A DNA stretch of 64,000 nucleotides, from positions 248,001-312,000 of the forward strand of contig NZ_JAWDIC010000003.1 in NCBI RefSeq assembly GCF_032464895.1, given 5' to 3'. This DNA comes from Phycicoccus sp. M110.8. Its GTDB lineage: Bacteria > Actinomycetota > Actinomycetes > Actinomycetales > Dermatophilaceae. The translations under genes and the position numbers were made by a program. Below the pieces are notes generated by a model. That model saw only the letters and a list, made by a program, of their open reading frames with translations. It did not search any database and had not been told where the DNA came from. Positions 1 to 64,000 of this stretch are shown here, piece by piece; the stretch's first letter is position 1; the number at the start of each line of letters is the position of its first letter.

Positions 1-266
1 CCGTCGACGCGGGGCACGACCTCGACCGGGTCCTGTCCACGGACGACCTGGTCAGCGGTGAGAACTGCTTCTTCGTCGCCACCGGCATCACCGACGGCGA
101 GCTGCTGCGCGGCGTCCGCTACCGCGCGGGTGGCATGACCACCCACTCCCTCGTCATGCGGTCGAAGTCCGGGACGATCCGCATCATCGAGAGCCACCAC
201 CAGCTCGCGAAGCTGCGCGCCTACTCTGCCATCGACTTCGAGGGCGCCGCGGCAGGTCGGGCATGA
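1..266 (+). CDS. glpX: class II fructose-1,6-bisphosphatase, C-terminal end (partial)
   Basis: This is the 3' end of a gene that starts before the window; the reading frame begins at base 3 and stops at TGA 264-266. The 87 visible residues match the C-terminus of GlpX-type fructose-1,6-bisphosphatases, including segments [19 protein letters not shown] and [18 protein letters not shown]. The family hydrolyses fructose 1,6-bisphosphate in gluconeogenesis, in the cytoplasm. The stop overlaps the next start as ATGA, so translation is probably coupled to the kinase gene. The glpX-fumarase neighbourhood is also seen in other actinobacteria. The catalytic N-terminal part cannot be judged here. Confidence 0.88.
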
Positions 267-1180
267 ACCCGCGGCTGCTGGTCGTCGGGGAGGCCCTCGT
301 CGACATCGTCGTCGACGGCAGCGGCGAGCCGGTCGAGCACGTCGGCGGCAGCCCCGCCAACGTCGCCGTCGGCCTGGCCCGGCTCGACCACCCCGTCGAC
401 TTCGCCTGCTGGATCGGCCACGACGAGCGCGGCGAGCGGATCGCGTCCCACCTGCGCCGCCACGGCGTCACGGTCCTGCCCGAGAGCTTCGGCGAGGACC
501 GGACGTCCACGGCCGTGGCGACACTCGACGCGACCGGCGCTGCGACCTACGAGTTCGACCTGCACTGGAACCTCCCGTCCGTCCCGCTCCCCAGCGGCAC
601 CGGCCACCTCCACACCGGGTCGATCGGCACGGTTCTCGAGCCCGGCGCCGCCTCGGTGACCGAGCTGATGCGCGCGGTCCGTGAGGTCGGCACGACCTCC
701 TACGACCCGAACATCCGGCCCAGCATCATGGGCGGCCTCGACGCCGTCCGGGTGCGGGTCGAGGAGCTCGTCGCCCTCAGCGACGTGGTCAAGGCGAGCG
801 AGGACGACCTGGAGCTGCTCTACCCCGGTCGCACCCCCGACGAGGTCATGGCGCACTGGGTGTCCCTCGGCGCCCTGCTCGCCCTGGTGACGCTGGGCGC
901 CGACGGCGTTGCCTTCCGCGTCGCCTCCGGCGAGGAGGTCGAGCGCGTGCCCGCCGTGGCCGAGCACGTCGTCGACACGGTGGGCGCCGGCGACTCGTTC
1001 ATGGCCGGCCTGGTGTCCGGGCTGGTGGTCGGCGGGCTGCTCGGCGACCCCGGTGCCCGCGAGCGGCTGCGGCGCGCGACACTGGAGGACGTGCGGCCCG
1101 CCGTGGAGCGCGGCGAGGCCACCAGTGGTGTGACGGTCGGACGGGCCGGCGCCTACGCGCCCAGCCTCGACGAGCTGTGA
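263..1180 (+). CDS. PfkB-family carbohydrate kinase, probable fructokinase
   Basis: A 305-residue sugar kinase of the ribokinase/PfkB fold. The N-terminal GEALVDIV strand and the [14 protein letters not shown] segment (about residues 28-41) are the sugar-binding PfkB signature. DTVGAGDSF at 238-246 carries the anion hole and the catalytic base Asp244. Length is normal for fructokinases (about 300). It probably phosphorylates fructose or a related sugar with ATP, but PfkB specificity cannot be read from motifs alone, so the substrate is an inference. The ATG at 263 overlaps the glpX stop by 4 bp, which fixes the start and suggests coupling. A 49-bp gap precedes the fumarase gene. Confidence 0.9.
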
Positions 1181-1229
1181 CCCGCGCGGCCAGCGCCGCA
1201 CGCGACGACGAAGGAGCACCGAGCAGACC

Positions 1230-2966
<1,737 letters not shown>

Positions 2967-3037
2967 CCGAGCCGCCGGGCCGAGCACCACACCCACCCAC
3001 GACCCCCACCACCTCGACGACCAAGGAGAGTGCTGCT

Positions 3038-3568
3038 GTGACCGACGCTGGAACCGGATCGCCTTCTGTCGCACCGGGCTTCGACGACCTGCTCGAGGCG
3101 AACAGGAAGTACTCCGAGACCGAGTTCTCCACCGGCGGCTTCGACGGCATCGCCCACGCGGGTGTCGCCATCGTGACCTGCATGGACTCGCGGATCGACC
3201 CGCTGCGGCTCGTGGGCCTCCAGCCCGGCGACGCCAAGATCTTCCGCAACCCCGGTGGCCGGGTCACCGCGGCCGCCCTCGAGGCGCTCGTCCTGGGCGT
3301 GCACCTGCTGAACGTCAAGCGCATCCTCGTCGTCCCCCACACCCGGTGTGCGATGGCCTCCAACAGCGAGGCGGAGCTGCGCGAGCGCGTGGGCGCCTCC
3401 GCCGGCCAGGACGCCTCGTGGCAGCAGTTCAACGTCGTGACCGACCAGCGGGCCGCCCTGCTGGCGGACGTGCGTGCGGTGCGGACCCACCCGCTCGTCC
3501 CCGAGTCGGTCGCGGTGGGCGGCTTCCTCTACGACGTCGACAGCGGGCTGCTCCAGCAGCTGGCCTGA
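3038..3568 (+). CDS. beta-class carbonic anhydrase
   Basis: A 176-residue beta-carbonic anhydrase that hydrates CO2 to bicarbonate using zinc. The metal and catalytic set is complete: Cys48, Asp50 and Arg52 in CMDSR, then His101 and Cys104 in HTRC. The protein is of the short type common in actinobacteria. The open frame continues upstream into fumarase sequence, but GTG 3038 is preceded by AAGGAG at about 9 nt and gives the natural N-terminus (VTDAGTG), so that start was chosen. It is the last gene of the glpX-pfkB-fum group and is followed at once by a strong hairpin (3583-3620). Confidence 0.92.
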   Translation: MTDAGTGSPSVAPGFDDLLEANRKYSETEFSTGGFDGIAHAGVAIVTCMDSRIDPLRLVGLQPGDAKIFRNPGGRVTAAALEALVLGVHLLNVKRILVVPHTRCAMASNSEAELRERVGASAGQDASWQQFNVVTDQRAALLADVRAVRTHPLVPESVAVGGFLYDVDSGLLQQLA

Positions 3569-3582
3569 GGCCGTCGACGACA

Positions 3583-3620
3583 CCGCCCCGGGCGTGCGCA
3601 GCAGCGCGCGCCCGGGGCGG
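3583..3620. terminator. bidirectional terminator hairpin between carbonic anhydrase and ohr
   Basis: Twelve perfect pairs (3583-3594 with 3609-3620) continue through a G-U pair and four more pairs to an AGCA loop. The T-richer TTGCGTTCGT follows on the + strand. It lies 14 bp after the carbonic anhydrase stop and 20 bp before the end of the converging ohr gene, so it can serve both. Confidence 0.7.
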
Positions 3621-3640
3621 TTGCGTTCGTGGGTCAGCGG

Positions 3641-4063
3641 TCAGTCGACACTGACGGTGACGTCGATGTTGCCCCGCGTCGCCTTGGAGTAGGGGCACCG
3701 CTCGTGTGCCGCCTCGACGATCTTCTGCGCCGCCTCGGGCTCCAGGCCCGGCAGGTGCGCGGTGATCGCCACGGCCAGCCCGACGCCGGTCTCGGTGCTG
3801 CCCAGGCTGACCTGCGCGGTCACCGTGGACTCCGAGAGGTCCAGGCCCTGCGCCTGCCCGATCGACAGGATCGCGTTGCCGAAGCACGCGGCGTAGCCCG
3901 CGGCGAACAGCGTCTCGGGGTTCGCCTTCGGGTTCGCCTTGGACCCGGGCTTGCCGAGCTCGAGGTCGAGCACCCCGTCCTCGCTGCGCACGCGGCCGCC
4001 ACGTCCGCCCTTGGCGGTCGCCGCGGTGGTGTAGAGGGTCGAGGTCAGGGCTTCGTAGGGCAT
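3641..4063 (-). CDS. ohr: organic hydroperoxide resistance protein (Ohr, OsmC superfamily)
   Basis: A 140-residue thiol peroxidase that reduces organic hydroperoxides, including fatty-acid hydroperoxides, in the cytoplasm. The two reactive cysteines are present at Cys60 (GYAACF) and Cys123 (ERCPYS). The N-terminal block LYTTAATAKGGRGGRVRS is typical of Ohr rather than OsmC. Length matches the family. GGAGG lies 7 nt before ATG 4063; an in-frame upstream extension to 4246 has no such support. The usual regulator OhrR is not adjacent, so local regulation is unknown. It converges on the carbonic anhydrase gene and diverges from lhgO. Confidence 0.93.
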   Translation of the reverse strand: MPYEALTSTLYTTAATAKGGRGGRVRSEDGVLDLELGKPGSKANPKANPETLFAAGYAACFGNAILSIGQAQGLDLSESTVTAQVSLGSTETGVGLAVAITAHLPGLEPEAAQKIVEAAHERCPYSKATRGNIDVTVSVD

Positions 4064-4257
4064 GGCGGTCCTCCGGGTCGGGTGCGTCGTCGAGCCCAAT
4101 CCCACCACGCGCCGTCGCGCGCGCCGGATCCGGGCCCAGCACCCGGGACCCGCCCCGGTTCGCAGGACCCGGCCCGCCACCCGGACCCGCGGAGGACGCC
4201 GCCGGCTCCACCACCTGCCGGACCCGCGCCGGCGGCGCCGCGGCATACGCTGCCTCC

Positions 4258-5451
4258 ATGTCTGCGCGCAGGGTCGTCGTCATCGGCGGTGGCATCGTCG
4301 GTCTCGCGGTGGCCGAGCGGCTGTCCCGCGAACCGGGCACCGCGGTCACCGTCGTGGAGAAGGAGCCGACGTGGGCCGCCCACCAGACCGGGCGCAACAG
4401 CGGCGTCATCCACTCCGGGCTGTACTACGCGCCCGGGTCGCAGAAGGCACTCATGTGCCGGGCCGGCTCGCAGTCGATGATCGAGCTCGCGCGCGAGGAG
4501 GGCATCCCGCACGAGGTCTGCGGCAAGCTCGTGGTCGCAACGCAGGGACGCGAGCTGGCCGGGCTGGCCCGCCTGCGCGACCGCGGCCGGGCCAACGGCC
4601 TGGTCGTCGAGGAGCTCACGCCCGAGCAGGCGCGTGAGGTCGAGCCGCACGTGCAGTGCGTCGCCGCCCTGCGCATCCCGGCGACGGGGATCATCGACTA
4701 CGGCGCCGTGTGCCAGGCCCTCGTGCGACGCCTCGAGTCGCGGGGCGCCACGCTCGTCCTCGGGGCCGAGGTGCTGTCCTCGGTCCAGCGCGGGCCGGTC
4801 ACGGTCGTGCGGACGACCCGCGGCGACCTCGAGGCCGACGCCGTCGTGGCGTGCGCGGGACTGCACTGCGACGTGGTCGCCCGCCGCCTGGGGCACCACC
4901 CCTCGGCCCAGGTCATCCCGTTCCGCGGCGAGTACTACGAACTGGCCCCAGGGGCCACCCACCTGGTGCGCAACCTGATCTACCCGGTGCCGGACCCGTC
5001 GTTCCCGTTCCTCGGCGTGCACCTGACCCGCGGCGTGGACGGCCACGTCCACGCCGGACCCAACGCCGTGCTGGCGTTCGCCCGCGAGGGCTACACGTGG
5101 GGGACGGTCGTCCCGGCCGAGCTGCGGCAGACCCTGGCCTACCCGGGCTTCTGGCGACTCGCCCGGCGCTACTACCGGGAGGGAGCACGCGAGATGCTGC
5201 GCTCGGCGTCACGCCACCAGTTCGGCGAGAGCCTGCGCCGGCTCGTGCCGGAGGTCCGCGACGAGGACCTGGTGCCCACGGCGGCGGGTGTGCGCGCCCA
5301 GGCGATGAAGCCGGACGGCACCCTCGTCGACGACTTCCTCATCGAACGCGCGGGCAACGTCGTGCACGTCCTCAACGCGCCGTCGCCCGCCGCCACGAGC
5401 GCCCTGGAGATCGCACGCCACATCGCCGGGCTCGTCCCCGCCGACGCCTGA
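4258..5451 (+). CDS. lhgO: L-2-hydroxyglutarate oxidase (FAD-dependent)
   Basis: A 397-residue FAD-dependent oxidoreductase of the DAO fold. The dinucleotide-binding motif is VIGGGIVGLAVA near the N-terminus, followed by the family block TGRNSGVIHSGLYY and C-terminal GVRAQAM. It should oxidise L-2-hydroxyglutarate to 2-oxoglutarate, repairing a side product of TCA-cycle enzymes. Length agrees with E. coli LhgO (about 420). TACGCT at 4246-4251 ends 6 nt before ATG 4258, so the mRNA may be leaderless; no Shine-Dalgarno is seen. It is a single-gene unit between the divergent ohr and the converging glmM. Glycerol-3-phosphate dehydrogenase relatives are a less likely alternative. Confidence 0.88.
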   Translation: MSARRVVVIGGGIVGLAVAERLSREPGTAVTVVEKEPTWAAHQTGRNSGVIHSGLYYAPGSQKALMCRAGSQSMIELAREEGIPHEVCGKLVVATQGRELAGLARLRDRGRANGLVVEELTPEQAREVEPHVQCVAALRIPATGIIDYGAVCQALVRRLESRGATLVLGAEVLSSVQRGPVTVVRTTRGDLEADAVVACAGLHCDVVARRLGHHPSAQVIPFRGEYYELAPGATHLVRNLIYPVPDPSFPFLGVHLTRGVDGHVHAGPNAVLAFAREGYTWGTVVPAELRQTLAYPGFWRLARRYYREGAREMLRSASRHQFGESLRRLVPEVRDEDLVPTAAGVRAQAMKPDGTLVDDFLIERAGNVVHVLNAPSPAATSALEIARHIAGLVPADA

Positions 5452-5477
5452 CGGCCTGAACCGCGGACCGGGGCCGC

Positions 5478-6824
5478 TCAGAGCGAGAGGCGCTCCCGGA
5501 CGACGGCGACGAGGCGGTCGGCCACGGCCGCGGCCTGCTCTTGCTCGGTGGCCTCGACCATGACGCGGACGACCGGCTCGGTCCCCGACTTGCGCAGCAG
5601 CACGCGGCCGGAGCCGGCAAGGGCCTCCTCCTCGGCCTTGACCGCCTGCTGGAGCTCCTCGTCGGACTCCACGCGGGACTTGTCGACGCCCTTGACGTTG
5701 ACCAGGACCTGCGGCAGCCGGCGCATGACCGTGGCGAGCTCGGCGAGGCTCGTGCCGGTCTCGGCGACCCGGGCGGCGAGCATGAGGCCCGTGAGGACGC
5801 CGTCGCCGGTCGTGCCGTGGTCGAGGAAGATGACGTGGCCGCTCTGCTCGCCGCCGAGCGTGTACTCGCCGGCCCGCATGTCCTCGAGCACGTACCGGTC
5901 CCCCACGCCGGTCTGGCGCACGGTGACGCCCTCGCGCTCCATCGCCTGGAGCAGGCCGAGGTTGCTCATGACCGTGGCGACGAGGGTGTCCTTGGCGAGG
6001 GCCCCCCGCGACTTCAGGCTGACGGCGAGGATCGCCATGATCTGGTCGCCGTCGACCTCGGTGCCGGTGGCGTCGACGGCCAGGCAGCGGTCGGCGTCGC
6101 CGTCGTGCGCGATGCCGAGGTCGGCCCCCTTGGCGACCACGGCCGCCTTGAGGTGGTCCAGGTCGGTCGAGCCGTAGCCGTCGTTGATGTTGAGGCCGTC
6201 GGGCTCGGTGCCGATCTCGACGACCTCGGCACCGGCCAGCCGGAACACCTCCGGCGAGACGGCCGACGCGGCCCCGTGGGCGCCGTCGATGACGACCTTG
6301 AGTCCGTCGAGCCGGTGCGGCAGGGCCTCGAGCAGGTGCGCGACGTAGCGCGCCTGACCGGCGCGGTTCTGGTGCACGCGACCGACCGAGGCGCCCGTGG
6401 GACGCTCCCCGTCGCGGTCCATGCTCGCCGCGATCTCGTCCTCGACGGCGTCGGGCAGCTTGTGGCCGCCGGCCGCGAAGAACTTGATGCCGTTGTCGGG
6501 CATGGGGTTGTGCGAGGCCGAGAGCATGACGCCGAAGTGCGCGTCCATGTCCGCTGTGAGGAAGGCGACGGCGGGCGTCGGCAGCACCCCCACGTCGTGC
6601 ACGTCGACGCCGGCGGAGGCGAGCCCGGCGACCACGGCCGAGCTCAGGAACTCGCCGGACGCTCGCGGGTCGCGGCCGACCACGGCCTTGGGGCGACGGC
6701 CGGCCTCGCGCGCCTCGCGTCCCAGCACGTGCGCCGCGGCGACGCTCAGCCCCAGGGCCAGCTCGGCCGTGATGTCGACGTTGGCGAGCCCTCGGACCCC
6801 GTCGGTCCCGAACAGTCGTGCCAT
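5478..6824 (-). CDS. glmM: phosphoglucosamine mutase
   Basis: A 448-residue phosphohexomutase converting glucosamine-6-phosphate to glucosamine-1-phosphate for UDP-GlcNAc and peptidoglycan synthesis. The N-terminus [12 protein letters not shown] is diagnostic. The phosphoserine loop SASHNP has Ser104, the metal loop is DGDADRC, the sugar loop is GGEQSGH, and the C-terminal phosphate-binding loop is [10 protein letters not shown]. Length is typical of the family. GGAGAGGAAA sequences lie just upstream in transcript sense, but weakly placed. It follows rplM-rpsI as in other actinobacteria, but a strong hairpin (6923-6962) separates it from rpsI, so it may have its own promoter around the TAGTTT at about 6910. 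Confidence 0.96.
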
Positions 6825-6922
6825 GGAGAGGAAACCTTTCGACGAACGTGCGCCCGCGGCATACGCGCGCGCGACGGTCCCGCGGACAGCGGGAGGCGCC
6901 TAGCGAAACTACCCCGAACGCG

Positions 6923-6962
6923 CCGGAGGCGGCACCCGGGTCGAACCGGGTGCCGCCTCCGG
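6923..6962 (-). terminator. terminator hairpin after rplM-rpsI
   Basis: A perfect 17-bp stem (6923-6939 with 6946-6962) encloses a GTCGAA loop. It lies 26 nt beyond the rpsI stop in the direction of transcription and about 100 nt before glmM. No U-tract follows, so it may be a partial terminator or a 3'-end stabiliser. Confidence 0.65.
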
Positions 6963-6988
6963 GCGGTGCTGCCAGGCAGGAGCCGGGA

Positions 6989-7492
6989 TCAGCGCTTGCT
7001 GTACTGCGGGGCCTTGCGGGCCTTCTTGAGACCGGCCTTCTTGCGCTCCGGGACGCGGGCGTCGCGGGTGAGGAAGCCGGCCTTCTTCAGCGCCGGGCGG
7101 TTGAGCTCCTCGTCGACGCCGTTGAGCGAGCGGGCGACACCGAGGCGGACGGCACCGGCCTGGCCCGAGGGGCCACCGCCGTGCACGCGCACGAGCACGT
7201 CGTAGGCGCCGTCGAGCTCGAGCACCTTGAGCGGCTCGTTCACGATCTGCTGGTGGACCTTGTTCGGGAAGTAGTCCTCGAGCGAGCGGCCGTTGATCTT
7301 CCACTCACCGGTGCCGGGGACGATGCGCACGCGGGCGATGGCCTGCTTGCGACGGCCGGTGGCACCGCCAGGGGCGGAGGCGGACGGACGACGGGTGGAC
7401 TCGCCGGCGACGGGGCCCTCGGACTCGGAGGTGTACTCGGTCAGCTCGGGCTCGTCGCTCTCGAGGACCTGGTCGTTGATGTTCTCGGTCAC
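6989..7492 (-). CDS. rpsI: 30S ribosomal protein S9
   Basis: S9 of the small subunit, whose C-terminal tail reaches the P-site tRNA. The 167-residue product has the conserved core from about residue 43 ([14 protein letters not shown]) and the basic end RKAPQYSKR that contacts tRNA. About 40 acidic, Ser/Pro-rich residues precede the core, an N-terminal extension common in actinobacterial S9 and absent from the 130-residue E. coli protein. The start is GTG 7492, 8 bp after the rplM stop, so the two form an operon under the promoter upstream of rplM. Confidence 0.97.
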
Positions 7493-7500
7493 GATGTTCC

Positions 7501-7944
7501 TTACTGGGAGACCTGGGAGATCTCGAACGGGACGGGCTTCTGGGCGGCGTGCGGGTGTTCGGCGCCGGCGTAGACCTTGAGCTTGGTCAGCTGCTGGCGG
7601 CCCAGGGTGGTCTTGGGGAGCATGCCGCGGACGGCCTTCTCGATCGCCTTCTCGGGGCTCTTGGCGAGCAGCTCGGTGTACGAGGTGCTCTTGAGGCCGC
7701 CCGGGAAGCCGGAGTGCCGGTAGGCCCGCTTCTGCTCCGCCTTGGCGCCGGTGAGGGCGACCTTGTCGGCGTTGATGATGATGACGAAGTCACCACCGTC
7801 GACGTGCGGGGCGAAGGTGGGCTTGTGCTTGCCGCGCAGCAGCGTCGCGGTCTGGGACGCGAGGCGGCCCAGCACGACGTCCGTGGCGTCGATGACGTGC
7901 CAGTTCCGAGTGACCTCGGCCGGCTTCGGGGTGAAGGTGCGCAA
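7501..7944 (-). CDS. rplM: 50S ribosomal protein L13
   Basis: L13, an early 23S rRNA-binding assembly protein of the large subunit. The 147-residue sequence contains the conserved core [16 protein letters not shown] and [13 protein letters not shown], and ends normally. The start codon is TTG at 7944, preceded by AAAGG at about 9 nt; other actinobacterial L13 proteins begin with the same MRTF/MRTY-like sequence, which supports this choice. It is the first gene of rplM-rpsI. Transcription probably starts near 8036 from the promoter at 8043-8071, leaving a leader of about 90 nt. Confidence 0.97.
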
Positions 7945-8042
7945 AGTTCTGTGCCTTTACAACGGTTCGGATGGTGCGTATGCCGTGGGCGCCCGAGGCG
8001 CTGGCGAGTCGCCCGCGAGGGCGCACGACACAACAGTCCTCA

Positions 8043-8071
8043 AGTTTAGGGGCGACCAGGGACAGGCCCAA
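8043..8071 (-). promoter_or_regulatory. rplM-rpsI promoter
   Basis: On the minus strand TTGGGC (8066-8071) is separated by exactly 17 bp from TAAACT (8043-8048), a good sigma-A-type pair. The -35 sits inside GATTTGGGC, an element also present at the rpsJ and rpsL promoters. The predicted start near 8036 gives a short leader before the TTG of rplM. Confidence 0.65.
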
Positions 8072-8131
8072 ATCGCCGCAGCGAGCCGTCGAAACCGCCC
8101 CGGACCTGCACGAATGAGGATACACAATGTC

Positions 8132-8176
8132 TGTGCACACTTCTTGTGCAAACAGACTGTGCAAAGGTATTGTGCA
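8132..8176 (+). promoter_or_regulatory. four TGTGCA half-sites at exact 13-bp intervals; promoter of the ArsR-like gene
   Basis: TGTGCA occurs at 8132, 8145, 8158 and 8171, each 13 bp after the last. The fourth copy is 4 bp from the ATG at 8180. TATTGT (8168-8173) fits a -10 element with transcription starting at or next to the ATG, and the TTGTGC at 8144-8149 fits a -35 with an 18-bp spacer. The repeats therefore cover the whole core promoter and are a likely operator array for the winged-helix regulator just downstream. Confidence 0.6.
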
Positions 8177-8179
8177 CGC

Positions 8180-8800
8180 ATGGCCTCTCCCACCCCTCGT
8201 GAGCACCTCGGCGACATGACCGGCCTGCGCCTGGACGCCGCGGCCGTGAAGGTCCTCGCCCACCCCCTGCGCTCCCGGCTGCTGGGCGCCCTGCGCGTTG
8301 GCGGCCCGGCCACCGCGACCGACCTGGCCACCCGGCTCGGCACCAACTCGGGCGCGACGTCCTACCACCTGCGCAAGCTGGAGTCCGTCGGCCTCGTCGA
8401 GGACAGCGGCGAGGGCGAGGGCAAGCGCCGGCTCTGGCGCGCGGCCACCGACTTCCACACGTGGGACCCCAGCGACTTCGAGGGCGACGAGGACTCCGAG
8501 ACGGCGCTCAACTGGCTGGTCCGCGACTACGCCCGGCACTTCTCCGAGCAGTTCGAGCGGTGGCTGGACGTCGAGGCCGACTGGCCGATGCCCTGGCGCG
8601 ACGCGGCCGGCATGAGCGACTCGTTCATCATCGCCACGCCCGAGCAGGTCGAGCAGCTCAAGGCCGAGCTCGACGAGCTGCTCATCCGCTACCGCCGCGT
8701 CGGCCAGGGCAACCCGAACGCCCGCAGGCTCGCCGTCTACAGCGCCCTCTACCCCCTCGACCTCGACCGCGCACCGCGCTCCCGGGAGCAACGGTCATGA
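8180..8800 (+). CDS. ArsR-like winged-helix transcriptional regulator
   Basis: A 206-residue cytoplasmic DNA-binding protein. Residues about 15-85 form an ArsR/HTH_20-type winged helix: LAHPLRSRLLGALRVGGPAT leads into TNSGATSYHLRKLESVGLV, the recognition helix and wing. The rest is helical and probably senses a ligand or dimerises; no metal-binding cysteine pair is visible, so this is not a classical metal-responsive ArsR. ATG 8180 was chosen because the upstream frame runs into the rplM promoter; the mRNA looks leaderless. Its stop overlaps the next ATG as ATGA, so it is cotranscribed with the MFS gene and probably regulates it. The TGTGCA array upstream is the likely operator. Confidence 0.85.
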   Translation: MASPTPREHLGDMTGLRLDAAAVKVLAHPLRSRLLGALRVGGPATATDLATRLGTNSGATSYHLRKLESVGLVEDSGEGEGKRRLWRAATDFHTWDPSDFEGDEDSETALNWLVRDYARHFSEQFERWLDVEADWPMPWRDAAGMSDSFIIATPEQVEQLKAELDELLIRYRRVGQGNPNARRLAVYSALYPLDLDRAPRSREQRS

Positions 8801-10083
8801 CCACCACGCTGTCCCCCACCGGCGCGCGGCGGGTCTTCCTCGTCCTGACGACCACGCGCTGGCTGCCCGTGGGCTTCGTGGTCGGGCTGTTCGCGCTCAT
8901 CGCCCGCGAGCGTGGCCTGTCGGTCGAGCAGATCACGCTCTACATGACCGCCCAGGGGATCATGGTCTTCCTGCTCGAGCTGCCGACGAGCGGCTTCGCC
9001 GATGTGCTCGGCCGCAAGCCGGTCCTGCTGGTCGCGGGAGTGGTCAACGTCCTGGCCGGCTTCGCCTACCTGTTCGCCCACTCGTTCTGGCAGTTCGCCG
9101 TGGCCGCCGGACTCATGGGCGTCTACCGCGCGCTGGACTCGGGCCCGCTCGAGGCCTGGTACGTCGACACCGTCCACGACCGGGAGCCCGGCGCCGACGT
9201 CCACCGCGCCATGTCGGCCCAGGGAGTCCTCGTCGGGGTCGGGCTCGGCGGTGGGGCCCTGGTGTCCGGCGGCCTGGTCGCCTGGCACCCCGTCCACGGG
9301 TCCAGCGCCCTGCTGCTGCCGATCCAGGTGTTCGTGACGCTGTGCGTGGTCCACCTGGTCGCGACGGCCGTCCTCCTGCGCGAGACCCCGCGCAGCGACG
9401 CCCGGCTGCGCGCCCGGCTGGGTTCCTCGGTGCGCGAGACGCCCATGGTGGTGCGTGACGGGCTGGGAATGCTGGGGCGCAACCGCGCGCTGCTGGGCCT
9501 GGTCCTCGTGGAGGCCTTCTGGGTGACGGGCATGACCGCCTACGAGACCTTCATGCCGCTGCGCCTCTCCGAGCTGCTCGGGTCCGAGGCGCGCGCCGGC
9601 GCGTGGATGGGTCCGGCGGCGGCCGGCGGCTGGGCGCTGTTCTCGGTCGGGTCGTGGCTCGGCGGGCGTGCCGCAGACCGGCTGGGCCTGGTGCCGGCCG
9701 CGGCCCTGGGGCGCGTCCTCAACGGGCTCGGCGCCCTGTGCATGGGACTGGTGTTCGGGCCCGCCGCCCTGGTCGCGGCCTACCTCGTAACCTACACGCT
9801 GCACGGCGCCGCGAGCCCGGCATACGCGGGGCTGCTGCACCGCGAGGCCAGCTCACGCAACCGCGCGACCATCCTGTCGATGAGCTCGCTCGCCATGCAG
9901 GCCGGCGGCGCCGTCGCCGGGCCGCTGCTGGGCCTGCTCGCCGCACGCACGTCGATCGCGACGGCCATGGTCGTCGCGGGGGCGGTCAGCACCTTGGGGG
10001 TCGTGTGCTTCCTGCCCGCCTGGCGCGTGCGCCGCCGCGGCGTCGATGTCGAGGACGCCCCGGCCGTTCCGTCCCAGGCCTGA
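8797..10083 (+). CDS. MFS transporter, putative exporter
   Basis: A 428-residue major facilitator protein with about 12 hydrophobic segments. The cytoplasmic loop 2-3 carries GFADVLGRKPVLL, the MFS motif A, and a matching GGRAADRLGL lies at the start of the second half. Close matches would be actinobacterial MFS proteins of unknown substrate; drug efflux is the likeliest role, but the substrate cannot be read from sequence. It overlaps the regulator gene by 4 bp, a fixed start and a strong sign of joint control. It is followed after 43 bp by an FMN-binding-fold gene. Confidence 0.88.
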   Translation: MTTTLSPTGARRVFLVLTTTRWLPVGFVVGLFALIARERGLSVEQITLYMTAQGIMVFLLELPTSGFADVLGRKPVLLVAGVVNVLAGFAYLFAHSFWQFAVAAGLMGVYRALDSGPLEAWYVDTVHDREPGADVHRAMSAQGVLVGVGLGGGALVSGGLVAWHPVHGSSALLLPIQVFVTLCVVHLVATAVLLRETPRSDARLRARLGSSVRETPMVVRDGLGMLGRNRALLGLVLVEAFWVTGMTAYETFMPLRLSELLGSEARAGAWMGPAAAGGWALFSVGSWLGGRAADRLGLVPAAALGRVLNGLGALCMGLVFGPAALVAAYLVTYTLHGAASPAYAGLLHREASSRNRATILSMSSLAMQAGGAVAGPLLGLLAARTSIATAMVVAGAVSTLGVVCFLPAWRVRRRGVDVEDAPAVPSQA

Positions 10084-10126
10084 CCGGACACCACCGTCCG
10101 GCCCGGCCCCAACCGAAGGAGATCCC

Positions 10127-10621
10127 GTGAACGCCGACCAGCTCGCCGCCGTCCTCGCCAAGCCGATCGCCCAGGAGCTGCTCACCGGCCCGCACCTCGC
10201 CCGACTCGCCTACACCGGGCTCGACGGCGCGCCCCGGGTCGTGCCGATCGGGTTCCTGTGGAACGGCACGCAGGTGGACATGTGGACCGTCCCGGGCTCG
10301 GCGAAGGTCAGGGCCCTCGCAGCGGACCCGCGGGTGGCGCTCACCATCGACACCGCCGGTATGCCGCCACGCGTGCTGCTCCTGCGCGGCACCGCCGAGC
10401 TCACCACGATCGAGGGGATCCCCGAGGGCTACCTCGCGGCCGCCCCCAAGGCGGTCCCGGCCGACCAGCTCGAGCAGTGGGAGGCCGGCGTGCGCGCGCT
10501 GTACGACTCGATGGTGCAGGTCCGGGTCACGCCGACGTGGGCGACCCTGCACGACTTCGAGACGACCCTGCCGAAGGCCGTCCAGGACCTGCTCGACGCC
10601 AAGGCCGCCGAGCAGGCCTGA
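10127..10621 (+). CDS. pyridoxamine 5'-phosphate oxidase-fold (FMN-binding split barrel) protein
   Basis: A 164-residue protein of the PNPOx-like FMN/F420-binding split-barrel superfamily. The core has LARLAYTGLDGAPRVVPIGF followed by a VRALAADPRVALTID strand and loop, the usual order for the single-domain forms. Members reduce or oxidise small molecules with FMN, F420 or haem; which cofactor applies here cannot be told. The GTG start at 10127 has GAAGGAG about 6 nt upstream. It is probably the third gene of the regulator-MFS unit. It converges on the next MFS gene with only 6 bp between stops and no terminator hairpin visible in that gap. Confidence 0.82.
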   Translation: MNADQLAAVLAKPIAQELLTGPHLARLAYTGLDGAPRVVPIGFLWNGTQVDMWTVPGSAKVRALAADPRVALTIDTAGMPPRVLLLRGTAELTTIEGIPEGYLAAAPKAVPADQLEQWEAGVRALYDSMVQVRVTPTWATLHDFETTLPKAVQDLLDAKAAEQA

Positions 10622-10627
10622 GGAGGC

Positions 10628-11878
10628 TCACGCCCCCACCGGGGTGGCGACCTCGTCCGGCACGGCTCGCGACGCCGCCGGCACCGCGCCGCCCCGGCGC
10701 AGGTCGCGCGAGCTCCGCACCAGCATCGGCGCGAACGACGCCACGGCCATGACGACCGCCGCCACCACGATGACCCGGCCGGTGCCGAACGTGTGCGCCA
10801 GCGGACCGGCGAGTGCGTTGCCGGCCGGGATGGCCACGAACGACGTGAGGATGTCCCACGACGACACCCGCGCCAGCACCGAGTGCGGGACCCCGTCCTG
10901 CAGCGCGGTGTCCCAGCAGACCGAGAAGTACATGAGCCCGCCGAAGGCCACCACGGCGGCCCCGAGGACCACGGGGAGCGTGCCCGGCCAGGCGAACGCC
11001 GCGGCATACAGCGCCATGAGGGCGACGCATGGCCAGCCCACGAGCAGCGGGCGGCTCGGGTGCAGCCGCAGCGCCAGGAGGCCACCGAGCAGGCCACCCG
11101 CGCCGGCGGCGGCGGAGATCCAGCCCAGGGCGGTGGGTCCGCCGAGGTCGCGGACGGCGATGACGTCGATGAGGACGGTGACCGCACCGAAGGCTGCGTG
11201 GTACGCCGTCGCGGCGAGCAGCCCGGCCAGCAGCCAGCCGCGGCTCGTCACCTCGCGCCAGCCCTCCCGCAGCTCCGCCACCATGCCGGTGCGCTCCGCG
11301 CGCGGCGCGTCGACCCGGATGGCGGCGACCGTGGCGGCCGAGCACAGGAAGGAGGCGGCGTTGACCGCGAAGGCCCAGGGCGCCCCGGCCCAGGCCACGA
11401 AGACTCCCGCGGCCGCGGGACCGGCGATGAAGGCGGCGTTCTGGAGGACGTTGAGGGTCGCGTTGGCGCCGTGGCGGCGCTCGACCGTCACGAGCAGCGG
11501 GCGGAGGGAGACGAACGCCGGTCCGAAGAAGGCCGCCGCTCCCCCGGTGACGGCCGCGAGCGCGCACAGGAGCAGCGCGCTGTCCTGGCCGGTGGCGAAG
11601 TAGGCAGCCGTGCCCAGCGTGCTCGCCGCCCGGACGAGGTCGCTGACGACCATGATCCGCCCGGGGGCGAGCCGGTCGGCGAGGACTCCGGCGAGCAGCG
11701 TGCAGGCGAGCCTGGCGGCCATGGTGACGGCGAGCACGAGGCCCAGCCGGCCCGCTCCGCCGCCGCCCGCGACGACGGCCACCGCCAGGGCGATGGGGCC
11801 GAACGCGTCGCCGAACCACGACAGCCCCTGCCCGGTGGCGAGGAGGCGGAACCCGGCGGGAGAGGGAGCACTGGCCAT
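10628..11878 (-). CDS. MFS transporter, MarR-linked efflux protein
   Basis: A 416-residue major facilitator protein with about 12 membrane segments and an N-terminal block GQGLSWFGDAFGPIALAVAV typical of the MFS_3/enterobactin-exporter-like group. The loop 2-3 motif reads ADRLAPGRIMVVSD. It is transcribed divergently from the MarR gene, the usual layout for a drug or metabolite exporter and its repressor. The substrate is unknown. The start at ATG 11878 coincides with the predicted transcription start of the promoter at 11885-11913, so the transcript is probably leaderless. The C-terminus ends abruptly 6 bp from the converging PNPOx-like gene. Confidence 0.88.
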   Translation of the reverse strand: MASAPSPAGFRLLATGQGLSWFGDAFGPIALAVAVVAGGGGAGRLGLVLAVTMAARLACTLLAGVLADRLAPGRIMVVSDLVRAASTLGTAAYFATGQDSALLLCALAAVTGGAAAFFGPAFVSLRPLLVTVERRHGANATLNVLQNAAFIAGPAAAGVFVAWAGAPWAFAVNAASFLCSAATVAAIRVDAPRAERTGMVAELREGWREVTSRGWLLAGLLAATAYHAAFGAVTVLIDVIAVRDLGGPTALGWISAAAGAGGLLGGLLALRLHPSRPLLVGWPCVALMALYAAAFAWPGTLPVVLGAAVVAFGGLMYFSVCWDTALQDGVPHSVLARVSSWDILTSFVAIPAGNALAGPLAHTFGTGRVIVVAAVVMAVASFAPMLVRSSRDLRRGGAVPAASRAVPDEVATPVGA

Positions 11879-11884
11879 GGCGTC

Positions 11885-11913
11885 ATAGTAGTTAGACGTC
11901 TGACTATCTGCAA
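11885..11913 (-). promoter_or_regulatory. efflux-gene promoter with palindromic operator in its spacer
   Basis: On the minus strand TTGCAG (11908-11913) and TACTAT (11885-11890) are 17 bp apart, and ATG 11878 lies 6 nt beyond the -10. The spacer is filled by an 18-bp palindrome, 11889-11906 (TAGTTAGACGTCTGACTA on +), with one mismatched pair. A further half-site pair, GTCTGA at 11898 and TCAGAC at 11922, reaches toward the MarR gene. This is what a MarR operator blocking RNA polymerase should look like. Confidence 0.72.
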
Positions 11914-11966
11914 TCTAATTCTCAGACGGTATGCGGATCGGGCGCGTCCGCTGGCAGACTGGTCGG

Positions 11967-12467
11967 GTGAGCGAGCAGGAGCGGGACTGGGTGGACCAGC
12001 ACGTCGACCGGTGGCGGACCACGTTCCGCGGCTTCGACCCCGAGGTCGAGGGGATCATGGTGCGGATCGGCGCGCTCAACCGCCACGTCAAGGGGGCCAA
12101 CACCGCGGCCTTCGAGGAGCTGGGCGTGGGCCAGTCGGAGTACGACACCCTGCACACGCTCCTCATCCAGCCCGAGCCGAACGAGGCCACGCCCGCGCAG
12201 CTCGCCGAGGCCTGCCACGTCACGCGCGCAGCCATGACCTCCCGGCTCGACCGGCTCGTCGAGCTCGAGTACGTGACCCGCGAGAGCGACCCGCTCGACC
12301 GGCGCCGGATCATCGTGAGGCCCACGGCCGCCGGGCGGCAGATCTGGAAGCGGGCCCTCGAGCTCGCGCTGGTCAGCGAGAAGAAGACGCTCGAGGTGCT
12401 GAGCGAGCAGGAGAAGGTCGAGCTCAACGCCCTGCTGCGCAAGGTCGTCCTGGGCCTGCAGCGCTGA
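11967..12467 (+). CDS. MarR-family transcriptional regulator
   Basis: A 166-residue winged-helix dimer of the MarR family. The HTH lies around TPAQLAEACHVTRAAMTSRL, and the wing is ESDPLDRRRIIVRPTAAG, with the DRR motif typical of MarR wings. It probably represses the divergent MFS gene and itself through the palindrome at 11889-11906, and is released by an unknown ligand. GTG 11967 was chosen because it gives a normal family N-terminus and a CAGACT hexamer ends 6 nt before it; an in-frame ATG at 11931 adds 12 residues and remains possible. Neither start has a clear Shine-Dalgarno. A terminator hairpin follows at 12537. Confidence 0.85.
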   Translation: MSEQERDWVDQHVDRWRTTFRGFDPEVEGIMVRIGALNRHVKGANTAAFEELGVGQSEYDTLHTLLIQPEPNEATPAQLAEACHVTRAAMTSRLDRLVELEYVTRESDPLDRRRIIVRPTAAGRQIWKRALELALVSEKKTLEVLSEQEKVELNALLRKVVLGLQR

Positions 12468-12536
12468 GGTCCCGGGCCGTGGGGCCCCGCCAGCCGCTGC
12501 GCGCGGCCGCTCCCGGGCCGGCTCGGCCCGGCACAG

Positions 12537-12570
12537 GTGTGCGGCGCGGCCGGCAGGCCGCGCCGCACAC
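12537..12570. terminator. bidirectional terminator between marR and the amylopullulanase gene
   Basis: A perfect 15-bp GC-rich stem (12537-12551 with 12556-12570) has a GGCA loop. It lies between two converging stops, 69 bp after the MarR gene and 27 bp from the end of the amylopullulanase gene. No U-tract is present on either side. Confidence 0.65.
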
Positions 12571-12597
12571 CCTCCCCTGGTCCCGCGCCGGGAGGAC

Positions 12598-15500
12598 TCA
12601 GCGCTGGACGAACACCGCCACCGTCCGCGGCGGCACGGTGGCCGTCCCGCTCGTGGCGTCCCAGGTCGCCGTCCTGACGACCGGGTCGGACCCGCCGGCC
12701 TGCACGGGCGACAGCGCGAGCGAGGCACCGGCCAGGCCGGGCACCTTCTGTGCCACCGCGTCGGGAGAGGCGTTGAAGACGACGACCAGCCCGCGCAGCG
12801 ACGGGTCGGCGTCGGCGCCCTTCGTGTCGTCGATCCGCATCGCGATCACTCCCGCGTGCGCGTCGGCCGTGCCGCTCGCGGGGAAGGACACCTTGGTGTC
12901 GATCGCGTCAGCCGTGCCGAGGCGGAACAGCGGCGTGGAGAACCGCAGCCGCAGCAGGTCCTGCGCCGCCGCGCTCGCGCCCTGCACCTGCGCCGCCGTG
13001 GGCTTCAGCGCCGGGTTGGCGAGCAGCGGCTTCTGGTACTGCCACTTCGACTCGTTGTCGCCCTTGAGCGGCAGGCCGTGGCCGAAGCCGTTGTCGGCGC
13101 CGGTCCAGTCGAGGGTGTTGAACCAGTCACCGCTGTCGTAGCTGTTGCGGTCCAACGACTTGCTGCGCAGCAGGTCGGCCCCGGCGTGCCAGAACGACGG
13201 CGTCTGCGACAGCGCGGTGGTGGCCAGCGACAGCGTGTTCATCCGCACGCGGTCCGCCATCGAGGTCGCCACCGGCAGCTTGTAGGTCAGGCTGTCGAAC
13301 AGCGTCTCGTTGTCGTGGGCGTCGACGTAGGAGATGACCTCGTCGGGCTGGTCGGCGTACCCCGCCGGCGAGCCGTTGTAGTCGACGTCCTTGCCCTGGG
13401 CGACCTGCCCGGAACCGTTGAGCCGGAACGAGAACGAGCGCAGGTTGCCCGCCAGCCCGAGCTCCACCAGGTCGGTGTCGTGCTTGAGTCGCGCGTCGGC
13501 GTTGGGGTTGGCGCCGGTGTCCCCGTTGGGGTCGGTCGCCTCGCCGCTGCCGAAGCCCTGCGTGCGTGGGTCCTCGTCGAAGGGACCGCCACCGCGGACG
13601 GCGTCACGCAGGCGGTCCGAGAAGGTGCCGATGTGCGTGCCGCCGAGCTGGCCCTGGGTGGCCTGCTCGAACCGCGCGTTGTTCGCGACCTCGCCGAAGT
13701 TCCAGCCCTCGCCGTAGAGGTAGATGCTCTTACCGTCGACGCCGTCCCTGGCCAGGGTCAGCCGGTCCAGGGCCGCGCGGACGGCGAGCATGTTCGCCTT
13801 GGAGGCGTGGCCCATGAGGTCGAACCGGAAGCCGTCGACCTTGTACTGCTTGGCCCACAGCACCACCGAGTCGACCATGACCTTCTGCGCCATCGCGTGC
13901 TCGGTGGCGACGTTCTGGCAGCAGGTCGACGTCTCGACCGCACCGCTGGCGTTGAGCCGCTGGTAGTAGCCCGGCACGACCTTGTCCAGGACGCTGGTCG
14001 GCGCCTGCCCCGACGCCGGCGTGTGGTTGTAGACCTGGTCGAGGACGACCCGCAGGCCGTCACGGTGCAGGGCACCGACCATGGTCCGGAACTCCGCCAC
14101 CCGCGAACCGCCGTCGGCCTTGGCCGCCGTCGAGGTGTACGAGCCCTCCGGCGCCATCCAGTGCCACGGGTCGTAGCCCCAGTTGAAGGCGTCCTTGGCA
14201 CGCGCGGCGTCGACGCAGGCCTGCTGCTTGTCACTGTCCGGTGCGGCGGAACGGAAGTCGGCACAGCCCGGCTGGTCCTCGGGACGCTGCTGCTCCGCCG
14301 GGTCCTCGGGGATCGAGGCGATGTCGAAGGTGGGCAGCAGGTGCACGGTGTTGAGGCCCGCCGCGGCGAGCGCCTTGAGGTGCTTGGTGCCGTTGCCGTT
14401 CTCCGCGAACGCGAGGTACGACCCACGGTTCTGCGCGCTGACCGAGGAGTCACCGACCGAGAAGTCGCGCACCTGCAGCTCGTAGATCGTGGAGTCCACG
14501 TCCTGCTTGAGGGGCGGCGAGGCGGTGGTGGCCCAGGCGGCCGGCCGGTATGCCGGGTCGGCCAGGTCGACCGCTACCGACTTGGTCGAGTCGAGGGTCA
14601 GCGCCACGGAGTAGGGGTCGGTCACCGGGGTCGTCTCGACCTTGCCGGTGGTGGGCACCCAGACGGTGACGTCGTAGAGGTACCGCGCGTTCTTGGCCCC
14701 GGCCGTGGCCGACCACGACCCGTCGTCGGAGCGCTTCATCGGCGTCCGGGTCGCCGCGCTCACCGGCGCGTCGGCCGGCGAGCCCGGCGCCCACGTCAGC
14801 AGGTCGACCTTGTGCGCCGTCGGCGCCCAGAGGCGGTAGCTCGGCCGGCTGCCACGGAAGGTGACGCCGTAGGCGCCCTTGCTGGCGTCCGCGGCATACA
14901 CGTCGTCGAGGACGTAGGCGGTCTGCACCCCGGTGGCGTCCAGCAGGCGGTGCACCGTGTCGAACATGCCGACGGCGACCTGGCCCCGCAGGATCTCGGG
15001 CACCTGCTTGGCCGTCTTCCGGTCGAGCCGCAGGGCGAGGTAGCCCTTGAGCTCGGGGTGCGCGGCGACGACGGACGCGGGCAGGCCGCGGGAGTCGTAC
15101 GTCAGCGGCGCGGACGAGCCGCCGGTGATCGCCTCGGCGTCGACGGCGAGGCCGCCGTCACGGGCCCACGCGAGGTCCCACTTCAGCAGCGCCGGCTCGG
15201 CACCGTCCGGCACCATCGACGCCGGCCAGGCGACGAGGTCACGGCTGACCCAGATGGCGCGCTGCTTGGTGATGTCGGGAGCCGTGCCGGCCCGCGCGAC
15301 GGTGGTCGTGATCTCGTGGGTCGAGCGCTTGTACGAGATCGTCACGAGCATGCCGTCGTTCGGGACGGTGAGGCTCACGTTCGAGCCGTTGAACGCGCCA
15401 CCGGCGCCGTAGTTCACGTCCCAGCTCAGGCCCTCGGCCACCTTGAACTCATAGACGCCCGCGGGGATCTGGGTGGTCGAGAACGTGTAGGTGCCGTCGC

Positions 15501-18426
15501 CGTCCGGGTCCTCCAGCCAAGGCTTCATGCACTCGGGCTTCCAGTCCGCGCAGCCACTGATCTTGCTCTGGAAGCTGCCCGGCGCCGTGATGATCGGGCC
15601 CTGGGCGTCAGAGGTCACCCAGTGCGTGGCGTGGTCGTAGTAGAACGAGACCGGCCCGGTGGCGGGGGTCGTGTAGGAGATGTTGTCGCCGCCGGGACGA
15701 CCGCCCGCGCCGTAGTTCTCGTCCCACGTCTTGTTGATCGCGGCCTTGTACGCGAACGGCCGGCTCGGCGGCAGGTTCGTGTACGTGCCCTTCCAGACCT
15801 GGTCGGCCGCGGAGAGGGTCAGCTGGGCCTGGTCGCACCACGGCGCCCAGTCCTCGGGCGAGCCGTCGGCCTTGACGCAGCCCATCTCGCTGTTGTGGTC
15901 ACCGGGGACGCTCACGGCGTCGGGCTGGGTGACCGGGCCGACCCCGCCGGTGCCGCCGCCGCTGGCCTTGGGGTCACCGACGATGCCGTAGGAGGACGTG
16001 GCCGAGACGTGGCCCGCGGTGTCCTTGGCGATGGCGCGGTACTCGAGCAGGGTGCCCTTGGCCAGGCCGGTCACGTCGTGGAAGACGCGGTAGGGGGCGT
16101 TGTCGTCGGTGCCGAGCGGCGTCCACGTGGTGGTGCCGACGGGGCGGTAGGCGAAGCTCACCTGCGCGAAGGTGTTGTCGGGGATGGCGGCGCCGATCTC
16201 GGCCCGGCCACCCACGACGTCACCGGCGCCCGGGGACGTGAGGTAGAGCGCGGGAGCCGACTTCGGCTGGTCCATGGGCGTCATGGCCTTCCAGACCGAG
16301 ACCGACTGCGCCGGCAGCGTGACGGTCAGGCGACCGTCCTTGGCCGAGCGCACGGACGACGTGGTGCCGTCGATCGGCGCGAAGCCCTGGTTGTGGCCGT
16401 AGGTCGCGAAGGTCGCCGACTTGGCCGTCGAGGCGTTGTTGAGGGCCACGACGTACTCGGTGCGCTTGGCCTTGTCGATGCGCGAGAAGGCGAAGATGCC
16501 GGCCGAGCTGCTGGCGTACCGGTGGACCTGCGCACCGTCGGCGAGCGCAGGGTAGGCGGCGCGCACGGCAGCGAGGTCCTTGATGTGGCGGTAGAGCGGC
16601 GCCCTGGTGTTGTAGCGGTCCTTGGAGCCGCTGGTGTCGCCGAGCACCTGCTCCTTGGCGTAGGACTCGGTCTTCGTCGCGAACATGTCCTGCCGGGCGG
16701 CCTTGTCACCGCCGGAGCCCATGAAGCCCTGCTCGTCGCCGTAGTAGGTGATCGGCTGGCCGCGGGTCAGGTACATCAGCGAGTCGGCGAGCTCGACCCG
16801 CCGCAGCAGGTCCGCGTCGTCCGCGCTGGCGCCCTTGAGCATCATCGCGACGCGGCCCATGTCGTGGTTGCCGAGGAAGGTCGGCAGCTCGTAGGCGTTG
16901 GAGTCGGTGTCGGTGTAGTAGTCGTCGTCGGCGTACAGGTCGCGCAGGTCGGTGCCGGCCTTGCCCTGCACCCAGTTGACCGCCTGCTGCTGGAACCCGA
17001 AGTCGAGCGTCGCGGGCAGCCGGCCCGTGGTGGTGTACTGGCTCATGAACGACGGGCGGGCGTCGTAGACCTCGCCGAACATGAAGAAGTCGTTGTTCCC
17101 GTCGTGCCGCGCCTGCTGCAGCATCGCCGGCCCGAAGCTCTGCCAGAACTCCATGTTGACGTGCTTGACGGTGTCGATCCGGAAGCCGTCGACGCCGAAG
17201 TCGACCCACGCCTTGTAGATGTCCTCCATGCCCTGCTGCACGCTGAGCTTCTCGGTGAAGAGGTCGTCGAGCCCGACGAAGTCGCCGTACTCGGCGGACT
17301 CGCCGGCGAAGGTCGAGTCACCGCGGTTGTGGTAGTCGGTCACGTCGTTGAGCCACGAGGGCACCTTGACGGTCGCGTCGGCGGGGGTGTTGAAGTACGG
17401 GGTGTACGGGAAGGACGTCGCCGGGTCCATCGCCGGGAAGCCGGGCTTGCCGGCATACGTCTTGTCGTCGAAGACGTTGCCCTGGGCGTCCTTGTACGGG
17501 TAGGAGGTCTTGTCGCGGTAGGAGTACTGGCCCTCCTTGTAGTTGATGACGTCCGCGGTGTGGTTGGTGATGATGTCGAAGAAGACCTTCATGCCCTTGG
17601 CGTGGGCCTTGGCGATGAGCGCCTTGAGGTCGGCGTTGGTGCCGAGGTGCGGGTCCACCTGGGTGAAGTCGGTGATCCAGTACCCGTGGTAGCCGGCGCT
17701 GTCGTTGGGCGGGGTCCCCTGGACCGGGCGGTTCTTGAACGACGGCGTGAGCCAGATCGCCGTGGTGCCAAGGCCCTTGATGTAGTCGAGCTTGGACTCG
17801 ATGCCCTTGATGTCGCCGCCGTGGTAGTAGCCGCTGTTGGTCGGGTCGTATCCGGTGACCGACTTGTCACCGCTGAGGCCGCCGCGGTCGTTCGACGGGT
17901 CGCCGTTGGCGAACCGGTCGGTCATGACGAAGTAGTAGCGCTCCTTGGTCAGCCCGGCGCGCAGCGAGTCGCCCGCCATCGCCTTGTCCTGGGCGGTCAC
18001 CGCACCGGCGAGGTCGAGCGGGCGGATGCCGAGCTGGTGCGTGGTGTCGTCGTAGGAGAACTCGAGCTTGGCCGGGCCCTTGAGGACGAGCGGGATGTTC
18101 GCCCCGTCCTTGGCGCCGCCCGCCCCGTAGTTCTCCGACCACGAGTGGTCGATGACGACCTTCATCTCGTAGGAGCCGGCCGGGACCGTGAAGGTGCGGG
18201 TGTACGTGGTCCCGCCGCCCACCTGGGTGAGGTCGGTGGCCGCGCAGTCGGCCTGCCAGTCGGCCGAGCAGCCGAGCTCGGACTGCAGCGAACCCGCCAG
18301 CGTGGCGGTGCGGGGGGCCGCGTCGGCAGCGGAGGCGGGCAGGGCCGCGGCGAGGGGGACCGCCGCTCCCGAGATGACGACTGCCGCACCGGTGAGGGCG
18401 GCGAGGAGGCGGCGGCGACCAGCCAT
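12598..18426 (-). CDS. secreted bifunctional amylopullulanase (GH13 alpha-amylase + type I pullulanase)
   Basis: A 1942-residue exported starch-degrading enzyme. Residues 1-34 are a Sec signal peptide (RRR, hydrophobic stretch, cleavage near ASA-A). The order is then: X25-like module (about 41-135); first GH13 barrel with DIITNHT (284-290), nucleophile Asp418 in GFRID, acid Glu452 and Asp522 in NHD; Ig-like linker (about 722-815); two more X25-like modules (about 837-940 and 945-1045); an N2/CBM48-like region (about 1190-1300); and a pullulanase GH13 barrel with DQVYNHT (1463-1469), Asp1536, Glu1573 and Asp1705. Both active sites look intact, so alpha-1,4 and alpha-1,6 bonds should both be cut. 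The three X25-like modules share NYGAGG at 99, 904 and 1005. AAAGGAG precedes ATG 18426 by 6 nt; the 25-residue upstream extension would spoil the signal peptide. Confidence 0.93.
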   Translation of the reverse strand: MAGRRRLLAALTGAAVVISGAAVPLAAALPASAADAAPRTATLAGSLQSELGCSADWQADCAATDLTQVGGGTTYTRTFTVPAGSYEMKVVIDHSWSENYGAGGAKDGANIPLVLKGPAKLEFSYDDTTHQLGIRPLDLAGAVTAQDKAMAGDSLRAGLTKERYYFVMTDRFANGDPSNDRGGLSGDKSVTGYDPTNSGYYHGGDIKGIESKLDYIKGLGTTAIWLTPSFKNRPVQGTPPNDSAGYHGYWITDFTQVDPHLGTNADLKALIAKAHAKGMKVFFDIITNHTADVINYKEGQYSYRDKTSYPYKDAQGNVFDDKTYAGKPGFPAMDPATSFPYTPYFNTPADATVKVPSWLNDVTDYHNRGDSTFAGESAEYGDFVGLDDLFTEKLSVQQGMEDIYKAWVDFGVDGFRIDTVKHVNMEFWQSFGPAMLQQARHDGNNDFFMFGEVYDARPSFMSQYTTTGRLPATLDFGFQQQAVNWVQGKAGTDLRDLYADDDYYTDTDSNAYELPTFLGNHDMGRVAMMLKGASADDADLLRRVELADSLMYLTRGQPITYYGDEQGFMGSGGDKAARQDMFATKTESYAKEQVLGDTSGSKDRYNTRAPLYRHIKDLAAVRAAYPALADGAQVHRYASSSAGIFAFSRIDKAKRTEYVVALNNASTAKSATFATYGHNQGFAPIDGTTSSVRSAKDGRLTVTLPAQSVSVWKAMTPMDQPKSAPALYLTSPGAGDVVGGRAEIGAAIPDNTFAQVSFAYRPVGTTTWTPLGTDDNAPYRVFHDVTGLAKGTLLEYRAIAKDTAGHVSATSSYGIVGDPKASGGGTGGVGPVTQPDAVSVPGDHNSEMGCVKADGSPEDWAPWCDQAQLTLSAADQVWKGTYTNLPPSRPFAYKAAINKTWDENYGAGGRPGGDNISYTTPATGPVSFYYDHATHWVTSDAQGPIITAPGSFQSKISGCADWKPECMKPWLEDPDGDGTYTFSTTQIPAGVYEFKVAEGLSWDVNYGAGGAFNGSNVSLTVPNDGMLVTISYKRSTHEITTTVARAGTAPDITKQRAIWVSRDLVAWPASMVPDGAEPALLKWDLAWARDGGLAVDAEAITGGSSAPLTYDSRGLPASVVAAHPELKGYLALRLDRKTAKQVPEILRGQVAVGMFDTVHRLLDATGVQTAYVLDDVYAADASKGAYGVTFRGSRPSYRLWAPTAHKVDLLTWAPGSPADAPVSAATRTPMKRSDDGSWSATAGAKNARYLYDVTVWVPTTGKVETTPVTDPYSVALTLDSTKSVAVDLADPAYRPAAWATTASPPLKQDVDSTIYELQVRDFSVGDSSVSAQNRGSYLAFAENGNGTKHLKALAAAGLNTVHLLPTFDIASIPEDPAEQQRPEDQPGCADFRSAAPDSDKQQACVDAARAKDAFNWGYDPWHWMAPEGSYTSTAAKADGGSRVAEFRTMVGALHRDGLRVVLDQVYNHTPASGQAPTSVLDKVVPGYYQRLNASGAVETSTCCQNVATEHAMAQKVMVDSVVLWAKQYKVDGFRFDLMGHASKANMLAVRAALDRLTLARDGVDGKSIYLYGEGWNFGEVANNARFEQATQGQLGGTHIGTFSDRLRDAVRGGGPFDEDPRTQGFGSGEATDPNGDTGANPNADARLKHDTDLVELGLAGNLRSFSFRLNGSGQVAQGKDVDYNGSPAGYADQPDEVISYVDAHDNETLFDSLTYKLPVATSMADRVRMNTLSLATTALSQTPSFWHAGADLLRSKSLDRNSYDSGDWFNTLDWTGADNGFGHGLPLKGDNESKWQYQKPLLANPALKPTAAQVQGASAAAQDLLRLRFSTPLFRLGTADAIDTKVSFPASGTADAHAGVIAMRIDDTKGADADPSLRGLVVVFNASPDAVAQKVPGLAGASLALSPVQAGGSDPVVRTATWDATSGTATVPPRTVAVFVQR

Positions 18427-18457
18427 GACAGCTCCTTTGCTGCGAGGGGGACGCGTC

Positions 18458-18524
18458 ACTGTAGGACCGCCCTGCGCCGGCCCGCCAGACCCCGACTGCA
18501 ACTTTCCGCAAGAAATTGCGAAGT
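18458..18524 (-). promoter_or_regulatory. amylopullulanase promoter region with TTGC-type operator
   Basis: On the minus strand TACAGT (18458-18463) is a good -10, giving a start near 18451. The -35 region is poor. About 50-75 bp upstream is a cluster of TTGC half-sites: an exact inverted repeat CGCAAGAAATTGCG (18507-18520), and TTGCGGAAAGTTGCAG, in which two TTGC cores are 10 bp apart. Similar CTTGC/TTGCA motifs precede Streptomyces amylase genes controlled by LacI-family regulators; that link is an inference. Confidence 0.45.
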
Positions 18525-18529
18525 CTTGA

Positions 18530-18598
18530 CCCTGCAGGTCAGCGGGCCGGCACCCTGCAGGTCAGCGGGCCCGCACCCCGCAGGTCAGCGGGCCCGCG
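18530..18598. repeat. three tandem 23-bp repeats at the ABC-F gene end
   Basis: Units start at 18530, 18553 and 18576, each reading CCCYGCAGGTCAGCGGGCCS plus three bases, with only three varying positions. The third unit contains the stop codon and last codons of the ABC-F gene, so the gene's 3' terminus has been copied twice downstream. A change in copy number would not alter the protein, because the stop is in the first copy translated. Confidence 0.9.
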
Positions 18599-20267
18599 CC
18601 ACCCGGCCCTCGTCCCACACCGGGCCGTCCGACTCGTACACCCGGCCGTCCTGGCCGAAGACGAGGAACCGGTCGAACCCGCGCGCGAACCAGCGGTCGT
18701 GCGTGACCGCCAGGACGGTGCCCTCGAAGGCCGCCAGCCCCTCCTCGAGTGCCTCCGCGGAGTGCAGGTCGAGGTTGTCGGTCGGCTCGTCGAGCAGCAG
18801 GCAGGTCGCGCCGGAGAGCTCGAGCAGCAGGATCTGGAACCGCGCCTGCTGGCCACCCGAGAGCGAGTCGAAGGTCTGCTCCGAGGCCCCGGCCAGCCCG
18901 TACCGGTCGAGCACCTTGGCGGCCTCCTCGCGGGGTCGCCCGGCCCGGTGCTCGTCCCCGCGGTGCAGGATCTCCAGCAGCGTCCGGCCCGCGAGCGCCG
19001 GCTGGTCGTGGGTCTGGGCGAACCACCCCGGGCGGACCCGCGAGCCCAGCCGCAGCCGGCCGGTGTGCGCGACCGGGGCCGGGCGGACGTCGCCCACCGG
19101 CTGGTGCTCCAGGTCGGGGTCGGAGCCACCGGCGGCCACGAGCCGCAGGAAGTGGGACTTGCCCGAGCCGTTGCTGCCCAGGACCGCGACGCGCTCGCCG
19201 AACCAGACCTCGAGGTCGAACGGCCGCATCAGGCCGGTCAGCTCCAGGCCCTCGGCGATGACGGCGCGCTTGGCCGTCCGGCCGCCGGTGAGCCGCATCC
19301 GCACGTTCTGGCGCTGCGGCACCGCCTCCGGCGGCCCGGCCTCCTCGAACCGCCGCAGCCGCGTCTCGGCAGCCTGGAGCTTGGGCGCCATGTCGGAGTT
19401 GTAGGCGGCCTTCTGCCGGTACATGACGACGAGCGCCTTGAGCTTGGCCTGCTCCTCGTCCCAGCGCCGGCGCAGCTCCTCGAGCTTGGCGTTCCGGTCC
19501 TCGCGCGCCTGGTGGTACGTCGAGAAGCGGCCCGGGTGCACCCACAGCGTCGACCCGGCCGCGCCCGGCTCCAGGGTCGCGATCCGCGTCGCCACGCGGT
19601 CGAGCAGCTCGCGGTCGTGGCTGACGAACAGGACCGTCTTGGGCGAGGAGACGAGCTGCTCCTCGAGCCACCGCTTGGCGGGGACGTCGAGGTAGTTGTC
19701 GGGCTCGTCGAGCAGGAGGACCTCCTCCGGCCCCCGCAGCAGCGCCTCGAGGACGATCCGCTTCTGCTCGCCCCCGGACAGCGTCGCGACCTTGCGCCAC
19801 TGGGCCTGCTCGAAGGGGATCCCGAGTGCCGCCACCGTGCAGACGTCCCAGAGCGTCTCGTACTCGTAGCCGCCGACGTCGGCCCAGTCGACGAGCGCCT
19901 GCGCGTAGGCCATCTGGTCGGCCTCGCTGTCGCGCTCCATCATGAGCAGCTCGGTGCGGTCGATCTCCGCGGCGGCCCGGCGCACCGGCTCGGGCGCCAC
20001 GGAGACGAGCAGGTCACGGACCGTGGACTCGTCACGGACCGACCCGATGAACTGGCGCATCACTCCCAGCCCCCCGGACCGGGTCACCGCACCCTCGTGC
20101 GGGGCGAGGTCGCCGGCCACGACCCGGCCCAGGGTCGTCTTGCCCGTGCCGTTGGGTCCGATGAGCGCCACCTTGGCACCTTCGCCGACCCGCAGGGACA
20201 CCTCGGTGAGCAGCGGCCTGCCGTCGGGCAGGACGAAGCCGACGGAGTTGATGTCGAGGTGGCCCAC
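18585..20267 (-). CDS. ABC-F family ATPase (ribosome-associated, no membrane domain)
   Basis: A 560-residue tandem ATPase without transmembrane segments. Domain 1 has Walker A GPNGTGKTT (about 37-45), signature LSGGEQKR and Walker B LLLDEPDNYLD. Domain 2 has GSNGSGKS, LSGGQQAR and LLLDEPTDNLD. The charged linker between them, around KLEELRRRWDEEQAKLKAL and VVMYRQKAAYNSDMAP, corresponds to the P-site tRNA interaction motif. ABC-F proteins bind the ribosomal E site and act as translation factors or antibiotic protection proteins; which applies is unknown. The first Walker B has Asp where Thr is usual (DEPD). GTG 20267 matches family N-termini (xGHLDINSVGF) but lacks a clear ribosome-binding site. 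Confidence 0.88.
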   Translation of the reverse strand: MGHLDINSVGFVLPDGRPLLTEVSLRVGEGAKVALIGPNGTGKTTLGRVVAGDLAPHEGAVTRSGGLGVMRQFIGSVRDESTVRDLLVSVAPEPVRRAAAEIDRTELLMMERDSEADQMAYAQALVDWADVGGYEYETLWDVCTVAALGIPFEQAQWRKVATLSGGEQKRIVLEALLRGPEEVLLLDEPDNYLDVPAKRWLEEQLVSSPKTVLFVSHDRELLDRVATRIATLEPGAAGSTLWVHPGRFSTYHQAREDRNAKLEELRRRWDEEQAKLKALVVMYRQKAAYNSDMAPKLQAAETRLRRFEEAGPPEAVPQRQNVRMRLTGGRTAKRAVIAEGLELTGLMRPFDLEVWFGERVAVLGSNGSGKSHFLRLVAAGGSDPDLEHQPVGDVRPAPVAHTGRLRLGSRVRPGWFAQTHDQPALAGRTLLEILHRGDEHRAGRPREEAAKVLDRYGLAGASEQTFDSLSGGQQARFQILLLELSGATCLLLDEPTDNLDLHSAEALEEGLAAFEGTVLAVTHDRWFARGFDRFLVFGQDGRVYESDGPVWDEGRVARAR

Positions 20268-20470
20268 GACAAGCCATGGTCCGGCACCCGGGGGCGGCCC
20301 GTCACCCCCTTTTCGCGGGCCTCCCTCCCCCGAACGGAGGAGAAGTAGGTAAAGGGTTGTCCAAGTCGTCGCGAGGCATCCCGTACGGCCTCGCACAATG
20401 GATGCAGTCCGCAACGAAACAGCCGCCAACGGACGCAACCGGCCACATGCGCCGAAGGGGGAAGTCCAGC

Positions 20471-21364
20471 GTGACCCGCAGCCTGCGCCTGACCCACGCC
20501 GTGGTTAAGGTCGCCGTCGTGGCTCTGCTCGCGATCACGGCCGTCGGGGCCACCGCCGCGCTGCGGGCCGAGGCCGTCGTCGAGCAGGTTCCGCCGGACG
20601 CCCCGCGGGCGATGTGGGTCTGGGACACCAGCAGCCCCCAGGCCGTGGTCGACCTCGCCGTCGAACGTGGCATCGGGCAGCTGTATGCCGCGGTGCCGCC
20701 CAACGTGGGCAGCTCGCCGCATCTGGCGCAGCTCACCGAGCTCAGCACGCTGGCCCGCCAGCGGGGACTGCGCATCGACGCCCTCGGCGGCGACCCGGGC
20801 TGGGTGGACAACCCCAGCTGGGTGGTCGACAACTGGCTCCGACCGGCCATCGCGACCCACCTCTTCAGCGGGGTCCACGTCGACATCGAGCCCTATGCCA
20901 CGGCGGCCTGGCAGACGAAGCGCTCGACGGTGGTGCGCAAGTACCTGTCCACGCTCGACACCCTCGTCAAGGCCGCGGGCACGGTGCCGCTGGAGGCGGA
21001 CATCCCGTTCTGGCTGGACGAGGTCCCCGCCGGGAAGTCGACCCTCGACCGCGAGGTCATGCGCCGCACCAAGGGCGTCACCGTGATGGCGTACCGCAAC
21101 ACCGCCGCGGGCCCGGACGGCACCATCGCCCTCGCCGCGAAGGCGGTCGCCGCCGGCACGGCGCTCGGGGTGCCCGTGCGGATCGGCCAGGAGACCGACG
21201 ACCTCGGCACCGACCCGGTCGAGGTGAAGCAGACGTTCCACGGCTTCACGCTCTCGCAGATGGAGGTACAGCTCGACCAGGTCGTCGCGGCATACACCTC
21301 CTCGCCGTCCTTCGCGGGGCTGGCGATCCACAGCGCGGCGGGCTACGCCGCGATGACGCCCTGA
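20471..21364 (+). CDS. secreted or membrane-anchored protein of unknown function, possible TIM-barrel hydrolase
   Basis: A 297-residue product with an N-terminal signal or anchor (KVAVVALLAITAVGATAAL, about residues 12-30). The mature part has alternating beta/alpha character: RAMWVWDTS, then FSGVHVDIEPYATAAW, then LEADIPFWLDE and VTVMAYRNTAAG. The strand-borne acidic residues in VDIEPY and the MAYR strand recall GH18-like or polysaccharide-associated TIM barrels, but I do not recognise the family firmly. GTG 20471 has AGGGGGAAG about 9 nt upstream; in-frame ATGs at 20402 and 20447 lack such a site. It is a single gene between the ABC-F start and the converging truA. Confidence 0.7.
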   Translation: MTRSLRLTHAVVKVAVVALLAITAVGATAALRAEAVVEQVPPDAPRAMWVWDTSSPQAVVDLAVERGIGQLYAAVPPNVGSSPHLAQLTELSTLARQRGLRIDALGGDPGWVDNPSWVVDNWLRPAIATHLFSGVHVDIEPYATAAWQTKRSTVVRKYLSTLDTLVKAAGTVPLEADIPFWLDEVPAGKSTLDREVMRRTKGVTVMAYRNTAAGPDGTIALAAKAVAAGTALGVPVRIGQETDDLGTDPVEVKQTFHGFTLSQMEVQLDQVVAAYTSSPSFAGLAIHSAAGYAAMTP

Positions 21365-21383
21365 CCTGCTGACACCAGGGCGC

Positions 21384-22238
21384 TCACTCCAGCGTCCGCA
21401 CGGACCGGGCCTCCTGCGCCCGCGCCGCGAGCTGCCCGTCCTCGGGGTAGACGACCTCCTCGAGCGACAGCCCGTGCGGCGGCATGACGACGACGCCGGG
21501 GTCCCGCCGCGCCGCCCGCAGCACCTCGGCCGGCCACCCCACCGGGCGTCGCCCCTCCCCCACCGGGACCACGGCCCCGACGAGGGAGCGGACCATCGAG
21601 TGGCAGAAGGCGTCGGCGACGACGCGCGCCTCGAGGACACCGTCGGGGCCACGTTCCCACCCGTAGTCCAGCAGCGTCCGGACCGTCGTCGCCCCCTCCC
21701 GGCGCTTGCAGAAGGCCGCGAAGTCGTGCAGCCCGACCAGCGACCGGGCAGCCTCGTCCAACAGGTGCTCGTCGAGCGGTCGCTTGGTCGCCACCGTGTC
21801 ACGGCGCCGCAGCGGGTCGACCGCCTCCGGCCGGTCGCACAGCCGGTACCGGTAGCGACGGCGCAGGGCCGAGAAGCGGGCGTCGAAGCCCGCCGGGGCC
21901 ACGCCCACGGCCCGCACCACGACGTCCGGCGGCAGGATGCCGCGCAGCCGGGTCAGCGCAGCGGCCTCGGGCGAGCGGTCCGACCGTCCCGGCAGCGCCG
22001 CCCAGGCCTGCGGGTCGGGGTCGAGGTGCACGACCTGGCCGCGCGCGTGCACGCCCGCGTCGGTGCGGCCGGCGACGACGAGCCGGACGGGTTCAGTCGC
22101 GCGCAACAGGGTGCCCAGCGCTGCCGACAGCTCGCCCTCGACGGTCCGCAGCCCGGGCTGCGCCGCCCACCCGGAGAAGTCCGTCCCGTCGTAGGAGACG
22201 TCGAGGCGCACGCGCAGGGGCGGCGACGCGGTCGACAT
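21384..22238 (-). CDS. truA: tRNA pseudouridine(38-40) synthase
   Basis: A 284-residue TruA that isomerises uridines 38-40 in the anticodon arm. The catalytic aspartate is in [17 protein letters not shown], with YDGTDFSGWAAQPG at the N-terminus and the conserved AFCHSMVRSLVG block near the C-terminus. Length is normal. The long open frame upstream in the same phase is a high-GC shadow; ATG 22238 gives the standard N-terminus and is preceded by a TAGGCT hexamer 7 nt away, suggesting a leaderless mRNA. In actinobacteria truA commonly follows rplQ directly; here an MFS gene on the opposite strand has come between them. Confidence 0.94.
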   Translation of the reverse strand: MSTASPPLRVRLDVSYDGTDFSGWAAQPGLRTVEGELSAALGTLLRATEPVRLVVAGRTDAGVHARGQVVHLDPDPQAWAALPGRSDRSPEAAALTRLRGILPPDVVVRAVGVAPAGFDARFSALRRRYRYRLCDRPEAVDPLRRRDTVATKRPLDEHLLDEAARSLVGLHDFAAFCKRREGATTVRTLLDYGWERGPDGVLEARVVADAFCHSMVRSLVGAVVPVGEGRRPVGWPAEVLRAARRDPGVVVMPPHGLSLEEVVYPEDGQLAARAQEARSVRTLE

Positions 22239-22286
22239 GGTGGCGAGCCTACCGACGGCCCAGGCACCCTCTGCCACAGTGGGGCG

Positions 22287-23450
22287 GTGACCGGCACGGA
22301 CCTCGACCGCACCCCGCTGTCCACCCACCGCCGCGCGGTGGCCGCCGCCTTCGGCGCCCAGGGGCTGCTCTTCATCTCGCTCACCACCCGTCTCCCGCGG
22401 TTCCAGGACCAGTGGGGGCTCAGCGAGCTCGCGGTCTCGGGCCTGCTGCTCATGGTGGTCCTGCTCGCCGGCCTGGGCTCGGTGCTGGCGGAGCTCGGGG
22501 CGAAGCGGGCCGGCAGCGCCACCGTGCTGCGCGGCGCCCTCGTCCTCGCGGGCCTCGGCCTCGCCGTCGTGGCCCTCGCCCCCGCCGAGCCCGTCTTCGT
22601 GGCCGGGCTGGCGGCATACGGGCTCGCCCTCGGGTCCATCGACGCCACGACGAACATGCAGGCGGTCGCGCTCGAGCACCGCTACGGCCGCACCATCCTG
22701 CCGACGTTCCACGGCGCGTGGACCCTGGGCGGCATCGCCGCCACGCTCGTGGCCATCGCCGTCAGCGGGCTCGGCATGACGGCGGGCCTGCTGCCGCTGG
22801 CGGTGCTCGGGGTGCTGGCCGCCGCCGCGCCCTTCCTGCCGCACGACGTCACGCCGGTCGAGCCGGCGGCCTCGGGGTCGGTGCCGTGGCGGCGCATCCT
22901 GCTGCTGGGGGCCGCCATGGTGCTCTTCTACATGGTGGACACGGCCGCCACGACGTGGGGACCGGTCTTCCTGCGATCGGCCCACGACGCCCCGGACTGG
23001 CTGCTGCCCCTGGCCACACTGCCCTACCTCGTCGCGAGCGGGGCGTCCCGTCTCGGCGGGGACGCGGCCGTGGCGCGATGGGGTTCGGTCCCCCTGCTGC
23101 GGGCCGGAGCGGTCGTCGCGGCGCTCGCGCTCGCCGTCATCGTCTTCTCCCCCACCTGGGCGGTCGCGGTGCTCGGCTTCACCGTGCTCGGGGGGTCGGT
23201 CGCGGTCATCGCACCCCTGAGCTTCTCCGCCGCGGCCGCGGTGGCCGGCAGCGGGCTCGACCCCGAGGCCCGCCGGGCCCGGGTGGACGCCGTCATCGCC
23301 CGCTTCAACCAGTTCAACTACGTCGGCGGCCTGCTCGGCGCGGTGCTCACCGGCGCGGTGGGCGCCGGCTCCCTTCGGATCGGCTTCGCCGTGCCGATGG
23401 TGCTGGTCCTGCTGATCCTCCCGCTCGCCGGCGCCTTCCGCGACGCCTGA
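22287..23450 (+). CDS. MFS transporter
   Basis: A 387-residue major facilitator protein with 11-12 hydrophobic segments. The N-terminal part THRRAVAAAFGAQGLLFISL leads into the first helix, followed by LPRFQDQWGLSELAVSGLLL, as in YbjJ/FucP-like bacterial MFS proteins. The substrate is unknown; sugar or drug transport are both possible. GTG 22287 has CACAGT ending 6 nt upstream and no Shine-Dalgarno, so the transcript is probably leaderless. Its start region lies back to back with truA (48 bp between starts), and it converges on rplQ with a hairpin between. It interrupts the common rplQ-truA adjacency. Confidence 0.86.
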   Translation: MTGTDLDRTPLSTHRRAVAAAFGAQGLLFISLTTRLPRFQDQWGLSELAVSGLLLMVVLLAGLGSVLAELGAKRAGSATVLRGALVLAGLGLAVVALAPAEPVFVAGLAAYGLALGSIDATTNMQAVALEHRYGRTILPTFHGAWTLGGIAATLVAIAVSGLGMTAGLLPLAVLGVLAAAAPFLPHDVTPVEPAASGSVPWRRILLLGAAMVLFYMVDTAATTWGPVFLRSAHDAPDWLLPLATLPYLVASGASRLGGDAAVARWGSVPLLRAGAVVAALALAVIVFSPTWAVAVLGFTVLGGSVAVIAPLSFSAAAAVAGSGLDPEARRARVDAVIARFNQFNYVGGLLGAVLTGAVGAGSLRIGFAVPMVLVLLILPLAGAFRDA

Positions 23451-23484
23451 CCCGGCCGCACCCACCGGCTCACGCGCGACGACG

Positions 23485-23524
23485 GAACGGGCCGCCCACC
23501 CCGCATGGGATGGACGGCCCGTTC
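23485..23524. terminator. bidirectional terminator between the MFS gene and rplQ
   Basis: A perfect 10-bp stem (23485-23494, GAACGGGCCG, with 23515-23524) encloses a 20-nt loop that can pair further through CCCA/TGGG. It lies between converging stops, 21 bp from the rplQ end, and is the natural end of the whole ribosomal superoperon. Confidence 0.65.
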
Positions 23525-23545
23525 GTGTGTGCCGTGCGGCTGGCG

Positions 23546-24247
23546 TCAGGCGCCGGCCTTGGTGAAGCCTGCGGCCTCGGCGTCCTCGGCGGACTTGAAC
23601 CAGAACTCGGCCTTGGTCTGCTCGAACCACTGGCCGTCGGGCTCGTGGTACTTGCCCGAGTCGCGGTTGCCCTTGACCGTGTAGGCCTCGTCGGGCGACG
23701 AGCCGTCCTCGTTCGCGACGACGGCGCCGGCCGGCACCTCGGTGTCGGTGGCCTCGGTGGTCTCGGCCTCCTCCGCCTTGGCCTCGGCCTCGGCGGCCTT
23801 GGTCTCGGCAGCGGCGTCCTTCGCCTCGGCCTGCTTGGCGGCGCGCTTGGTGGCGGCCTCCGCTTCCTTGACCGTCGCCTTCTTGGCGATGGGCTCGCGG
23901 ACGAGCTCGATCACCGCCATGGGGGCGTTGTCACCCTTGCGGGCACCGATCTTGGTGATGCGGGTGTACCCGCCCGGACGCTCGGCCATGTCGGGCGCGA
24001 TCTCGGTGAAGAGACGGTGCACGACACCCTTGTCGGAGATGACCGACAGGACCCGGCGACGGGCGTGCAGGTCACCGCGCTTGGCGAACGTGACCAGGCG
24101 CTCGGCCAGCGGGCGCAGGCGCTTGGCCTTGGCCTCGGTGGTGGTGATCGAGTCGTGCTCGAACAGCGACGTGGCCAGGTTGGCCAGGATCAGCCGCTCG
24201 TGCGCCGGACCGCCGCCGAGACGGGGACCCTTGGTGGGGGTAGGCAT
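23546..24247 (-). CDS. rplQ: 50S ribosomal protein L17 with long C-terminal extension
   Basis: L17 lies on the large subunit near the tunnel exit. Residues 1-118 are the normal core ([18 protein letters not shown], then [19 protein letters not shown]). Residues 119-175 are an Ala/Glu/Lys-rich helical linker. Residues 189-233 form a compact extra module with [17 protein letters not shown] and QTKAEFWF. The E. coli protein has about 127 residues, so nearly half of this 233-residue product is additional. The module has the KGN..S..YH pattern of a small domain appended to various actinobacterial proteins; its role is unknown to me. It is the last gene of rpsM-rpsK-rpsD-rpoA-rplQ. Confidence 0.96.
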
Positions 24248-24318
24248 TTCGTAGGTTCTCCTTGGTGTGTGACCGACCGGGCCCGGCAGGGCCGTTCCCG
24301 GCGGTCAGCGGCGGTTGG

Positions 24319-25353
24319 TCAGAGCTGCTCGTCCTCGGCCAGCGAACGGCCGTCGTCGGAGAAGTCGTCGTCGTAGTCGCCGTAGTTGTCGGCGATCGCG
24401 GAGGGGTCGAACCCGGGCGGGCTGTCCTTGAGGGCCAGGCCCATGCCGGCCAGCTTGGCCTTGACCTCGTCGATCGACTTCGCACCGAAGTTGCGGATGT
24501 CGAGCAGGTCCGCCTCGCTGCGGCCCACGAGCTCACCCACGGTGTGGATGCCCTCGCGCTTGAGGCAGTTGTACGAGCGGACGGTCAGGTCGAGGTCCTC
24601 GATCGGCAGCGCCAGGTCGGCGGCCAGGGCCGCGTCGGTCGGCGACGGGCCCATGTCGATGCCCTCGGCCTCGACGTTGAGCTCGCGGGCCAGGCCGAAC
24701 AGCTCGACCAGCGTCTTGCCGGCGGAGGCCATCGCGTCACGGGGAGCCATCGAGTTCTTGGTCTCGACGTCGACGATCAGCTTGTCGAAGTCGGTGCGCT
24801 GCTCCACACGGGTGGCCTCGACCTTGTAGGTCACGGCCAGCACCGGGCTGTAGATGGAGTCGACCGGGATCCGGCCGATCTCCTGGTCACCGGACTTGTT
24901 CTGCTGGGCCGAGACGTAGCCGCGACCGCGCTCGACGGTCAGCTCCATCTCGATCTTGCCCTTGCCGTTGAGCGTGGCGATGTGCAGGTCGGGGTTGTGC
25001 ACCTCGACACCCGCGGGCGGGGCGATGTCGGCAGCGGTGACCGCGCCGGCGCCCTGCTTGCGCAGGTACATCACGACCGGCTCGTCGTGCTCCGAGGAGA
25101 CCACGAGCTGCTTGATGTTGAGGATGATCTCGGTGACGTCCTCCTTGACCCCGGGGATCGTGGAGAACTCGTGCAGCACGCCGTCGATGCGGATGCTGGT
25201 GACCGAGGCACCCGGGATGCTCGAGAGCAGGGTGCGACGCAGGGAGTTGCCGAGCGTGTAGCCGAAGCCGGGCTCGAGGGGCTCGATGACGAAGCGGCTG
25301 CGGTTGTCCGCAACGACGTCTTCGCTGAGCGTGGGGCGCTGTGCGATGAGCAC
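24319..25353 (-). CDS. rpoA: RNA polymerase alpha subunit
   Basis: A 344-residue alpha subunit, which dimerises to nucleate RNA polymerase assembly. The N-terminal domain (about 1-230) has [20 protein letters not shown] and the dimer interface. The C-terminal domain (about 260-325) has the DNA- and activator-binding helices around [20 protein letters not shown] and [12 protein letters not shown]. An acidic Asp-rich tail closes the protein, as in other actinobacteria. The start is GTG 25353. A 151-bp gap with a strong hairpin (25462-25494) separates it from rpsD, which may set the level of alpha relative to the ribosomal proteins upstream. Confidence 0.98.
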
Positions 25354-25461
25354 GCTGTTTCTTCCTTTCCGTCGGCGACCGCCATATGACGCCGATGAAG
25401 TCGCCGGTTGTCAGCCGGCCGGCCGGTCCACCTCTGTCCGTGGCCGACCACACCCTGCCCG

Positions 25462-25494
25462 TGTGCCGCGTGCGCGAGGTGCGCACGCGGCACA
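25462..25494 (-). terminator. perfect hairpin between rpsD and rpoA
   Basis: A 14-bp perfect stem (25462-25475 with 25481-25494) with a 5-nt loop begins 10 nt after the rpsD stop. There is no U-tract. Nearly the same stem sequence (TGCCGCGTGCGC) recurs between rpsG and fusA. It may act as an attenuator or an RNA-processing site inside the operon. Confidence 0.6.
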
Positions 25495-25504
25495 AGGGAC
25501 GGGG

Positions 25505-26113
25505 TCAGTTCTTCGAGTAGAGCTCGACGATCAGCTGCTCGGTGAGGATCGTGTCGATCTGCTCACGCACGGGCAGCTGGTGCACCAGGATCTGCAGCGA
25601 GCCCGGGACGACCTGGAGCCAGGCCGGGGTGGGGCGGTCGCCGTAGGTCTGGCGGGCCAGCTCGAACGGGAAGGTGTTCGCGGACTTGGCGCGGACGGTG
25701 ATGATGTCGTACTGCTCGACGCGGTAGGACGGGACGTCCACGCGCACGCCGTTGACCTCGAAGTGGCCGTGGGTCACGAGCTGGCGGGCCGCACGACGGG
25801 TGCGGGCCAGGCCGGCGCGGTAGACCACGTTGTCCAGGCGGGACTCGAGGATCTGCAGCAGGTTCTCACCGGTCTTGCCCGAGCGGCGCGAGGCCTCCTC
25901 GTAGTAACCGCGGAACTGCTTCTCCATGACGCCGTAGGTGAAGCGGGCCTTCTGCTTCTCCTGCAGCTGGGTGAGGTACTCCTTCTCCTGCATCCGGCGA
26001 CGGCCGTGCTGGCCGGGCGGGAAGGGACGGAGCTCGAAGTTCTTGTCCCCGCCGACGAGGTCGACCTTGAGGCGACGGGACTTCTTGGTGATGGGTCCGG
26101 TGTAACGGGCCAT
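25505..26113 (-). CDS. rpsD: 30S ribosomal protein S4
   Basis: S4 nucleates 30S assembly by binding the 5' domain of 16S rRNA. The 202-residue product has the N-terminal domain and an S4 RNA-binding fold beginning near RLDNVVYRAGLARTRRAARQ. It is the zinc-free form, since the N-terminal region carries no cysteine set. In E. coli S4 represses its own operon by binding the rpsM leader; the leader here (26924-27155) is long and structured. ATG 26113 follows the rpsK stop by 28 bp. Confidence 0.98.
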   Translation of the reverse strand: MARYTGPITKKSRRLKVDLVGGDKNFELRPFPPGQHGRRRMQEKEYLTQLQEKQKARFTYGVMEKQFRGYYEEASRRSGKTGENLLQILESRLDNVVYRAGLARTRRAARQLVTHGHFEVNGVRVDVPSYRVEQYDIITVRAKSANTFPFELARQTYGDRPTPAWLQVVPGSLQILVHQLPVREQIDTILTEQLIVELYSKN

Positions 26114-26141
26114 GGTTCTCTACTCTCTCCTGTCCCGTGGC

Positions 26142-26546
26142 TCAGACGCGGCGGCGCTTGGGCGGACGGACACCGTTGTGCGGCGAGGGGGTGACGTCGC
26201 TGATCGCGCCGACCTCGAGGCCGGCGGCGGTCAGGGACCGGATCGCGGTCTCACGACCGGAGCCCGGGCCCTTGACGAAGACGTCGACCTTGCGCATGCC
26301 GTGCTCCATGGCGCGGCGGGCGGCGGCCTCGGCAGCCATCTGGGCGGCGTACGGGGTGGACTTGCGCGAGCCCTTGAAGCCGACCTGGCCGGCGGAGGCC
26401 CACGAGATGACCGCACCGGTCGGGTCCGTGATCGAGATGATGGTGTTGTTGAACGTGCTCTTGATGTGGGCCTGGCCCACGGCGACGTTCTTCTTCTCCT
26501 TGCGGCGCACCTTCTTGGCGCCCGCGGTACGGCTCTTGGGGGGCAT
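26142..26546 (-). CDS. rpsK: 30S ribosomal protein S11
   Basis: S11 lies in the 30S platform near the E site. The 134-residue protein has the conserved blocks [33 protein letters not shown] and the C-terminal [18 protein letters not shown]. Length is typical of actinobacteria. Its ATG overlaps the rpsM stop as TAATG, so the two genes are translationally coupled. It is the second gene of the alpha operon. Confidence 0.98.
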
Positions 26547-26923
26547 TACTTACCAACCTTCTTCTTGCCGGCGACGGTGCGCTTCGGGCCCTTGCGGGTG
26601 CGAGCGTTCGTCTTCGTGCGCTGACCGCGCACCGGGAGACCGCGGCGGTGACGAAGGCCCTCGTAGGAGCCGATCTCGACCTTGCGGCGGATGTCAGCGG
26701 CGATCTCACGTCGGAGGTCACCCTCGTGCTTGACGTTCGCCTCGATGTAGTCGCGGAGCTTGACCAGGTCCTCGTCCGTGAGCTCACGGACGCGGGTGTC
26801 GGGGTTGACCCCCGTGCTGGCCAGGGCCGCCTGGGCGGTCGTGCGACCGACCCCGAAGATGTAGGTGAGAGCGACCTCGACGCGCTTCTCGCGCGGGAGG
26901 TCCACACCGACAAGACGTGCCAT
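26546..26923 (-). CDS. rpsM: 30S ribosomal protein S13
   Basis: S13 sits in the head of the small subunit and contacts P-site tRNA and the L5 bridge. The 125-residue sequence starts [20 protein letters not shown] and ends in the basic tRNA-contacting tail ([10 protein letters not shown]). It contains [20 protein letters not shown], the hallmark of the family. It is the first gene of rpsM-rpsK-rpsD-rpoA-rplQ. AAAGGAATCCACAAG gives a Shine-Dalgarno just upstream of ATG 26923. A structured 232-bp leader precedes it. Confidence 0.98.
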
Positions 26924-27155
26924 CTTGTGGATTCCTTTGTTTTACCGGAGGTCTGGAGCAGTACCGGTCCGGGCGAGTTCCCGAGGTCTGCCTCGGGGCA
27001 CCGGTCCCCGGCCTCCGGGCCGGGGGTGACGTCCTGGTTGGTGTGGGAACACCACGCACAGGGGCCGGGTACTGCAGTTCTTCACTTGTGCGTCTCGCGA
27101 AAGCTGCGAGGTCGTGCGGGGTCCGCGCCCACGAGGGGCCCGGTGGTGGAGCTGC
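26924..27155 (-). promoter_or_regulatory. rpsM leader with two consecutive hairpins
   Basis: This 232-bp gap separates rpmJ from rpsM. It contains CCGAGG-TCTG-CCTCGG (26981-26996) and an 8-bp perfect stem with a TCCG loop (27006-27025), followed in transcript order by the rpsM ribosome-binding site. The position matches the alpha-operon leader, where S4 controls translation in E. coli. I do not see the E. coli pseudoknot itself. No strong promoter pair is visible. Confidence 0.4.
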
Positions 27156-27269
27156 TCAGCCCTGACGCTGCTTGTGGCGCAGGTTCTCGCAGATCACCAT
27201 GACCCGGCCGTGACGGCGGATCACCTTGCACTTGTCGCAGATCTTCTTGACGCTCGGCTGGACCTTCAT
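27156..27269 (-). CDS. rpmJ: 50S ribosomal protein L36 (zinc-binding form)
   Basis: A 37-residue protein, the smallest of the large subunit. It keeps the zinc ribbon: Cys11, Cys14, Cys27 and His32 in [12 protein letters not shown] and RHKQRQG. This is therefore the C+ paralogue, which is replaced by a zinc-free form in zinc starvation in some actinobacteria; no second copy is in the window. ATG 27269 gives the usual [11 protein letters not shown] start. It follows infA by 55 bp and is probably cotranscribed with it from the promoter at 27625-27654. Confidence 0.97.
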
Positions 27270-27324
27270 AGCCTCTGCTTCGCCTCGATCTGGGCCGCTG
27301 ACCTCGTGGCCAGCGGGTACTGCA

Positions 27325-27546
27325 TCAGCGGTAGCGGAAGACGATCCGGCCACGGGTCAGGTCGTACGGGCTGAGCTCCACCACCACGCGGTCCTCGGGG
27401 AGGATCCGGATGTAGTGCTGGCGCATCTTCCCCGAGATGTGAGCGAGCACCTTGTGACCGTTGGTCAGCTCCACCCGGAACATGGCGTTCGGGAGAGCCT
27501 CGACGATCGTGCCCTCGATCTCGATGACACCGTCCTTCTTGGCCAT
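27325..27546 (-). CDS. infA: translation initiation factor IF-1
   Basis: A 73-residue OB-fold factor that binds the 30S A site during initiation. The sequence has the standard [20 protein letters not shown] start and ends [13 protein letters not shown]. Length matches the family. ATG 27546 is clear; the in-frame extension upstream is not supported. Its own promoter (27625-27654) lies in the 128-bp gap after map, so infA-rpmJ can be expressed apart from secY-adk-map. Confidence 0.98.
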
Positions 27547-27624
27547 AGCCTCCACAATCTGCTGTCGCATCCGCCCGGATGGCGGACACACGAATGCGGC
27601 GCGCACGTCGCGCACCGACGCACA

Positions 27625-27663
27625 AGTCTACGCCAGACCCCTGCTGAGCACGAAATCGTGCTC
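27625..27663 (-). promoter_or_regulatory. infA promoter with an 18-bp palindrome over the -35
   Basis: On the minus strand TTCGTG (27649-27654) and TAGACT (27625-27630) are 18 bp apart, giving a start near 27618. The -35 lies within GATTTCGTG, close to the GATTTGG element of other ribosomal promoters here. A perfect inverted repeat with 8-bp arms and a 2-bp centre (27646-27663) covers the -35, an operator-like arrangement. Confidence 0.55.
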
Positions 27664-27674
27664 GGACCGAGCGG

Positions 27675-28517
27675 TCAGGACAGGGGGGCGAACGGGACCC
27701 CGGCGGCCTCGAGCCGCTCCTTGCCCCCGTCGAGCGCGGTCAGCACCCAGATGCCGTCGTCGGTGACGGCCACGGAGTTCTCCCAGTGCGCCGCGCGGGA
27801 CCCGTCCGTGGTCACGACCGTCCAGTCGTCCTCCAGGACGTGGGTCTCGGCGCTGCCGAGGGTGACCATCGGCTCGATGGCCACGGTGAGGCCGGAGCGC
27901 ACTGTGGGGCCCTTCTCGCGGACCCGGTAGTTCGGGACCTGGGGGTCCATGTGCATGGCGGTCCCGATGCCGTGGCCGACGTAGTCCTCGACGATGCCGT
28001 ACTCGCGCCCGGACCGCTCCCCCGCCTCGACGAGGCTGTCCTCGACGGCGGCGCCGACGGCATACAGGGACTCGCCCACGGCGAGGGCGGCGATGCCGGC
28101 CCACATGGAGTCCTCGGTGGCGTCGATGAGCTCAAGGTCCTCGGGCCGGCCCGCCTCGCGCCCGCCCACGACCAGGGACAGCGCCGCGTCGCCGTGCCAG
28201 CCGTCGACGATGGCGCCGCAGTCGATGGAGACGAGGTCACCCTCCTGGAGCACCCGGCTGCCCGGGATCCCGTGGACGACCTCGTCGTTGACGGAGGTGC
28301 ACAGCGTGCCCGTGAACCCGTGGTACCCGAGGAACGACGGTGTCGCCCCGCAGCCGCGGATGTGCTCCTCGGCGAGCTCGTCGAGCTGCCGGGTGGTCAT
28401 GCCCGGGCGGACGGTCTGGGCCATGAGCTGGAGGGTCTGCCCGACCACCAACCCGGCCCTGCGCATGCGCAGGATCTGGTCGGGGGTCTTGGTCTCGACG
28501 CGGGACCTGCCGAACAT
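27675..28517 (-). CDS. map: methionine aminopeptidase, type I
   Basis: A 280-residue metalloprotease that removes the N-terminal methionine from nascent proteins. The metal ligands are in place: the two aspartates in SIDCGAIVDGWHGDAALS, His in DYVGHGIGTAMH, and glutamates in AIEPMV and WENSVAV. The substrate histidine is in GYHGFTGTLCTSVNDEVVHG. The start overlaps the adk stop as TGATG, so it is coupled to adk in secY-adk-map. Length is typical of the actinobacterial MapA-like form without an SH3 extension. Confidence 0.97.
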   Translation of the reverse strand: MFGRSRVETKTPDQILRMRRAGLVVGQTLQLMAQTVRPGMTTRQLDELAEEHIRGCGATPSFLGYHGFTGTLCTSVNDEVVHGIPGSRVLQEGDLVSIDCGAIVDGWHGDAALSLVVGGREAGRPEDLELIDATEDSMWAGIAALAVGESLYAVGAAVEDSLVEAGERSGREYGIVEDYVGHGIGTAMHMDPQVPNYRVREKGPTVRSGLTVAIEPMVTLGSAETHVLEDDWTVVTTDGSRAAHWENSVAVTDDGIWVLTALDGGKERLEAAGVPFAPLS

Positions 28518-29092
28518 CAGGAGGCTGCAGCTCCTCGCAGTGCCGCGGTGATGCGCTCGAACACCTCGTCGACAGTGCCCATGCCGTCGACCTGCACGAG
28601 CAGGCCCCGGCCGGAGTAGACCTCGGTCAGCGGGGCGGTCTCGCGGCGGTAGATCGCCTGCCGCTCGCGGATGACCTCCTCGGTGTCGTCGTCCCGGCCC
28701 TGCTCCTCGGCCCGCTTGAGCAGGCGCTGCACGACGGCGTCCTCGTCGACGGTGAGCTCGAGCACCGCCTCGAGGCGGTGGTCGTGCTCGGCGAGGATCG
28801 CGTCGAGGGCGTCGACCTGGGGAGCCGTGCGCGGGTACCCGTCGAGCAGGAAGCCCTGCTCGGCGTCGGCCTCGAACAGCCGGTCGCGGACGATGGCGTT
28901 GGTGATCTCGTCGGTGACGTAGCCACCGGAGGAGAGGACCTCCTTGACCTGCAGGCCGAGGGGGGTCTCGTTCTTGATGTTGGCGCGGAAGATGTCGCCC
29001 GTGGAGATGGCGGGGATGCCGAACTCGGCGGCGATCTTCGCGGCCTGCGTGCCCTTACCGGCGCCGGGCGGGCCGAGGATGATGAGGCGCAT
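28517..29092 (-). CDS. adk: adenylate kinase
   Basis: A 191-residue enzyme that interconverts AMP, ADP and ATP. The P-loop is [10 protein letters not shown] (7-16), followed by [11 protein letters not shown] for AMP binding and FLLDGYPRT. The LID is the short zinc-free type, as in mycobacterial Adk. Its ATG directly abuts the secY stop (TAAATG), and its own stop overlaps map by TGATG. This secY-adk-map order is the standard actinobacterial layout. Confidence 0.98.
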
Positions 29093-30406
29093 TTACCGGA
29101 GGAACCCTTCGTAGTGACGCTGCTGCAGCTGGGACTCGATCTGCTTCACCGTCTCCAGGCCCACACCGACGATGATGAGGATGGAGGTGCCACCGAACGG
29201 GAAGTTCTGGTTGGCGTTGACGAGCACCAGCGCGACGAGCGGGATCAGCGAGATGAGGCCGAGGTAGATGGCCCCGGGGACCGTGATGCGGGTGAGCACG
29301 TAGTCGAGGTACTCGGCCGTGGGTCGCCCGGCGCGGATACCTGGGATGAAGCCGCCGTAGCGCTTCATGTTGTCGGCGACCTCGACCGGGTTGAACGTGA
29401 TCGACACGTAGAAGAACGTGAAGAACAGGATCAGGCCGATGTACAGGAGCATGTAGATCGGGTGGTCACCCCGCACGAGGTTCGCCTCGATCCACGTCAC
29501 CCAGCCGGCCTGGTTGCCGGTGGCCGACCGGTTGAACTGTGCCACGAGCGAGGGCAGCGCGAGCAGCGAGGAGGCGAAGATCACGGGGATGACGCCGGCC
29601 ATGTTGACCTTGAGCGGGATGTAGGTCGAGGTCCCGCCGTACATCTGTCGCCCGACCTGCCGCTTGGCGTACTGGACCGGGATGCGCCGCTGGCTCTGCT
29701 CGACGAAGACGACGAGCGCGATGATCAGGAAGCCGAGCAGGATCACGCCGATGAAGACGTCCCAGCGGCCGTCCTGCTGCTGGATCGCCCACAGCGAGCC
29801 CGGGAACGAGCTGGCGATCGAGGTGAAGATCAGCAGCGACATGCCGTTGCCGATGCCCTTGTCGGTGACGAGCTCACCGAGCCACATGACCACGCCCGTG
29901 CCGGCGGTCATGGTGAGCACCATGATGACCAGGGTCGGGATCGACTCGTCGGGCAGGATGCTCGTGCAGTCCGGGCCGAACAGCGCCGAGGGGTTCTGCG
30001 CGAAGGTGATGAGCGTCGAGGACTGCAGGATCGCCAGGCCGATGGTCAGGTACCGCGTGTACTGCGTCATCTTCGTCTGGCCCTGCTGGCCCTCCTTCTT
30101 GAGGGCCTCGAACCGCGGGATGACCACGGTGAGCAGCTGCACGATGATGCTGGCCGTGATGTACGGCATGATCCCCAGCGCGAAGATCGACAGCTGCAGG
30201 AGCGCACCACCGCTGAAGAGGTTGGCCAGGCCGAGCACGCCGGAGTTCTTGGGCGCGCTCTTGATGCAGGCCTGCACGGCCGAGTAGCTCACGCCCGGGA
30301 CGGGCACGTGCGAGCCCAGCCGGAAGATCACGATGATGAAGAGCGTGAACAGCAGCTTCCTGCGCAGGTCCGGCGTCTTGAACGCACGGGTGAAGGCGGT
30401 GAGCAC
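29093..30406 (-). CDS. secY: preprotein translocase subunit SecY
   Basis: A 437-residue inner-membrane channel protein with ten transmembrane helices. Recognisable parts are the N-terminal FTRAFKTPDLRRKLLFTLFI, the plug region after GSHVPVPGV, and the loop PIQYAKRQ-like block (RIPVQYAKRQVGRQMYGGTS) that contacts SecA and ribosomes. GTG 30406 is preceded by AGGAGG. It begins a new unit: a terminator-like hairpin (30573-30618) separates it from rplO, and a candidate -10 TATCGT lies near 30463. Confidence 0.98.
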   Translation of the reverse strand: MLTAFTRAFKTPDLRRKLLFTLFIIVIFRLGSHVPVPGVSYSAVQACIKSAPKNSGVLGLANLFSGGALLQLSIFALGIMPYITASIIVQLLTVVIPRFEALKKEGQQGQTKMTQYTRYLTIGLAILQSSTLITFAQNPSALFGPDCTSILPDESIPTLVIMVLTMTAGTGVVMWLGELVTDKGIGNGMSLLIFTSIASSFPGSLWAIQQQDGRWDVFIGVILLGFLIIALVVFVEQSQRRIPVQYAKRQVGRQMYGGTSTYIPLKVNMAGVIPVIFASSLLALPSLVAQFNRSATGNQAGWVTWIEANLVRGDHPIYMLLYIGLILFFTFFYVSITFNPVEVADNMKRYGGFIPGIRAGRPTAEYLDYVLTRITVPGAIYLGLISLIPLVALVLVNANQNFPFGGTSILIIVGVGLETVKQIESQLQQRHYEGFLR

Positions 30407-30421
30407 AGGTCCTCCTGGTGG

Positions 30422-30438
30422 CGCGGGGGTCCCCCGCG
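30422..30438 (-). repeat. compact GC palindrome in the secY leader
   Basis: Arms CGCGGGGG and CCCCCGCG face each other around one base, just upstream of the secY ribosome-binding site AGGAGG. As RNA it would form a short hairpin beside the start region and could reduce secY translation. The effect is an inference. Confidence 0.4.
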
Positions 30439-30572
30439 GGAACGGTCAGGCAATCCTGAGAACGATACCCCGGGACTGCAGTGGTGCCGTACGGCAGGCG
30501 GCAGGCGGGGTGTCACCGCGCCTGCCCGGGCGCCGGGGGCCCGACCCGAGGGTCCGGGCCCGGCACGGCAAA

Positions 30573-30618
30573 GACGTATGCCGCGGGCTCACGAAGAGGT
30601 GAGCCCGCGGCATACGTC
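30573..30618 (-). terminator. 20-bp perfect hairpin between rplO and secY
   Basis: Arms 30573-30592 and 30599-30618 pair perfectly over 20 bp around a 6-nt loop, 14 nt after the rplO stop. In transcript sense the stem is followed by CTTTGCC, a minimal U-run. It should end or weaken the spc transcript before secY. It is the strongest hairpin in the window. Confidence 0.75.
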
Positions 30619-30632
30619 GTGGTGCGGAGACG

Positions 30633-31148
30633 TCAGGCGGAGGCGACCGAGCCGCCGGCGGCCTCGATCTTCTCCTTGGCGCTGGCCGAGACCGCGTCGA
30701 CGGTCACGGCGACCTTGACGCTGATCTCGCCGGTGCCGAGCACCTTGACCGGGTAGCCGTCACGGACGGCGCCCTTGGCGACGAGGCCGTCGACGGTCAC
30801 GTCGCCACCCTGGGGGTAGAGGGCGGAGAGGCGGTCGAGGTTGACGACCTGGTACTCCACCTTGAACGGGTTCTTGAAGCCACGCAGCTTCGGCAGCCGC
30901 ATGTGCAGCGGCATGGCGCCACCCTCGAACCGCTCGGGCACCTGGTAACGGGCCTTGGAGCCCTTGGTGCCACGACCGGCGGTCTTGCCCTTGGAGCCCT
31001 CACCGCGACCCACACGGGTCTTGGCGGTCTTGGCGCCGGGGGCCGGACGCAGGTGGTGCAGCTTGAGGGCCGAGCCCTCCGAGGCCTTGGCCTCGGGAGC
31101 CGCAGCCTTGGCGGCGGGCTTCTTCGCAGTGGCCTTCTTCTCGGCCAT
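30633..31148 (-). CDS. rplO: 50S ribosomal protein L15
   Basis: L15 is a late assembly protein of the large subunit that bridges several 23S rRNA domains. The core contains [30 protein letters not shown] and the C-terminal [19 protein letters not shown]. Residues 1-25 form an Ala/Lys-rich extension ([19 protein letters not shown]) not found in E. coli L15, making the protein 171 residues. It lies 2 bp after rpmD and is the last gene of the rplN-rplO stretch before the hairpin at 30573. Confidence 0.97.
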
Positions 31149-31150
31149 GG

Positions 31151-31333
31151 TTAGTCAACCTCCTCGACGGAGACCAGGTGGGTCACCGTCTTGACCATCC
31201 CGCGGATCTCGGGACGGTCCTCCTTGACGACGACGTCGCCAATGCGCTTCAGACCGAGGCTGCGCAGGGTGTCGCGCTGGTTCTGCTTGCCACCGATCTC
31301 GGAACGGGTCTGGGTCACCTTCAGACGTGCCAT
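31151..31333 (-). CDS. rpmD: 50S ribosomal protein L30
   Basis: A 60-residue large-subunit protein with the single Ribosomal_L30 fold, showing [20 protein letters not shown] and [20 protein letters not shown]. It is the short bacterial form. ATG 31333 overlaps the rpsE stop as TGATG, indicating coupling. Longer open frame upstream is inside rpsE and not used. Confidence 0.97.
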
Positions 31334-31983
31334 CACGCACCAGCCTTCGCGGCCTCGCGGCCGGCGGCCTGGGCGCGCAGCATGGCGGCCGGGGCGACCT
31401 GGTCGACCGGCAGGCCACGGCGGGCGGCCACGGCCTCGGGGCGCTCGAGGCCACGCAGGGCCTCGACCGTCGCGTGGACGATGTTGATGGCGTTGTCCGA
31501 GCCCAGGGACTTGGACAGCACGTCGTGGATGCCGGCGCACTCCAGGACCGCACGCACCGGGCCACCGGCGATGACACCGGTACCGGGAGCGGCGGGACGG
31601 AGCATGACGACGCCCGCGGCGGCCTCACCCTGGACGGGGTGCGGGATGGTGCCCTGGATGCGCGGGACCTTGAAGAACTGCTTCTTGGCCTCCTCGACAC
31701 CCTTGGCGATCGCGGCGGGGACCTCCTTGGCCTTGCCGTAGCCGACACCCACGGTGCCGTCGCCGTCACCCACCACCACGAGGGCCGTGAAGCTGAAGCG
31801 GCGGCCACCCTTGACGACCTTGGCAACGCGGTTGATGGTCACGACGCGCTCGACGTACTGGCTCTTCTCGGCCTGGTCGCGTCCGCCGTCGCGGCGGTTG
31901 TCGCGGCCGCCACGGCGGTCGCCGCGCTCGCCGCGGTTGTCGCCGCCGGCGGCGCCAGTGCCTCGACGCTGGGGTCCGGGCAT
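31333..31983 (-). CDS. rpsE: 30S ribosomal protein S5
   Basis: S5 lies at the mRNA entry side of the small subunit and affects decoding accuracy. The core begins near residue 43 ([20 protein letters not shown]) and has a double-stranded RNA-binding fold followed by the S5 C-terminal domain ([20 protein letters not shown]). About 40 Gly/Arg/Asp-rich residues precede it ([18 protein letters not shown]), a low-complexity extension common in actinobacteria. The total is 216 residues against about 166 in E. coli. It is coupled to rpmD downstream. Confidence 0.97.
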
Positions 31984-32026
31984 CAGATGTTCCTCATCTC
32001 AACGATTGCGGTGTTCTTGGCGGTCA

Positions 32027-32401
32027 TCACAGGGCCAGCCCACCCTCGCGGGCGCCCTCGGCGATGGCGGCGACCCGGCCGTGGTAGCGGTTGCCACCCC
32101 GGTCGAAGACGACGGCCTCGACGCCGGCGCTCTTGGCGCGCTCGGCGAGCAGCTCGCCGACCTTGCGCGCCTTGGCGGTCTTGTCGCCCTCGAAGGTGCG
32201 CAGGTCCGCCTCCATCGTGGACGCCGACGCGACGGTCTTGCCGACCGTGTCGTCGACGATCTGCACGAAGACGTGGCGCGACGAGCGCGACACGACCAGG
32301 CGCGGACGCGCGGTGGTACCGGACACCTTCTTGCGCAGGCGCAGGTGACGACGTCCGCGTGCAGCGGACTTGCCCTTGGCTCGCTTGACGGTCATTGCCA
32401 T
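32027..32401 (-). CDS. rplR: 50S ribosomal protein L18
   Basis: L18 binds 5S rRNA in the central protuberance with L5 and L25. The 124-residue product has [20 protein letters not shown] and the end [23 protein letters not shown] 32401 lies 3 bp after the rplF stop; a second in-frame ATG at 32395 would remove two residues and cannot be excluded, as neither has a strong ribosome-binding site. It is followed by rpsE after 43 bp. Confidence 0.97.
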
Positions 32402-32404
32402 GGC

Positions 32405-32941
32405 TTACTTACCAGCCTTTCCGACCTTGCGACGGATGTGCTCGCCCGCGTACCGCACGCCCTTGCCCTTGTACGGGTCGGGCTTGCGCAGCTTGCGGAT
32501 GTTCGCGGCAACCTCGCCAACCAGCTGCTTGTCGATGCCCTGGACCGAGAAACGGGTCGGGTTCTCGACGGCGAAGGAGATGCCCGCGGGGGCCTCCACG
32601 GTGATCGGGTGGCTGTAGCCGAGGGCGAACTCGAGGTTCCCGCCCTTGTTGACCACGCGGTAACCCGTGCCGTGGATCTCCATCTTCTTCTCGTAGCCCT
32701 CGGTCACGCCGAGCACCATGTTGTTGATGAGCGAGCGGGTCAGGCCGTGCAGGGCACGGGACTGGCGCTCGTCGTTGGGGCGCTTCACCTCGACGGTGCC
32801 GTCGGCCTGCTCGACCGTGATGGGCTCGGCCACGACGTGGCTGAGCTCACCCTTGGGGCCCTTCACCGTGACGGCCTGGCCGTCGATGGTGATGTCGACA
32901 CCGCTCGGGATGGCGACCGGGAGTCGTCCGATTCGCGACAT
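32405..32941 (-). CDS. rplF: 50S ribosomal protein L6
   Basis: L6 lies at the base of the stalk and binds the sarcin-ricin region. The 178-residue sequence shows the two tandem L6 domains, with [19 protein letters not shown] at the start and [20 protein letters not shown] then [20 protein letters not shown] at the end. AAGGGGA lies about 7 nt upstream of ATG 32941. It follows rpsH by 11 bp. Confidence 0.98.
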
Positions 32942-32952
32942 GTCGAATCCCC

Positions 32953-33351
32953 TTACCAGACGTAGGCGAGGACTTCCCCGCCCACACCCTTGGTCGCGGC
33001 CTGGCGGTCCGTGAGGAGGCCAGACGAGGTGGAAATGATGGCCACACCGAGGCCCCCGAGGACCTTGGGCAGGTTCGTCGACTTGGCGTAGACGCGCAGG
33101 CCGGGCTTGGAGACACGGCGCACGCCAGCGATCGAGCGCTCGCGGTTCGGGCCGTACTTCAGCTCGATGGTCAGCGTCTTGCCGACCTCGGCGTCCTCGA
33201 CCTTCCAGCCGGCGATGTAGCCCTCGGCCTGGAGGATCTCGGCGATGTGGGACTTGAGCTTGGAGAACGGCATGGAGACTGCGTCGTGGTGCGCCGAGTT
33301 GGCGTTCCGGACGCGGGTCAACATGTCCGCAATCGGGTCAGTCATGGTCAT
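32953..33351 (-). CDS. rpsH: 30S ribosomal protein S8
   Basis: S8 binds helix 21 of 16S rRNA in the platform. The 132-residue sequence has [19 protein letters not shown] at the start and the signature [20 protein letters not shown] at the end. In E. coli S8 represses the spc operon at rplE. ATG 33351 has GGAG 6 nt away, better than the ATG at 33345. The 89-bp gap from rpsN contains a small hairpin (33384-33400). Confidence 0.97.
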
Positions 33352-33440
33352 GGGCTTCTCCGCCCTCTCTCACCGCGGTTTCACTGCGCCTGTCGCGCAG
33401 CGACCTTCGATGTAGAAGAAATTCGTGGATGGGTGGGGTC

Positions 33441-33626
33441 TTACCAGGAGCTCTTGGTCACGCCGGGGAGCTCGCCGCGGTGGGCCATCTCCCGGAGGCA
33501 GACACGGCACAGGCCGAACTTGCGGTACACCGAGTGCGGGCGGCCGCAGCGCTGGCAGCGCGTGTAGGCCCGAACCTTGAACTTCGGCTTCTTGTTGGCC
33601 TTGTTGATCAGGGCGGTCTTCGCCAT
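33441..33626 (-). CDS. rpsN: 30S ribosomal protein S14, zinc-binding type
   Basis: A 61-residue S14 of the short, zinc-binding type, in the head of the 30S subunit. Cys24, Cys27, Cys40 and Cys43 (RCQRCG and GLCRVC) form the zinc site. It is encoded directly after rplE in the canonical spc position, so it should be the housekeeping copy; a zinc-free paralogue, if any, is outside the window. Confidence 0.98.
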
Positions 33627-33627
33627 G

Positions 33628-34197
33628 TCAGTTCTCCTTGAAGGGGAAGCCGAGCGCCTTGAGCAGAGCGCGGCCCTCGTCGTCGTTGGTGGCGGTGGTC
33701 ACCACGGTGATGTCCATGCCACGCACGCGGTCGATCCGGTCCTGGTCGATCTCGTGGAACATCGACTGCTCGGTCAGGCCGAAGGTGTAGTTGCCCTTGC
33801 CGTCGAACTGCTTCGGCGACAGGCCACGGAAGTCGCGGATGCGGGGCAGGGCCACGGACACGAGGCGGTCCAGGAACTCCCACATGCGGTCGCCGCGCAG
33901 CGTGGTGTGCGCGCCGATCGGCATGCCCTCGCGCAGCTTGAACTGCGCGATCGACTTGCGGGCCTTGGTGACGATCGGCTTCTGCCCCGTGATGGCGGAC
34001 AGGTCGCGGATCGCGCCCTCGATGAGCTTGGCGTCCTTGGCGGCGTCGCCCACACCCATGTTGACGACGACCTTGACGACGCCGGGCACCTGCATGACGT
34101 TCGCGTAGCCGAACTGCTCGAGCAGCTGGCCCTTGATCTCGTCGGAGTAGCGCGTCTTCAGGCGCGGGGCCGTCTTCTCGGCGATGGTGTCAGTCAT
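33628..34197 (-). CDS. rplE: 50S ribosomal protein L5
   Basis: L5 binds 5S rRNA and forms a bridge to S13. The 189-residue product has [20 protein letters not shown] and [19 protein letters not shown], plus the C-terminal [20 protein letters not shown]. Two starts compete: ATG 34197, used here because it gives the familiar [13 protein letters not shown] start, and GTG 34206, which overlaps the rplX stop as GTGA and adds three residues. Neither has an ideally spaced Shine-Dalgarno. Confidence 0.96.
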
Positions 34198-34202
34198 GTT
34201 CC

Positions 34203-34553
34203 TCACAGGTCCTTGCCCGAGCGCACCGCGACACGGGTGCGGCTGGCCTTCTCGCGGCCGCCACGCTCGACGGTCTCGACGCGGGTCTTGACCCGGGTCG
34301 GCTTCTTCTCGGACGGGTCGACGATCGCCACGTTGCTCACGTGGATCGCGGCCTCCTGGACGACCAGGCCACCGGTGCGGCTGCCGCGAGCGGTCTGGCC
34401 GGCCTTGGTGTGGCGGGTCACGCGGTTGACGCCCTCGACCAGCACGCGCTGGGTCTCGGGGTAGACGGCGATGACCTTGCCCTGCTTGGCCTTGTCCTTG
34501 CCCGTGAGGACCTGGACGAGGTCGCCCTTCTTGATCTTCATCTTTGCAGCCAT
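34203..34553 (-). CDS. rplX: 50S ribosomal protein L24
   Basis: L24 is an assembly initiator at the tunnel exit, with a KOW motif ([20 protein letters not shown]). The 116-residue protein carries [20 protein letters not shown] and a basic C-terminal tail ending [13 protein letters not shown]. It starts 3 bp after the rplN stop at ATG 34553; an internal ATG at 34541 would begin at MKIKKGD. It is close to rplE, which it may translate by coupling. Confidence 0.97.
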
Positions 34554-34556
34554 GGC

Positions 34557-34925
34557 TCAGAGCACCTCCGGCGCCAGCGAGATGATCTTCATGAACTTCT
34601 TGTCGCGCAGCTCGCGGCCCACGGGGCCGAAGATGCGGGTGCCACGGGGGTCGCCGTCGCCCTTGAGGATGACGGCAGCGTTCTCGTCGAACTTGATGTA
34701 GCTGCCGTCCGGCCGCCGGCGCTCCTTGGTGGTGCGCACGATGACCGCCTTGACGACGTCGCCCTTCTTGACGTTGCCGCCGGGAATGGCGTCCTTGACG
34801 GCGGCGACGATGACGTCACCGATGCCGGCGTAACGACGACCCGAGCCACCGAGAACACGGATGCACAGGATCTCCTTGGCACCGGTGTTGTCGGCGACGC
34901 GCAGTCGCGACTCCTGCTGGATCAC
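34557..34925 (-). CDS. rplN: 50S ribosomal protein L14
   Basis: L14 lies at the 30S interface and is among the most conserved ribosomal proteins. The 122-residue sequence starts [20 protein letters not shown] and ends [15 protein letters not shown]. The start is GTG 34925 with AGGAG about 7 nt upstream. It follows a 136-bp gap after rpsQ that holds a palindrome and a hairpin, marking the boundary between the S10 and spc parts. Confidence 0.98.
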
Positions 34926-34951
34926 TTCTCACTCCTGTCGTCGAGCTGGTT

Positions 34952-35024
34952 CTCACCCGCGGGTGAGCCTGGCCGAACTGTGGTGGTCTGGTCCGGTCCC
35001 GCGGCCGCCCCTCGGGGAGGGGCG
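34952..35024 (-). repeat. palindrome and hairpin at the S10/spc boundary
   Basis: In the rpsQ-rplN gap, CTCACCCGCGGGTGAG (34952-34967) is a perfect 16-bp palindrome. Closer to rpsQ, an 8-bp perfect stem with a GGG loop occupies 35006-35024. In transcript order the hairpin follows the rpsQ stop by 37 nt and the palindrome follows it. They could attenuate read-through into rplN or mark an internal promoter; no clear promoter pair is seen. Confidence 0.45.
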
Positions 35025-35061
35025 CCGCGCGGGCCGGGGGTGCGGGCGGACCCGCAGGTGC

Positions 35062-35352
35062 TTACTTGGCCTTCTCGAGGATCTCGACGACGCGCCAGCG
35101 CTTGGTGGCCGACAGCGGACGGGTCTCCATGATCAGGACCCGGTCGCCGATGCCCGCAGCGTTCTGCTCGTCGTGCGCCTTGACCTTGCTCGAGCGACGC
35201 ATGACCTTGCCGTAGAGCGCGTGCTTGACGCGGTCCTCGACCTCGACCACGACGGTCTTGTCCATCTTGTCGCTCACCACGTAACCCTGGCGGGTCTTGC
35301 GGTAGTTGCGGTCGGTCGCCGTCACGGCCTCATCCTTCACGTTCTCGCTCAT
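35062..35352 (-). CDS. rpsQ: 30S ribosomal protein S17
   Basis: S17 is an OB-fold primary binder of 16S rRNA. The 96-residue product has the core [20 protein letters not shown] and the KYKVHD-like [20 protein letters not shown] block. Its ATG overlaps the rpmC stop as ATGA, so the two are coupled. It is the last gene of the rpsJ-rpsQ run. Confidence 0.97.
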
Positions 35353-35597
35353 GCCGACTCCTCCGTGGTGGCCGGAGCCTGTCCGATCCCGAGCTCGCGC
35401 TCACGCAGCTCGGTGTAGATGCGGGCGATGTCCTTGCGGACCGCGCGCAGCCGGCCGTGGTTGTCCAGCTGGCCGGTGGCCGACTGGAAGCGGAGGTTGA
35501 ACAGCTCCTCCTTGGCCTTGCGCAGCTCGTCGACCAGGCGGTCGTCGTCGAGACCACGCAGGTTCTCTGACGTCAGGTCCTTGGATCCGACTGCCAT
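35349..35597 (-). CDS. rpmC: 50S ribosomal protein L29
   Basis: L29 sits beside the tunnel exit, near the docking sites for SRP and trigger factor. The 82-residue helical protein has [20 protein letters not shown] and [20 protein letters not shown]. Its ATG overlaps the rplP stop (TGATG) and its stop overlaps rpsQ (ATGA), so it lies in a coupled rplP-rpmC-rpsQ string. Confidence 0.97.
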
Positions 35598-36016
35598 CAG
35601 ATGTCACCACCCTCACGCCGAACGAAGCGGCACTTCATCGGGAGCTTGTGCATCGCCAGACGCATGGCCTCGCGGGCCACCTCCTCGGAGACACCCGAGA
35701 CCTCGAACATGACGCGGCCGGGCTTGATGTTGGCGATCCACCACTCGGGGGAACCCTTACCGGAACCCATGCGGGTCTCGGCAGGCTTCTTGGTCAGCGG
35801 ACGGTCGGGGTAGATGTTGATCCACACCTTTCCGCCACGCTTCATGTACCGCGTCATGGCGATACGAGCGGACTCGATCTGGCGGTTGGTGACGTAGGCG
35901 GGCTCGAGGGCCTGGATGCCGTAGTCGCCGAACGCGATCTTGGTGCCGCCCTTGGCAGCGCCCGAGCGACCCGGGTGGTGCTGCTTGCGGTGCTTGACTC
36001 GACGAGGAATCAGCAT
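35597..36016 (-). CDS. rplP: 50S ribosomal protein L16
   Basis: L16 organises the A-site side of the large subunit. The 139-residue sequence starts [17 protein letters not shown] and has [25 protein letters not shown] (in part) and the end [17 protein letters not shown]. Length is normal. It lies 5 bp after rpsC and is coupled to rpmC. Confidence 0.98.
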
Positions 36017-36021
36017 GGCGG

Positions 36022-36846
36022 TCAGGCCTCCTCAGTGGCAGCCGGTGCGCTCGCCTCGGGGGCGGTCGCCTCGGCGGCGGTCGTCTCGGTGGCGGCCGGG
36101 GCGGCCTCGGTCCGCTCGCGACGGGCGCGGGCGGGACGGTCGGCCCCGTCACGGCGCGGGCCACGGCTCGGGCGCGGGGCAGCAGCCTGCTGCTGGGCCA
36201 GCTCGCGAGCGGTCACGTCACCCTTGTAGATCCACACCTTCACGCCGATGCGGCCGAAGGTGGTGCGGGCCTCGTAGAAGCCGTAGTCGATGTTCGCGCG
36301 CAGGGTGTGCAGCGGCACGCGACCCTCGCGGTAGAACTCGGTGCGCGACATCTCGGCGCCGCCGAGGCGACCGGACACCTGGACACGGATGCCCTTGGCG
36401 CCGGCGCGGGTGGCGGACTGCATGCCCTTGCGCATCGCGCGACGGAAGGAGACACGGGCCGAGAGCTGCTCGGCGATGCCCTGGGCGACCAGCTGCGCGT
36501 CGATCTCGGGGTTCTTGACCTCGAGGATGTTCAGCTGCACCTGCTTGCCCGTGAGCTTCTCGAGCTCGCCGCGGATGCGGTCGGCCTCGGCGCCACGGCG
36601 ACCGATGACGATGCCCGGGCGCGCCGTGTGGATGTCCACGCGGACGCGGTCACGGGTGCGCTCGATCTCGACGCGGGAGATGCCGGCCCGCTCCATGCCC
36701 TCGGACATGAGCTTGCGGATCGCCACGTCCTCCTTGACGTAGTCGCGGTAGCGCTGGCCCTCCTTGGTGGAGTCAGCGAACCAGCGGCTCTTGTGCTCGG
36801 TGGTGATGCCGAGGCGGAAGCCGTGCGGGTTGACCTTCTGGCCCAT
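36022..36846 (-). CDS. rpsC: 30S ribosomal protein S3
   Basis: S3 forms the mRNA entry site and has helicase-related contacts. The 274-residue protein has an N-terminal KH domain ([20 protein letters not shown]) and the S3 C-terminal domain ([20 protein letters not shown]). After about residue 215 an Arg/Ala/Glu-rich tail ([20 protein letters not shown]) extends it, in the manner of actinobacterial S3. Its ATG overlaps the rplV stop as TAATG. Confidence 0.98.
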
Positions 36847-37247
36847 TAGCGGGTGCCTCCCTTGGTGGTCTTCGGCGTGACGACCACGGTGATGTGGCTG
36901 GTGCGCTTGTTGATGCGGGCCGCGCGGCCCTGGGCGCGCGGCCGGAACCGCTTCATCGTCGGGCCCTCGTCCACGAAGGCAGCGCTGACGACGAGGTTGC
37001 GCTCGTCGAACGCCTCCGACGCCTTGTCCGCCTTGACCCGGGCGTTGGCGACGGCGCTCTCGAGCACCTTCTTCACCGGGTCGGACGCGGACTGCGGCGC
37101 GAAGGTGAGCACCGCGACGGCCTCGGTGACCTGCTGGCCACGGATGAGGTCGACCATGCGGCGGGCCTTCATCGGCGTGACGCGCACGTGGCGCGCGACG
37201 GCCTTGGCTTCCATCACGTTGTCCTTGTTCTCAGTGGAGGCGGCCAT
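36846..37247 (-). CDS. rplV: 50S ribosomal protein L22
   Basis: L22 lines the peptide exit tunnel with its beta-hairpin. The 133-residue sequence has [20 protein letters not shown] and [20 protein letters not shown]. The tunnel-tip region shows no insertion, so macrolide resistance from L22 is not suggested. ATG 37247 overlaps the rpsS stop (TGATG), while an ATG at 37214 with AAGGA 8 nt upstream would trim 11 residues; the N-terminus is therefore uncertain. Confidence 0.97.
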
Positions 37248-37528
37248 CAGCGACGACGCCCCTTCTTGTCTTCCTTCACGTGACCCTTGAACGTGCGGGT
37301 CGGCGCGAACTCACCGAGCTTGTGGCCGACCATCGACTCGGTGACGAACACCGGGACGTGCTTGCGGCCGTCGTGCACGGCGAAGGTGTGGCCGAGCATG
37401 TCGGGCGAGATGACCGACCGACGCGACCAGGTCTTGATGACGTTCTTCGAACCCGCTTCGTTCTGGGCGTCCACCTTCTTCTGCAGGTGGTCGTCGATGA
37501 AGGGGCCCTTCTTCAGACTGCGAGGCAT
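37247..37528 (-). CDS. rpsS: 30S ribosomal protein S19
   Basis: S19 is in the head of the small subunit, paired with S13. The 93-residue sequence starts [20 protein letters not shown], contains [20 protein letters not shown] and ends with the basic tail [11 protein letters not shown]. Length is standard. It lies 15 bp after rplB and is coupled to rplV. Confidence 0.98.
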
Positions 37529-37543
37529 GTTTCCAGGCTCCTA

Positions 37544-38380
37544 TCAGCGCTTCTTGCCAGTGCGGCGGCGACGGACGATCATCTTGTCGCTCGGCTTGCC
37601 GGGGCGGCGGGTGCGGCCCTCGGCCTGGCCCCAGGGGCTGACCGGGTGGCGACCACCGGAGGTCTTGCCCTCACCACCACCGTGCGGGTGGTCCACCGGG
37701 TTCATGGCGACACCGCGGACGGTCGGGCGCTTGCCCTTCCAGCGCATGCGGCCGGCCTTGCCCCAGTTGATGTTGGACTGCTCGGCGTTGCCGACCTCGC
37801 CGACCGTCGCGCGGCAGCGCAGGTCGACGTTGCGGATCTCACCGGACGGCATACGCAGCTGGGCGTAGGGGCCGTCCTTGGCGACGAGCTGCACGCGCAC
37901 ACCGGCCGAGCGGGCGATCTTCGCACCGCCACCGGGCTTGAGCTCGACGGCGTGGATGACCGTACCGGTCGGGATGTTGCGCAGCGGCAGGCTGTTGCCG
38001 GGCTTGATGTCGGCGCCGGGGCCGTTCTCGATCGCCATGCCCTGCTCCAGGCCGCGGGGGGCCAGGATGTAGCGCTTCTCGCCGTCGGCGTAGTGCAGCA
38101 GCGCGATGCGGGCGGTGCGGTTGGGGTCGTACTCGATGTGAGCGACCTTGGCCGGCACGCCGTCCTTGTCATGGCGACGGAAGTCGATGACGCGGTAGGC
38201 GCGCTTGTGGCCACCACCGATGTGGCGGGTCGTGATCCGGCCGTTGCTGTTGCGGCCGCCGGACTTGCTCAGCGGACGGACCAGCGACTTCTCCGGCGTG
38301 GACCGAGTGACCTCGACGAAGTCGGCAACGCTGGAGCCACGACGCCCGGGCGTCGTCGGCTTGTACTTGCGGATACCCAT
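37544..38380 (-). CDS. rplB: 50S ribosomal protein L2
   Basis: L2 is essential for subunit joining and supports the peptidyl-transferase centre. The 278-residue sequence begins [20 protein letters not shown] and contains the conserved [20 protein letters not shown] with its key histidine, then the end [15 protein letters not shown] 38380 is the true start; the longer frame continues into rplW as a shadow. Spacing to rplW is 35 bp. Confidence 0.98.
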
Positions 38381-38415
38381 GTTTCGAAGTTCCTTACGTC
38401 TCTTCAGCGTTCCCG

Positions 38416-38721
38416 TCAGGCGCCGGCACCGAAGATGTCGATCGAGCCCTCGCGGAGGGTGACGATCGCACGCTTGGTGTCCTTGCGCTTGCCGATGCCG
38501 AACCGCGTGCGGCGGGTCTTGCCGGGGCGGTTGAGGGTGTGGACGGAGTCGACCTTGACACCGAAGACGCGCTCGACGGCGATCTTGATCTCGGTCTTGT
38601 TCGCGCGCGGGTCGACGATGAAGGTGTACTTGCCCTGGTCGAGCAGCGAGTACGACTTCTCGGAGACCACGGGCGCGATCAGGATGTCGCGCGGGTCCTT
38701 GCCAGCAGCGAGGGTGCTCAC
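38416..38721 (-). CDS. rplW: 50S ribosomal protein L23
   Basis: L23 is the exit-tunnel dock for trigger factor and SRP. The 101-residue protein has [20 protein letters not shown] and [20 protein letters not shown]. The start is GTG 38721, overlapping the rplD stop as GTGA, so L4 and L23 are translationally coupled. Confidence 0.97.
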
Positions 38722-39479
38722 TTCGTCTCCTCCTCAGCCGCCTCGGCCTCGGCGGCCTTGGTGGCGGTGGCCTTCTTCGCGGCGGCCTTCTTGGCGGGCG
38801 CCTTCTTCGCGGCCGGCTTCTCGGCGGGCGCCTCGGCGACGACCTCGGCCTCGACGACCTCGGCCTCGACGCCACCGACCGGCTGGGCACCGTTCACGAA
38901 CGCGTCGAGCGCGGCCTTGGTGAAGACGACCTCGTCGGCGCACAGCACGTCGTAGGTGTTGAGCTGGTCGGCCGCGAGCACGTGCACGCCCTCGACGTTG
39001 CGCACCGACTTCAGCGAGACGATGTCGCTGCGGTCGAGCACGACGAGCAGGTTGGTGCGGGTGGTGAGGCCGGCCAGCAGCGCGACGGCGTCCTTGGTGG
39101 ACGGGGCGTCACCGGTGACCAGCGACTCGACCACGTGGACGCGGTCGTGACGGGCCCGGTCGGAGAGGGCGCCGCGCAGGGCGGCGGCCTTCATCTTCTT
39201 GGGGGTCCGCTGGGTGTAGTCGCGCGGCTGCGGGCCGTGGACGGTGCCACCGCCGGCGAACTGCGGCGCGCGGGTCGAGCCCTGGCGGGCGCGACCGGTG
39301 CCCTTCTGGCGGTACGGCTTGCGCCCACCGCCACGGACCTCGCCGCGCGTCTTGGTGGCGTGCGTGCCCTGGCGGGCGGCAGCCATCTGCGCGACGACGA
39401 CCTGGTGGATCAGCGGCACGTTGACCTGGACGTCGAAGATCTCGGCGGGCAGGTCAGCGGCAACGGTCTTGGTAGCCAT
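38718..39479 (-). CDS. rplD: 50S ribosomal protein L4 with Ala/Lys/Glu tail
   Basis: L4 lines the tunnel and, in E. coli, represses the S10 operon. The 253-residue product starts [20 protein letters not shown], with the tunnel-loop region [20 protein letters not shown] intact. After about residue 215 a low-complexity tail ([20 protein letters not shown]) adds some 35-40 residues beyond the usual bacterial length. ATG 39479 gives the family N-terminus. It lies 5 bp after rplC. Confidence 0.97.
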
Positions 39480-39484
39480 GTGGG

Positions 39485-40141
39485 TCAGGCTCCCTTCGCG
39501 GCCGAGCGGACGAGGACCACGCCGCCACGGGGGCCGGGGACGGCGCCCTTGACGAGCAGCAGGCCCTTCTCGGCGTCCACGGCGTGGATCTGCAGGTTCT
39601 GGGTGGTCTGGCGCACGCCGCCCATGCGGCCGGCCATGCGCATGCCCTTGAAGACACGGCCCGGGGTGGCGCAGCCACCGATCGAGCCCGGCTTGCGGTG
39701 GTTGCGGTGCGCACCGTGCGAGGCGGACACGCCCTTGAAGCCGTGACGCTTCATGACACCGGCGAAGCCCTTGCCCTTGGTGGTGCCGGTGACGTCGATG
39801 TCCTGGCCCGCCTCGAAGCTCTCGACCGTGACCTCCTGGCCGAGCGTGTACTCGGCGGCGTCGGCGGTGCGGAGCTCGACGAGGTGGCGACGCGGCGTCA
39901 CGCCGGCCTTCTCGAAGTGGCCGGTGAGCGGCTTGGTGACCTTGCGCGGGTCGATCGCGCCGAAGCCGATCTGGACCGCGGCGTAGCCGTCGGTGTCGGC
40001 GTCGCGGACCTGGGTCACGACGCAGGGACCGGCCTGGATGACGGTGACGGGGACGAGCCGGTTGTCGGCGTCCCACACCTGGGTCATCCCGAGCTTGGTG
40101 CCCAGGACGCCCTTCACGGTCTTGGTAGCAGTGGTGGTCAT
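39485..40141 (-). CDS. rplC: 50S ribosomal protein L3
   Basis: L3 is an assembly initiator reaching the peptidyl-transferase centre. The 218-residue sequence has [20 protein letters not shown] near the start and the loop [20 protein letters not shown] that points toward the A site. Length is normal. It follows rpsJ by 10 bp and is separated from rplD by 5 bp. Confidence 0.98.
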
Positions 40142-40151
40142 GTCGTCAGCC

Positions 40152-40460
40152 TCAGAGCTTGATCTCGATGTTGACGTCAGCCGGGAGGTCGAGGCGCATC
40201 AGCGAGTCGACGGCCTTGGGCGTCGGGTCGATGATGTCGATGAGGCGCTTGTGGGTGCGCATCTCGAAGTGCTCGCGGCTGTCCTTGTACTTGTGGGGCG
40301 AACGGATGACCACGAAGACGTTCTTCTCCGTGGGCAGCGGCACAGGGCCCACCACCGTCGCACCGGCACGGGTCACCGTGTCGACAATCTTGCGCGCCGA
40401 GTTGTCGATGACCTCGTGGTCATACGACTTCAGTCGGATGCGGATCTTCTGTCCCGCCAT
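40152..40460 (-). CDS. rpsJ: 30S ribosomal protein S10
   Basis: S10 belongs to the head of the small subunit and also pairs with NusB in antitermination. The 102-residue sequence begins [20 protein letters not shown] and ends [19 protein letters not shown]. The region [20 protein letters not shown] is conserved, including the loop where tetracycline-resistance changes occur, and looks wild type. It is the first gene of the superoperon, about 260 nt after the predicted start of the promoter at 40729-40758. Confidence 0.98.
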
Positions 40461-40843
40461 CTCCGTTACGTCTCTCTCTCGCCGTACAGCTTGCATGTGG
40501 CCGGCTCACGGACTCCGACCCCCGCGGTCGGGTGTGTCGCACCCGTTCCACGGTCCGACGACATGGGTTTCCCCGGTGTCGTGCGGTTTGTGTCAGATAT
40601 CCGGCGGAGCCGGGGCTTGCGCTTCCCTGGAGTGTCGCCCCTGCCCACGTCGTGGAGCCGGTTCGAGGTGTGTCACCGGGGGTGGCACCACCGACATGGG
40701 TCGGCGACGCGCGTCAAGCAACCGGTCCAGTGTGCCAGAGCCCCCCGCGACCTACCAAATCGGCCCCGGGGCACCCGGCATACGGCCACTCGTGGCGCGT
40801 CGTGCCCGCCTCGACCAGGGTGTGCCGCGCCTGCGCCGGTGCA
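40461..40843 (-). promoter_or_regulatory. rpsJ leader region
   Basis: About 380 bp with no gene that I can support. It contains the candidate rpsJ promoter (40729-40758) and then a leader of about 262 nt. I see no L4-type leader hairpin matching E. coli, and no strong second promoter. Purine-rich GAGAGAGAGACG lies 8-19 nt before the rpsJ ATG and may act as a weak ribosome-binding site. Confidence 0.5.
40729..40758 (-). promoter_or_regulatory. rpsJ (S10 superoperon) promoter
   Basis: On the minus strand TTGGTA (40753-40758) and CACACT (40729-40734) are 18 bp apart. The -35 is within GATTTGGTA, the same GATTTGG context as at rpsL and rplM. The -10 is imperfect (C for T at its first position), so confidence is moderate. 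Confidence 0.5.
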
Positions 40844-40881
40844 CGCCGAGGCCCCCGGGCGGGTGCCCGGGGGCCTCGGCG
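40844..40881 (-). terminator. terminator hairpin after the repeat-protein gene
   Basis: A 17-bp perfect stem (40844-40860 with 40865-40881) with a GGGT loop starts 35 nt after the stop at 40917. It has no U-tract but is very stable and insulates the rpsJ promoter from the upstream genes. Confidence 0.65.
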
Positions 40882-40916
40882 CAGTGTCGTCCCGGAGGGG
40901 TCGACGCGGCTGGTGG

Positions 40917-41489
40917 TCAGGGGCGGGGGCCGCCCAGGACGCCCGCGTCGAACGCCTTGAGCACCGACGCCTTGTCCGCGGCGCTCAGCGTGCCGGCCTT
41001 GACCGCCGCGTCGAGCCGGGTCACCACCTCGGAGCGGTGCTCCGCCTCCCGCTGGGCCCGCACCGAGTCGAGCGCGGCCTGCACCTTGGCCTCGCTCACC
41101 CCGAGCGCCTTGGCCAGGGCCGCGGCCATGGCCTTCTCGCGGGCGGCGCGGTCCGCCTCGGACGGCCTGGCCCCCTGCGCCGGCGGCGTGGACGGCCTCG
41201 TCGACTCCCGGGCCGACTGCAGGGCGGCGGCCAGCTTGGACTCACTCACCCCGAGGGCCTTGGCGAGGGCGGCTGTGTCCATGCCCATGCCGGGCCCTCC
41301 CCGGTGACGACCCGGACCGTGGCCGTCCCCGTCGCCGTCCGGGCGGGGTGCGGCCGGGGCGGTGGTCGCCGTGCCGGTGGTCGGTGTCGGTGTCGAGCTG
41401 GCGAAGGCCTGGCTCGCACCGATCCCCACCGCGACGGCGGCGACGGCGCCGACCGCTGCGACTGTGACTGACCTGCTGACGGGGGCCAT
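40917..41489 (-). CDS. secreted protein with two LAKALGVSE helical repeats, unknown function
   Basis: A 190-residue product of unknown function. Residues 1-30 form a signal peptide (VTVAAVGAVAAVAVGIGASQ, cleavage near AFA-S). A Thr/Pro- and Gly/His-rich linker follows. Two copies of a helical motif, LAKALGVSESKLAAAL (about residues 76-91) and LAKALGVSEAKVQAAL (about 128-143), alternate with charged helices; the C-terminal part has TLSAADKASVLKAFDAG. Such GVSE repeats occur in small exported actinobacterial proteins, but I know no function. ATG 41489 has GAGAGGACG upstream. Tandem 11-bp repeats at 41583-41601 suggest control by a response regulator. Confidence 0.8.
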   Translation of the reverse strand: MAPVSRSVTVAAVGAVAAVAVGIGASQAFASSTPTPTTGTATTAPAAPRPDGDGDGHGPGRHRGGPGMGMDTAALAKALGVSESKLAAALQSARESTRPSTPPAQGARPSEADRAAREKAMAAALAKALGVSEAKVQAALDSVRAQREAEHRSEVVTRLDAAVKAGTLSAADKASVLKAFDAGVLGGPRP

Positions 41490-41582
41490 GGTGACGTCCT
41501 CTCGTGTGGCTTCCCGGCGCCCGGTTGCGGAAGGGCGCCTGTCTCCATGCTGAGGGGGGCGGCTGGCCCCCAGCCGTGCCCG

Positions 41583-41601
41583 ACCTGTCAGGAACCTGTC
41601 A
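41583..41601 (-). promoter_or_regulatory. tandem ACCTGTCA repeats, 11-bp period, upstream of the repeat-protein gene
   Basis: ACCTGTCA occurs at 41583-41590 and again at 41594-41601, one helical turn apart in the same orientation. This is the usual form of an OmpR/PhoB-family response-regulator site. The second copy overlaps the stop codon of the YihY gene, and both lie about 95-110 bp upstream of ATG 41489. Confidence 0.5.
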
Positions 41602-42675
41602 CCGGCCGCTGCTGCCGTCCTGCTCCGCCGACGCGCGCCGGCGCAGCTCACGGCCCTGCGCCACCTGGGCTGCGAGCTTCTCCTCCTTCTTCCTCGAGAC
41701 CCGGGTGTCGCGGGGCGGGAGCTGCAGCGTCTCCTCGGCCACGATGCCCGACTGCAGCTGGCGGGCGCGCTCGAGCTCGGCGTCGACCTCGGCTCCGAAG
41801 AGCAGGGCGAGGTTGGTGATCCAGATCCACAGGAGGAAGACGATGACGCCGGCGAGCGAGCCGTACGTCTTGTTGTAGTTGCCGAAGTTGGCGACGTAGA
41901 ACCCGAACAGGGCGGAGGCCACCACCCAGACGACGATCGCGATGGCCGCCCCCACGCTGATCCAGCGGAACCGCGGCTGCCGGACGTTCGGGGTCGCGTA
42001 GTAGAGCAGCGCGACCAGCAGGACGACGACCACGAGCATGACCGGCCACTTGGCGACGTTCCACACCGTCACGGCCGTGCCGCCGAGGCCGATCGTGTCG
42101 CCGACGGTGCGGGCCACCGGGCCGGTCACGACGAGCCCGACCAGCACGAGCGCGACCAGGACGATGCCGACGAGGGTGACGAGCAGCTGCACGGGGCGCA
42201 GCTTCCAGAACGGTCGCCCCTCGTCGATCTGGTAGACGCGGTTCATGGCCCGGCCGAACGCGCCGACGTACCCGGAGGCCGACCACAGGGCGCCGAGGAC
42301 GCCGACGACCAGGCCCAGGCCCGCCGCGTGGGAGGACGTCATCTGGTCGATGGGGCCGCGCAGCTGGTCGGCCGCGCCGCTCGCCCCGAGCTGGCGCAGC
42401 ATGTCGAGCAGCGTGGAGGTGGTCGACTTCCCCTGCCCGAACACGCCGAGGAGGGACACCAGCGCCAGCAGGCCCGGGAACACCGCGAGCACCGCGTAGT
42501 AGGTGAGCGCCGCCGCGAGGTCGGTGCACTGGTCACGCCCGAACTCGGCCCAGGCCTTTGTCGCCGTGTAGGTCCAGGCCTGGGTGTCCAGCTGCGGGGG
42601 CGAGTCGACCTTCTCCTCGTGCTCCGCCGGTGGCGCGGTGGCACTCCGCCGTGCGCTGCTGCCCTCGTCCGCCAT
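41599..42675 (-). CDS. YihY/BrkB-family inner-membrane protein
   Basis: A 358-residue polytopic membrane protein. After a charged N-terminal segment the family core begins with RDQCTDLAAALTYYAVLAVF, and about six hydrophobic helices follow. The C-terminal part has YKTYGSLAGVI-like sequence (NKTYGSLAGVIVFLLWIWIT) and the last helix enters a charged cytoplasmic tail of about 55 residues. YihY/BrkB proteins were once listed as RNase BN by mistake; their real role is unclear, perhaps transport. AGGAG 5 nt before ATG 42675 fixes the start. It is probably cotranscribed with the repeat-protein gene or read independently. Confidence 0.88.
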   Translation of the reverse strand: MADEGSSARRSATAPPAEHEEKVDSPPQLDTQAWTYTATKAWAEFGRDQCTDLAAALTYYAVLAVFPGLLALVSLLGVFGQGKSTTSTLLDMLRQLGASGAADQLRGPIDQMTSSHAAGLGLVVGVLGALWSASGYVGAFGRAMNRVYQIDEGRPFWKLRPVQLLVTLVGIVLVALVLVGLVVTGPVARTVGDTIGLGGTAVTVWNVAKWPVMLVVVVLLVALLYYATPNVRQPRFRWISVGAAIAIVVWVVASALFGFYVANFGNYNKTYGSLAGVIVFLLWIWITNLALLFGAEVDAELERARQLQSGIVAEETLQLPPRDTRVSRKKEEKLAAQVAQGRELRRRASAEQDGSSGR

Positions 42676-42787
42676 CGTGCTCCTCTCCGGTGCTGTCGGG
42701 GTCCTCCCCCACGTCCTGCCCGTTCCCCGCCGGGCCAAACACGGCGCACCCGGCTCGCGACCGCCGCGGACGCGACAGAATCGGCCC

Positions 42788-44080
42788 ATGACCTCGCCTC
42801 CCGCGGGACCGGGCCGCGCCCGGCAGTCGCTCATCTACCGCGCCGGCGTCCTCGGCCGCCGGCCCGAGGTCCCGACCGACTTCGCCGAGCTGGAGGCACG
42901 GGCCCGGGCACAGATGTCGCCACGCGCCTGGGCGTACGTCGCCGGCGGCGCCGGCGAGGGCTCCACCATGCGTGCCAACCGGGAGGCCTTCGACCGGTGG
43001 CGGATCCTGCCCCGCATGGGCGCGGGCCACGATGACCGGGACCTGTCCGTCGAGCTGTTCGGACGCACTCTGCACACTCCGCTGCTGCTGGCTCCCGTCG
43101 GCGCCGCCGCGCTGGCCCATCGGGACAGTGACCTGCACATCGGCCGCGCAGCCGCGGCGACCGGGGTGCCGTACATCCTGTCCAACCAGGGGTGCTCTCC
43201 CATGGAGGACGTCGCCGCGGCGATGGGCGACGCCACGCGCTGGTTCCAGCTCTACTGGTCGACCGACGAGCCGCTGGTCGACAGCCTGCTGCGGCGGGCG
43301 GAGGCCAGCGGCGCCGAGGCGGTGGTGGTCACGCTCGACACGACGATGCTGGGCTGGCGACCGCAGGACCTCAACCTGGGCAGCCTGCCCTTCAGCCAGG
43401 GCATCGGGATCGCGCAGTACACGTCCGACCCGCGCTTCCGCGAGATCGTGCGCGAACGGGTGGCCGCCGCAGCAGCCGGCGGGGAGAAGGCGGACGTGCA
43501 GGTCACCCTCGGCGCCCTGCGGTCGCTGCTGTCGATCAGCCGCGAGCACCCGGGCAGCACCCGGGCGAACCTGCGTGCCCCCGAGCCGCGAGCCGCCGTG
43601 GAGACGTTCCTCGACATCTACTCCAACCCCGGGCTCACCTGGGAGACGCTCGCCACCGTCAGGGAGCGCACCTCCCTGCCCGTCCTCGTCAAGGGCGTCC
43701 TGCACCCCGACGACGCCCGGCGCGCGGTCGAGGCAGGGATGGACGGCATCGTCGTCAGCAACCACGGCGGCCGGCAGGTCGACGGGGCCATCGCCTCGCT
43801 CGACGCGCTGCCGGCGGTGCGGCAGGCTGTGGGGCCCGACCTGCCCGTGCTGCTCGACAGCGGGGTGCGCACCGGCTCTGACGTGGTCAAGGCCATGGCA
43901 CTCGGCGCGACCGCGGTCCTCCTCGGCCGCCCCTACGTGTACGGGCTGGCGCTGGCCGGCGCCGACGGGGTGCGCGACGTCGTGGACAACGTCCTCGCCG
44001 AGCTCGACCTCACCCTCGGGCTGAGCGGCGTGGGTTCGGTGCGCGACCTCTCCCCCGACCTGCTGGTCCCGGCTCCCTGA
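42788..44080 (+). CDS. FMN-dependent alpha-hydroxy-acid oxidase, probably lactate 2-monooxygenase-like
   Basis: A 430-residue TIM-barrel flavoenzyme. The FMN and substrate residues are clear: LLLAPVGAAALAHRDSD for the flavin, the catalytic His326 in SNHGGRQVDG, Lys in VLVKGVLHPDDA and the C-terminal LDSGVRTGSDVVKAMALGA. The N-terminal GAGEGSTMRANREAF block matches actinobacterial proteins annotated as lactate 2-monooxygenases. It oxidises L-lactate or a related 2-hydroxy acid; oxidase, monooxygenase and dehydrogenase forms cannot be separated by these motifs. CAGAAT ends 6 nt before ATG 42788, so the mRNA may be leaderless. Confidence 0.88.
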   Translation: MTSPPAGPGRARQSLIYRAGVLGRRPEVPTDFAELEARARAQMSPRAWAYVAGGAGEGSTMRANREAFDRWRILPRMGAGHDDRDLSVELFGRTLHTPLLLAPVGAAALAHRDSDLHIGRAAAATGVPYILSNQGCSPMEDVAAAMGDATRWFQLYWSTDEPLVDSLLRRAEASGAEAVVVTLDTTMLGWRPQDLNLGSLPFSQGIGIAQYTSDPRFREIVRERVAAAAAGGEKADVQVTLGALRSLLSISREHPGSTRANLRAPEPRAAVETFLDIYSNPGLTWETLATVRERTSLPVLVKGVLHPDDARRAVEAGMDGIVVSNHGGRQVDGAIASLDALPAVRQAVGPDLPVLLDSGVRTGSDVVKAMALGATAVLLGRPYVYGLALAGADGVRDVVDNVLAELDLTLGLSGVGSVRDLSPDLLVPAP

Positions 44081-44109
44081 GCCGGCTTCCCCGGCACACC
44101 GGGCAATGC

Positions 44110-44145
44110 AAAGGGGCCCCGCAGCCGAAGCTGCGGGGCCCCTTT
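44110..44145. terminator. bidirectional terminator between the lactate-oxidase gene and tuf
   Basis: A perfect 16-bp stem with AAA/TTT ends (44110-44125 with 44130-44145) and a CGAA loop, which reads TTCG on the minus strand. It lies 16 bp from the tuf stop and 29 bp after the oxidase stop. With an A-run and U-run at the base it is the most classical rho-independent terminator in the window. Confidence 0.85.
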
Positions 44146-44161
44146 CGAGCCGTGCGTCAGA

Positions 44162-45358
44162 TCACTTGTTGATCTTGGTGACGCGGCCGGCGCCGACGGT
44201 ACGGCCGCCCTCGCGGATGGCGAAGCGCAGGCCCTCCTCCATGGCGATCGGCTGGATGAGCTCGACGCTCATCTCGGTGTTGTCACCGGGCATGACCATC
44301 TCGGTGCCCTCGGGGAGGTGGACAACGCCGGTCACGTCAGTCGTACGGAAGTAGAACTGCGGACGGTAGTTGTCGTAGAACGGCGTGTGACGGCCGCCCT
44401 CGTCCTTGGACAGGATGTAGACGTTGGCCTCGAACTCGGTGTGCGGGGTGATCGAGCCCGGCTTGACGATGACCTGGCCACGCTCGACCTCCTCACGCTT
44501 GGTGCCGCGCAGGAGCAGACCGACGTTCTCGCCCGCACGACCCTCGTCGAGGAGCTTGCGGAACATCTCGATGCCGGTGACCGTGGTCTTGGCCGGGGCG
44601 CCCGGGTGGATGCCCACGATCTCGACCTCCTCGTTGACCTTGAGGATGCCGCGCTCGATACGGCCGGTGACGACGGTGCCACGACCGGTGATCGTGAAGA
44701 CGTCCTCGACGGGCATGAGGAACGGCTTGTCGACCTCGCGCTCCGGCTCCGGGATGGCGGTGTCGACGGCGTCCATGAGGTTGAGGACCGACTGGCCCCA
44801 CTCGGCGTCGCCCTCGAGGGCCTTGAGCGCCGAGACCTTGACGACGGGCAGGTCGTCACCGGGGAACTCGTAGTCGGACAGCAGCTCGCGGACCTCCATC
44901 TCGACGAGCTCGAGGATCTCCTCGTCGTCGACCATGTCGGCCTTGTTCAGCGCCACGACGATGTAGGGAACGCCGACCTGGCGGGCCAGGAGGACGTGCT
45001 CCTTCGTCTGCGGCATCGGGCCGTCGGTGGCGGCGACCACGAGGATCGCGCCGTCCATCTGGGCCGCACCCGTGATCATGTTCTTCACGTAGTCCGCGTG
45101 GCCGGGGCAGTCGACGTGCGCGTAGTGACGCGACTCGGTCTGGTACTCGATGTGCGCGATGGAGATGGTGATACCGCGCTGCTTCTCCTCGGGCGCCTTG
45201 TCGATGTCCTCGAACGCGAACTGCGGGTTCAGGTCCGGGTACTTGTCGTGCAGGACCTTGGAAATCGCAGCCGTCAGCGTCGTCTTACCGTGGTCGATGT
45301 GACCGATGGTGCCGATGTTGACGTGCGGCTTAGTCCGCTCGAACTTTGCCTTCGCCAC
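44162..45358 (-). CDS. tuf: translation elongation factor Tu
   Basis: EF-Tu delivers aminoacyl-tRNA to the ribosome as a GTPase. The 398-residue protein has the P-loop [28 protein letters not shown] and the SAL box [10 protein letters not shown], followed by the two beta-barrel domains. Start codon GTG 45358 has GGAGGACATCAA upstream. It is the last gene of rpsL-rpsG-fusA-tuf, and a terminator follows at 44110. Only one tuf copy is visible. Confidence 0.98.
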
Positions 45359-45471
45359 TTGATGTCCTCCTCAGGACTCTCTGGGTGATACGCCGTACGA
45401 CCTGGTAGGACGTGGCGCGGATCTGGTGGGTGGTACTCGGGGGTGGTGCTGGTCCGACGACCGTGGTGCGC

Positions 45472-45491
45472 GACCGGTAATGCTACCGGTC
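45472..45491 (-). repeat. small hairpin over the fusA stop codon
   Basis: GACCGGTA and TACCGGTC pair perfectly around an ATGC loop. The arm at 45484-45491 overlaps the first bases of the fusA stop codon. It may affect termination or read-through into the 131-bp gap before tuf. A candidate -10 TATCAC occurs near 45390, so tuf may also have its own promoter. Confidence 0.4.
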
Positions 45492-47607
45492 ACTCACCGC
45501 GGGTCTTCTTGATGATCTCCTCGGCCACAGCCTTGGGGACCTCGGCGTAGGAGTCAAACTCCATCGAGAAGCTCGCCCGGCCCTGCGTCTTGGACCGCAG
45601 GTCGCCGACGTAGCCGAACATCTCCGACAGCGGGACGAGGCCGCGGACGACCTTGGCACCGCTGATGTCCTCCATGCCCTGGATCTGGCCACGGCGGGAG
45701 TTGATGTCACCGATGACGTCGCCCATGTAGTCCTCGGGCGTGCGCACCTCGACGGCCATCATCGGCTCGAGCAGCACGGGGTCGGCCTTGCGGACGGCCT
45801 CCTTGAGCGCCATGGAGCCGGCGATCTTGAACGCCATCTCGGAGGAGTCGACGTCGTGGTACGCGCCGTCGAGCAGGGTCGCCCGGATGCCGACGAGCGG
45901 GTAGCCCGCGAGCACGCCGTACTGCATGGCGTCCTGGATACCGGCGTCGACCGACGGGATGTACTCGCGCGGGACGCGACCACCGGTGACCTTGTTCTCG
46001 AACTCGTAGAGCTCGCCGGACTCGGTGGTGTCCAGGGGCTCGAGGCTGATCTGGACCTTCGCGAACTGGCCGGAGCCACCCGTCTGCTTCTTGTGGGTGT
46101 AGTCGAGCTTCTCCACCGTGCGGCGGATCGTCTCGCGGTAGGCCACCTGCGGCTTGCCGACGTTGGCCTCGACCTTGAACTCGCGCTTCATGCGGTCCAC
46201 GAGGATGTCCAGGTGGAGCTCGCCCATGCCGGCGATGATGGTCTGGCCGGTCTCCTCGTCGAGGTGGACCTGGAAGGTCGGGTCCTCGGCGGAGAGCTTC
46301 TGGATGGCCGTCGACAGCTTCTCCTGGTCGCCCTTGGTCTTGGGCTCGATGGCGACCTGGATGACCGGCTCCGGGAACGTCATGGACTCCAGGACGATCT
46401 GCTCGTTCGGGTCGCAGAGCGTGTCACCGGTGGTGGTGTCCTTGAGGCCGATGGCGGCGTAGATGTGGCCCGCCAGCGCCTCGTCGACCGGGTTCTCCTT
46501 GTTGGCGTGCATCTGGAAGAGCTTGCCGATGCGCTCCTTCTTGCCCTTGGTCGAGTTCACGACCTGCGAGCCCGCGGCGACGCGGCCGGAGTAGACCCGG
46601 ATGAAGGTGAGGGTGCCGAAGAACGGGTGGGCGGCGACCTTGAAGGCCAGCGCGGAGAACGGGGCCTCCTTGCTGGGCTCACGGGTCATCTCGACCGACT
46701 CGTCGCCCGGCTTGTGGCCCTTCATGGCCGGCACGTCGAGCGGCGACGGCAGGTAGTCGACGACCGCGTCGAGCATCGGCTGGACACCACGGTTCTTGAA
46801 CGCGGAGCCGCAGAAGATCGGGTACAGCTCGGAGGTCACCGTGAGCTTGCGGATGCCCGCCTTGAGCTCGTCGATCGACAGCTCCTCGCCACCGAGGTAC
46901 TTCTCCATGAGCTCGTCGTCGGACTCGGCGACCCGCTCCACGATGTGGTTGCGGTACTCCTCGGCCTTGGCCTGCAGGTCCGCCGGGATCTCCTGGATCT
47001 CGTACTTGGCGCCCATGGTGACGTCACCCTTGGCGTCGCCAGGCCACACCAGGGCGCGCATGTAGAGCAGGTCGACGACACCGATGAAGTCGTTCTCGGA
47101 GCCGATCGGCAGCTGCATGACCAGCGGCTCGGCACCGAGGCGGTCCTTGATGGTCTGCACGGTGAAGTAGAAGTCGGCACCGAGCTTGTCCATCTTGTTG
47201 ACGAACGCGATGCGCGGGACGTCGTACTTGTCGGCCTGGCGCCAGACGGTCTCGGACTGGGGCTCGACGCCCTCCTTGCCGTCGAAGACGGCGACGGCGC
47301 CGTCGAGCACGCGCAGCGAGCGCTCCACCTCGACCGTGAAGTCCACGTGGCCGGGGGTGTCGATGATGTTGATCTGGGTGCCCTCCCAGAAGGAGGTGAC
47401 CGCGGCAGACGTGATCGTGATGCCGCGCTCCTTCTCCTGCTCCATCCAGTCGGTGGTCGACGCGCCGTCGTGCGTCTCACCGATCTTGTGGTTGACACCG
47501 GTGTAGAAGAGGATGCGCTCCGTCGTCGTCGTCTTGCCGGCGTCGATGTGCGCCATGATGCCGATGTTGCGGACCTTCTTGAGGTCCGTCAGGACGTCGA
47601 GTGCCAC
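45490..47607 (-). CDS. fusA: translation elongation factor G
   Basis: EF-G drives translocation and, with RRF, ribosome recycling. The 705-residue protein has the P-loop [13 protein letters not shown], the switch block [20 protein letters not shown] (20 residues), [17 protein letters not shown] and the domain IV-V region up to KKTRGE. GTG 47607 gives the family start [20 protein letters not shown]; the longer frame upstream covers the rpsG-fusA hairpin region and was rejected. It lies 118 bp after rpsG. Confidence 0.98.
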
Positions 47608-47681
47608 TCGTTTCTCATCTCGCTCGTTGCGTTGCGGAAGTTTCGGGGTGCGCGGTCGGCACGTGCCGACCACGCCGGTCC

Positions 47682-47718
47682 GGTGTGCCGCGTGCGCGGG
47701 GTGCGCACGCGGCATACC
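47682..47718 (-). terminator. perfect hairpin between rpsG and fusA
   Basis: A 12-bp perfect stem (47686-47697 with 47703-47714, TGCCGCGTGCGC) with three more outer pairs and a 5-nt loop starts 8 nt after the rpsG stop. It lacks a U-tract. The stem is almost the same as the one between rpsD and rpoA, so the two belong to one sequence family. Confidence 0.6.
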
Positions 47719-47725
47719 GGCGCTG

Positions 47726-48196
47726 TCACCAGCGGTAGTGCGCGAAGGCCTTGTTGGACTCGGCCATCTTGTGGGTGTCCTCGCGACGCTTCACCGCGGC
47801 ACCGAGGCCGTTGGACGCGTCGAGGATCTCGTTCATGAGGCGCTCGGTCATCGTCTTCTCGCGACGCTGGCGCGAGTAGCCGACCATCCAGCGCAGGGCC
47901 AGGGTCGTGGCGCGGTTCGGCTTGACCTCGACCGGGACCTGGTAGGTCGCGCCACCGACACGGCGGGACTTGACCTCCAGGGTCGGCCGGATGTTGTCCA
48001 GCGCGCGCTTGAGGGTCACGACGGGGTCGCTGCCGGTCTTCTCACGGCAGCCCTCGAGGGCGCCGTAGACGATGGTCTCGGCGATCGACTTCTTGCCGTC
48101 GAGGAGGATCTTGTTGACCAGGGCCGTCACCAGCGGGGACTGGTAGACCGGGTCGACGACGAGGGGGCGCTTCGGCGCGGGTCCCTTGCGAGGCAT
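47726..48196 (-). CDS. rpsG: 30S ribosomal protein S7
   Basis: S7 nucleates assembly of the 30S head and lies at the E site. The 156-residue sequence starts [20 protein letters not shown] and has [20 protein letters not shown] with [20 protein letters not shown]. Length is normal. ATG 48196 overlaps the rpsL stop as TAATG, so S12 and S7 are coupled. S7 is the str-operon repressor in E. coli. Confidence 0.98.
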
Positions 48197-48570
48197 TACT
48201 TCTTCTCCATCTTCGCGCCGTAACGGGAACGGGCCTGCTTGCGGTTCTTGACACCCTGGGTGTCGAGCGAGCCGCGGATGATCTTGTAGCGCACACCCGG
48301 CAGGTCCTTCACACGGCCGCCACGCACGAGCACGATCGAGTGCTCCTGCAGGTTGTGGCCGACGCCCGGGATGTAGGCCGTGACCTCGATGCCGCTGGTG
48401 AGGCGCACACGGGCGACCTTCCGCAGGGCGGAGTTCGGCTTCTTGGGCGTGGTGGTGTAGACGCGGGTGCAGACACCGCGGCGCTGCGGCGAGCCCTTGA
48501 GGGCAGGGGTCTTGGTCTTGGTGACCTTGTCCTGCCGGCCCTTGCGCACCAGCTGGTTGATCGTGGGCAA
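48196..48570 (-). CDS. rpsL: 30S ribosomal protein S12
   Basis: S12 controls decoding accuracy at the A site. The 124-residue protein starts from TTG 48570, with GGAG about 6 nt upstream; this gives the family N-terminus ([14 protein letters not shown]) and the standard length. Lys43 (TTTPKKPNS) and Lys88 (GGRVKDLP) are the wild-type residues, so streptomycin resistance through S12 is not predicted. It is the first gene of the str operon, under the promoter at 48839-48867, and has a leader of about 262 nt. Confidence 0.98.
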
Positions 48571-48838
48571 CCTGTTCTCCGTACGTTGTCGATTGTCTGC
48601 GCCTGCGGGCGTCTCGCGACGCGCCCCGGGCGCTCCTTGGTGTTGTCGCCGTGCCCGACCCCCGCACTCGGGTGTGTCGGTCGTGGCGCTCTCCCCTGCA
48701 CTTCCCACGGCAGACCCTGGCGGATCGGTCGGAGGTTGCCCGGCGAGAGGTGGTGCCGGCCCGGCTACCCCACGTGCTTCCACGGTCGGTGCCTGCTCCG
48801 GCGGTCGCGCCCGAGGCAGACCTCAGACACAGTGTTCA

Positions 48839-48867
48839 AAGATACCGTCTGCGCAGGAGCCGACCAA
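48839..48867 (-). promoter_or_regulatory. rpsL (str operon) promoter
   Basis: On the minus strand TTGGTC (48862-48867) and TATCTT (48839-48844) are exactly 17 bp apart. The -35 is embedded in GATTTGGTCGG. The predicted start near 48832 gives a leader of about 262 nt to the TTG of rpsL. Confidence 0.65.
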
Positions 48868-48974
48868 ATCCGTCGGGCGGCGCCCCCGCCGCGGTCCCCC
48901 GCACGGCACTCCCCCGCTACAACACCGCGCGCCCCATGCGTATGCCGCCGGCCCACGACCCCTCCCGCGCGGTT

Positions 48975-49051
48975 CCCCACTTGTTGCCACGTCATGGTCA
49001 CCGGAGGGCCCACGGGCAGCCCCGGCGACCACCTGGTGGCAACAAGTGGGG
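48975..49051. repeat. long inverted repeat upstream of the rpsL promoter
   Basis: CCCCACTTGTTGCCAC (48975-48990) and its exact complement (49036-49051) are 45 bp apart. The inner ends pair further through TGGTC and CCGG blocks, so about 30 bp could pair imperfectly. It encodes nothing, lacks flanking target duplications that I can see and is unlike the other terminator hairpins. Confidence 0.7.
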
Positions 49052-49067
49052 GCTTGGGGGCAACGCG

Positions 49068-49111
49068 GAGGGCGGGTGTGCCGGGTGTCTCCACCCAGCA
49101 CACCCGCCCTC
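49068..49111 (-). terminator. rpoC terminator hairpin
   Basis: A 14-bp perfect stem (49068-49081 with 49098-49111) extends inward through GGGTG/CACCC to a TCTC loop. It begins 16 nt after the rpoC stop. No U-tract follows. Confidence 0.7.
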
Positions 49112-49127
49112 GTGGCGGTGCGGACCC

Positions 49128-53006
<3,879 letters not shown>

Positions 53007-53068
53007 GTGGTTCCTTCTCTCGTGTCTCTAGGTAGAACTCAAGGGGGTGGTCGTCAGGAGGGGCGGTG

Positions 53069-53104
53069 TGCCGCGTGGCCGGCGCTGGGCGCGGCCACGC
53101 GGCA
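53069..53104 (-). terminator. hairpin between rpoB and rpoC
   Basis: A 12-bp perfect stem (53069-53080, TGCCGCGTGGCC, with 53093-53104) encloses a 12-nt loop that can pair again. It begins 5 nt after the rpoB stop. The stem resembles those after rpsG and rpsD. It is unlikely to stop rpoC transcription fully, so attenuation or processing is more plausible. Confidence 0.6.
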
Positions 53105-53109
53105 TCCCG

Positions 53110-56586
<3,477 letters not shown>

Positions 56587-56737
56587 GGAGGGGTCCTTCC
56601 ACGGGCCTTGTGTTGAAACCGATGCCGCGCCGACCACCATGTCGGCCACGAGGAGCACCGGCCACGGATCCGTGCCGGAGGGCACGGCGAAGGGCTGGTG
56701 TCGATGGGGTCGGCGAAAGAGGGCAGCGCAAAGGATG

Positions 56738-56767
56738 AGCATAGACCCACGAGGGCAGGACTGTCCA
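56738..56767 (-). promoter_or_regulatory. rpoB-rpoC promoter
   Basis: On the minus strand TGGACA (56762-56767) and TATGCT (56738-56743) are 18 bp apart. TTGGAC, shifted one base, gives a 19-bp spacer. A second TGGACA (56772-56777) lies 10 bp further upstream. The predicted leader is about 145 nt to the TTG start. Confidence 0.6.
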
Positions 56768-56923
56768 ACCGTGTCCAGCCGGTTTCCACCAGGGCTGTCG
56801 ACGGGGGTCTCGCCGAGGCCGCAAGCCCCGGGTTCGGATCGACGCAGACGATGGTGACGGGCGAATGCCTCGACGTCAAGGGGAACGGGCGGCGTGGCGT
56901 GCAGACCGCGCCCCGGAACGCCG

Positions 56924-56953
56924 GCGACGACGCCCCCGAGGGGACGTCGTCGC
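56924..56953 (-). terminator. mce operon terminator hairpin
   Basis: GCGACGACG (56924-56932) and CGTCGTCGC (56945-56953) pair perfectly and continue inside through CCCC/GGGG after one mismatch. It lies 50 nt beyond the stop of the last Mce-associated gene. No U-tract. Confidence 0.55.
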
Positions 56954-57002
56954 AGGTCAGGCGGGGTGTTGCGGCAGGGTCAGGCGCGGTGCGGCGGCGG
57001 GG

Positions 57003-57740
57003 TCAGAAGGCGTCGACCTTGCTCACCAGCCAGCGGTCACCGACCTTCGTCATGGTCGCGATCACCCGGTTCTGGTCGACCACGGGCTGCTTCTGGTCGG
57101 CACCGACCCGCGCCTGGTTGACGAACGCCAGCACCTTCACTGTGGTCGGCGAGGAGCTCATGACGCCCACGTCCGAGACCTTGGCCTGCACGACGGTCTG
57201 GTTCTTGACCGCCATCGGCTTGATGGTCTTGTCCATGGCGCTGGTGAACTCGCCCTTGAAGGACCCCGTGAGCAGGCCCTCGACCTGGGCGGCCTGCCCG
57301 TCGATGGTTTTGTAGTTGTAGCTGAGCAGCTGCTCCACCGAGGTCCTGGCCTGGCTGGCCGCTGCCCGGTCGGCCCGGTCCTGGGCGCCGCCGTCCTGCA
57401 GCGTCAGGCCCAGCACGACCCCCAGGGCTGCGAGGCTCGCCACGAGCACGGCCACAGGGGCCACCCAGCGGCGCCGACCCCCCGGGGTGGCAGCGGCCTC
57501 GGCGGGCAGGGCAGCGCGCACGTCCGCACGGTCCTGCCGTCCGGAGCGCAGGGCGGCCCAGCGCTCCCGGGCACCGCGCGCGGCTGGCGGCTCCTGCGCC
57601 TCGCGTGCTGCCTGTGCGCCCGGGACCTGCCGGTCCCGCGTCTCCGACAGCGGCGGAGCCGTCAGGGAGGTGCGCGGGCGCCCCCGCTCCCCCGCGATCC
57701 GACGTCGGGGCGCGGTCCTGGTGTCAGCCGACGAACTCAA
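57003..57740 (-). CDS. Mce-associated membrane protein (distal)
   Basis: A 245-residue protein with a long charged cytoplasmic N-terminus, one transmembrane helix (VAPVAVLVASLAALGVVLGL, about residues 95-114) and an extracytoplasmic C-terminal domain ending VGDRWLVSKVDAF. This is the layout of Mas (Mce-associated) proteins, which stabilise Mce complexes. TTG 57740 has GGAG about 5 nt upstream and overlaps the previous gene by 17 bp; the N-terminus is uncertain, as the basic low-complexity stretch before the helix could begin later. It ends the operon. Confidence 0.75.
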   Translation of the reverse strand: MSSSADTRTAPRRRIAGERGRPRTSLTAPPLSETRDRQVPGAQAAREAQEPPAARGARERWAALRSGRQDRADVRAALPAEAAATPGGRRRWVAPVAVLVASLAALGVVLGLTLQDGGAQDRADRAAASQARTSVEQLLSYNYKTIDGQAAQVEGLLTGSFKGEFTSAMDKTIKPMAVKNQTVVQAKVSDVGVMSSSPTTVKVLAFVNQARVGADQKQPVVDQNRVIATMTKVGDRWLVSKVDAF

Positions 57741-58314
57741 GGTTCTCCACCTTCCACGTCTCGCCGACCTTCCGCAGGTCCAGGCGCATCCGGTACGTCT
57801 TGGTCTCGCCGGCCGGCACGGCCGTGTTCTTCGTGGGGGCGACGACGCCAACGAGGGCGACGGCCGAGTCCCGGTCGCCGGAGACCAGCGCGGCCTCCGA
57901 GCGCTGCACGGTGGAGACCGTCTTGTTGGCGACCAGGACCTTCTTCAGCTCGTCCACCGACGACGAGTAGCTCTTGAGGAACTCCCCCGTCGCCCCGGCC
58001 CGCACGCGCGCGGTGTCGGCGTCGACCTTCTGGTAGTCGACCGTGACGAAGTTGATGGCGAGCTGGCGGGCCGCGGCCGTCGCGGCGGCGTGCGCCTCGT
58101 CGGTCTGCCGCGCGGCATACCACTCGCGGCCCGAGGTGGCCGCGAGCACGACGGCGGCGACCAGGACCACGGCGGCGAGCAGCCACACGTGCCTCGGCGT
58201 GATGTGCAGGGCCCTGGGCCCGGTGCGGGGGTTGGTGTCCGTGCTCGGCTCGGGCGCGGGGTCGCGCTCGGTCGCCGTCACCGCCCTCCCGGCGTGGGTG
58301 GTGATCGTGGTCAT
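57724..58314 (-). CDS. Mce-associated membrane protein (proximal)
   Basis: A 196-residue protein: basic cytoplasmic N-terminus, one transmembrane helix (VWLLAAVVLVAAVVLAATSG, about residues 43-62), then a helix and a SnoaL-like extracytoplasmic domain with FVTVDYQKVDADTARVRAGA. It fits the Mas family. ATG 58314 overlaps the mceF stop as ATGA and has GGAGG upstream, so it is part of the mce operon. The pair of Mas genes after mceF is the usual arrangement. Confidence 0.85.
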   Translation of the reverse strand: MTTITTHAGRAVTATERDPAPEPSTDTNPRTGPRALHITPRHVWLLAAVVLVAAVVLAATSGREWYAARQTDEAHAAATAAARQLAINFVTVDYQKVDADTARVRAGATGEFLKSYSSSVDELKKVLVANKTVSTVQRSEAALVSGDRDSAVALVGVVAPTKNTAVPAGETKTYRMRLDLRKVGETWKVENLEFVG

Positions 58315-59582
58315 CGAGCAGCCTCCTTCATGATCCACAACCACGAGGGATCGCTGCTCTCACCTCCCGCGGGGGGCGTGGGCACCGACACCTGTGGTGT
58401 CGGAATGCCCAACGAGGCAGCCATGCCCGGGGATACGGGTTGGTCGCCGAAAGCCAGCGGCACGGCCGAGCCCGTGCTCGAGGAGGGCCCGGGCGCGTTC
58501 TGGGCGCCACGCACCGTGGTGCCCGACCCCCGCGGCGCCGTGCAGCGCGCCGAGGTGTTCGCCCTGCCGCCCGAGGTGTCGGCCGGCGAGCGCCGCTTGG
58601 TGCCGCCGTAGCCCTGGGTGCACACGGGCGGGCTCTGGGCGAGCGCCAGCCCGAAGTGCGCGGTGCCGTCGCCCGGGACGACGGTGTAGCCGCCGGCCAC
58701 GACGTCCGGGTAGGTGACGAGCAGCTGCTGGATGCCGTCGACCCGCGAGGTCGTCACCTGGCCGATGGTGATGAGGTTGGCCAGCAGCGTGGCGAGGTTG
58801 CCCTGGTTGTCGCGGATGAGGGCCTGCAGCTCCTGCGAGGCGACGGCGCCGCGGTCGAGCACCAGGCGCAGGTCGCCGTCGGACGACTTCAGGGTGCCCG
58901 TGAGGTCGGCGAAGTCCGACGCGAAGGTCTTGATCTGCCCGGAGGTGTCGCGCTGGGTGTCCAGGACGATCCGCCCGTCGTCGAGCAGCTTGACCGTCTG
59001 CGGGAGGGCCTCGGTCGCGGACCGGGTCAGGCGGTCGCCGCTGTCGAGCAGCCGCTGCAGGTCGGTGCCGCCGTCGGCGAAGCCCTTGCCCAGCTCGTCG
59101 ACGACGACCTGCAGGTCGTGCTTGTCGACCGAGTTGACGGTGTGGTCCAGGTGCAGCAGGAGGTTGTCCACCCGCAGCGGGTAGCCCGTGTCCGTGCGCG
59201 GGACGGTGTCGCCGTCCTTGAGGTCGGGGCCTGCGTCGGTGCGCGGCTGGAAGTCGAGGTACTGCTCCCCCACGGCGGAGCGGTTCTCGACCACGACCCG
59301 GGTGTCCTTGGGGATCTTCACGCCGCGGTTGATCCGGGCGTCGACGAGCACCCCGTCCTTCGACAGCCGGAGCCGCTCGACCCGGCCCACCGTCACCCCG
59401 CGGTAGGACACCTCCGAGCCGACGAAGATGCCGCCGGACTGCTCGAAGTCGGCGGAGACGCGGTACTGGCCACCGGCGACCCGGTCGTACAGGCCGACGT
59501 ACTTGGCCGAGAGCACCGAGACGGTGAGCAGGGTAATCATCAGGAACGCGAACAGCTGGACCTTGACGCCACGGCGGATCAT
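58311..59582 (-). CDS. Mce family protein, MceF position
   Basis: A 423-residue exported substrate-binding protein of the MlaD/MCE superfamily. It has an N-terminal anchor (LFAFLMITLLTVSVLSAKYV), the MCE domain (about 38-120) with GIFVGSEVSYRGVTVGRVER and VENRSAVGEQYLDFQPRT, a long helical stretch, and a Pro/Ser/Gly-rich C-terminal tail. Six such proteins form a hexameric lipid tunnel across the cell envelope. The ATGA overlap with mceE fixes the start. The lipid substrate (sterol or fatty acid) is not known for this cluster. Confidence 0.9.
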   Translation of the reverse strand: MIRRGVKVQLFAFLMITLLTVSVLSAKYVGLYDRVAGGQYRVSADFEQSGGIFVGSEVSYRGVTVGRVERLRLSKDGVLVDARINRGVKIPKDTRVVVENRSAVGEQYLDFQPRTDAGPDLKDGDTVPRTDTGYPLRVDNLLLHLDHTVNSVDKHDLQVVVDELGKGFADGGTDLQRLLDSGDRLTRSATEALPQTVKLLDDGRIVLDTQRDTSGQIKTFASDFADLTGTLKSSDGDLRLVLDRGAVASQELQALIRDNQGNLATLLANLITIGQVTTSRVDGIQQLLVTYPDVVAGGYTVVPGDGTAHFGLALAQSPPVCTQGYGGTKRRSPADTSGGRANTSARCTAPRGSGTTVRGAQNAPGPSSSTGSAVPLAFGDQPVSPGMAASLGIPTPQVSVPTPPAGGESSDPSWLWIMKEAAR

Positions 59583-60781
59583 CCGGCACCTCCCGAGCAC
59601 AGGATCGGGATGGAGCACACCGGGGCCGTGGGGGTGCTGGACGGCGTGGGCACCGGCACCGAGGGGGTCGGCACACCCGGGAGGGGACCGGTGGGGAGCG
59701 GGAGCGGGATCGGCAGGCCGCCACCGCCCGAGCCGCCGCCGGAGCCGCTGCCGGAGCCGGAGCCGGAGCCGCCGGACAGGTTGCCGGCCAAGTTCTTGAG
59801 GTTGAGGTCGAGGTCGGCCGACATGTTGGTGTAGTCGCCCTTCATCGCCGCCGTGGTGCCGTCGGAGAACGGGTAGGTCAGCAGCAGCTGCATCGACTTG
59901 GGCAGGGCGTCGCCGGCCTTGGTGAGCTGGGTCAGGATCGGCTGGAGGGCCTTGAGGTTGGCGGCGGTGTCGGCCTTGCTCTGGGAGATGACCCTGGTGC
60001 CGACGTCGCCGAGGCGGCTCAGGGCCTGGAGCATCTGCACGAGCTGCTGGCGCTGGTCGGCCAGGACCTTCAGGCCCTTGGGCATGGACTCCAGCGCCTT
60101 GGCCAGGTCGTCCTTCTGGGCCGCGAGCTTGGCGGCCAGCTTGTCGATGTTGTCGATGGCGCGGACGATCTCGGCCTTCTGCTCGTCCAGGCCGCCGACG
60201 AAGGTGTCGAGCTGCTTGATGACGTCGCGGATCTGGGTCTGGTTGCCCCGCATCGCGTTGTTCAGCTCGGTCTCGATGGTCTTGAGCTGGGCCACGCCAC
60301 CGCCGTTGAGCAGCAGCGACATCGCCGACAGCACCTCCTCGACCTCGGGGTTGCGCCCCGTGCGGTCGATCGGGATGTTGTCGCCGTCGCGCAGCCGGCC
60401 CTCGGGGGCGGTCCCGGTCGGCGGGGCGAGCTCGACGTACTTCTCACCGAGAAGGGACGTCTGCTTGAGCTCGGCGACGGCGTTGTCGGGCAGGTCCACC
60501 GACTTCGGGATGCGCAGGGTGACCCGCGCGGTCCAGCCGTTGAGCTCGATCTTCTCGACCGACCCGACGGTGACCTGGTCGACCTTGACCGACGACTGCG
60601 GCACGAGGTCGAGCACGTCGGCGAACTCGGCGGTGACGCGGATGACGTCGCCGTGCTGGGCGGCACCACCGGGCAGCGGCAGGTCGAAGGCGCCCTGGCA
60701 GCCGCTCACGGACACCACGGCCGCGCTCGCGGCCAGGGCCGCGAGCACCCGGCCCCGCGGCATACGGGACGACAGGCTCAT
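59579..60781 (-). CDS. Mce family lipoprotein, MceE position
   Basis: A 400-residue lipoprotein. The signal peptide ends in a lipobox with VSVSGC (Cys at about residue 28), as expected for the LprK-like fifth Mce protein, which anchors the complex. The MCE domain (about 45-125) contains LDLVPQSSVKVDQVTVGSVE and TSLLGEKYVELAPP. A Gly/Ser run (SGGSGSGSGSGSGGG) and Pro-rich tail follow. It overlaps mceD and mceF by ATGA on both sides. Confidence 0.92.
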   Translation of the reverse strand: MSLSSRMPRGRVLAALAASAAVVSVSGCQGAFDLPLPGGAAQHGDVIRVTAEFADVLDLVPQSSVKVDQVTVGSVEKIELNGWTARVTLRIPKSVDLPDNAVAELKQTSLLGEKYVELAPPTGTAPEGRLRDGDNIPIDRTGRNPEVEEVLSAMSLLLNGGGVAQLKTIETELNNAMRGNQTQIRDVIKQLDTFVGGLDEQKAEIVRAIDNIDKLAAKLAAQKDDLAKALESMPKGLKVLADQRQQLVQMLQALSRLGDVGTRVISQSKADTAANLKALQPILTQLTKAGDALPKSMQLLLTYPFSDGTTAAMKGDYTNMSADLDLNLKNLAGNLSGGSGSGSGSGSGGGSGGGGLPIPLPLPTGPLPGVPTPSVPVPTPSSTPTAPVCSIPILCSGGAG

Positions 60782-62052
60782 CGCGCACCTCCCAGCAGGC
60801 CGCCCAGGGTCGGGTCGGCACCGTTGACCACGACGGCGGGGGCGGCGGACGACGCGCCCGAGGCGCCGCCGTCCGCGCCGGTCGCGGACGCACCCTGCGG
60901 GATCGCGGACAGCAGGTTGACCGGCAGCTTGACCCCGGCGCCCGAGAGCTGGCCCAGCAGGTCCTCGACCGGCTTGAGGGCCTTCTTCGCCTGCGAGCAG
61001 ATGGCGGCCGCGCGCGGGTTGTTGCTCGCCTCGACGAGGCTGCACACGAGGTTGTCGAGCTTGAGGTTCTCGTTGACGTTGGCGCGGGTGTCCAGGGTTC
61101 CGGTGGCCGGGTTGTAGGCGTTCTGCAGGTTGCTGATCGCGACCGGGGCGTTGGTCAGGGTCTCGGCGAGCGCGTCGCGCTGCTTGGCGACCGTGCCGGT
61201 GACGGACGCCAGCTGGTCGAGGTTCGTGGTGAGCGCGGCGCGGTTGTCGTGGACGAACGAGCTCACCTCGCTGAGGGCGACCGCCAGGTTCTTCAGGGCG
61301 GCGGCGAGGTCGTCGCGCTCGCCGTCGAGCTGCTGGGAGACCGTGGCGAGGTCGGCGTTGAGCCGGCGCACCTGGTCGTCGTTGGTGGCGAGCATCGTCG
61401 TGAACGTCTGCAGGTTCTTCACCGTCCCGAACAGGTCGTTGCGTCCGCCGGAGAGCGTCTCGAGTGCCGTGGACAGGTCGTGGTTGGTGTCGTGGATCTT
61501 CTGGCCCTGCCCGTCGAGGTTGGCCGCGCCTGTCTTGAGCACCTCCGAGAACGCGCCGTTCTTGTTGGCGCCGTCGGGGCCGAGCGCGACGAGCAGGTCG
61601 TCCAGGCTCTGGGAGATCCGGTCGAGCTCGACGGGGACCGCGGTGCGGTCGAGCGGGATCGTCGCGCCGTCCTTCATGACCGGGCCTGCGTGGTATGCCG
61701 GGAGCAGCTGCACGTAGCGGTCGCTCACCAGCGAGGGCGCCACGACCGCGGCCTGCGCGTCGGCCGGCACCTTGTACTTGCGGTCGAACTCGAACCGGAC
61801 CCGCACCTTGTCACCCATGGGAGTGACCTCGGTGACCTTGCCGACCTGCACCCCGAGGATGCGGACGTCGGACCCCGGGAAGAGGCCGACGGCGCGGGTG
61901 AACTCCCCCGTGACGTGGACGGCGTCGTGGCGCGGCCAGAAGGCGTACGCGCCCGCGGCCAGCGCCACGACGACGAGGGCGGAGACGAGCTTGCCGACGA
62001 GCCCCACCCGGGGCAGACGGGGCAGGCGCGGCAGCGCGTGACGACGGGCCAT
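60778..62052 (-). CDS. Mce family protein, MceD position
   Basis: A 424-residue MCE protein. A basic N-terminus precedes a transmembrane anchor (LVSALVVVALAAGAYAFW), and the MCE domain (about 42-125) has FTRAVGLFPGSDVRILGVQV and APSLVSDRYVQLLPAY. The middle is a long coiled region, the tunnel-forming needle, and the C-terminus is Ala/Gly/Ser-rich. Position between mceC and the lipoprotein gene assigns it to MceD. Both flanks overlap neighbours (TGATG and ATGA). Confidence 0.9.
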   Translation of the reverse strand: MARRHALPRLPRLPRVGLVGKLVSALVVVALAAGAYAFWPRHDAVHVTGEFTRAVGLFPGSDVRILGVQVGKVTEVTPMGDKVRVRFEFDRKYKVPADAQAAVVAPSLVSDRYVQLLPAYHAGPVMKDGATIPLDRTAVPVELDRISQSLDDLLVALGPDGANKNGAFSEVLKTGAANLDGQGQKIHDTNHDLSTALETLSGGRNDLFGTVKNLQTFTTMLATNDDQVRRLNADLATVSQQLDGERDDLAAALKNLAVALSEVSSFVHDNRAALTTNLDQLASVTGTVAKQRDALAETLTNAPVAISNLQNAYNPATGTLDTRANVNENLKLDNLVCSLVEASNNPRAAAICSQAKKALKPVEDLLGQLSGAGVKLPVNLLSAIPQGASATGADGGASGASSAAPAVVVNGADPTLGGLLGGAR

Positions 62053-63029
62053 CAGTTGCCACCTCCGGGCGCGGCGACCGGGGCCGTGAGGTTCTCGATG
62101 TAGGTGTCGAACCAGCGGCCGTTGCCGAGGACGTTGGAGAAGAGCCGCGTGAACGGCGCCATCGCGGCGATCGTGTCGCTGAGGTCCTGCTCGTGCTTCT
62201 GCAGCGTGGCCAGGACCTTGGTCAGCTGGTCCAGGGCCGGCTTGAGCTCGGCCCGGTTGTCCCGCACGAGCCCGGTGATCTGCTGGGCCATGGCCGAGGT
62301 GTTGGTGAAGAGCGTGTGGATGGCGTCCTTGCGGGCGCTCAGCTCCACCATGAGCAGGTCGGCGTTCTTGATGATCGACTCGACGGCCTTGTTGCGCTGG
62401 GCGACCGTGCCGCTGACGCTGTTGGCTGAGGCGAGCAGCTGCTTGAGCTGGGCGTCGCGCGAGGCGATCGTGCGCGACAGCCGGCCGAGGCCGTCGAGGG
62501 CGGCCCGGACGTCGGCCGGGCTGTCCTTGAACTCGGTCGCCAGCGTGGTCAGCGACTTCGCCAGCTGGTCGGTGTCGATCCGCTCGCTGGTGGTCGCCAG
62601 GTCGGTGAAGGCGTTGACGATGTCGTAGGAGGAGACGGTGCGGTCCAGCGGGATCTGCGAGTCGGCCCTCAGCTGGCCGGTGCCCCCGGGCTCGAGCGCG
62701 AGGTACTTCTGCCCGAGCAGGGTCTTCATCCGCACCGAGGCGCCGGTCTGGGTGCCGAACCTCACCGGCTCGGTGACCTTGAAGTCGACGACGACGTGGT
62801 CGCCGGCGAGGTCGACGCTCTCCACCTTGCCGACCTTGACGCCGGCGATGCGGACGTCGTCGCCCTTGAGCAGGCCGCCGGCCTCGGAGAAGGCCGCGCT
62901 GTAGTGCCGGCCGCCGCCGAGCAGGGGCAGGTTGCCGATGTTGAACGCCAGGACGAGCAGGACGGCGATGACGGTCAGCCCAGCGGCGCCGATGGGGACC
63001 GGGTTGCGCTCACGGAAGGGGATGCTCAC
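62052..63029 (-). CDS. Mce family protein, MceC position
   Basis: A 325-residue MCE protein. The anchor helix is IGAAGLTVIAVLLVLAFNIG, and the MCE domain (about 40-120) shows GGLLKGDDVRIAGVKVGKVE and RMKTLLGQKYLALEPGG. The C-terminal LGNGRWFDTYIENL is typical of MceC. GTG 63029 overlaps the mceB stop as GTGA and has GAGGTGCAA just upstream, so it begins at VSIPFRERNP. Confidence 0.9.
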   Translation of the reverse strand: MSIPFRERNPVPIGAAGLTVIAVLLVLAFNIGNLPLLGGGRHYSAAFSEAGGLLKGDDVRIAGVKVGKVESVDLAGDHVVVDFKVTEPVRFGTQTGASVRMKTLLGQKYLALEPGGTGQLRADSQIPLDRTVSSYDIVNAFTDLATTSERIDTDQLAKSLTTLATEFKDSPADVRAALDGLGRLSRTIASRDAQLKQLLASANSVSGTVAQRNKAVESIIKNADLLMVELSARKDAIHTLFTNTSAMAQQITGLVRDNRAELKPALDQLTKVLATLQKHEQDLSDTIAAMAPFTRLFSNVLGNGRWFDTYIENLTAPVAAPGGGN

Positions 63030-64000
63030 TTGCACCTCGCGGCGGAGAGTGCGGCCGGCTTCTCGAGGGGCACCTTGACCGCGGGCAGCCCGGGGCCGGC
63101 CGACGGGATGACGACCGAGCCACTGAAGTCGCACATGTAGAAGTTGAACCAGGAGCCGTACGTCGCGGTCCGGGTGATCGTGTTGATCTTGCCCGGGGAG
63201 GTCGAGAGGAACTTCTCGAACGCCGCGGTGTTCGAGGGCTTGTTGAGGTTCTGGCTCAGCGCCCGCAGCTGGGACACGTCGTCCTTGATGGACGGGCGGG
63301 TGACCGCCAGCAGGTCCGCGGTCTGCGCGGTGAGCGAGTTGATGTTGGTCAACGAGGCCCCGATCGTCTTGCGGTCGGCCGCCAGCCCGGAGACGAACCG
63401 CTGGAGCTGGTCGATCAGCTCCTTCAGGGCGGCGTCGTGGGCGTCGACGGTGCCGAGCACGGCGTTGAGGTTGTCGATGGTGCGGCCGATGACGGCGTCG
63501 CGGTCGGCGAGGGTCGAGGTGAGGGACGCGGTCTTTGCCAGGAGCGAGTTGATGTTGCCGCCCTCGCCCTGCAGGACGCTGATGATGTTGGAGGACAGCT
63601 CGTTGACGTCCTTGGGCGACAGCGCCGCGAAGAGCGGCTTGAACCCGTTGAACAGCGTGGTCAGGTCCAGGGCCGACTGCGTGTGGTCCAGGCCGATGCG
63701 CGCGCCGTCCCGCAGGGGCGTGGCTCCCCCGACCTCCTGGGTGAGGGCGATGTAGCGCTCGCCGACGAGGTTGCGGTACTTGATGGTCGCCTTGGTGCCG
63801 GCGGTGAGGACGCTGGTCTTGAGCACGTCGAACGTGACGTCGGCGTGGATGCGGTCCTTGTCCACGGCGATGGCCTTCACCTCGCCGACGCGCACGCCGG
63901 CGATCCGGACCTCCTGGCCGGCGGCCAGGCCGGTCACGTCCTGGAAGACCGCGTGGTACGTGTTCTTGTCGCCGAACTGGGTGTTGGCGATGGTGGCCGC
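63026..64000 (-). CDS. Mce family protein, MceB position (5' end beyond window)
   Basis: 324 codons are visible; the anchor and start lie past base 64000. The MCE domain reads QDVTGLAAGQEVRIAGVRVG and IKYRNLVGERYIALTQEVGG. A helical needle region follows, and the C-terminal YGSWFNFYMCDFSG is the hallmark of MceB. By gene order MceA and the two YrbE permeases should lie just upstream. The frame is open to the window edge, so truncation is only an artefact of the cut. Confidence 0.9.
   Translation of the reverse strand, partial: AATIANTQFGDKNTYHAVFQDVTGLAAGQEVRIAGVRVGEVKAIAVDKDRIHADVTFDVLKTSVLTAGTKATIKYRNLVGERYIALTQEVGGATPLRDGARIGLDHTQSALDLTTLFNGFKPLFAALSPKDVNELSSNIISVLQGEGGNINSLLAKTASLTSTLADRDAVIGRTIDNLNAVLGTVDAHDAALKELIDQLQRFVSGLAADRKTIGASLTNINSLTAQTADLLAVTRPSIKDDVSQLRALSQNLNKPSNTAAFEKFLSTSPGKINTITRTATYGSWFNFYMCDFSGSVVIPSAGPGLPAVKVPLEKPAALSAARCK

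Follow-up and report, generated by a model that had tools for sequence, protein, structure and literature searches.

Overlapping TGCA palindromes as a probable autoregulatory operator of an ArsR-like regulator-MFS transporter operon in Phycicoccus

Results

Gene organization and properties of the regulator

The window, i.e., the whole stretch of 64,000 nucleotides from Phycicoccus sp. M110.8 that was analyzed, carries on the plus strand a gene for an ArsR-like winged-helix regulator of 206 amino acids (8180..8800, ATG start) followed by a gene for an MFS transporter of 428 amino acids (8797..10083, plus strand; MFS_1, E 4e-24), whose start overlaps the stop codon of the regulator gene. With overlapping open reading frames on the same strand, the two genes form a regulator-transporter operon. 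An earlier note on this DNA had already coupled the regulator to an MFS exporter, and besides the overlap the neighborhoods of orthologues agree with this: 65 of the 80 named loci (the best 80 of 269) have an MFS relative near the regulator gene, and some of the others end at a contig boundary. The divergent neighbor is the rplM-rpsI operon, named from its sequence, with rplM (ribosomal protein L13) at 7501..7944 on the minus strand. A third open reading frame downstream (10127-10621) is pyridoxamine-5'-phosphate-oxidase-like (PNPOx_N, E 3.7e-10); a relative of it lies within the flank of only 1 of the same best 80 of 269 loci.

The regulator matched HTH_20 (E 2.8e-14) and HTH_5 (E 4.1e-9) above the Pfam cut-offs, as is characteristic of an ArsR-type winged-helix domain, and profile searches of the PDB hit ArsR chains with a best E value of 3.4e-6. 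In an NCBIfam comparison covering two proteins, its HTH_metalloreg score was below the cut-off (48.4 vs. 55 bits). Since, in addition, the 206-aa translation contains no cysteine for a cysteine-based metal site, it is unlikely that the regulator senses metals in the usual way. An AlphaFold2 model of the monomer, based on an alignment of 34 of 138 orthologue rows, had a mean pLDDT of 89.3 and a pTM of 0.81. The predicted fold is an ArsR-type winged helix, with the winged-helix elements modelled at residues 20-94, a helix in recognition position at residues 57-69 and a long C-terminal helical part.

A TGTGCA array upstream of the regulator gene

On the plus strand the hexamer TGTGCA occurs at 8132, 8145, 8158, and 8171, i.e., four times with a step of exactly 13 bp, as the earlier note had described. 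The gap between the last copy and the ATG (8180-8182) is 3 bp and not 4 bp as given there. By itself TGTGCA is not enriched, with 20 occurrences on both strands of the window and 21.3 expected, and the improbable feature is the spacing of the copies rather than the frequency of the word. When the 235-bp intergenic region was simulated 200,000 times with a Markov model, a pair of TGTGCA words 13 bp apart appeared at a frequency of 0.00012 and a triple never. Elsewhere in the window, a TGTGCA pair at 24981 and 24996, with copies 15 bp apart, was set aside after inspection of the sequence. A scan of 7900-8250 against Rfam with E values up to 1 gave no match, nor did a search of a plasmid collection with 8095-8200 as query.

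The copies of the array are directly followed on their 3' side by CA or AA, a feature absent from the earlier note, and for this reason they can be read as parts of inverted repeats. The motif is then a 17-bp palindrome, TGCAMA-N5-TKTGCA, with 12 specified positions. Upstream of the array and in register with it lies a degenerate fifth half-site, TACACA (8121-8126), which had been missed, so that the window holds four overlapping palindromes, of which three are exact and the most upstream one includes this degenerate half-site; none of them is assigned to a strand. Dyad 1 (8121..8137, TACACA-ATGTC-TGTGCA) has the degenerate left half, matches 11 of 12 positions and starts 13 bp upstream of dyad 2. 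The other three, dyad 2 (8134..8150, TGCACA-CTTCT-TGTGCA), dyad 3 (8147..8163, TGCAAA-CAGAC-TGTGCA), and dyad 4 (8160..8176, TGCAAA-GGTAT-TGTGCA), match all 12 positions. Within one dyad the centers of the hexamers are 11 bp apart, and each dyad is shifted by 13 bp relative to the previous one. In the 4.1-Mb genome of the window the exact dyad was found at these three places only, all at this promoter, and the reversed control gave none.

Conservation of the array in orthologues

Of 98 genomes searched with the regulator, 85 gave a match. The family of the window was represented by 60 genomes, and in 58 of them the best match was taken as the orthologue; genome G039 had none, and the best match of G038 (38% identity) was placed with the paralogues. 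The set of named loci overlaps this set of 58 genomes in part. Within these best 80 of 269 loci, the closest orthologues come from Pedococcus, Phycicoccus, and Knoellia, the best ten with 77-83% identity, and more distant ones from Terrabacter, Promicromonospora, Microbacterium, Galactobacter, and Ornithinimicrobium.

The earlier note had proposed to look for the TGTGCA spacing in orthologues, and it is conserved there: in the named set (best 80 of 269), a dyad matching at least 10 of 12 positions is present in 80 of 80 loci, and two dyads exactly 13 bp apart in 76 of 80. Upstream of the 58 orthologues, 66 windows matched the dyad at 12/12, 43 at 11/12, and 32 at 10/12 positions, compared to 0.005, 0.2, and 1.9 expected from Markov copies, and they were mostly spaced in 13-bp steps. 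No dyad window with at least 9/12 positions was found upstream of two of the 58 (L045 and L052). An exact TGCA core is absent upstream in three of them (L045, L052, and L056) and present once in five (L029, L044, L048, L050, and L053); some of these eight still reach 10 or 11/12 for the dyad. When 58 genomes including that of the window were searched for TGTGCA-N7-TGTGCA, 49 places in 26 genomes were listed, and four in the reversed control. Among the listed places, 45 lie in the window's family, 42 of these at the regulator promoter as judged by coordinates. In the 15 named loci without a detected MFS relative (among the best 80 of 269), the dyad was kept in 15 of 15 and two dyads at 13 bp in 11 of 15.

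The array is conserved and very probably a functional operator, and its conservation upstream of the ArsR-like gene in orthologues supports the selection that had been proposed for it. Part of that proposal was that the 7 bp between the copies are not exact repeats. They do differ from each other within the window; across the orthologues several gap positions are conserved.

With rplM as divergent neighbor in 65 of the best 80 of 269 loci, the array could in principle serve the rplM-rpsI operon. It abuts the start codon of the regulator gene, however, and all 15 named loci without rplM (among the same 80) retain two dyads 13 bp apart. We therefore do not think that rplM uses the array and give this explanation hardly any credence. 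Further upstream (7945-8120 of the window; compared in L104-L183), two other blocks are found: CAAATC in 51 of the 65 loci with rplM and 0 of the 15 without, and GACCTGC in 51 of 65 and 3 of 15, respectively. These blocks go with rplM and may be part of its promoter or leader.

Direct half-sites or overlapping palindromes

In the earlier note the array was taken as four direct half-sites that require an unusual oligomer or else bending or wrapping of the DNA; separate subunits would then sit head to tail on TGTGCA along a helical path with a 13-bp step. TGTGCA is indeed the strongest word and the inner spacing is strictly 13 bp. The TGCA core is its own reverse complement and receives a direction only from its flanks: TG before the core points one way, and CA or AA after it the other. 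In a row of direct TGTGCA sites, TG would be expected at every unit including the most upstream one. For an analysis of the array edges, arrays were defined as exact TGCA cores at 13-bp steps with the flanks ignored; initial statistics, in which the edges had been defined with the very flanks under test, were discarded and recalculated with cores only. Identical arrays were counted once, and cores inside ATGGCTGCA were excluded as coding. A first pass gave 110 distinct arrays, none of them in L045 or L052, and a second pass over 138 rows gave 104 distinct arrays with at least two cores.

In these 104 arrays, TG preceded the core in 35 of 104 left-edge (most upstream) units compared to 196 of 255 other units (p 2e-14), and CA or AA followed it in 37 of 104 right-edge (most downstream) units compared to 176 of the 255 remaining ones (p 8e-9); since the rows are related, these pooled p-values are too optimistic. 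When the sample was reduced to a single genome from each genus (48 genomes, 40 arrays), the effect had the same direction with p 0.03 for TG and 0.02 for CA or AA, and for the 28 arrays of this sample with at least three cores p was 0.07 and 0.04. Outward flanks are therefore depleted at the array edges, as predicted by palindromes and against the expectation for direct sites. The 17 arrays with just two exact cores, several of which have a degenerate third core, showed stronger inverted similarity in nine cases, stronger direct similarity in four, and ties in four; the four direct cases would suit head-to-tail sites, and overall the Wilcoxon test was not significant (p 0.21). Among the distant orthologues some keep a single inverted repeat, for example L057 with GATTGCACA-AAACT-TGTGCAATC and L056 with GATCGCACA-CTTAT-TGTGCGATC, the core of the latter being altered symmetrically on both sides. 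Mirror-symmetric arrangements such as GTGAGAGA...TCTCGAAA...TCTCTCAC also occur among the 14-bp arrays of paralogues described below. Direct half-sites are consequently very unlikely in our opinion, and a need for an unusual oligomer is not supported. With hexamer centers 11 bp apart, a single dyad is laid out like a normal binding site for a dimer.

Taken together, the flank statistics and the distant orthologues with only one inverted repeat favor overlapping two-sided palindromes, in which each inner unit TGTGCAMA would be the end of one palindrome and the beginning of the next.

Promoter elements within the array

A simple scan of 7940-8260 for sigma-70 promoters and terminators found no site, and the promoter was therefore read from conservation. 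In 94 rows the start codon closely follows the last core; the base profile comprised the 58 of these with seven bases from the start of the core to the start codon, and the other 36 have eight. A -35-like element, TTGTGC (8144..8149, plus strand), lies inside a half-site and occupies positions -36 to -31 relative to the start codon, with T, T, and G in 91, 93, and 91% of the 58 aligned rows. The -10 element TATTGT (8168..8173, plus strand; TANNNT) is located at -12 to -7 with T in 100%, A in 98%, and T in 100%. The percentages at core positions are partly built in, as the 58 rows were chosen for having dyads, but three positions, -12 (T), -11 (A), and -36 (T), lie in the free N5, outside the motif used for row selection. 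Dyad 4 covers the -10 element, dyad 3 lies mostly in the spacer, and dyad 2 covers the -35 element. Inverted repeats are thus located over the promoter elements of the operon as read from conservation, and the overlap of the array with -35 and -10 that had been claimed before is supported on this basis. If transcription begins at the start codon, both elements are at the usual distances, so the mRNA of the regulator gene is probably leaderless, with a transcript starting from or next to the ATG.

Because two units coincide with -35 and -10, conservation might be possible without a repressor, the array being mostly promoter sequence that is only incidentally periodic, or it might be bound by a different regulator. 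The unit between the elements (-20 to -17) is dispensable for the promoter as such, and yet each of its positions follows TGCA in 98-100%; for the unit before the -35 element the values are 77-86%, again in the 58 rows chosen for arrays. A different regulator is disfavored by the exact dyad, whose restriction to one promoter in the genome argues against a global regulator, and by the joint shift of word and period with the clade and the recognition helix of the adjacent regulator (see below). We regard this pair of explanations as rather unlikely, though slightly less so than direct half-sites.

Arrays of paralogues have a 14-bp period

Regions of 120 bp (110 bp upstream of the match plus 10 bp inside) were scanned for periodicity at lags of 8-21 with a shuffle-based 5% threshold. 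The sample consisted of the 58 orthologues and of 52 paralogues with 31-42% identity, taken down the list of lower-scoring matches. Lag 13 was found in 38 of the 43 orthologues above threshold (58 scanned) and lag 14 in 24 of the 26 paralogues above threshold (52 scanned). The best lag irrespective of the threshold was 13 in 45 of 58 orthologues and 14 in 42 of 52 paralogues. In control regions 410-290 bp upstream, 11 of 110 were above threshold (about 5.5 expected), six of them at lag 12, and none of the 110 at lag 13 or 14. A phylogenetic tree separated the 58 orthologues from the 52 paralogues with a support of 100/100; with tree labels assigned at looser thresholds than in the lag test, label 13 was confined to orthologues (42 of 58) and label 14 to paralogues (42 of 52).

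The words of the arrays were paired with the recognition helices by eye. Most rows with TGTGCA have the helix ATSYHLR(K/R)L, while ATSYHLRQL pairs with TTTGCAAAG, GSASHHLKVL with TTGTGCAA, and SVTSWHLRHL with TGAGAGA/TCTCGA. Array word and recognition helix, as paired by eye, vary together by paralogue group, and this is the best indirect support for each array being a target of the product of its neighboring gene.

A paralogue in the genome of the window, L069, is preceded by TTGTGCAA-type words in a 14-bp step, the middle one inverted, which end at the start codon; its best lag is 14, which for this copy is below the significance threshold. The open reading frame before L069 on the same strand presumably resembles a heme A synthase-type membrane protein. 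In another paralogue group (L070, L198, L202, L206, L207, L212, and L222), the gene is preceded by the mirror-symmetric element GTGAGAGA-N4-TCTCGAAA-N5-CTCTCAC or close variants of it, corresponding to three half-sites and two overlapping dyads. In two further members of the L070 group, L209 and L218, the gene is preceded by a long inverted repeat, GTTGGAAGCGAAACTT...AAGTTTCGCTTCCAAC, with a TCTCTCAC or CCTCTCAC word further upstream.

Discussion

Proposed mode of action

In our proposal, the array functions as an autoregulatory operator-promoter for the regulator and MFS genes and is bound by homodimers of the regulator on 17-bp palindromes, a reading to which we assign a probability of roughly 0.8. 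It builds on directly computed properties, i.e., the sequence, its conservation, the symmetry statistics, the genome-wide uniqueness of the exact dyad, and the link to the regulator gene, and on the predicted fold; from these we infer binding, the dimer, repression, the ligand, and the occupancy. Each TGCAMA-N5-TKTGCA would accommodate one homodimer of the ArsR-like protein (206 aa) as the binding unit. A distance of 11 bp between the hexamer centers is about one helical turn and suits a winged-helix dimer on one face of the DNA. The four palindromes would overlap in 13-bp steps via the common self-complementary core TGCA, with TGTGCAMA serving as the right half of one dyad and the left half of the next. 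Dimers on the -35 (TTGTGC) and -10 (TATTGT) elements would block RNA polymerase and repress the genes of the regulator and the MFS protein, and they would be released by a ligand, probably a compound transported by the MFS protein. Repression by occlusion and release by a ligand are assumed here because they are the usual logic of regulator-transporter operons.

With a helical repeat of 10.5 bp, successive dyads, which have a core in common, are offset by 13 bp or 44 Å and 86 degrees, and alternate dyads by 26 bp or 88 Å and about 171 degrees, i.e., they lie on opposite faces. A clash should result if the recognition helices of two dimers were placed on the same four base pairs, and alternate occupancy is therefore expected; by this geometric argument, dimers might fill either dyads 1 and 3 or dyads 2 and 4. 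A more speculative extension, which we consider doubtful, is an open-ended chain in which each inner TGTGCAMA would be touched by subunits of two adjacent dimers and protein would wind around the DNA in steps of 13 bp (14 bp in the paralogues), with the array length setting the steepness of the switch and the period being a heritable property of the clade.

An unannotated promoter is in this way turned into a specific candidate operator code for uncharacterized actinobacterial regulators, namely a 17-bp dyad in 13-bp steps in one clade and in 14-bp steps in the paralogues, with operator words that track the recognition helix across regulator clades. Orthologous promoters with two to five or six half-sites offer a natural dose series for sharing, alternation, or polymerization of dimers, and with the promoter known, the regulator-MFS pairs could be screened for ligands.

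Comparison with known systems

According to the passages available to us (PMC8790569), an element recognized by SmtB/ArsR regulators consists of one or two 12-2-12 inverted repeats that lie close to the start site or overlap it, and binding of AzuR showed positive cooperativity. As far as these passages go, the system described here resembles such operators in the ArsR-type winged-helix regulator and the imperfect inverted repeat at the promoter, and it differs in that the repeats overlap in a run with common half-sites. The distance from core to core in the window is 13 bp, read as 12-1-12, in contrast to 14 bp as counted from 12-2-12, which is the period of the paralogues when taken as the distance between arm centers. 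As further differences, the regulator has no cysteine and possesses a long C-terminal helical part.

A winged-helix dimer on a palindrome of self-complementary words is also found in CapS, where ten bases lie between the TTAA words, further dimers add along the DNA, and the repressor acts on its own promoter, as described in the excerpts at hand (PMC13373217). By our count from these excerpts, the TTAA words are 14 bp apart from core to core. Shared features are thus the winged-helix regulator, the palindrome of self-complementary words, and the own promoter, which is the proposed target here, whereas CapS is set apart by a STAS domain, by an additional dimer interface, and by a narrow palindrome whose words are separated by 1 bp. 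A 13-bp run of half-sites in common is not described in the CapS passages available to us (PMC13373217).

The best near-full-length structural match of the regulator model was Kfla_6221 of Kribbella (PDB 4g6q; Z 10.8, rmsd 4.9, 168 of 177 residues aligned), which was also at rank 1 in Foldseek with a TM of 0.50 by query length. Its identity to the regulator is 17-18%, and the same Z is reached by ArsR proteins whose alignment is limited to the winged helix, the region over which many of them matched the model. We know of no operator for Kfla_6221. Several dimers on overlapping palindromes are known for Fur and DtxR/IdeR, which belong to other protein families and have offsets of about 5-6 bp; they are like the proposed array in the overlap of dimer sites and differ from it in family and in offset (about 5-6 vs. 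13 bp).

A literature search in titles and the beginnings of abstracts, with subscription journals mostly outside its range, included TTTGCAAAG, GAGAGAGT with ArsR, and TTGTGCAA and returned no description of this operator; within the same scope, a run of dyads that share half-sites with a clade-specific step of 13 or 14 bp was not described either. Relative to the 12-2-12 operator of ArsR/SmtB, what is new is chiefly the half-sites in common and the split between periods of 13 and 14 bp.
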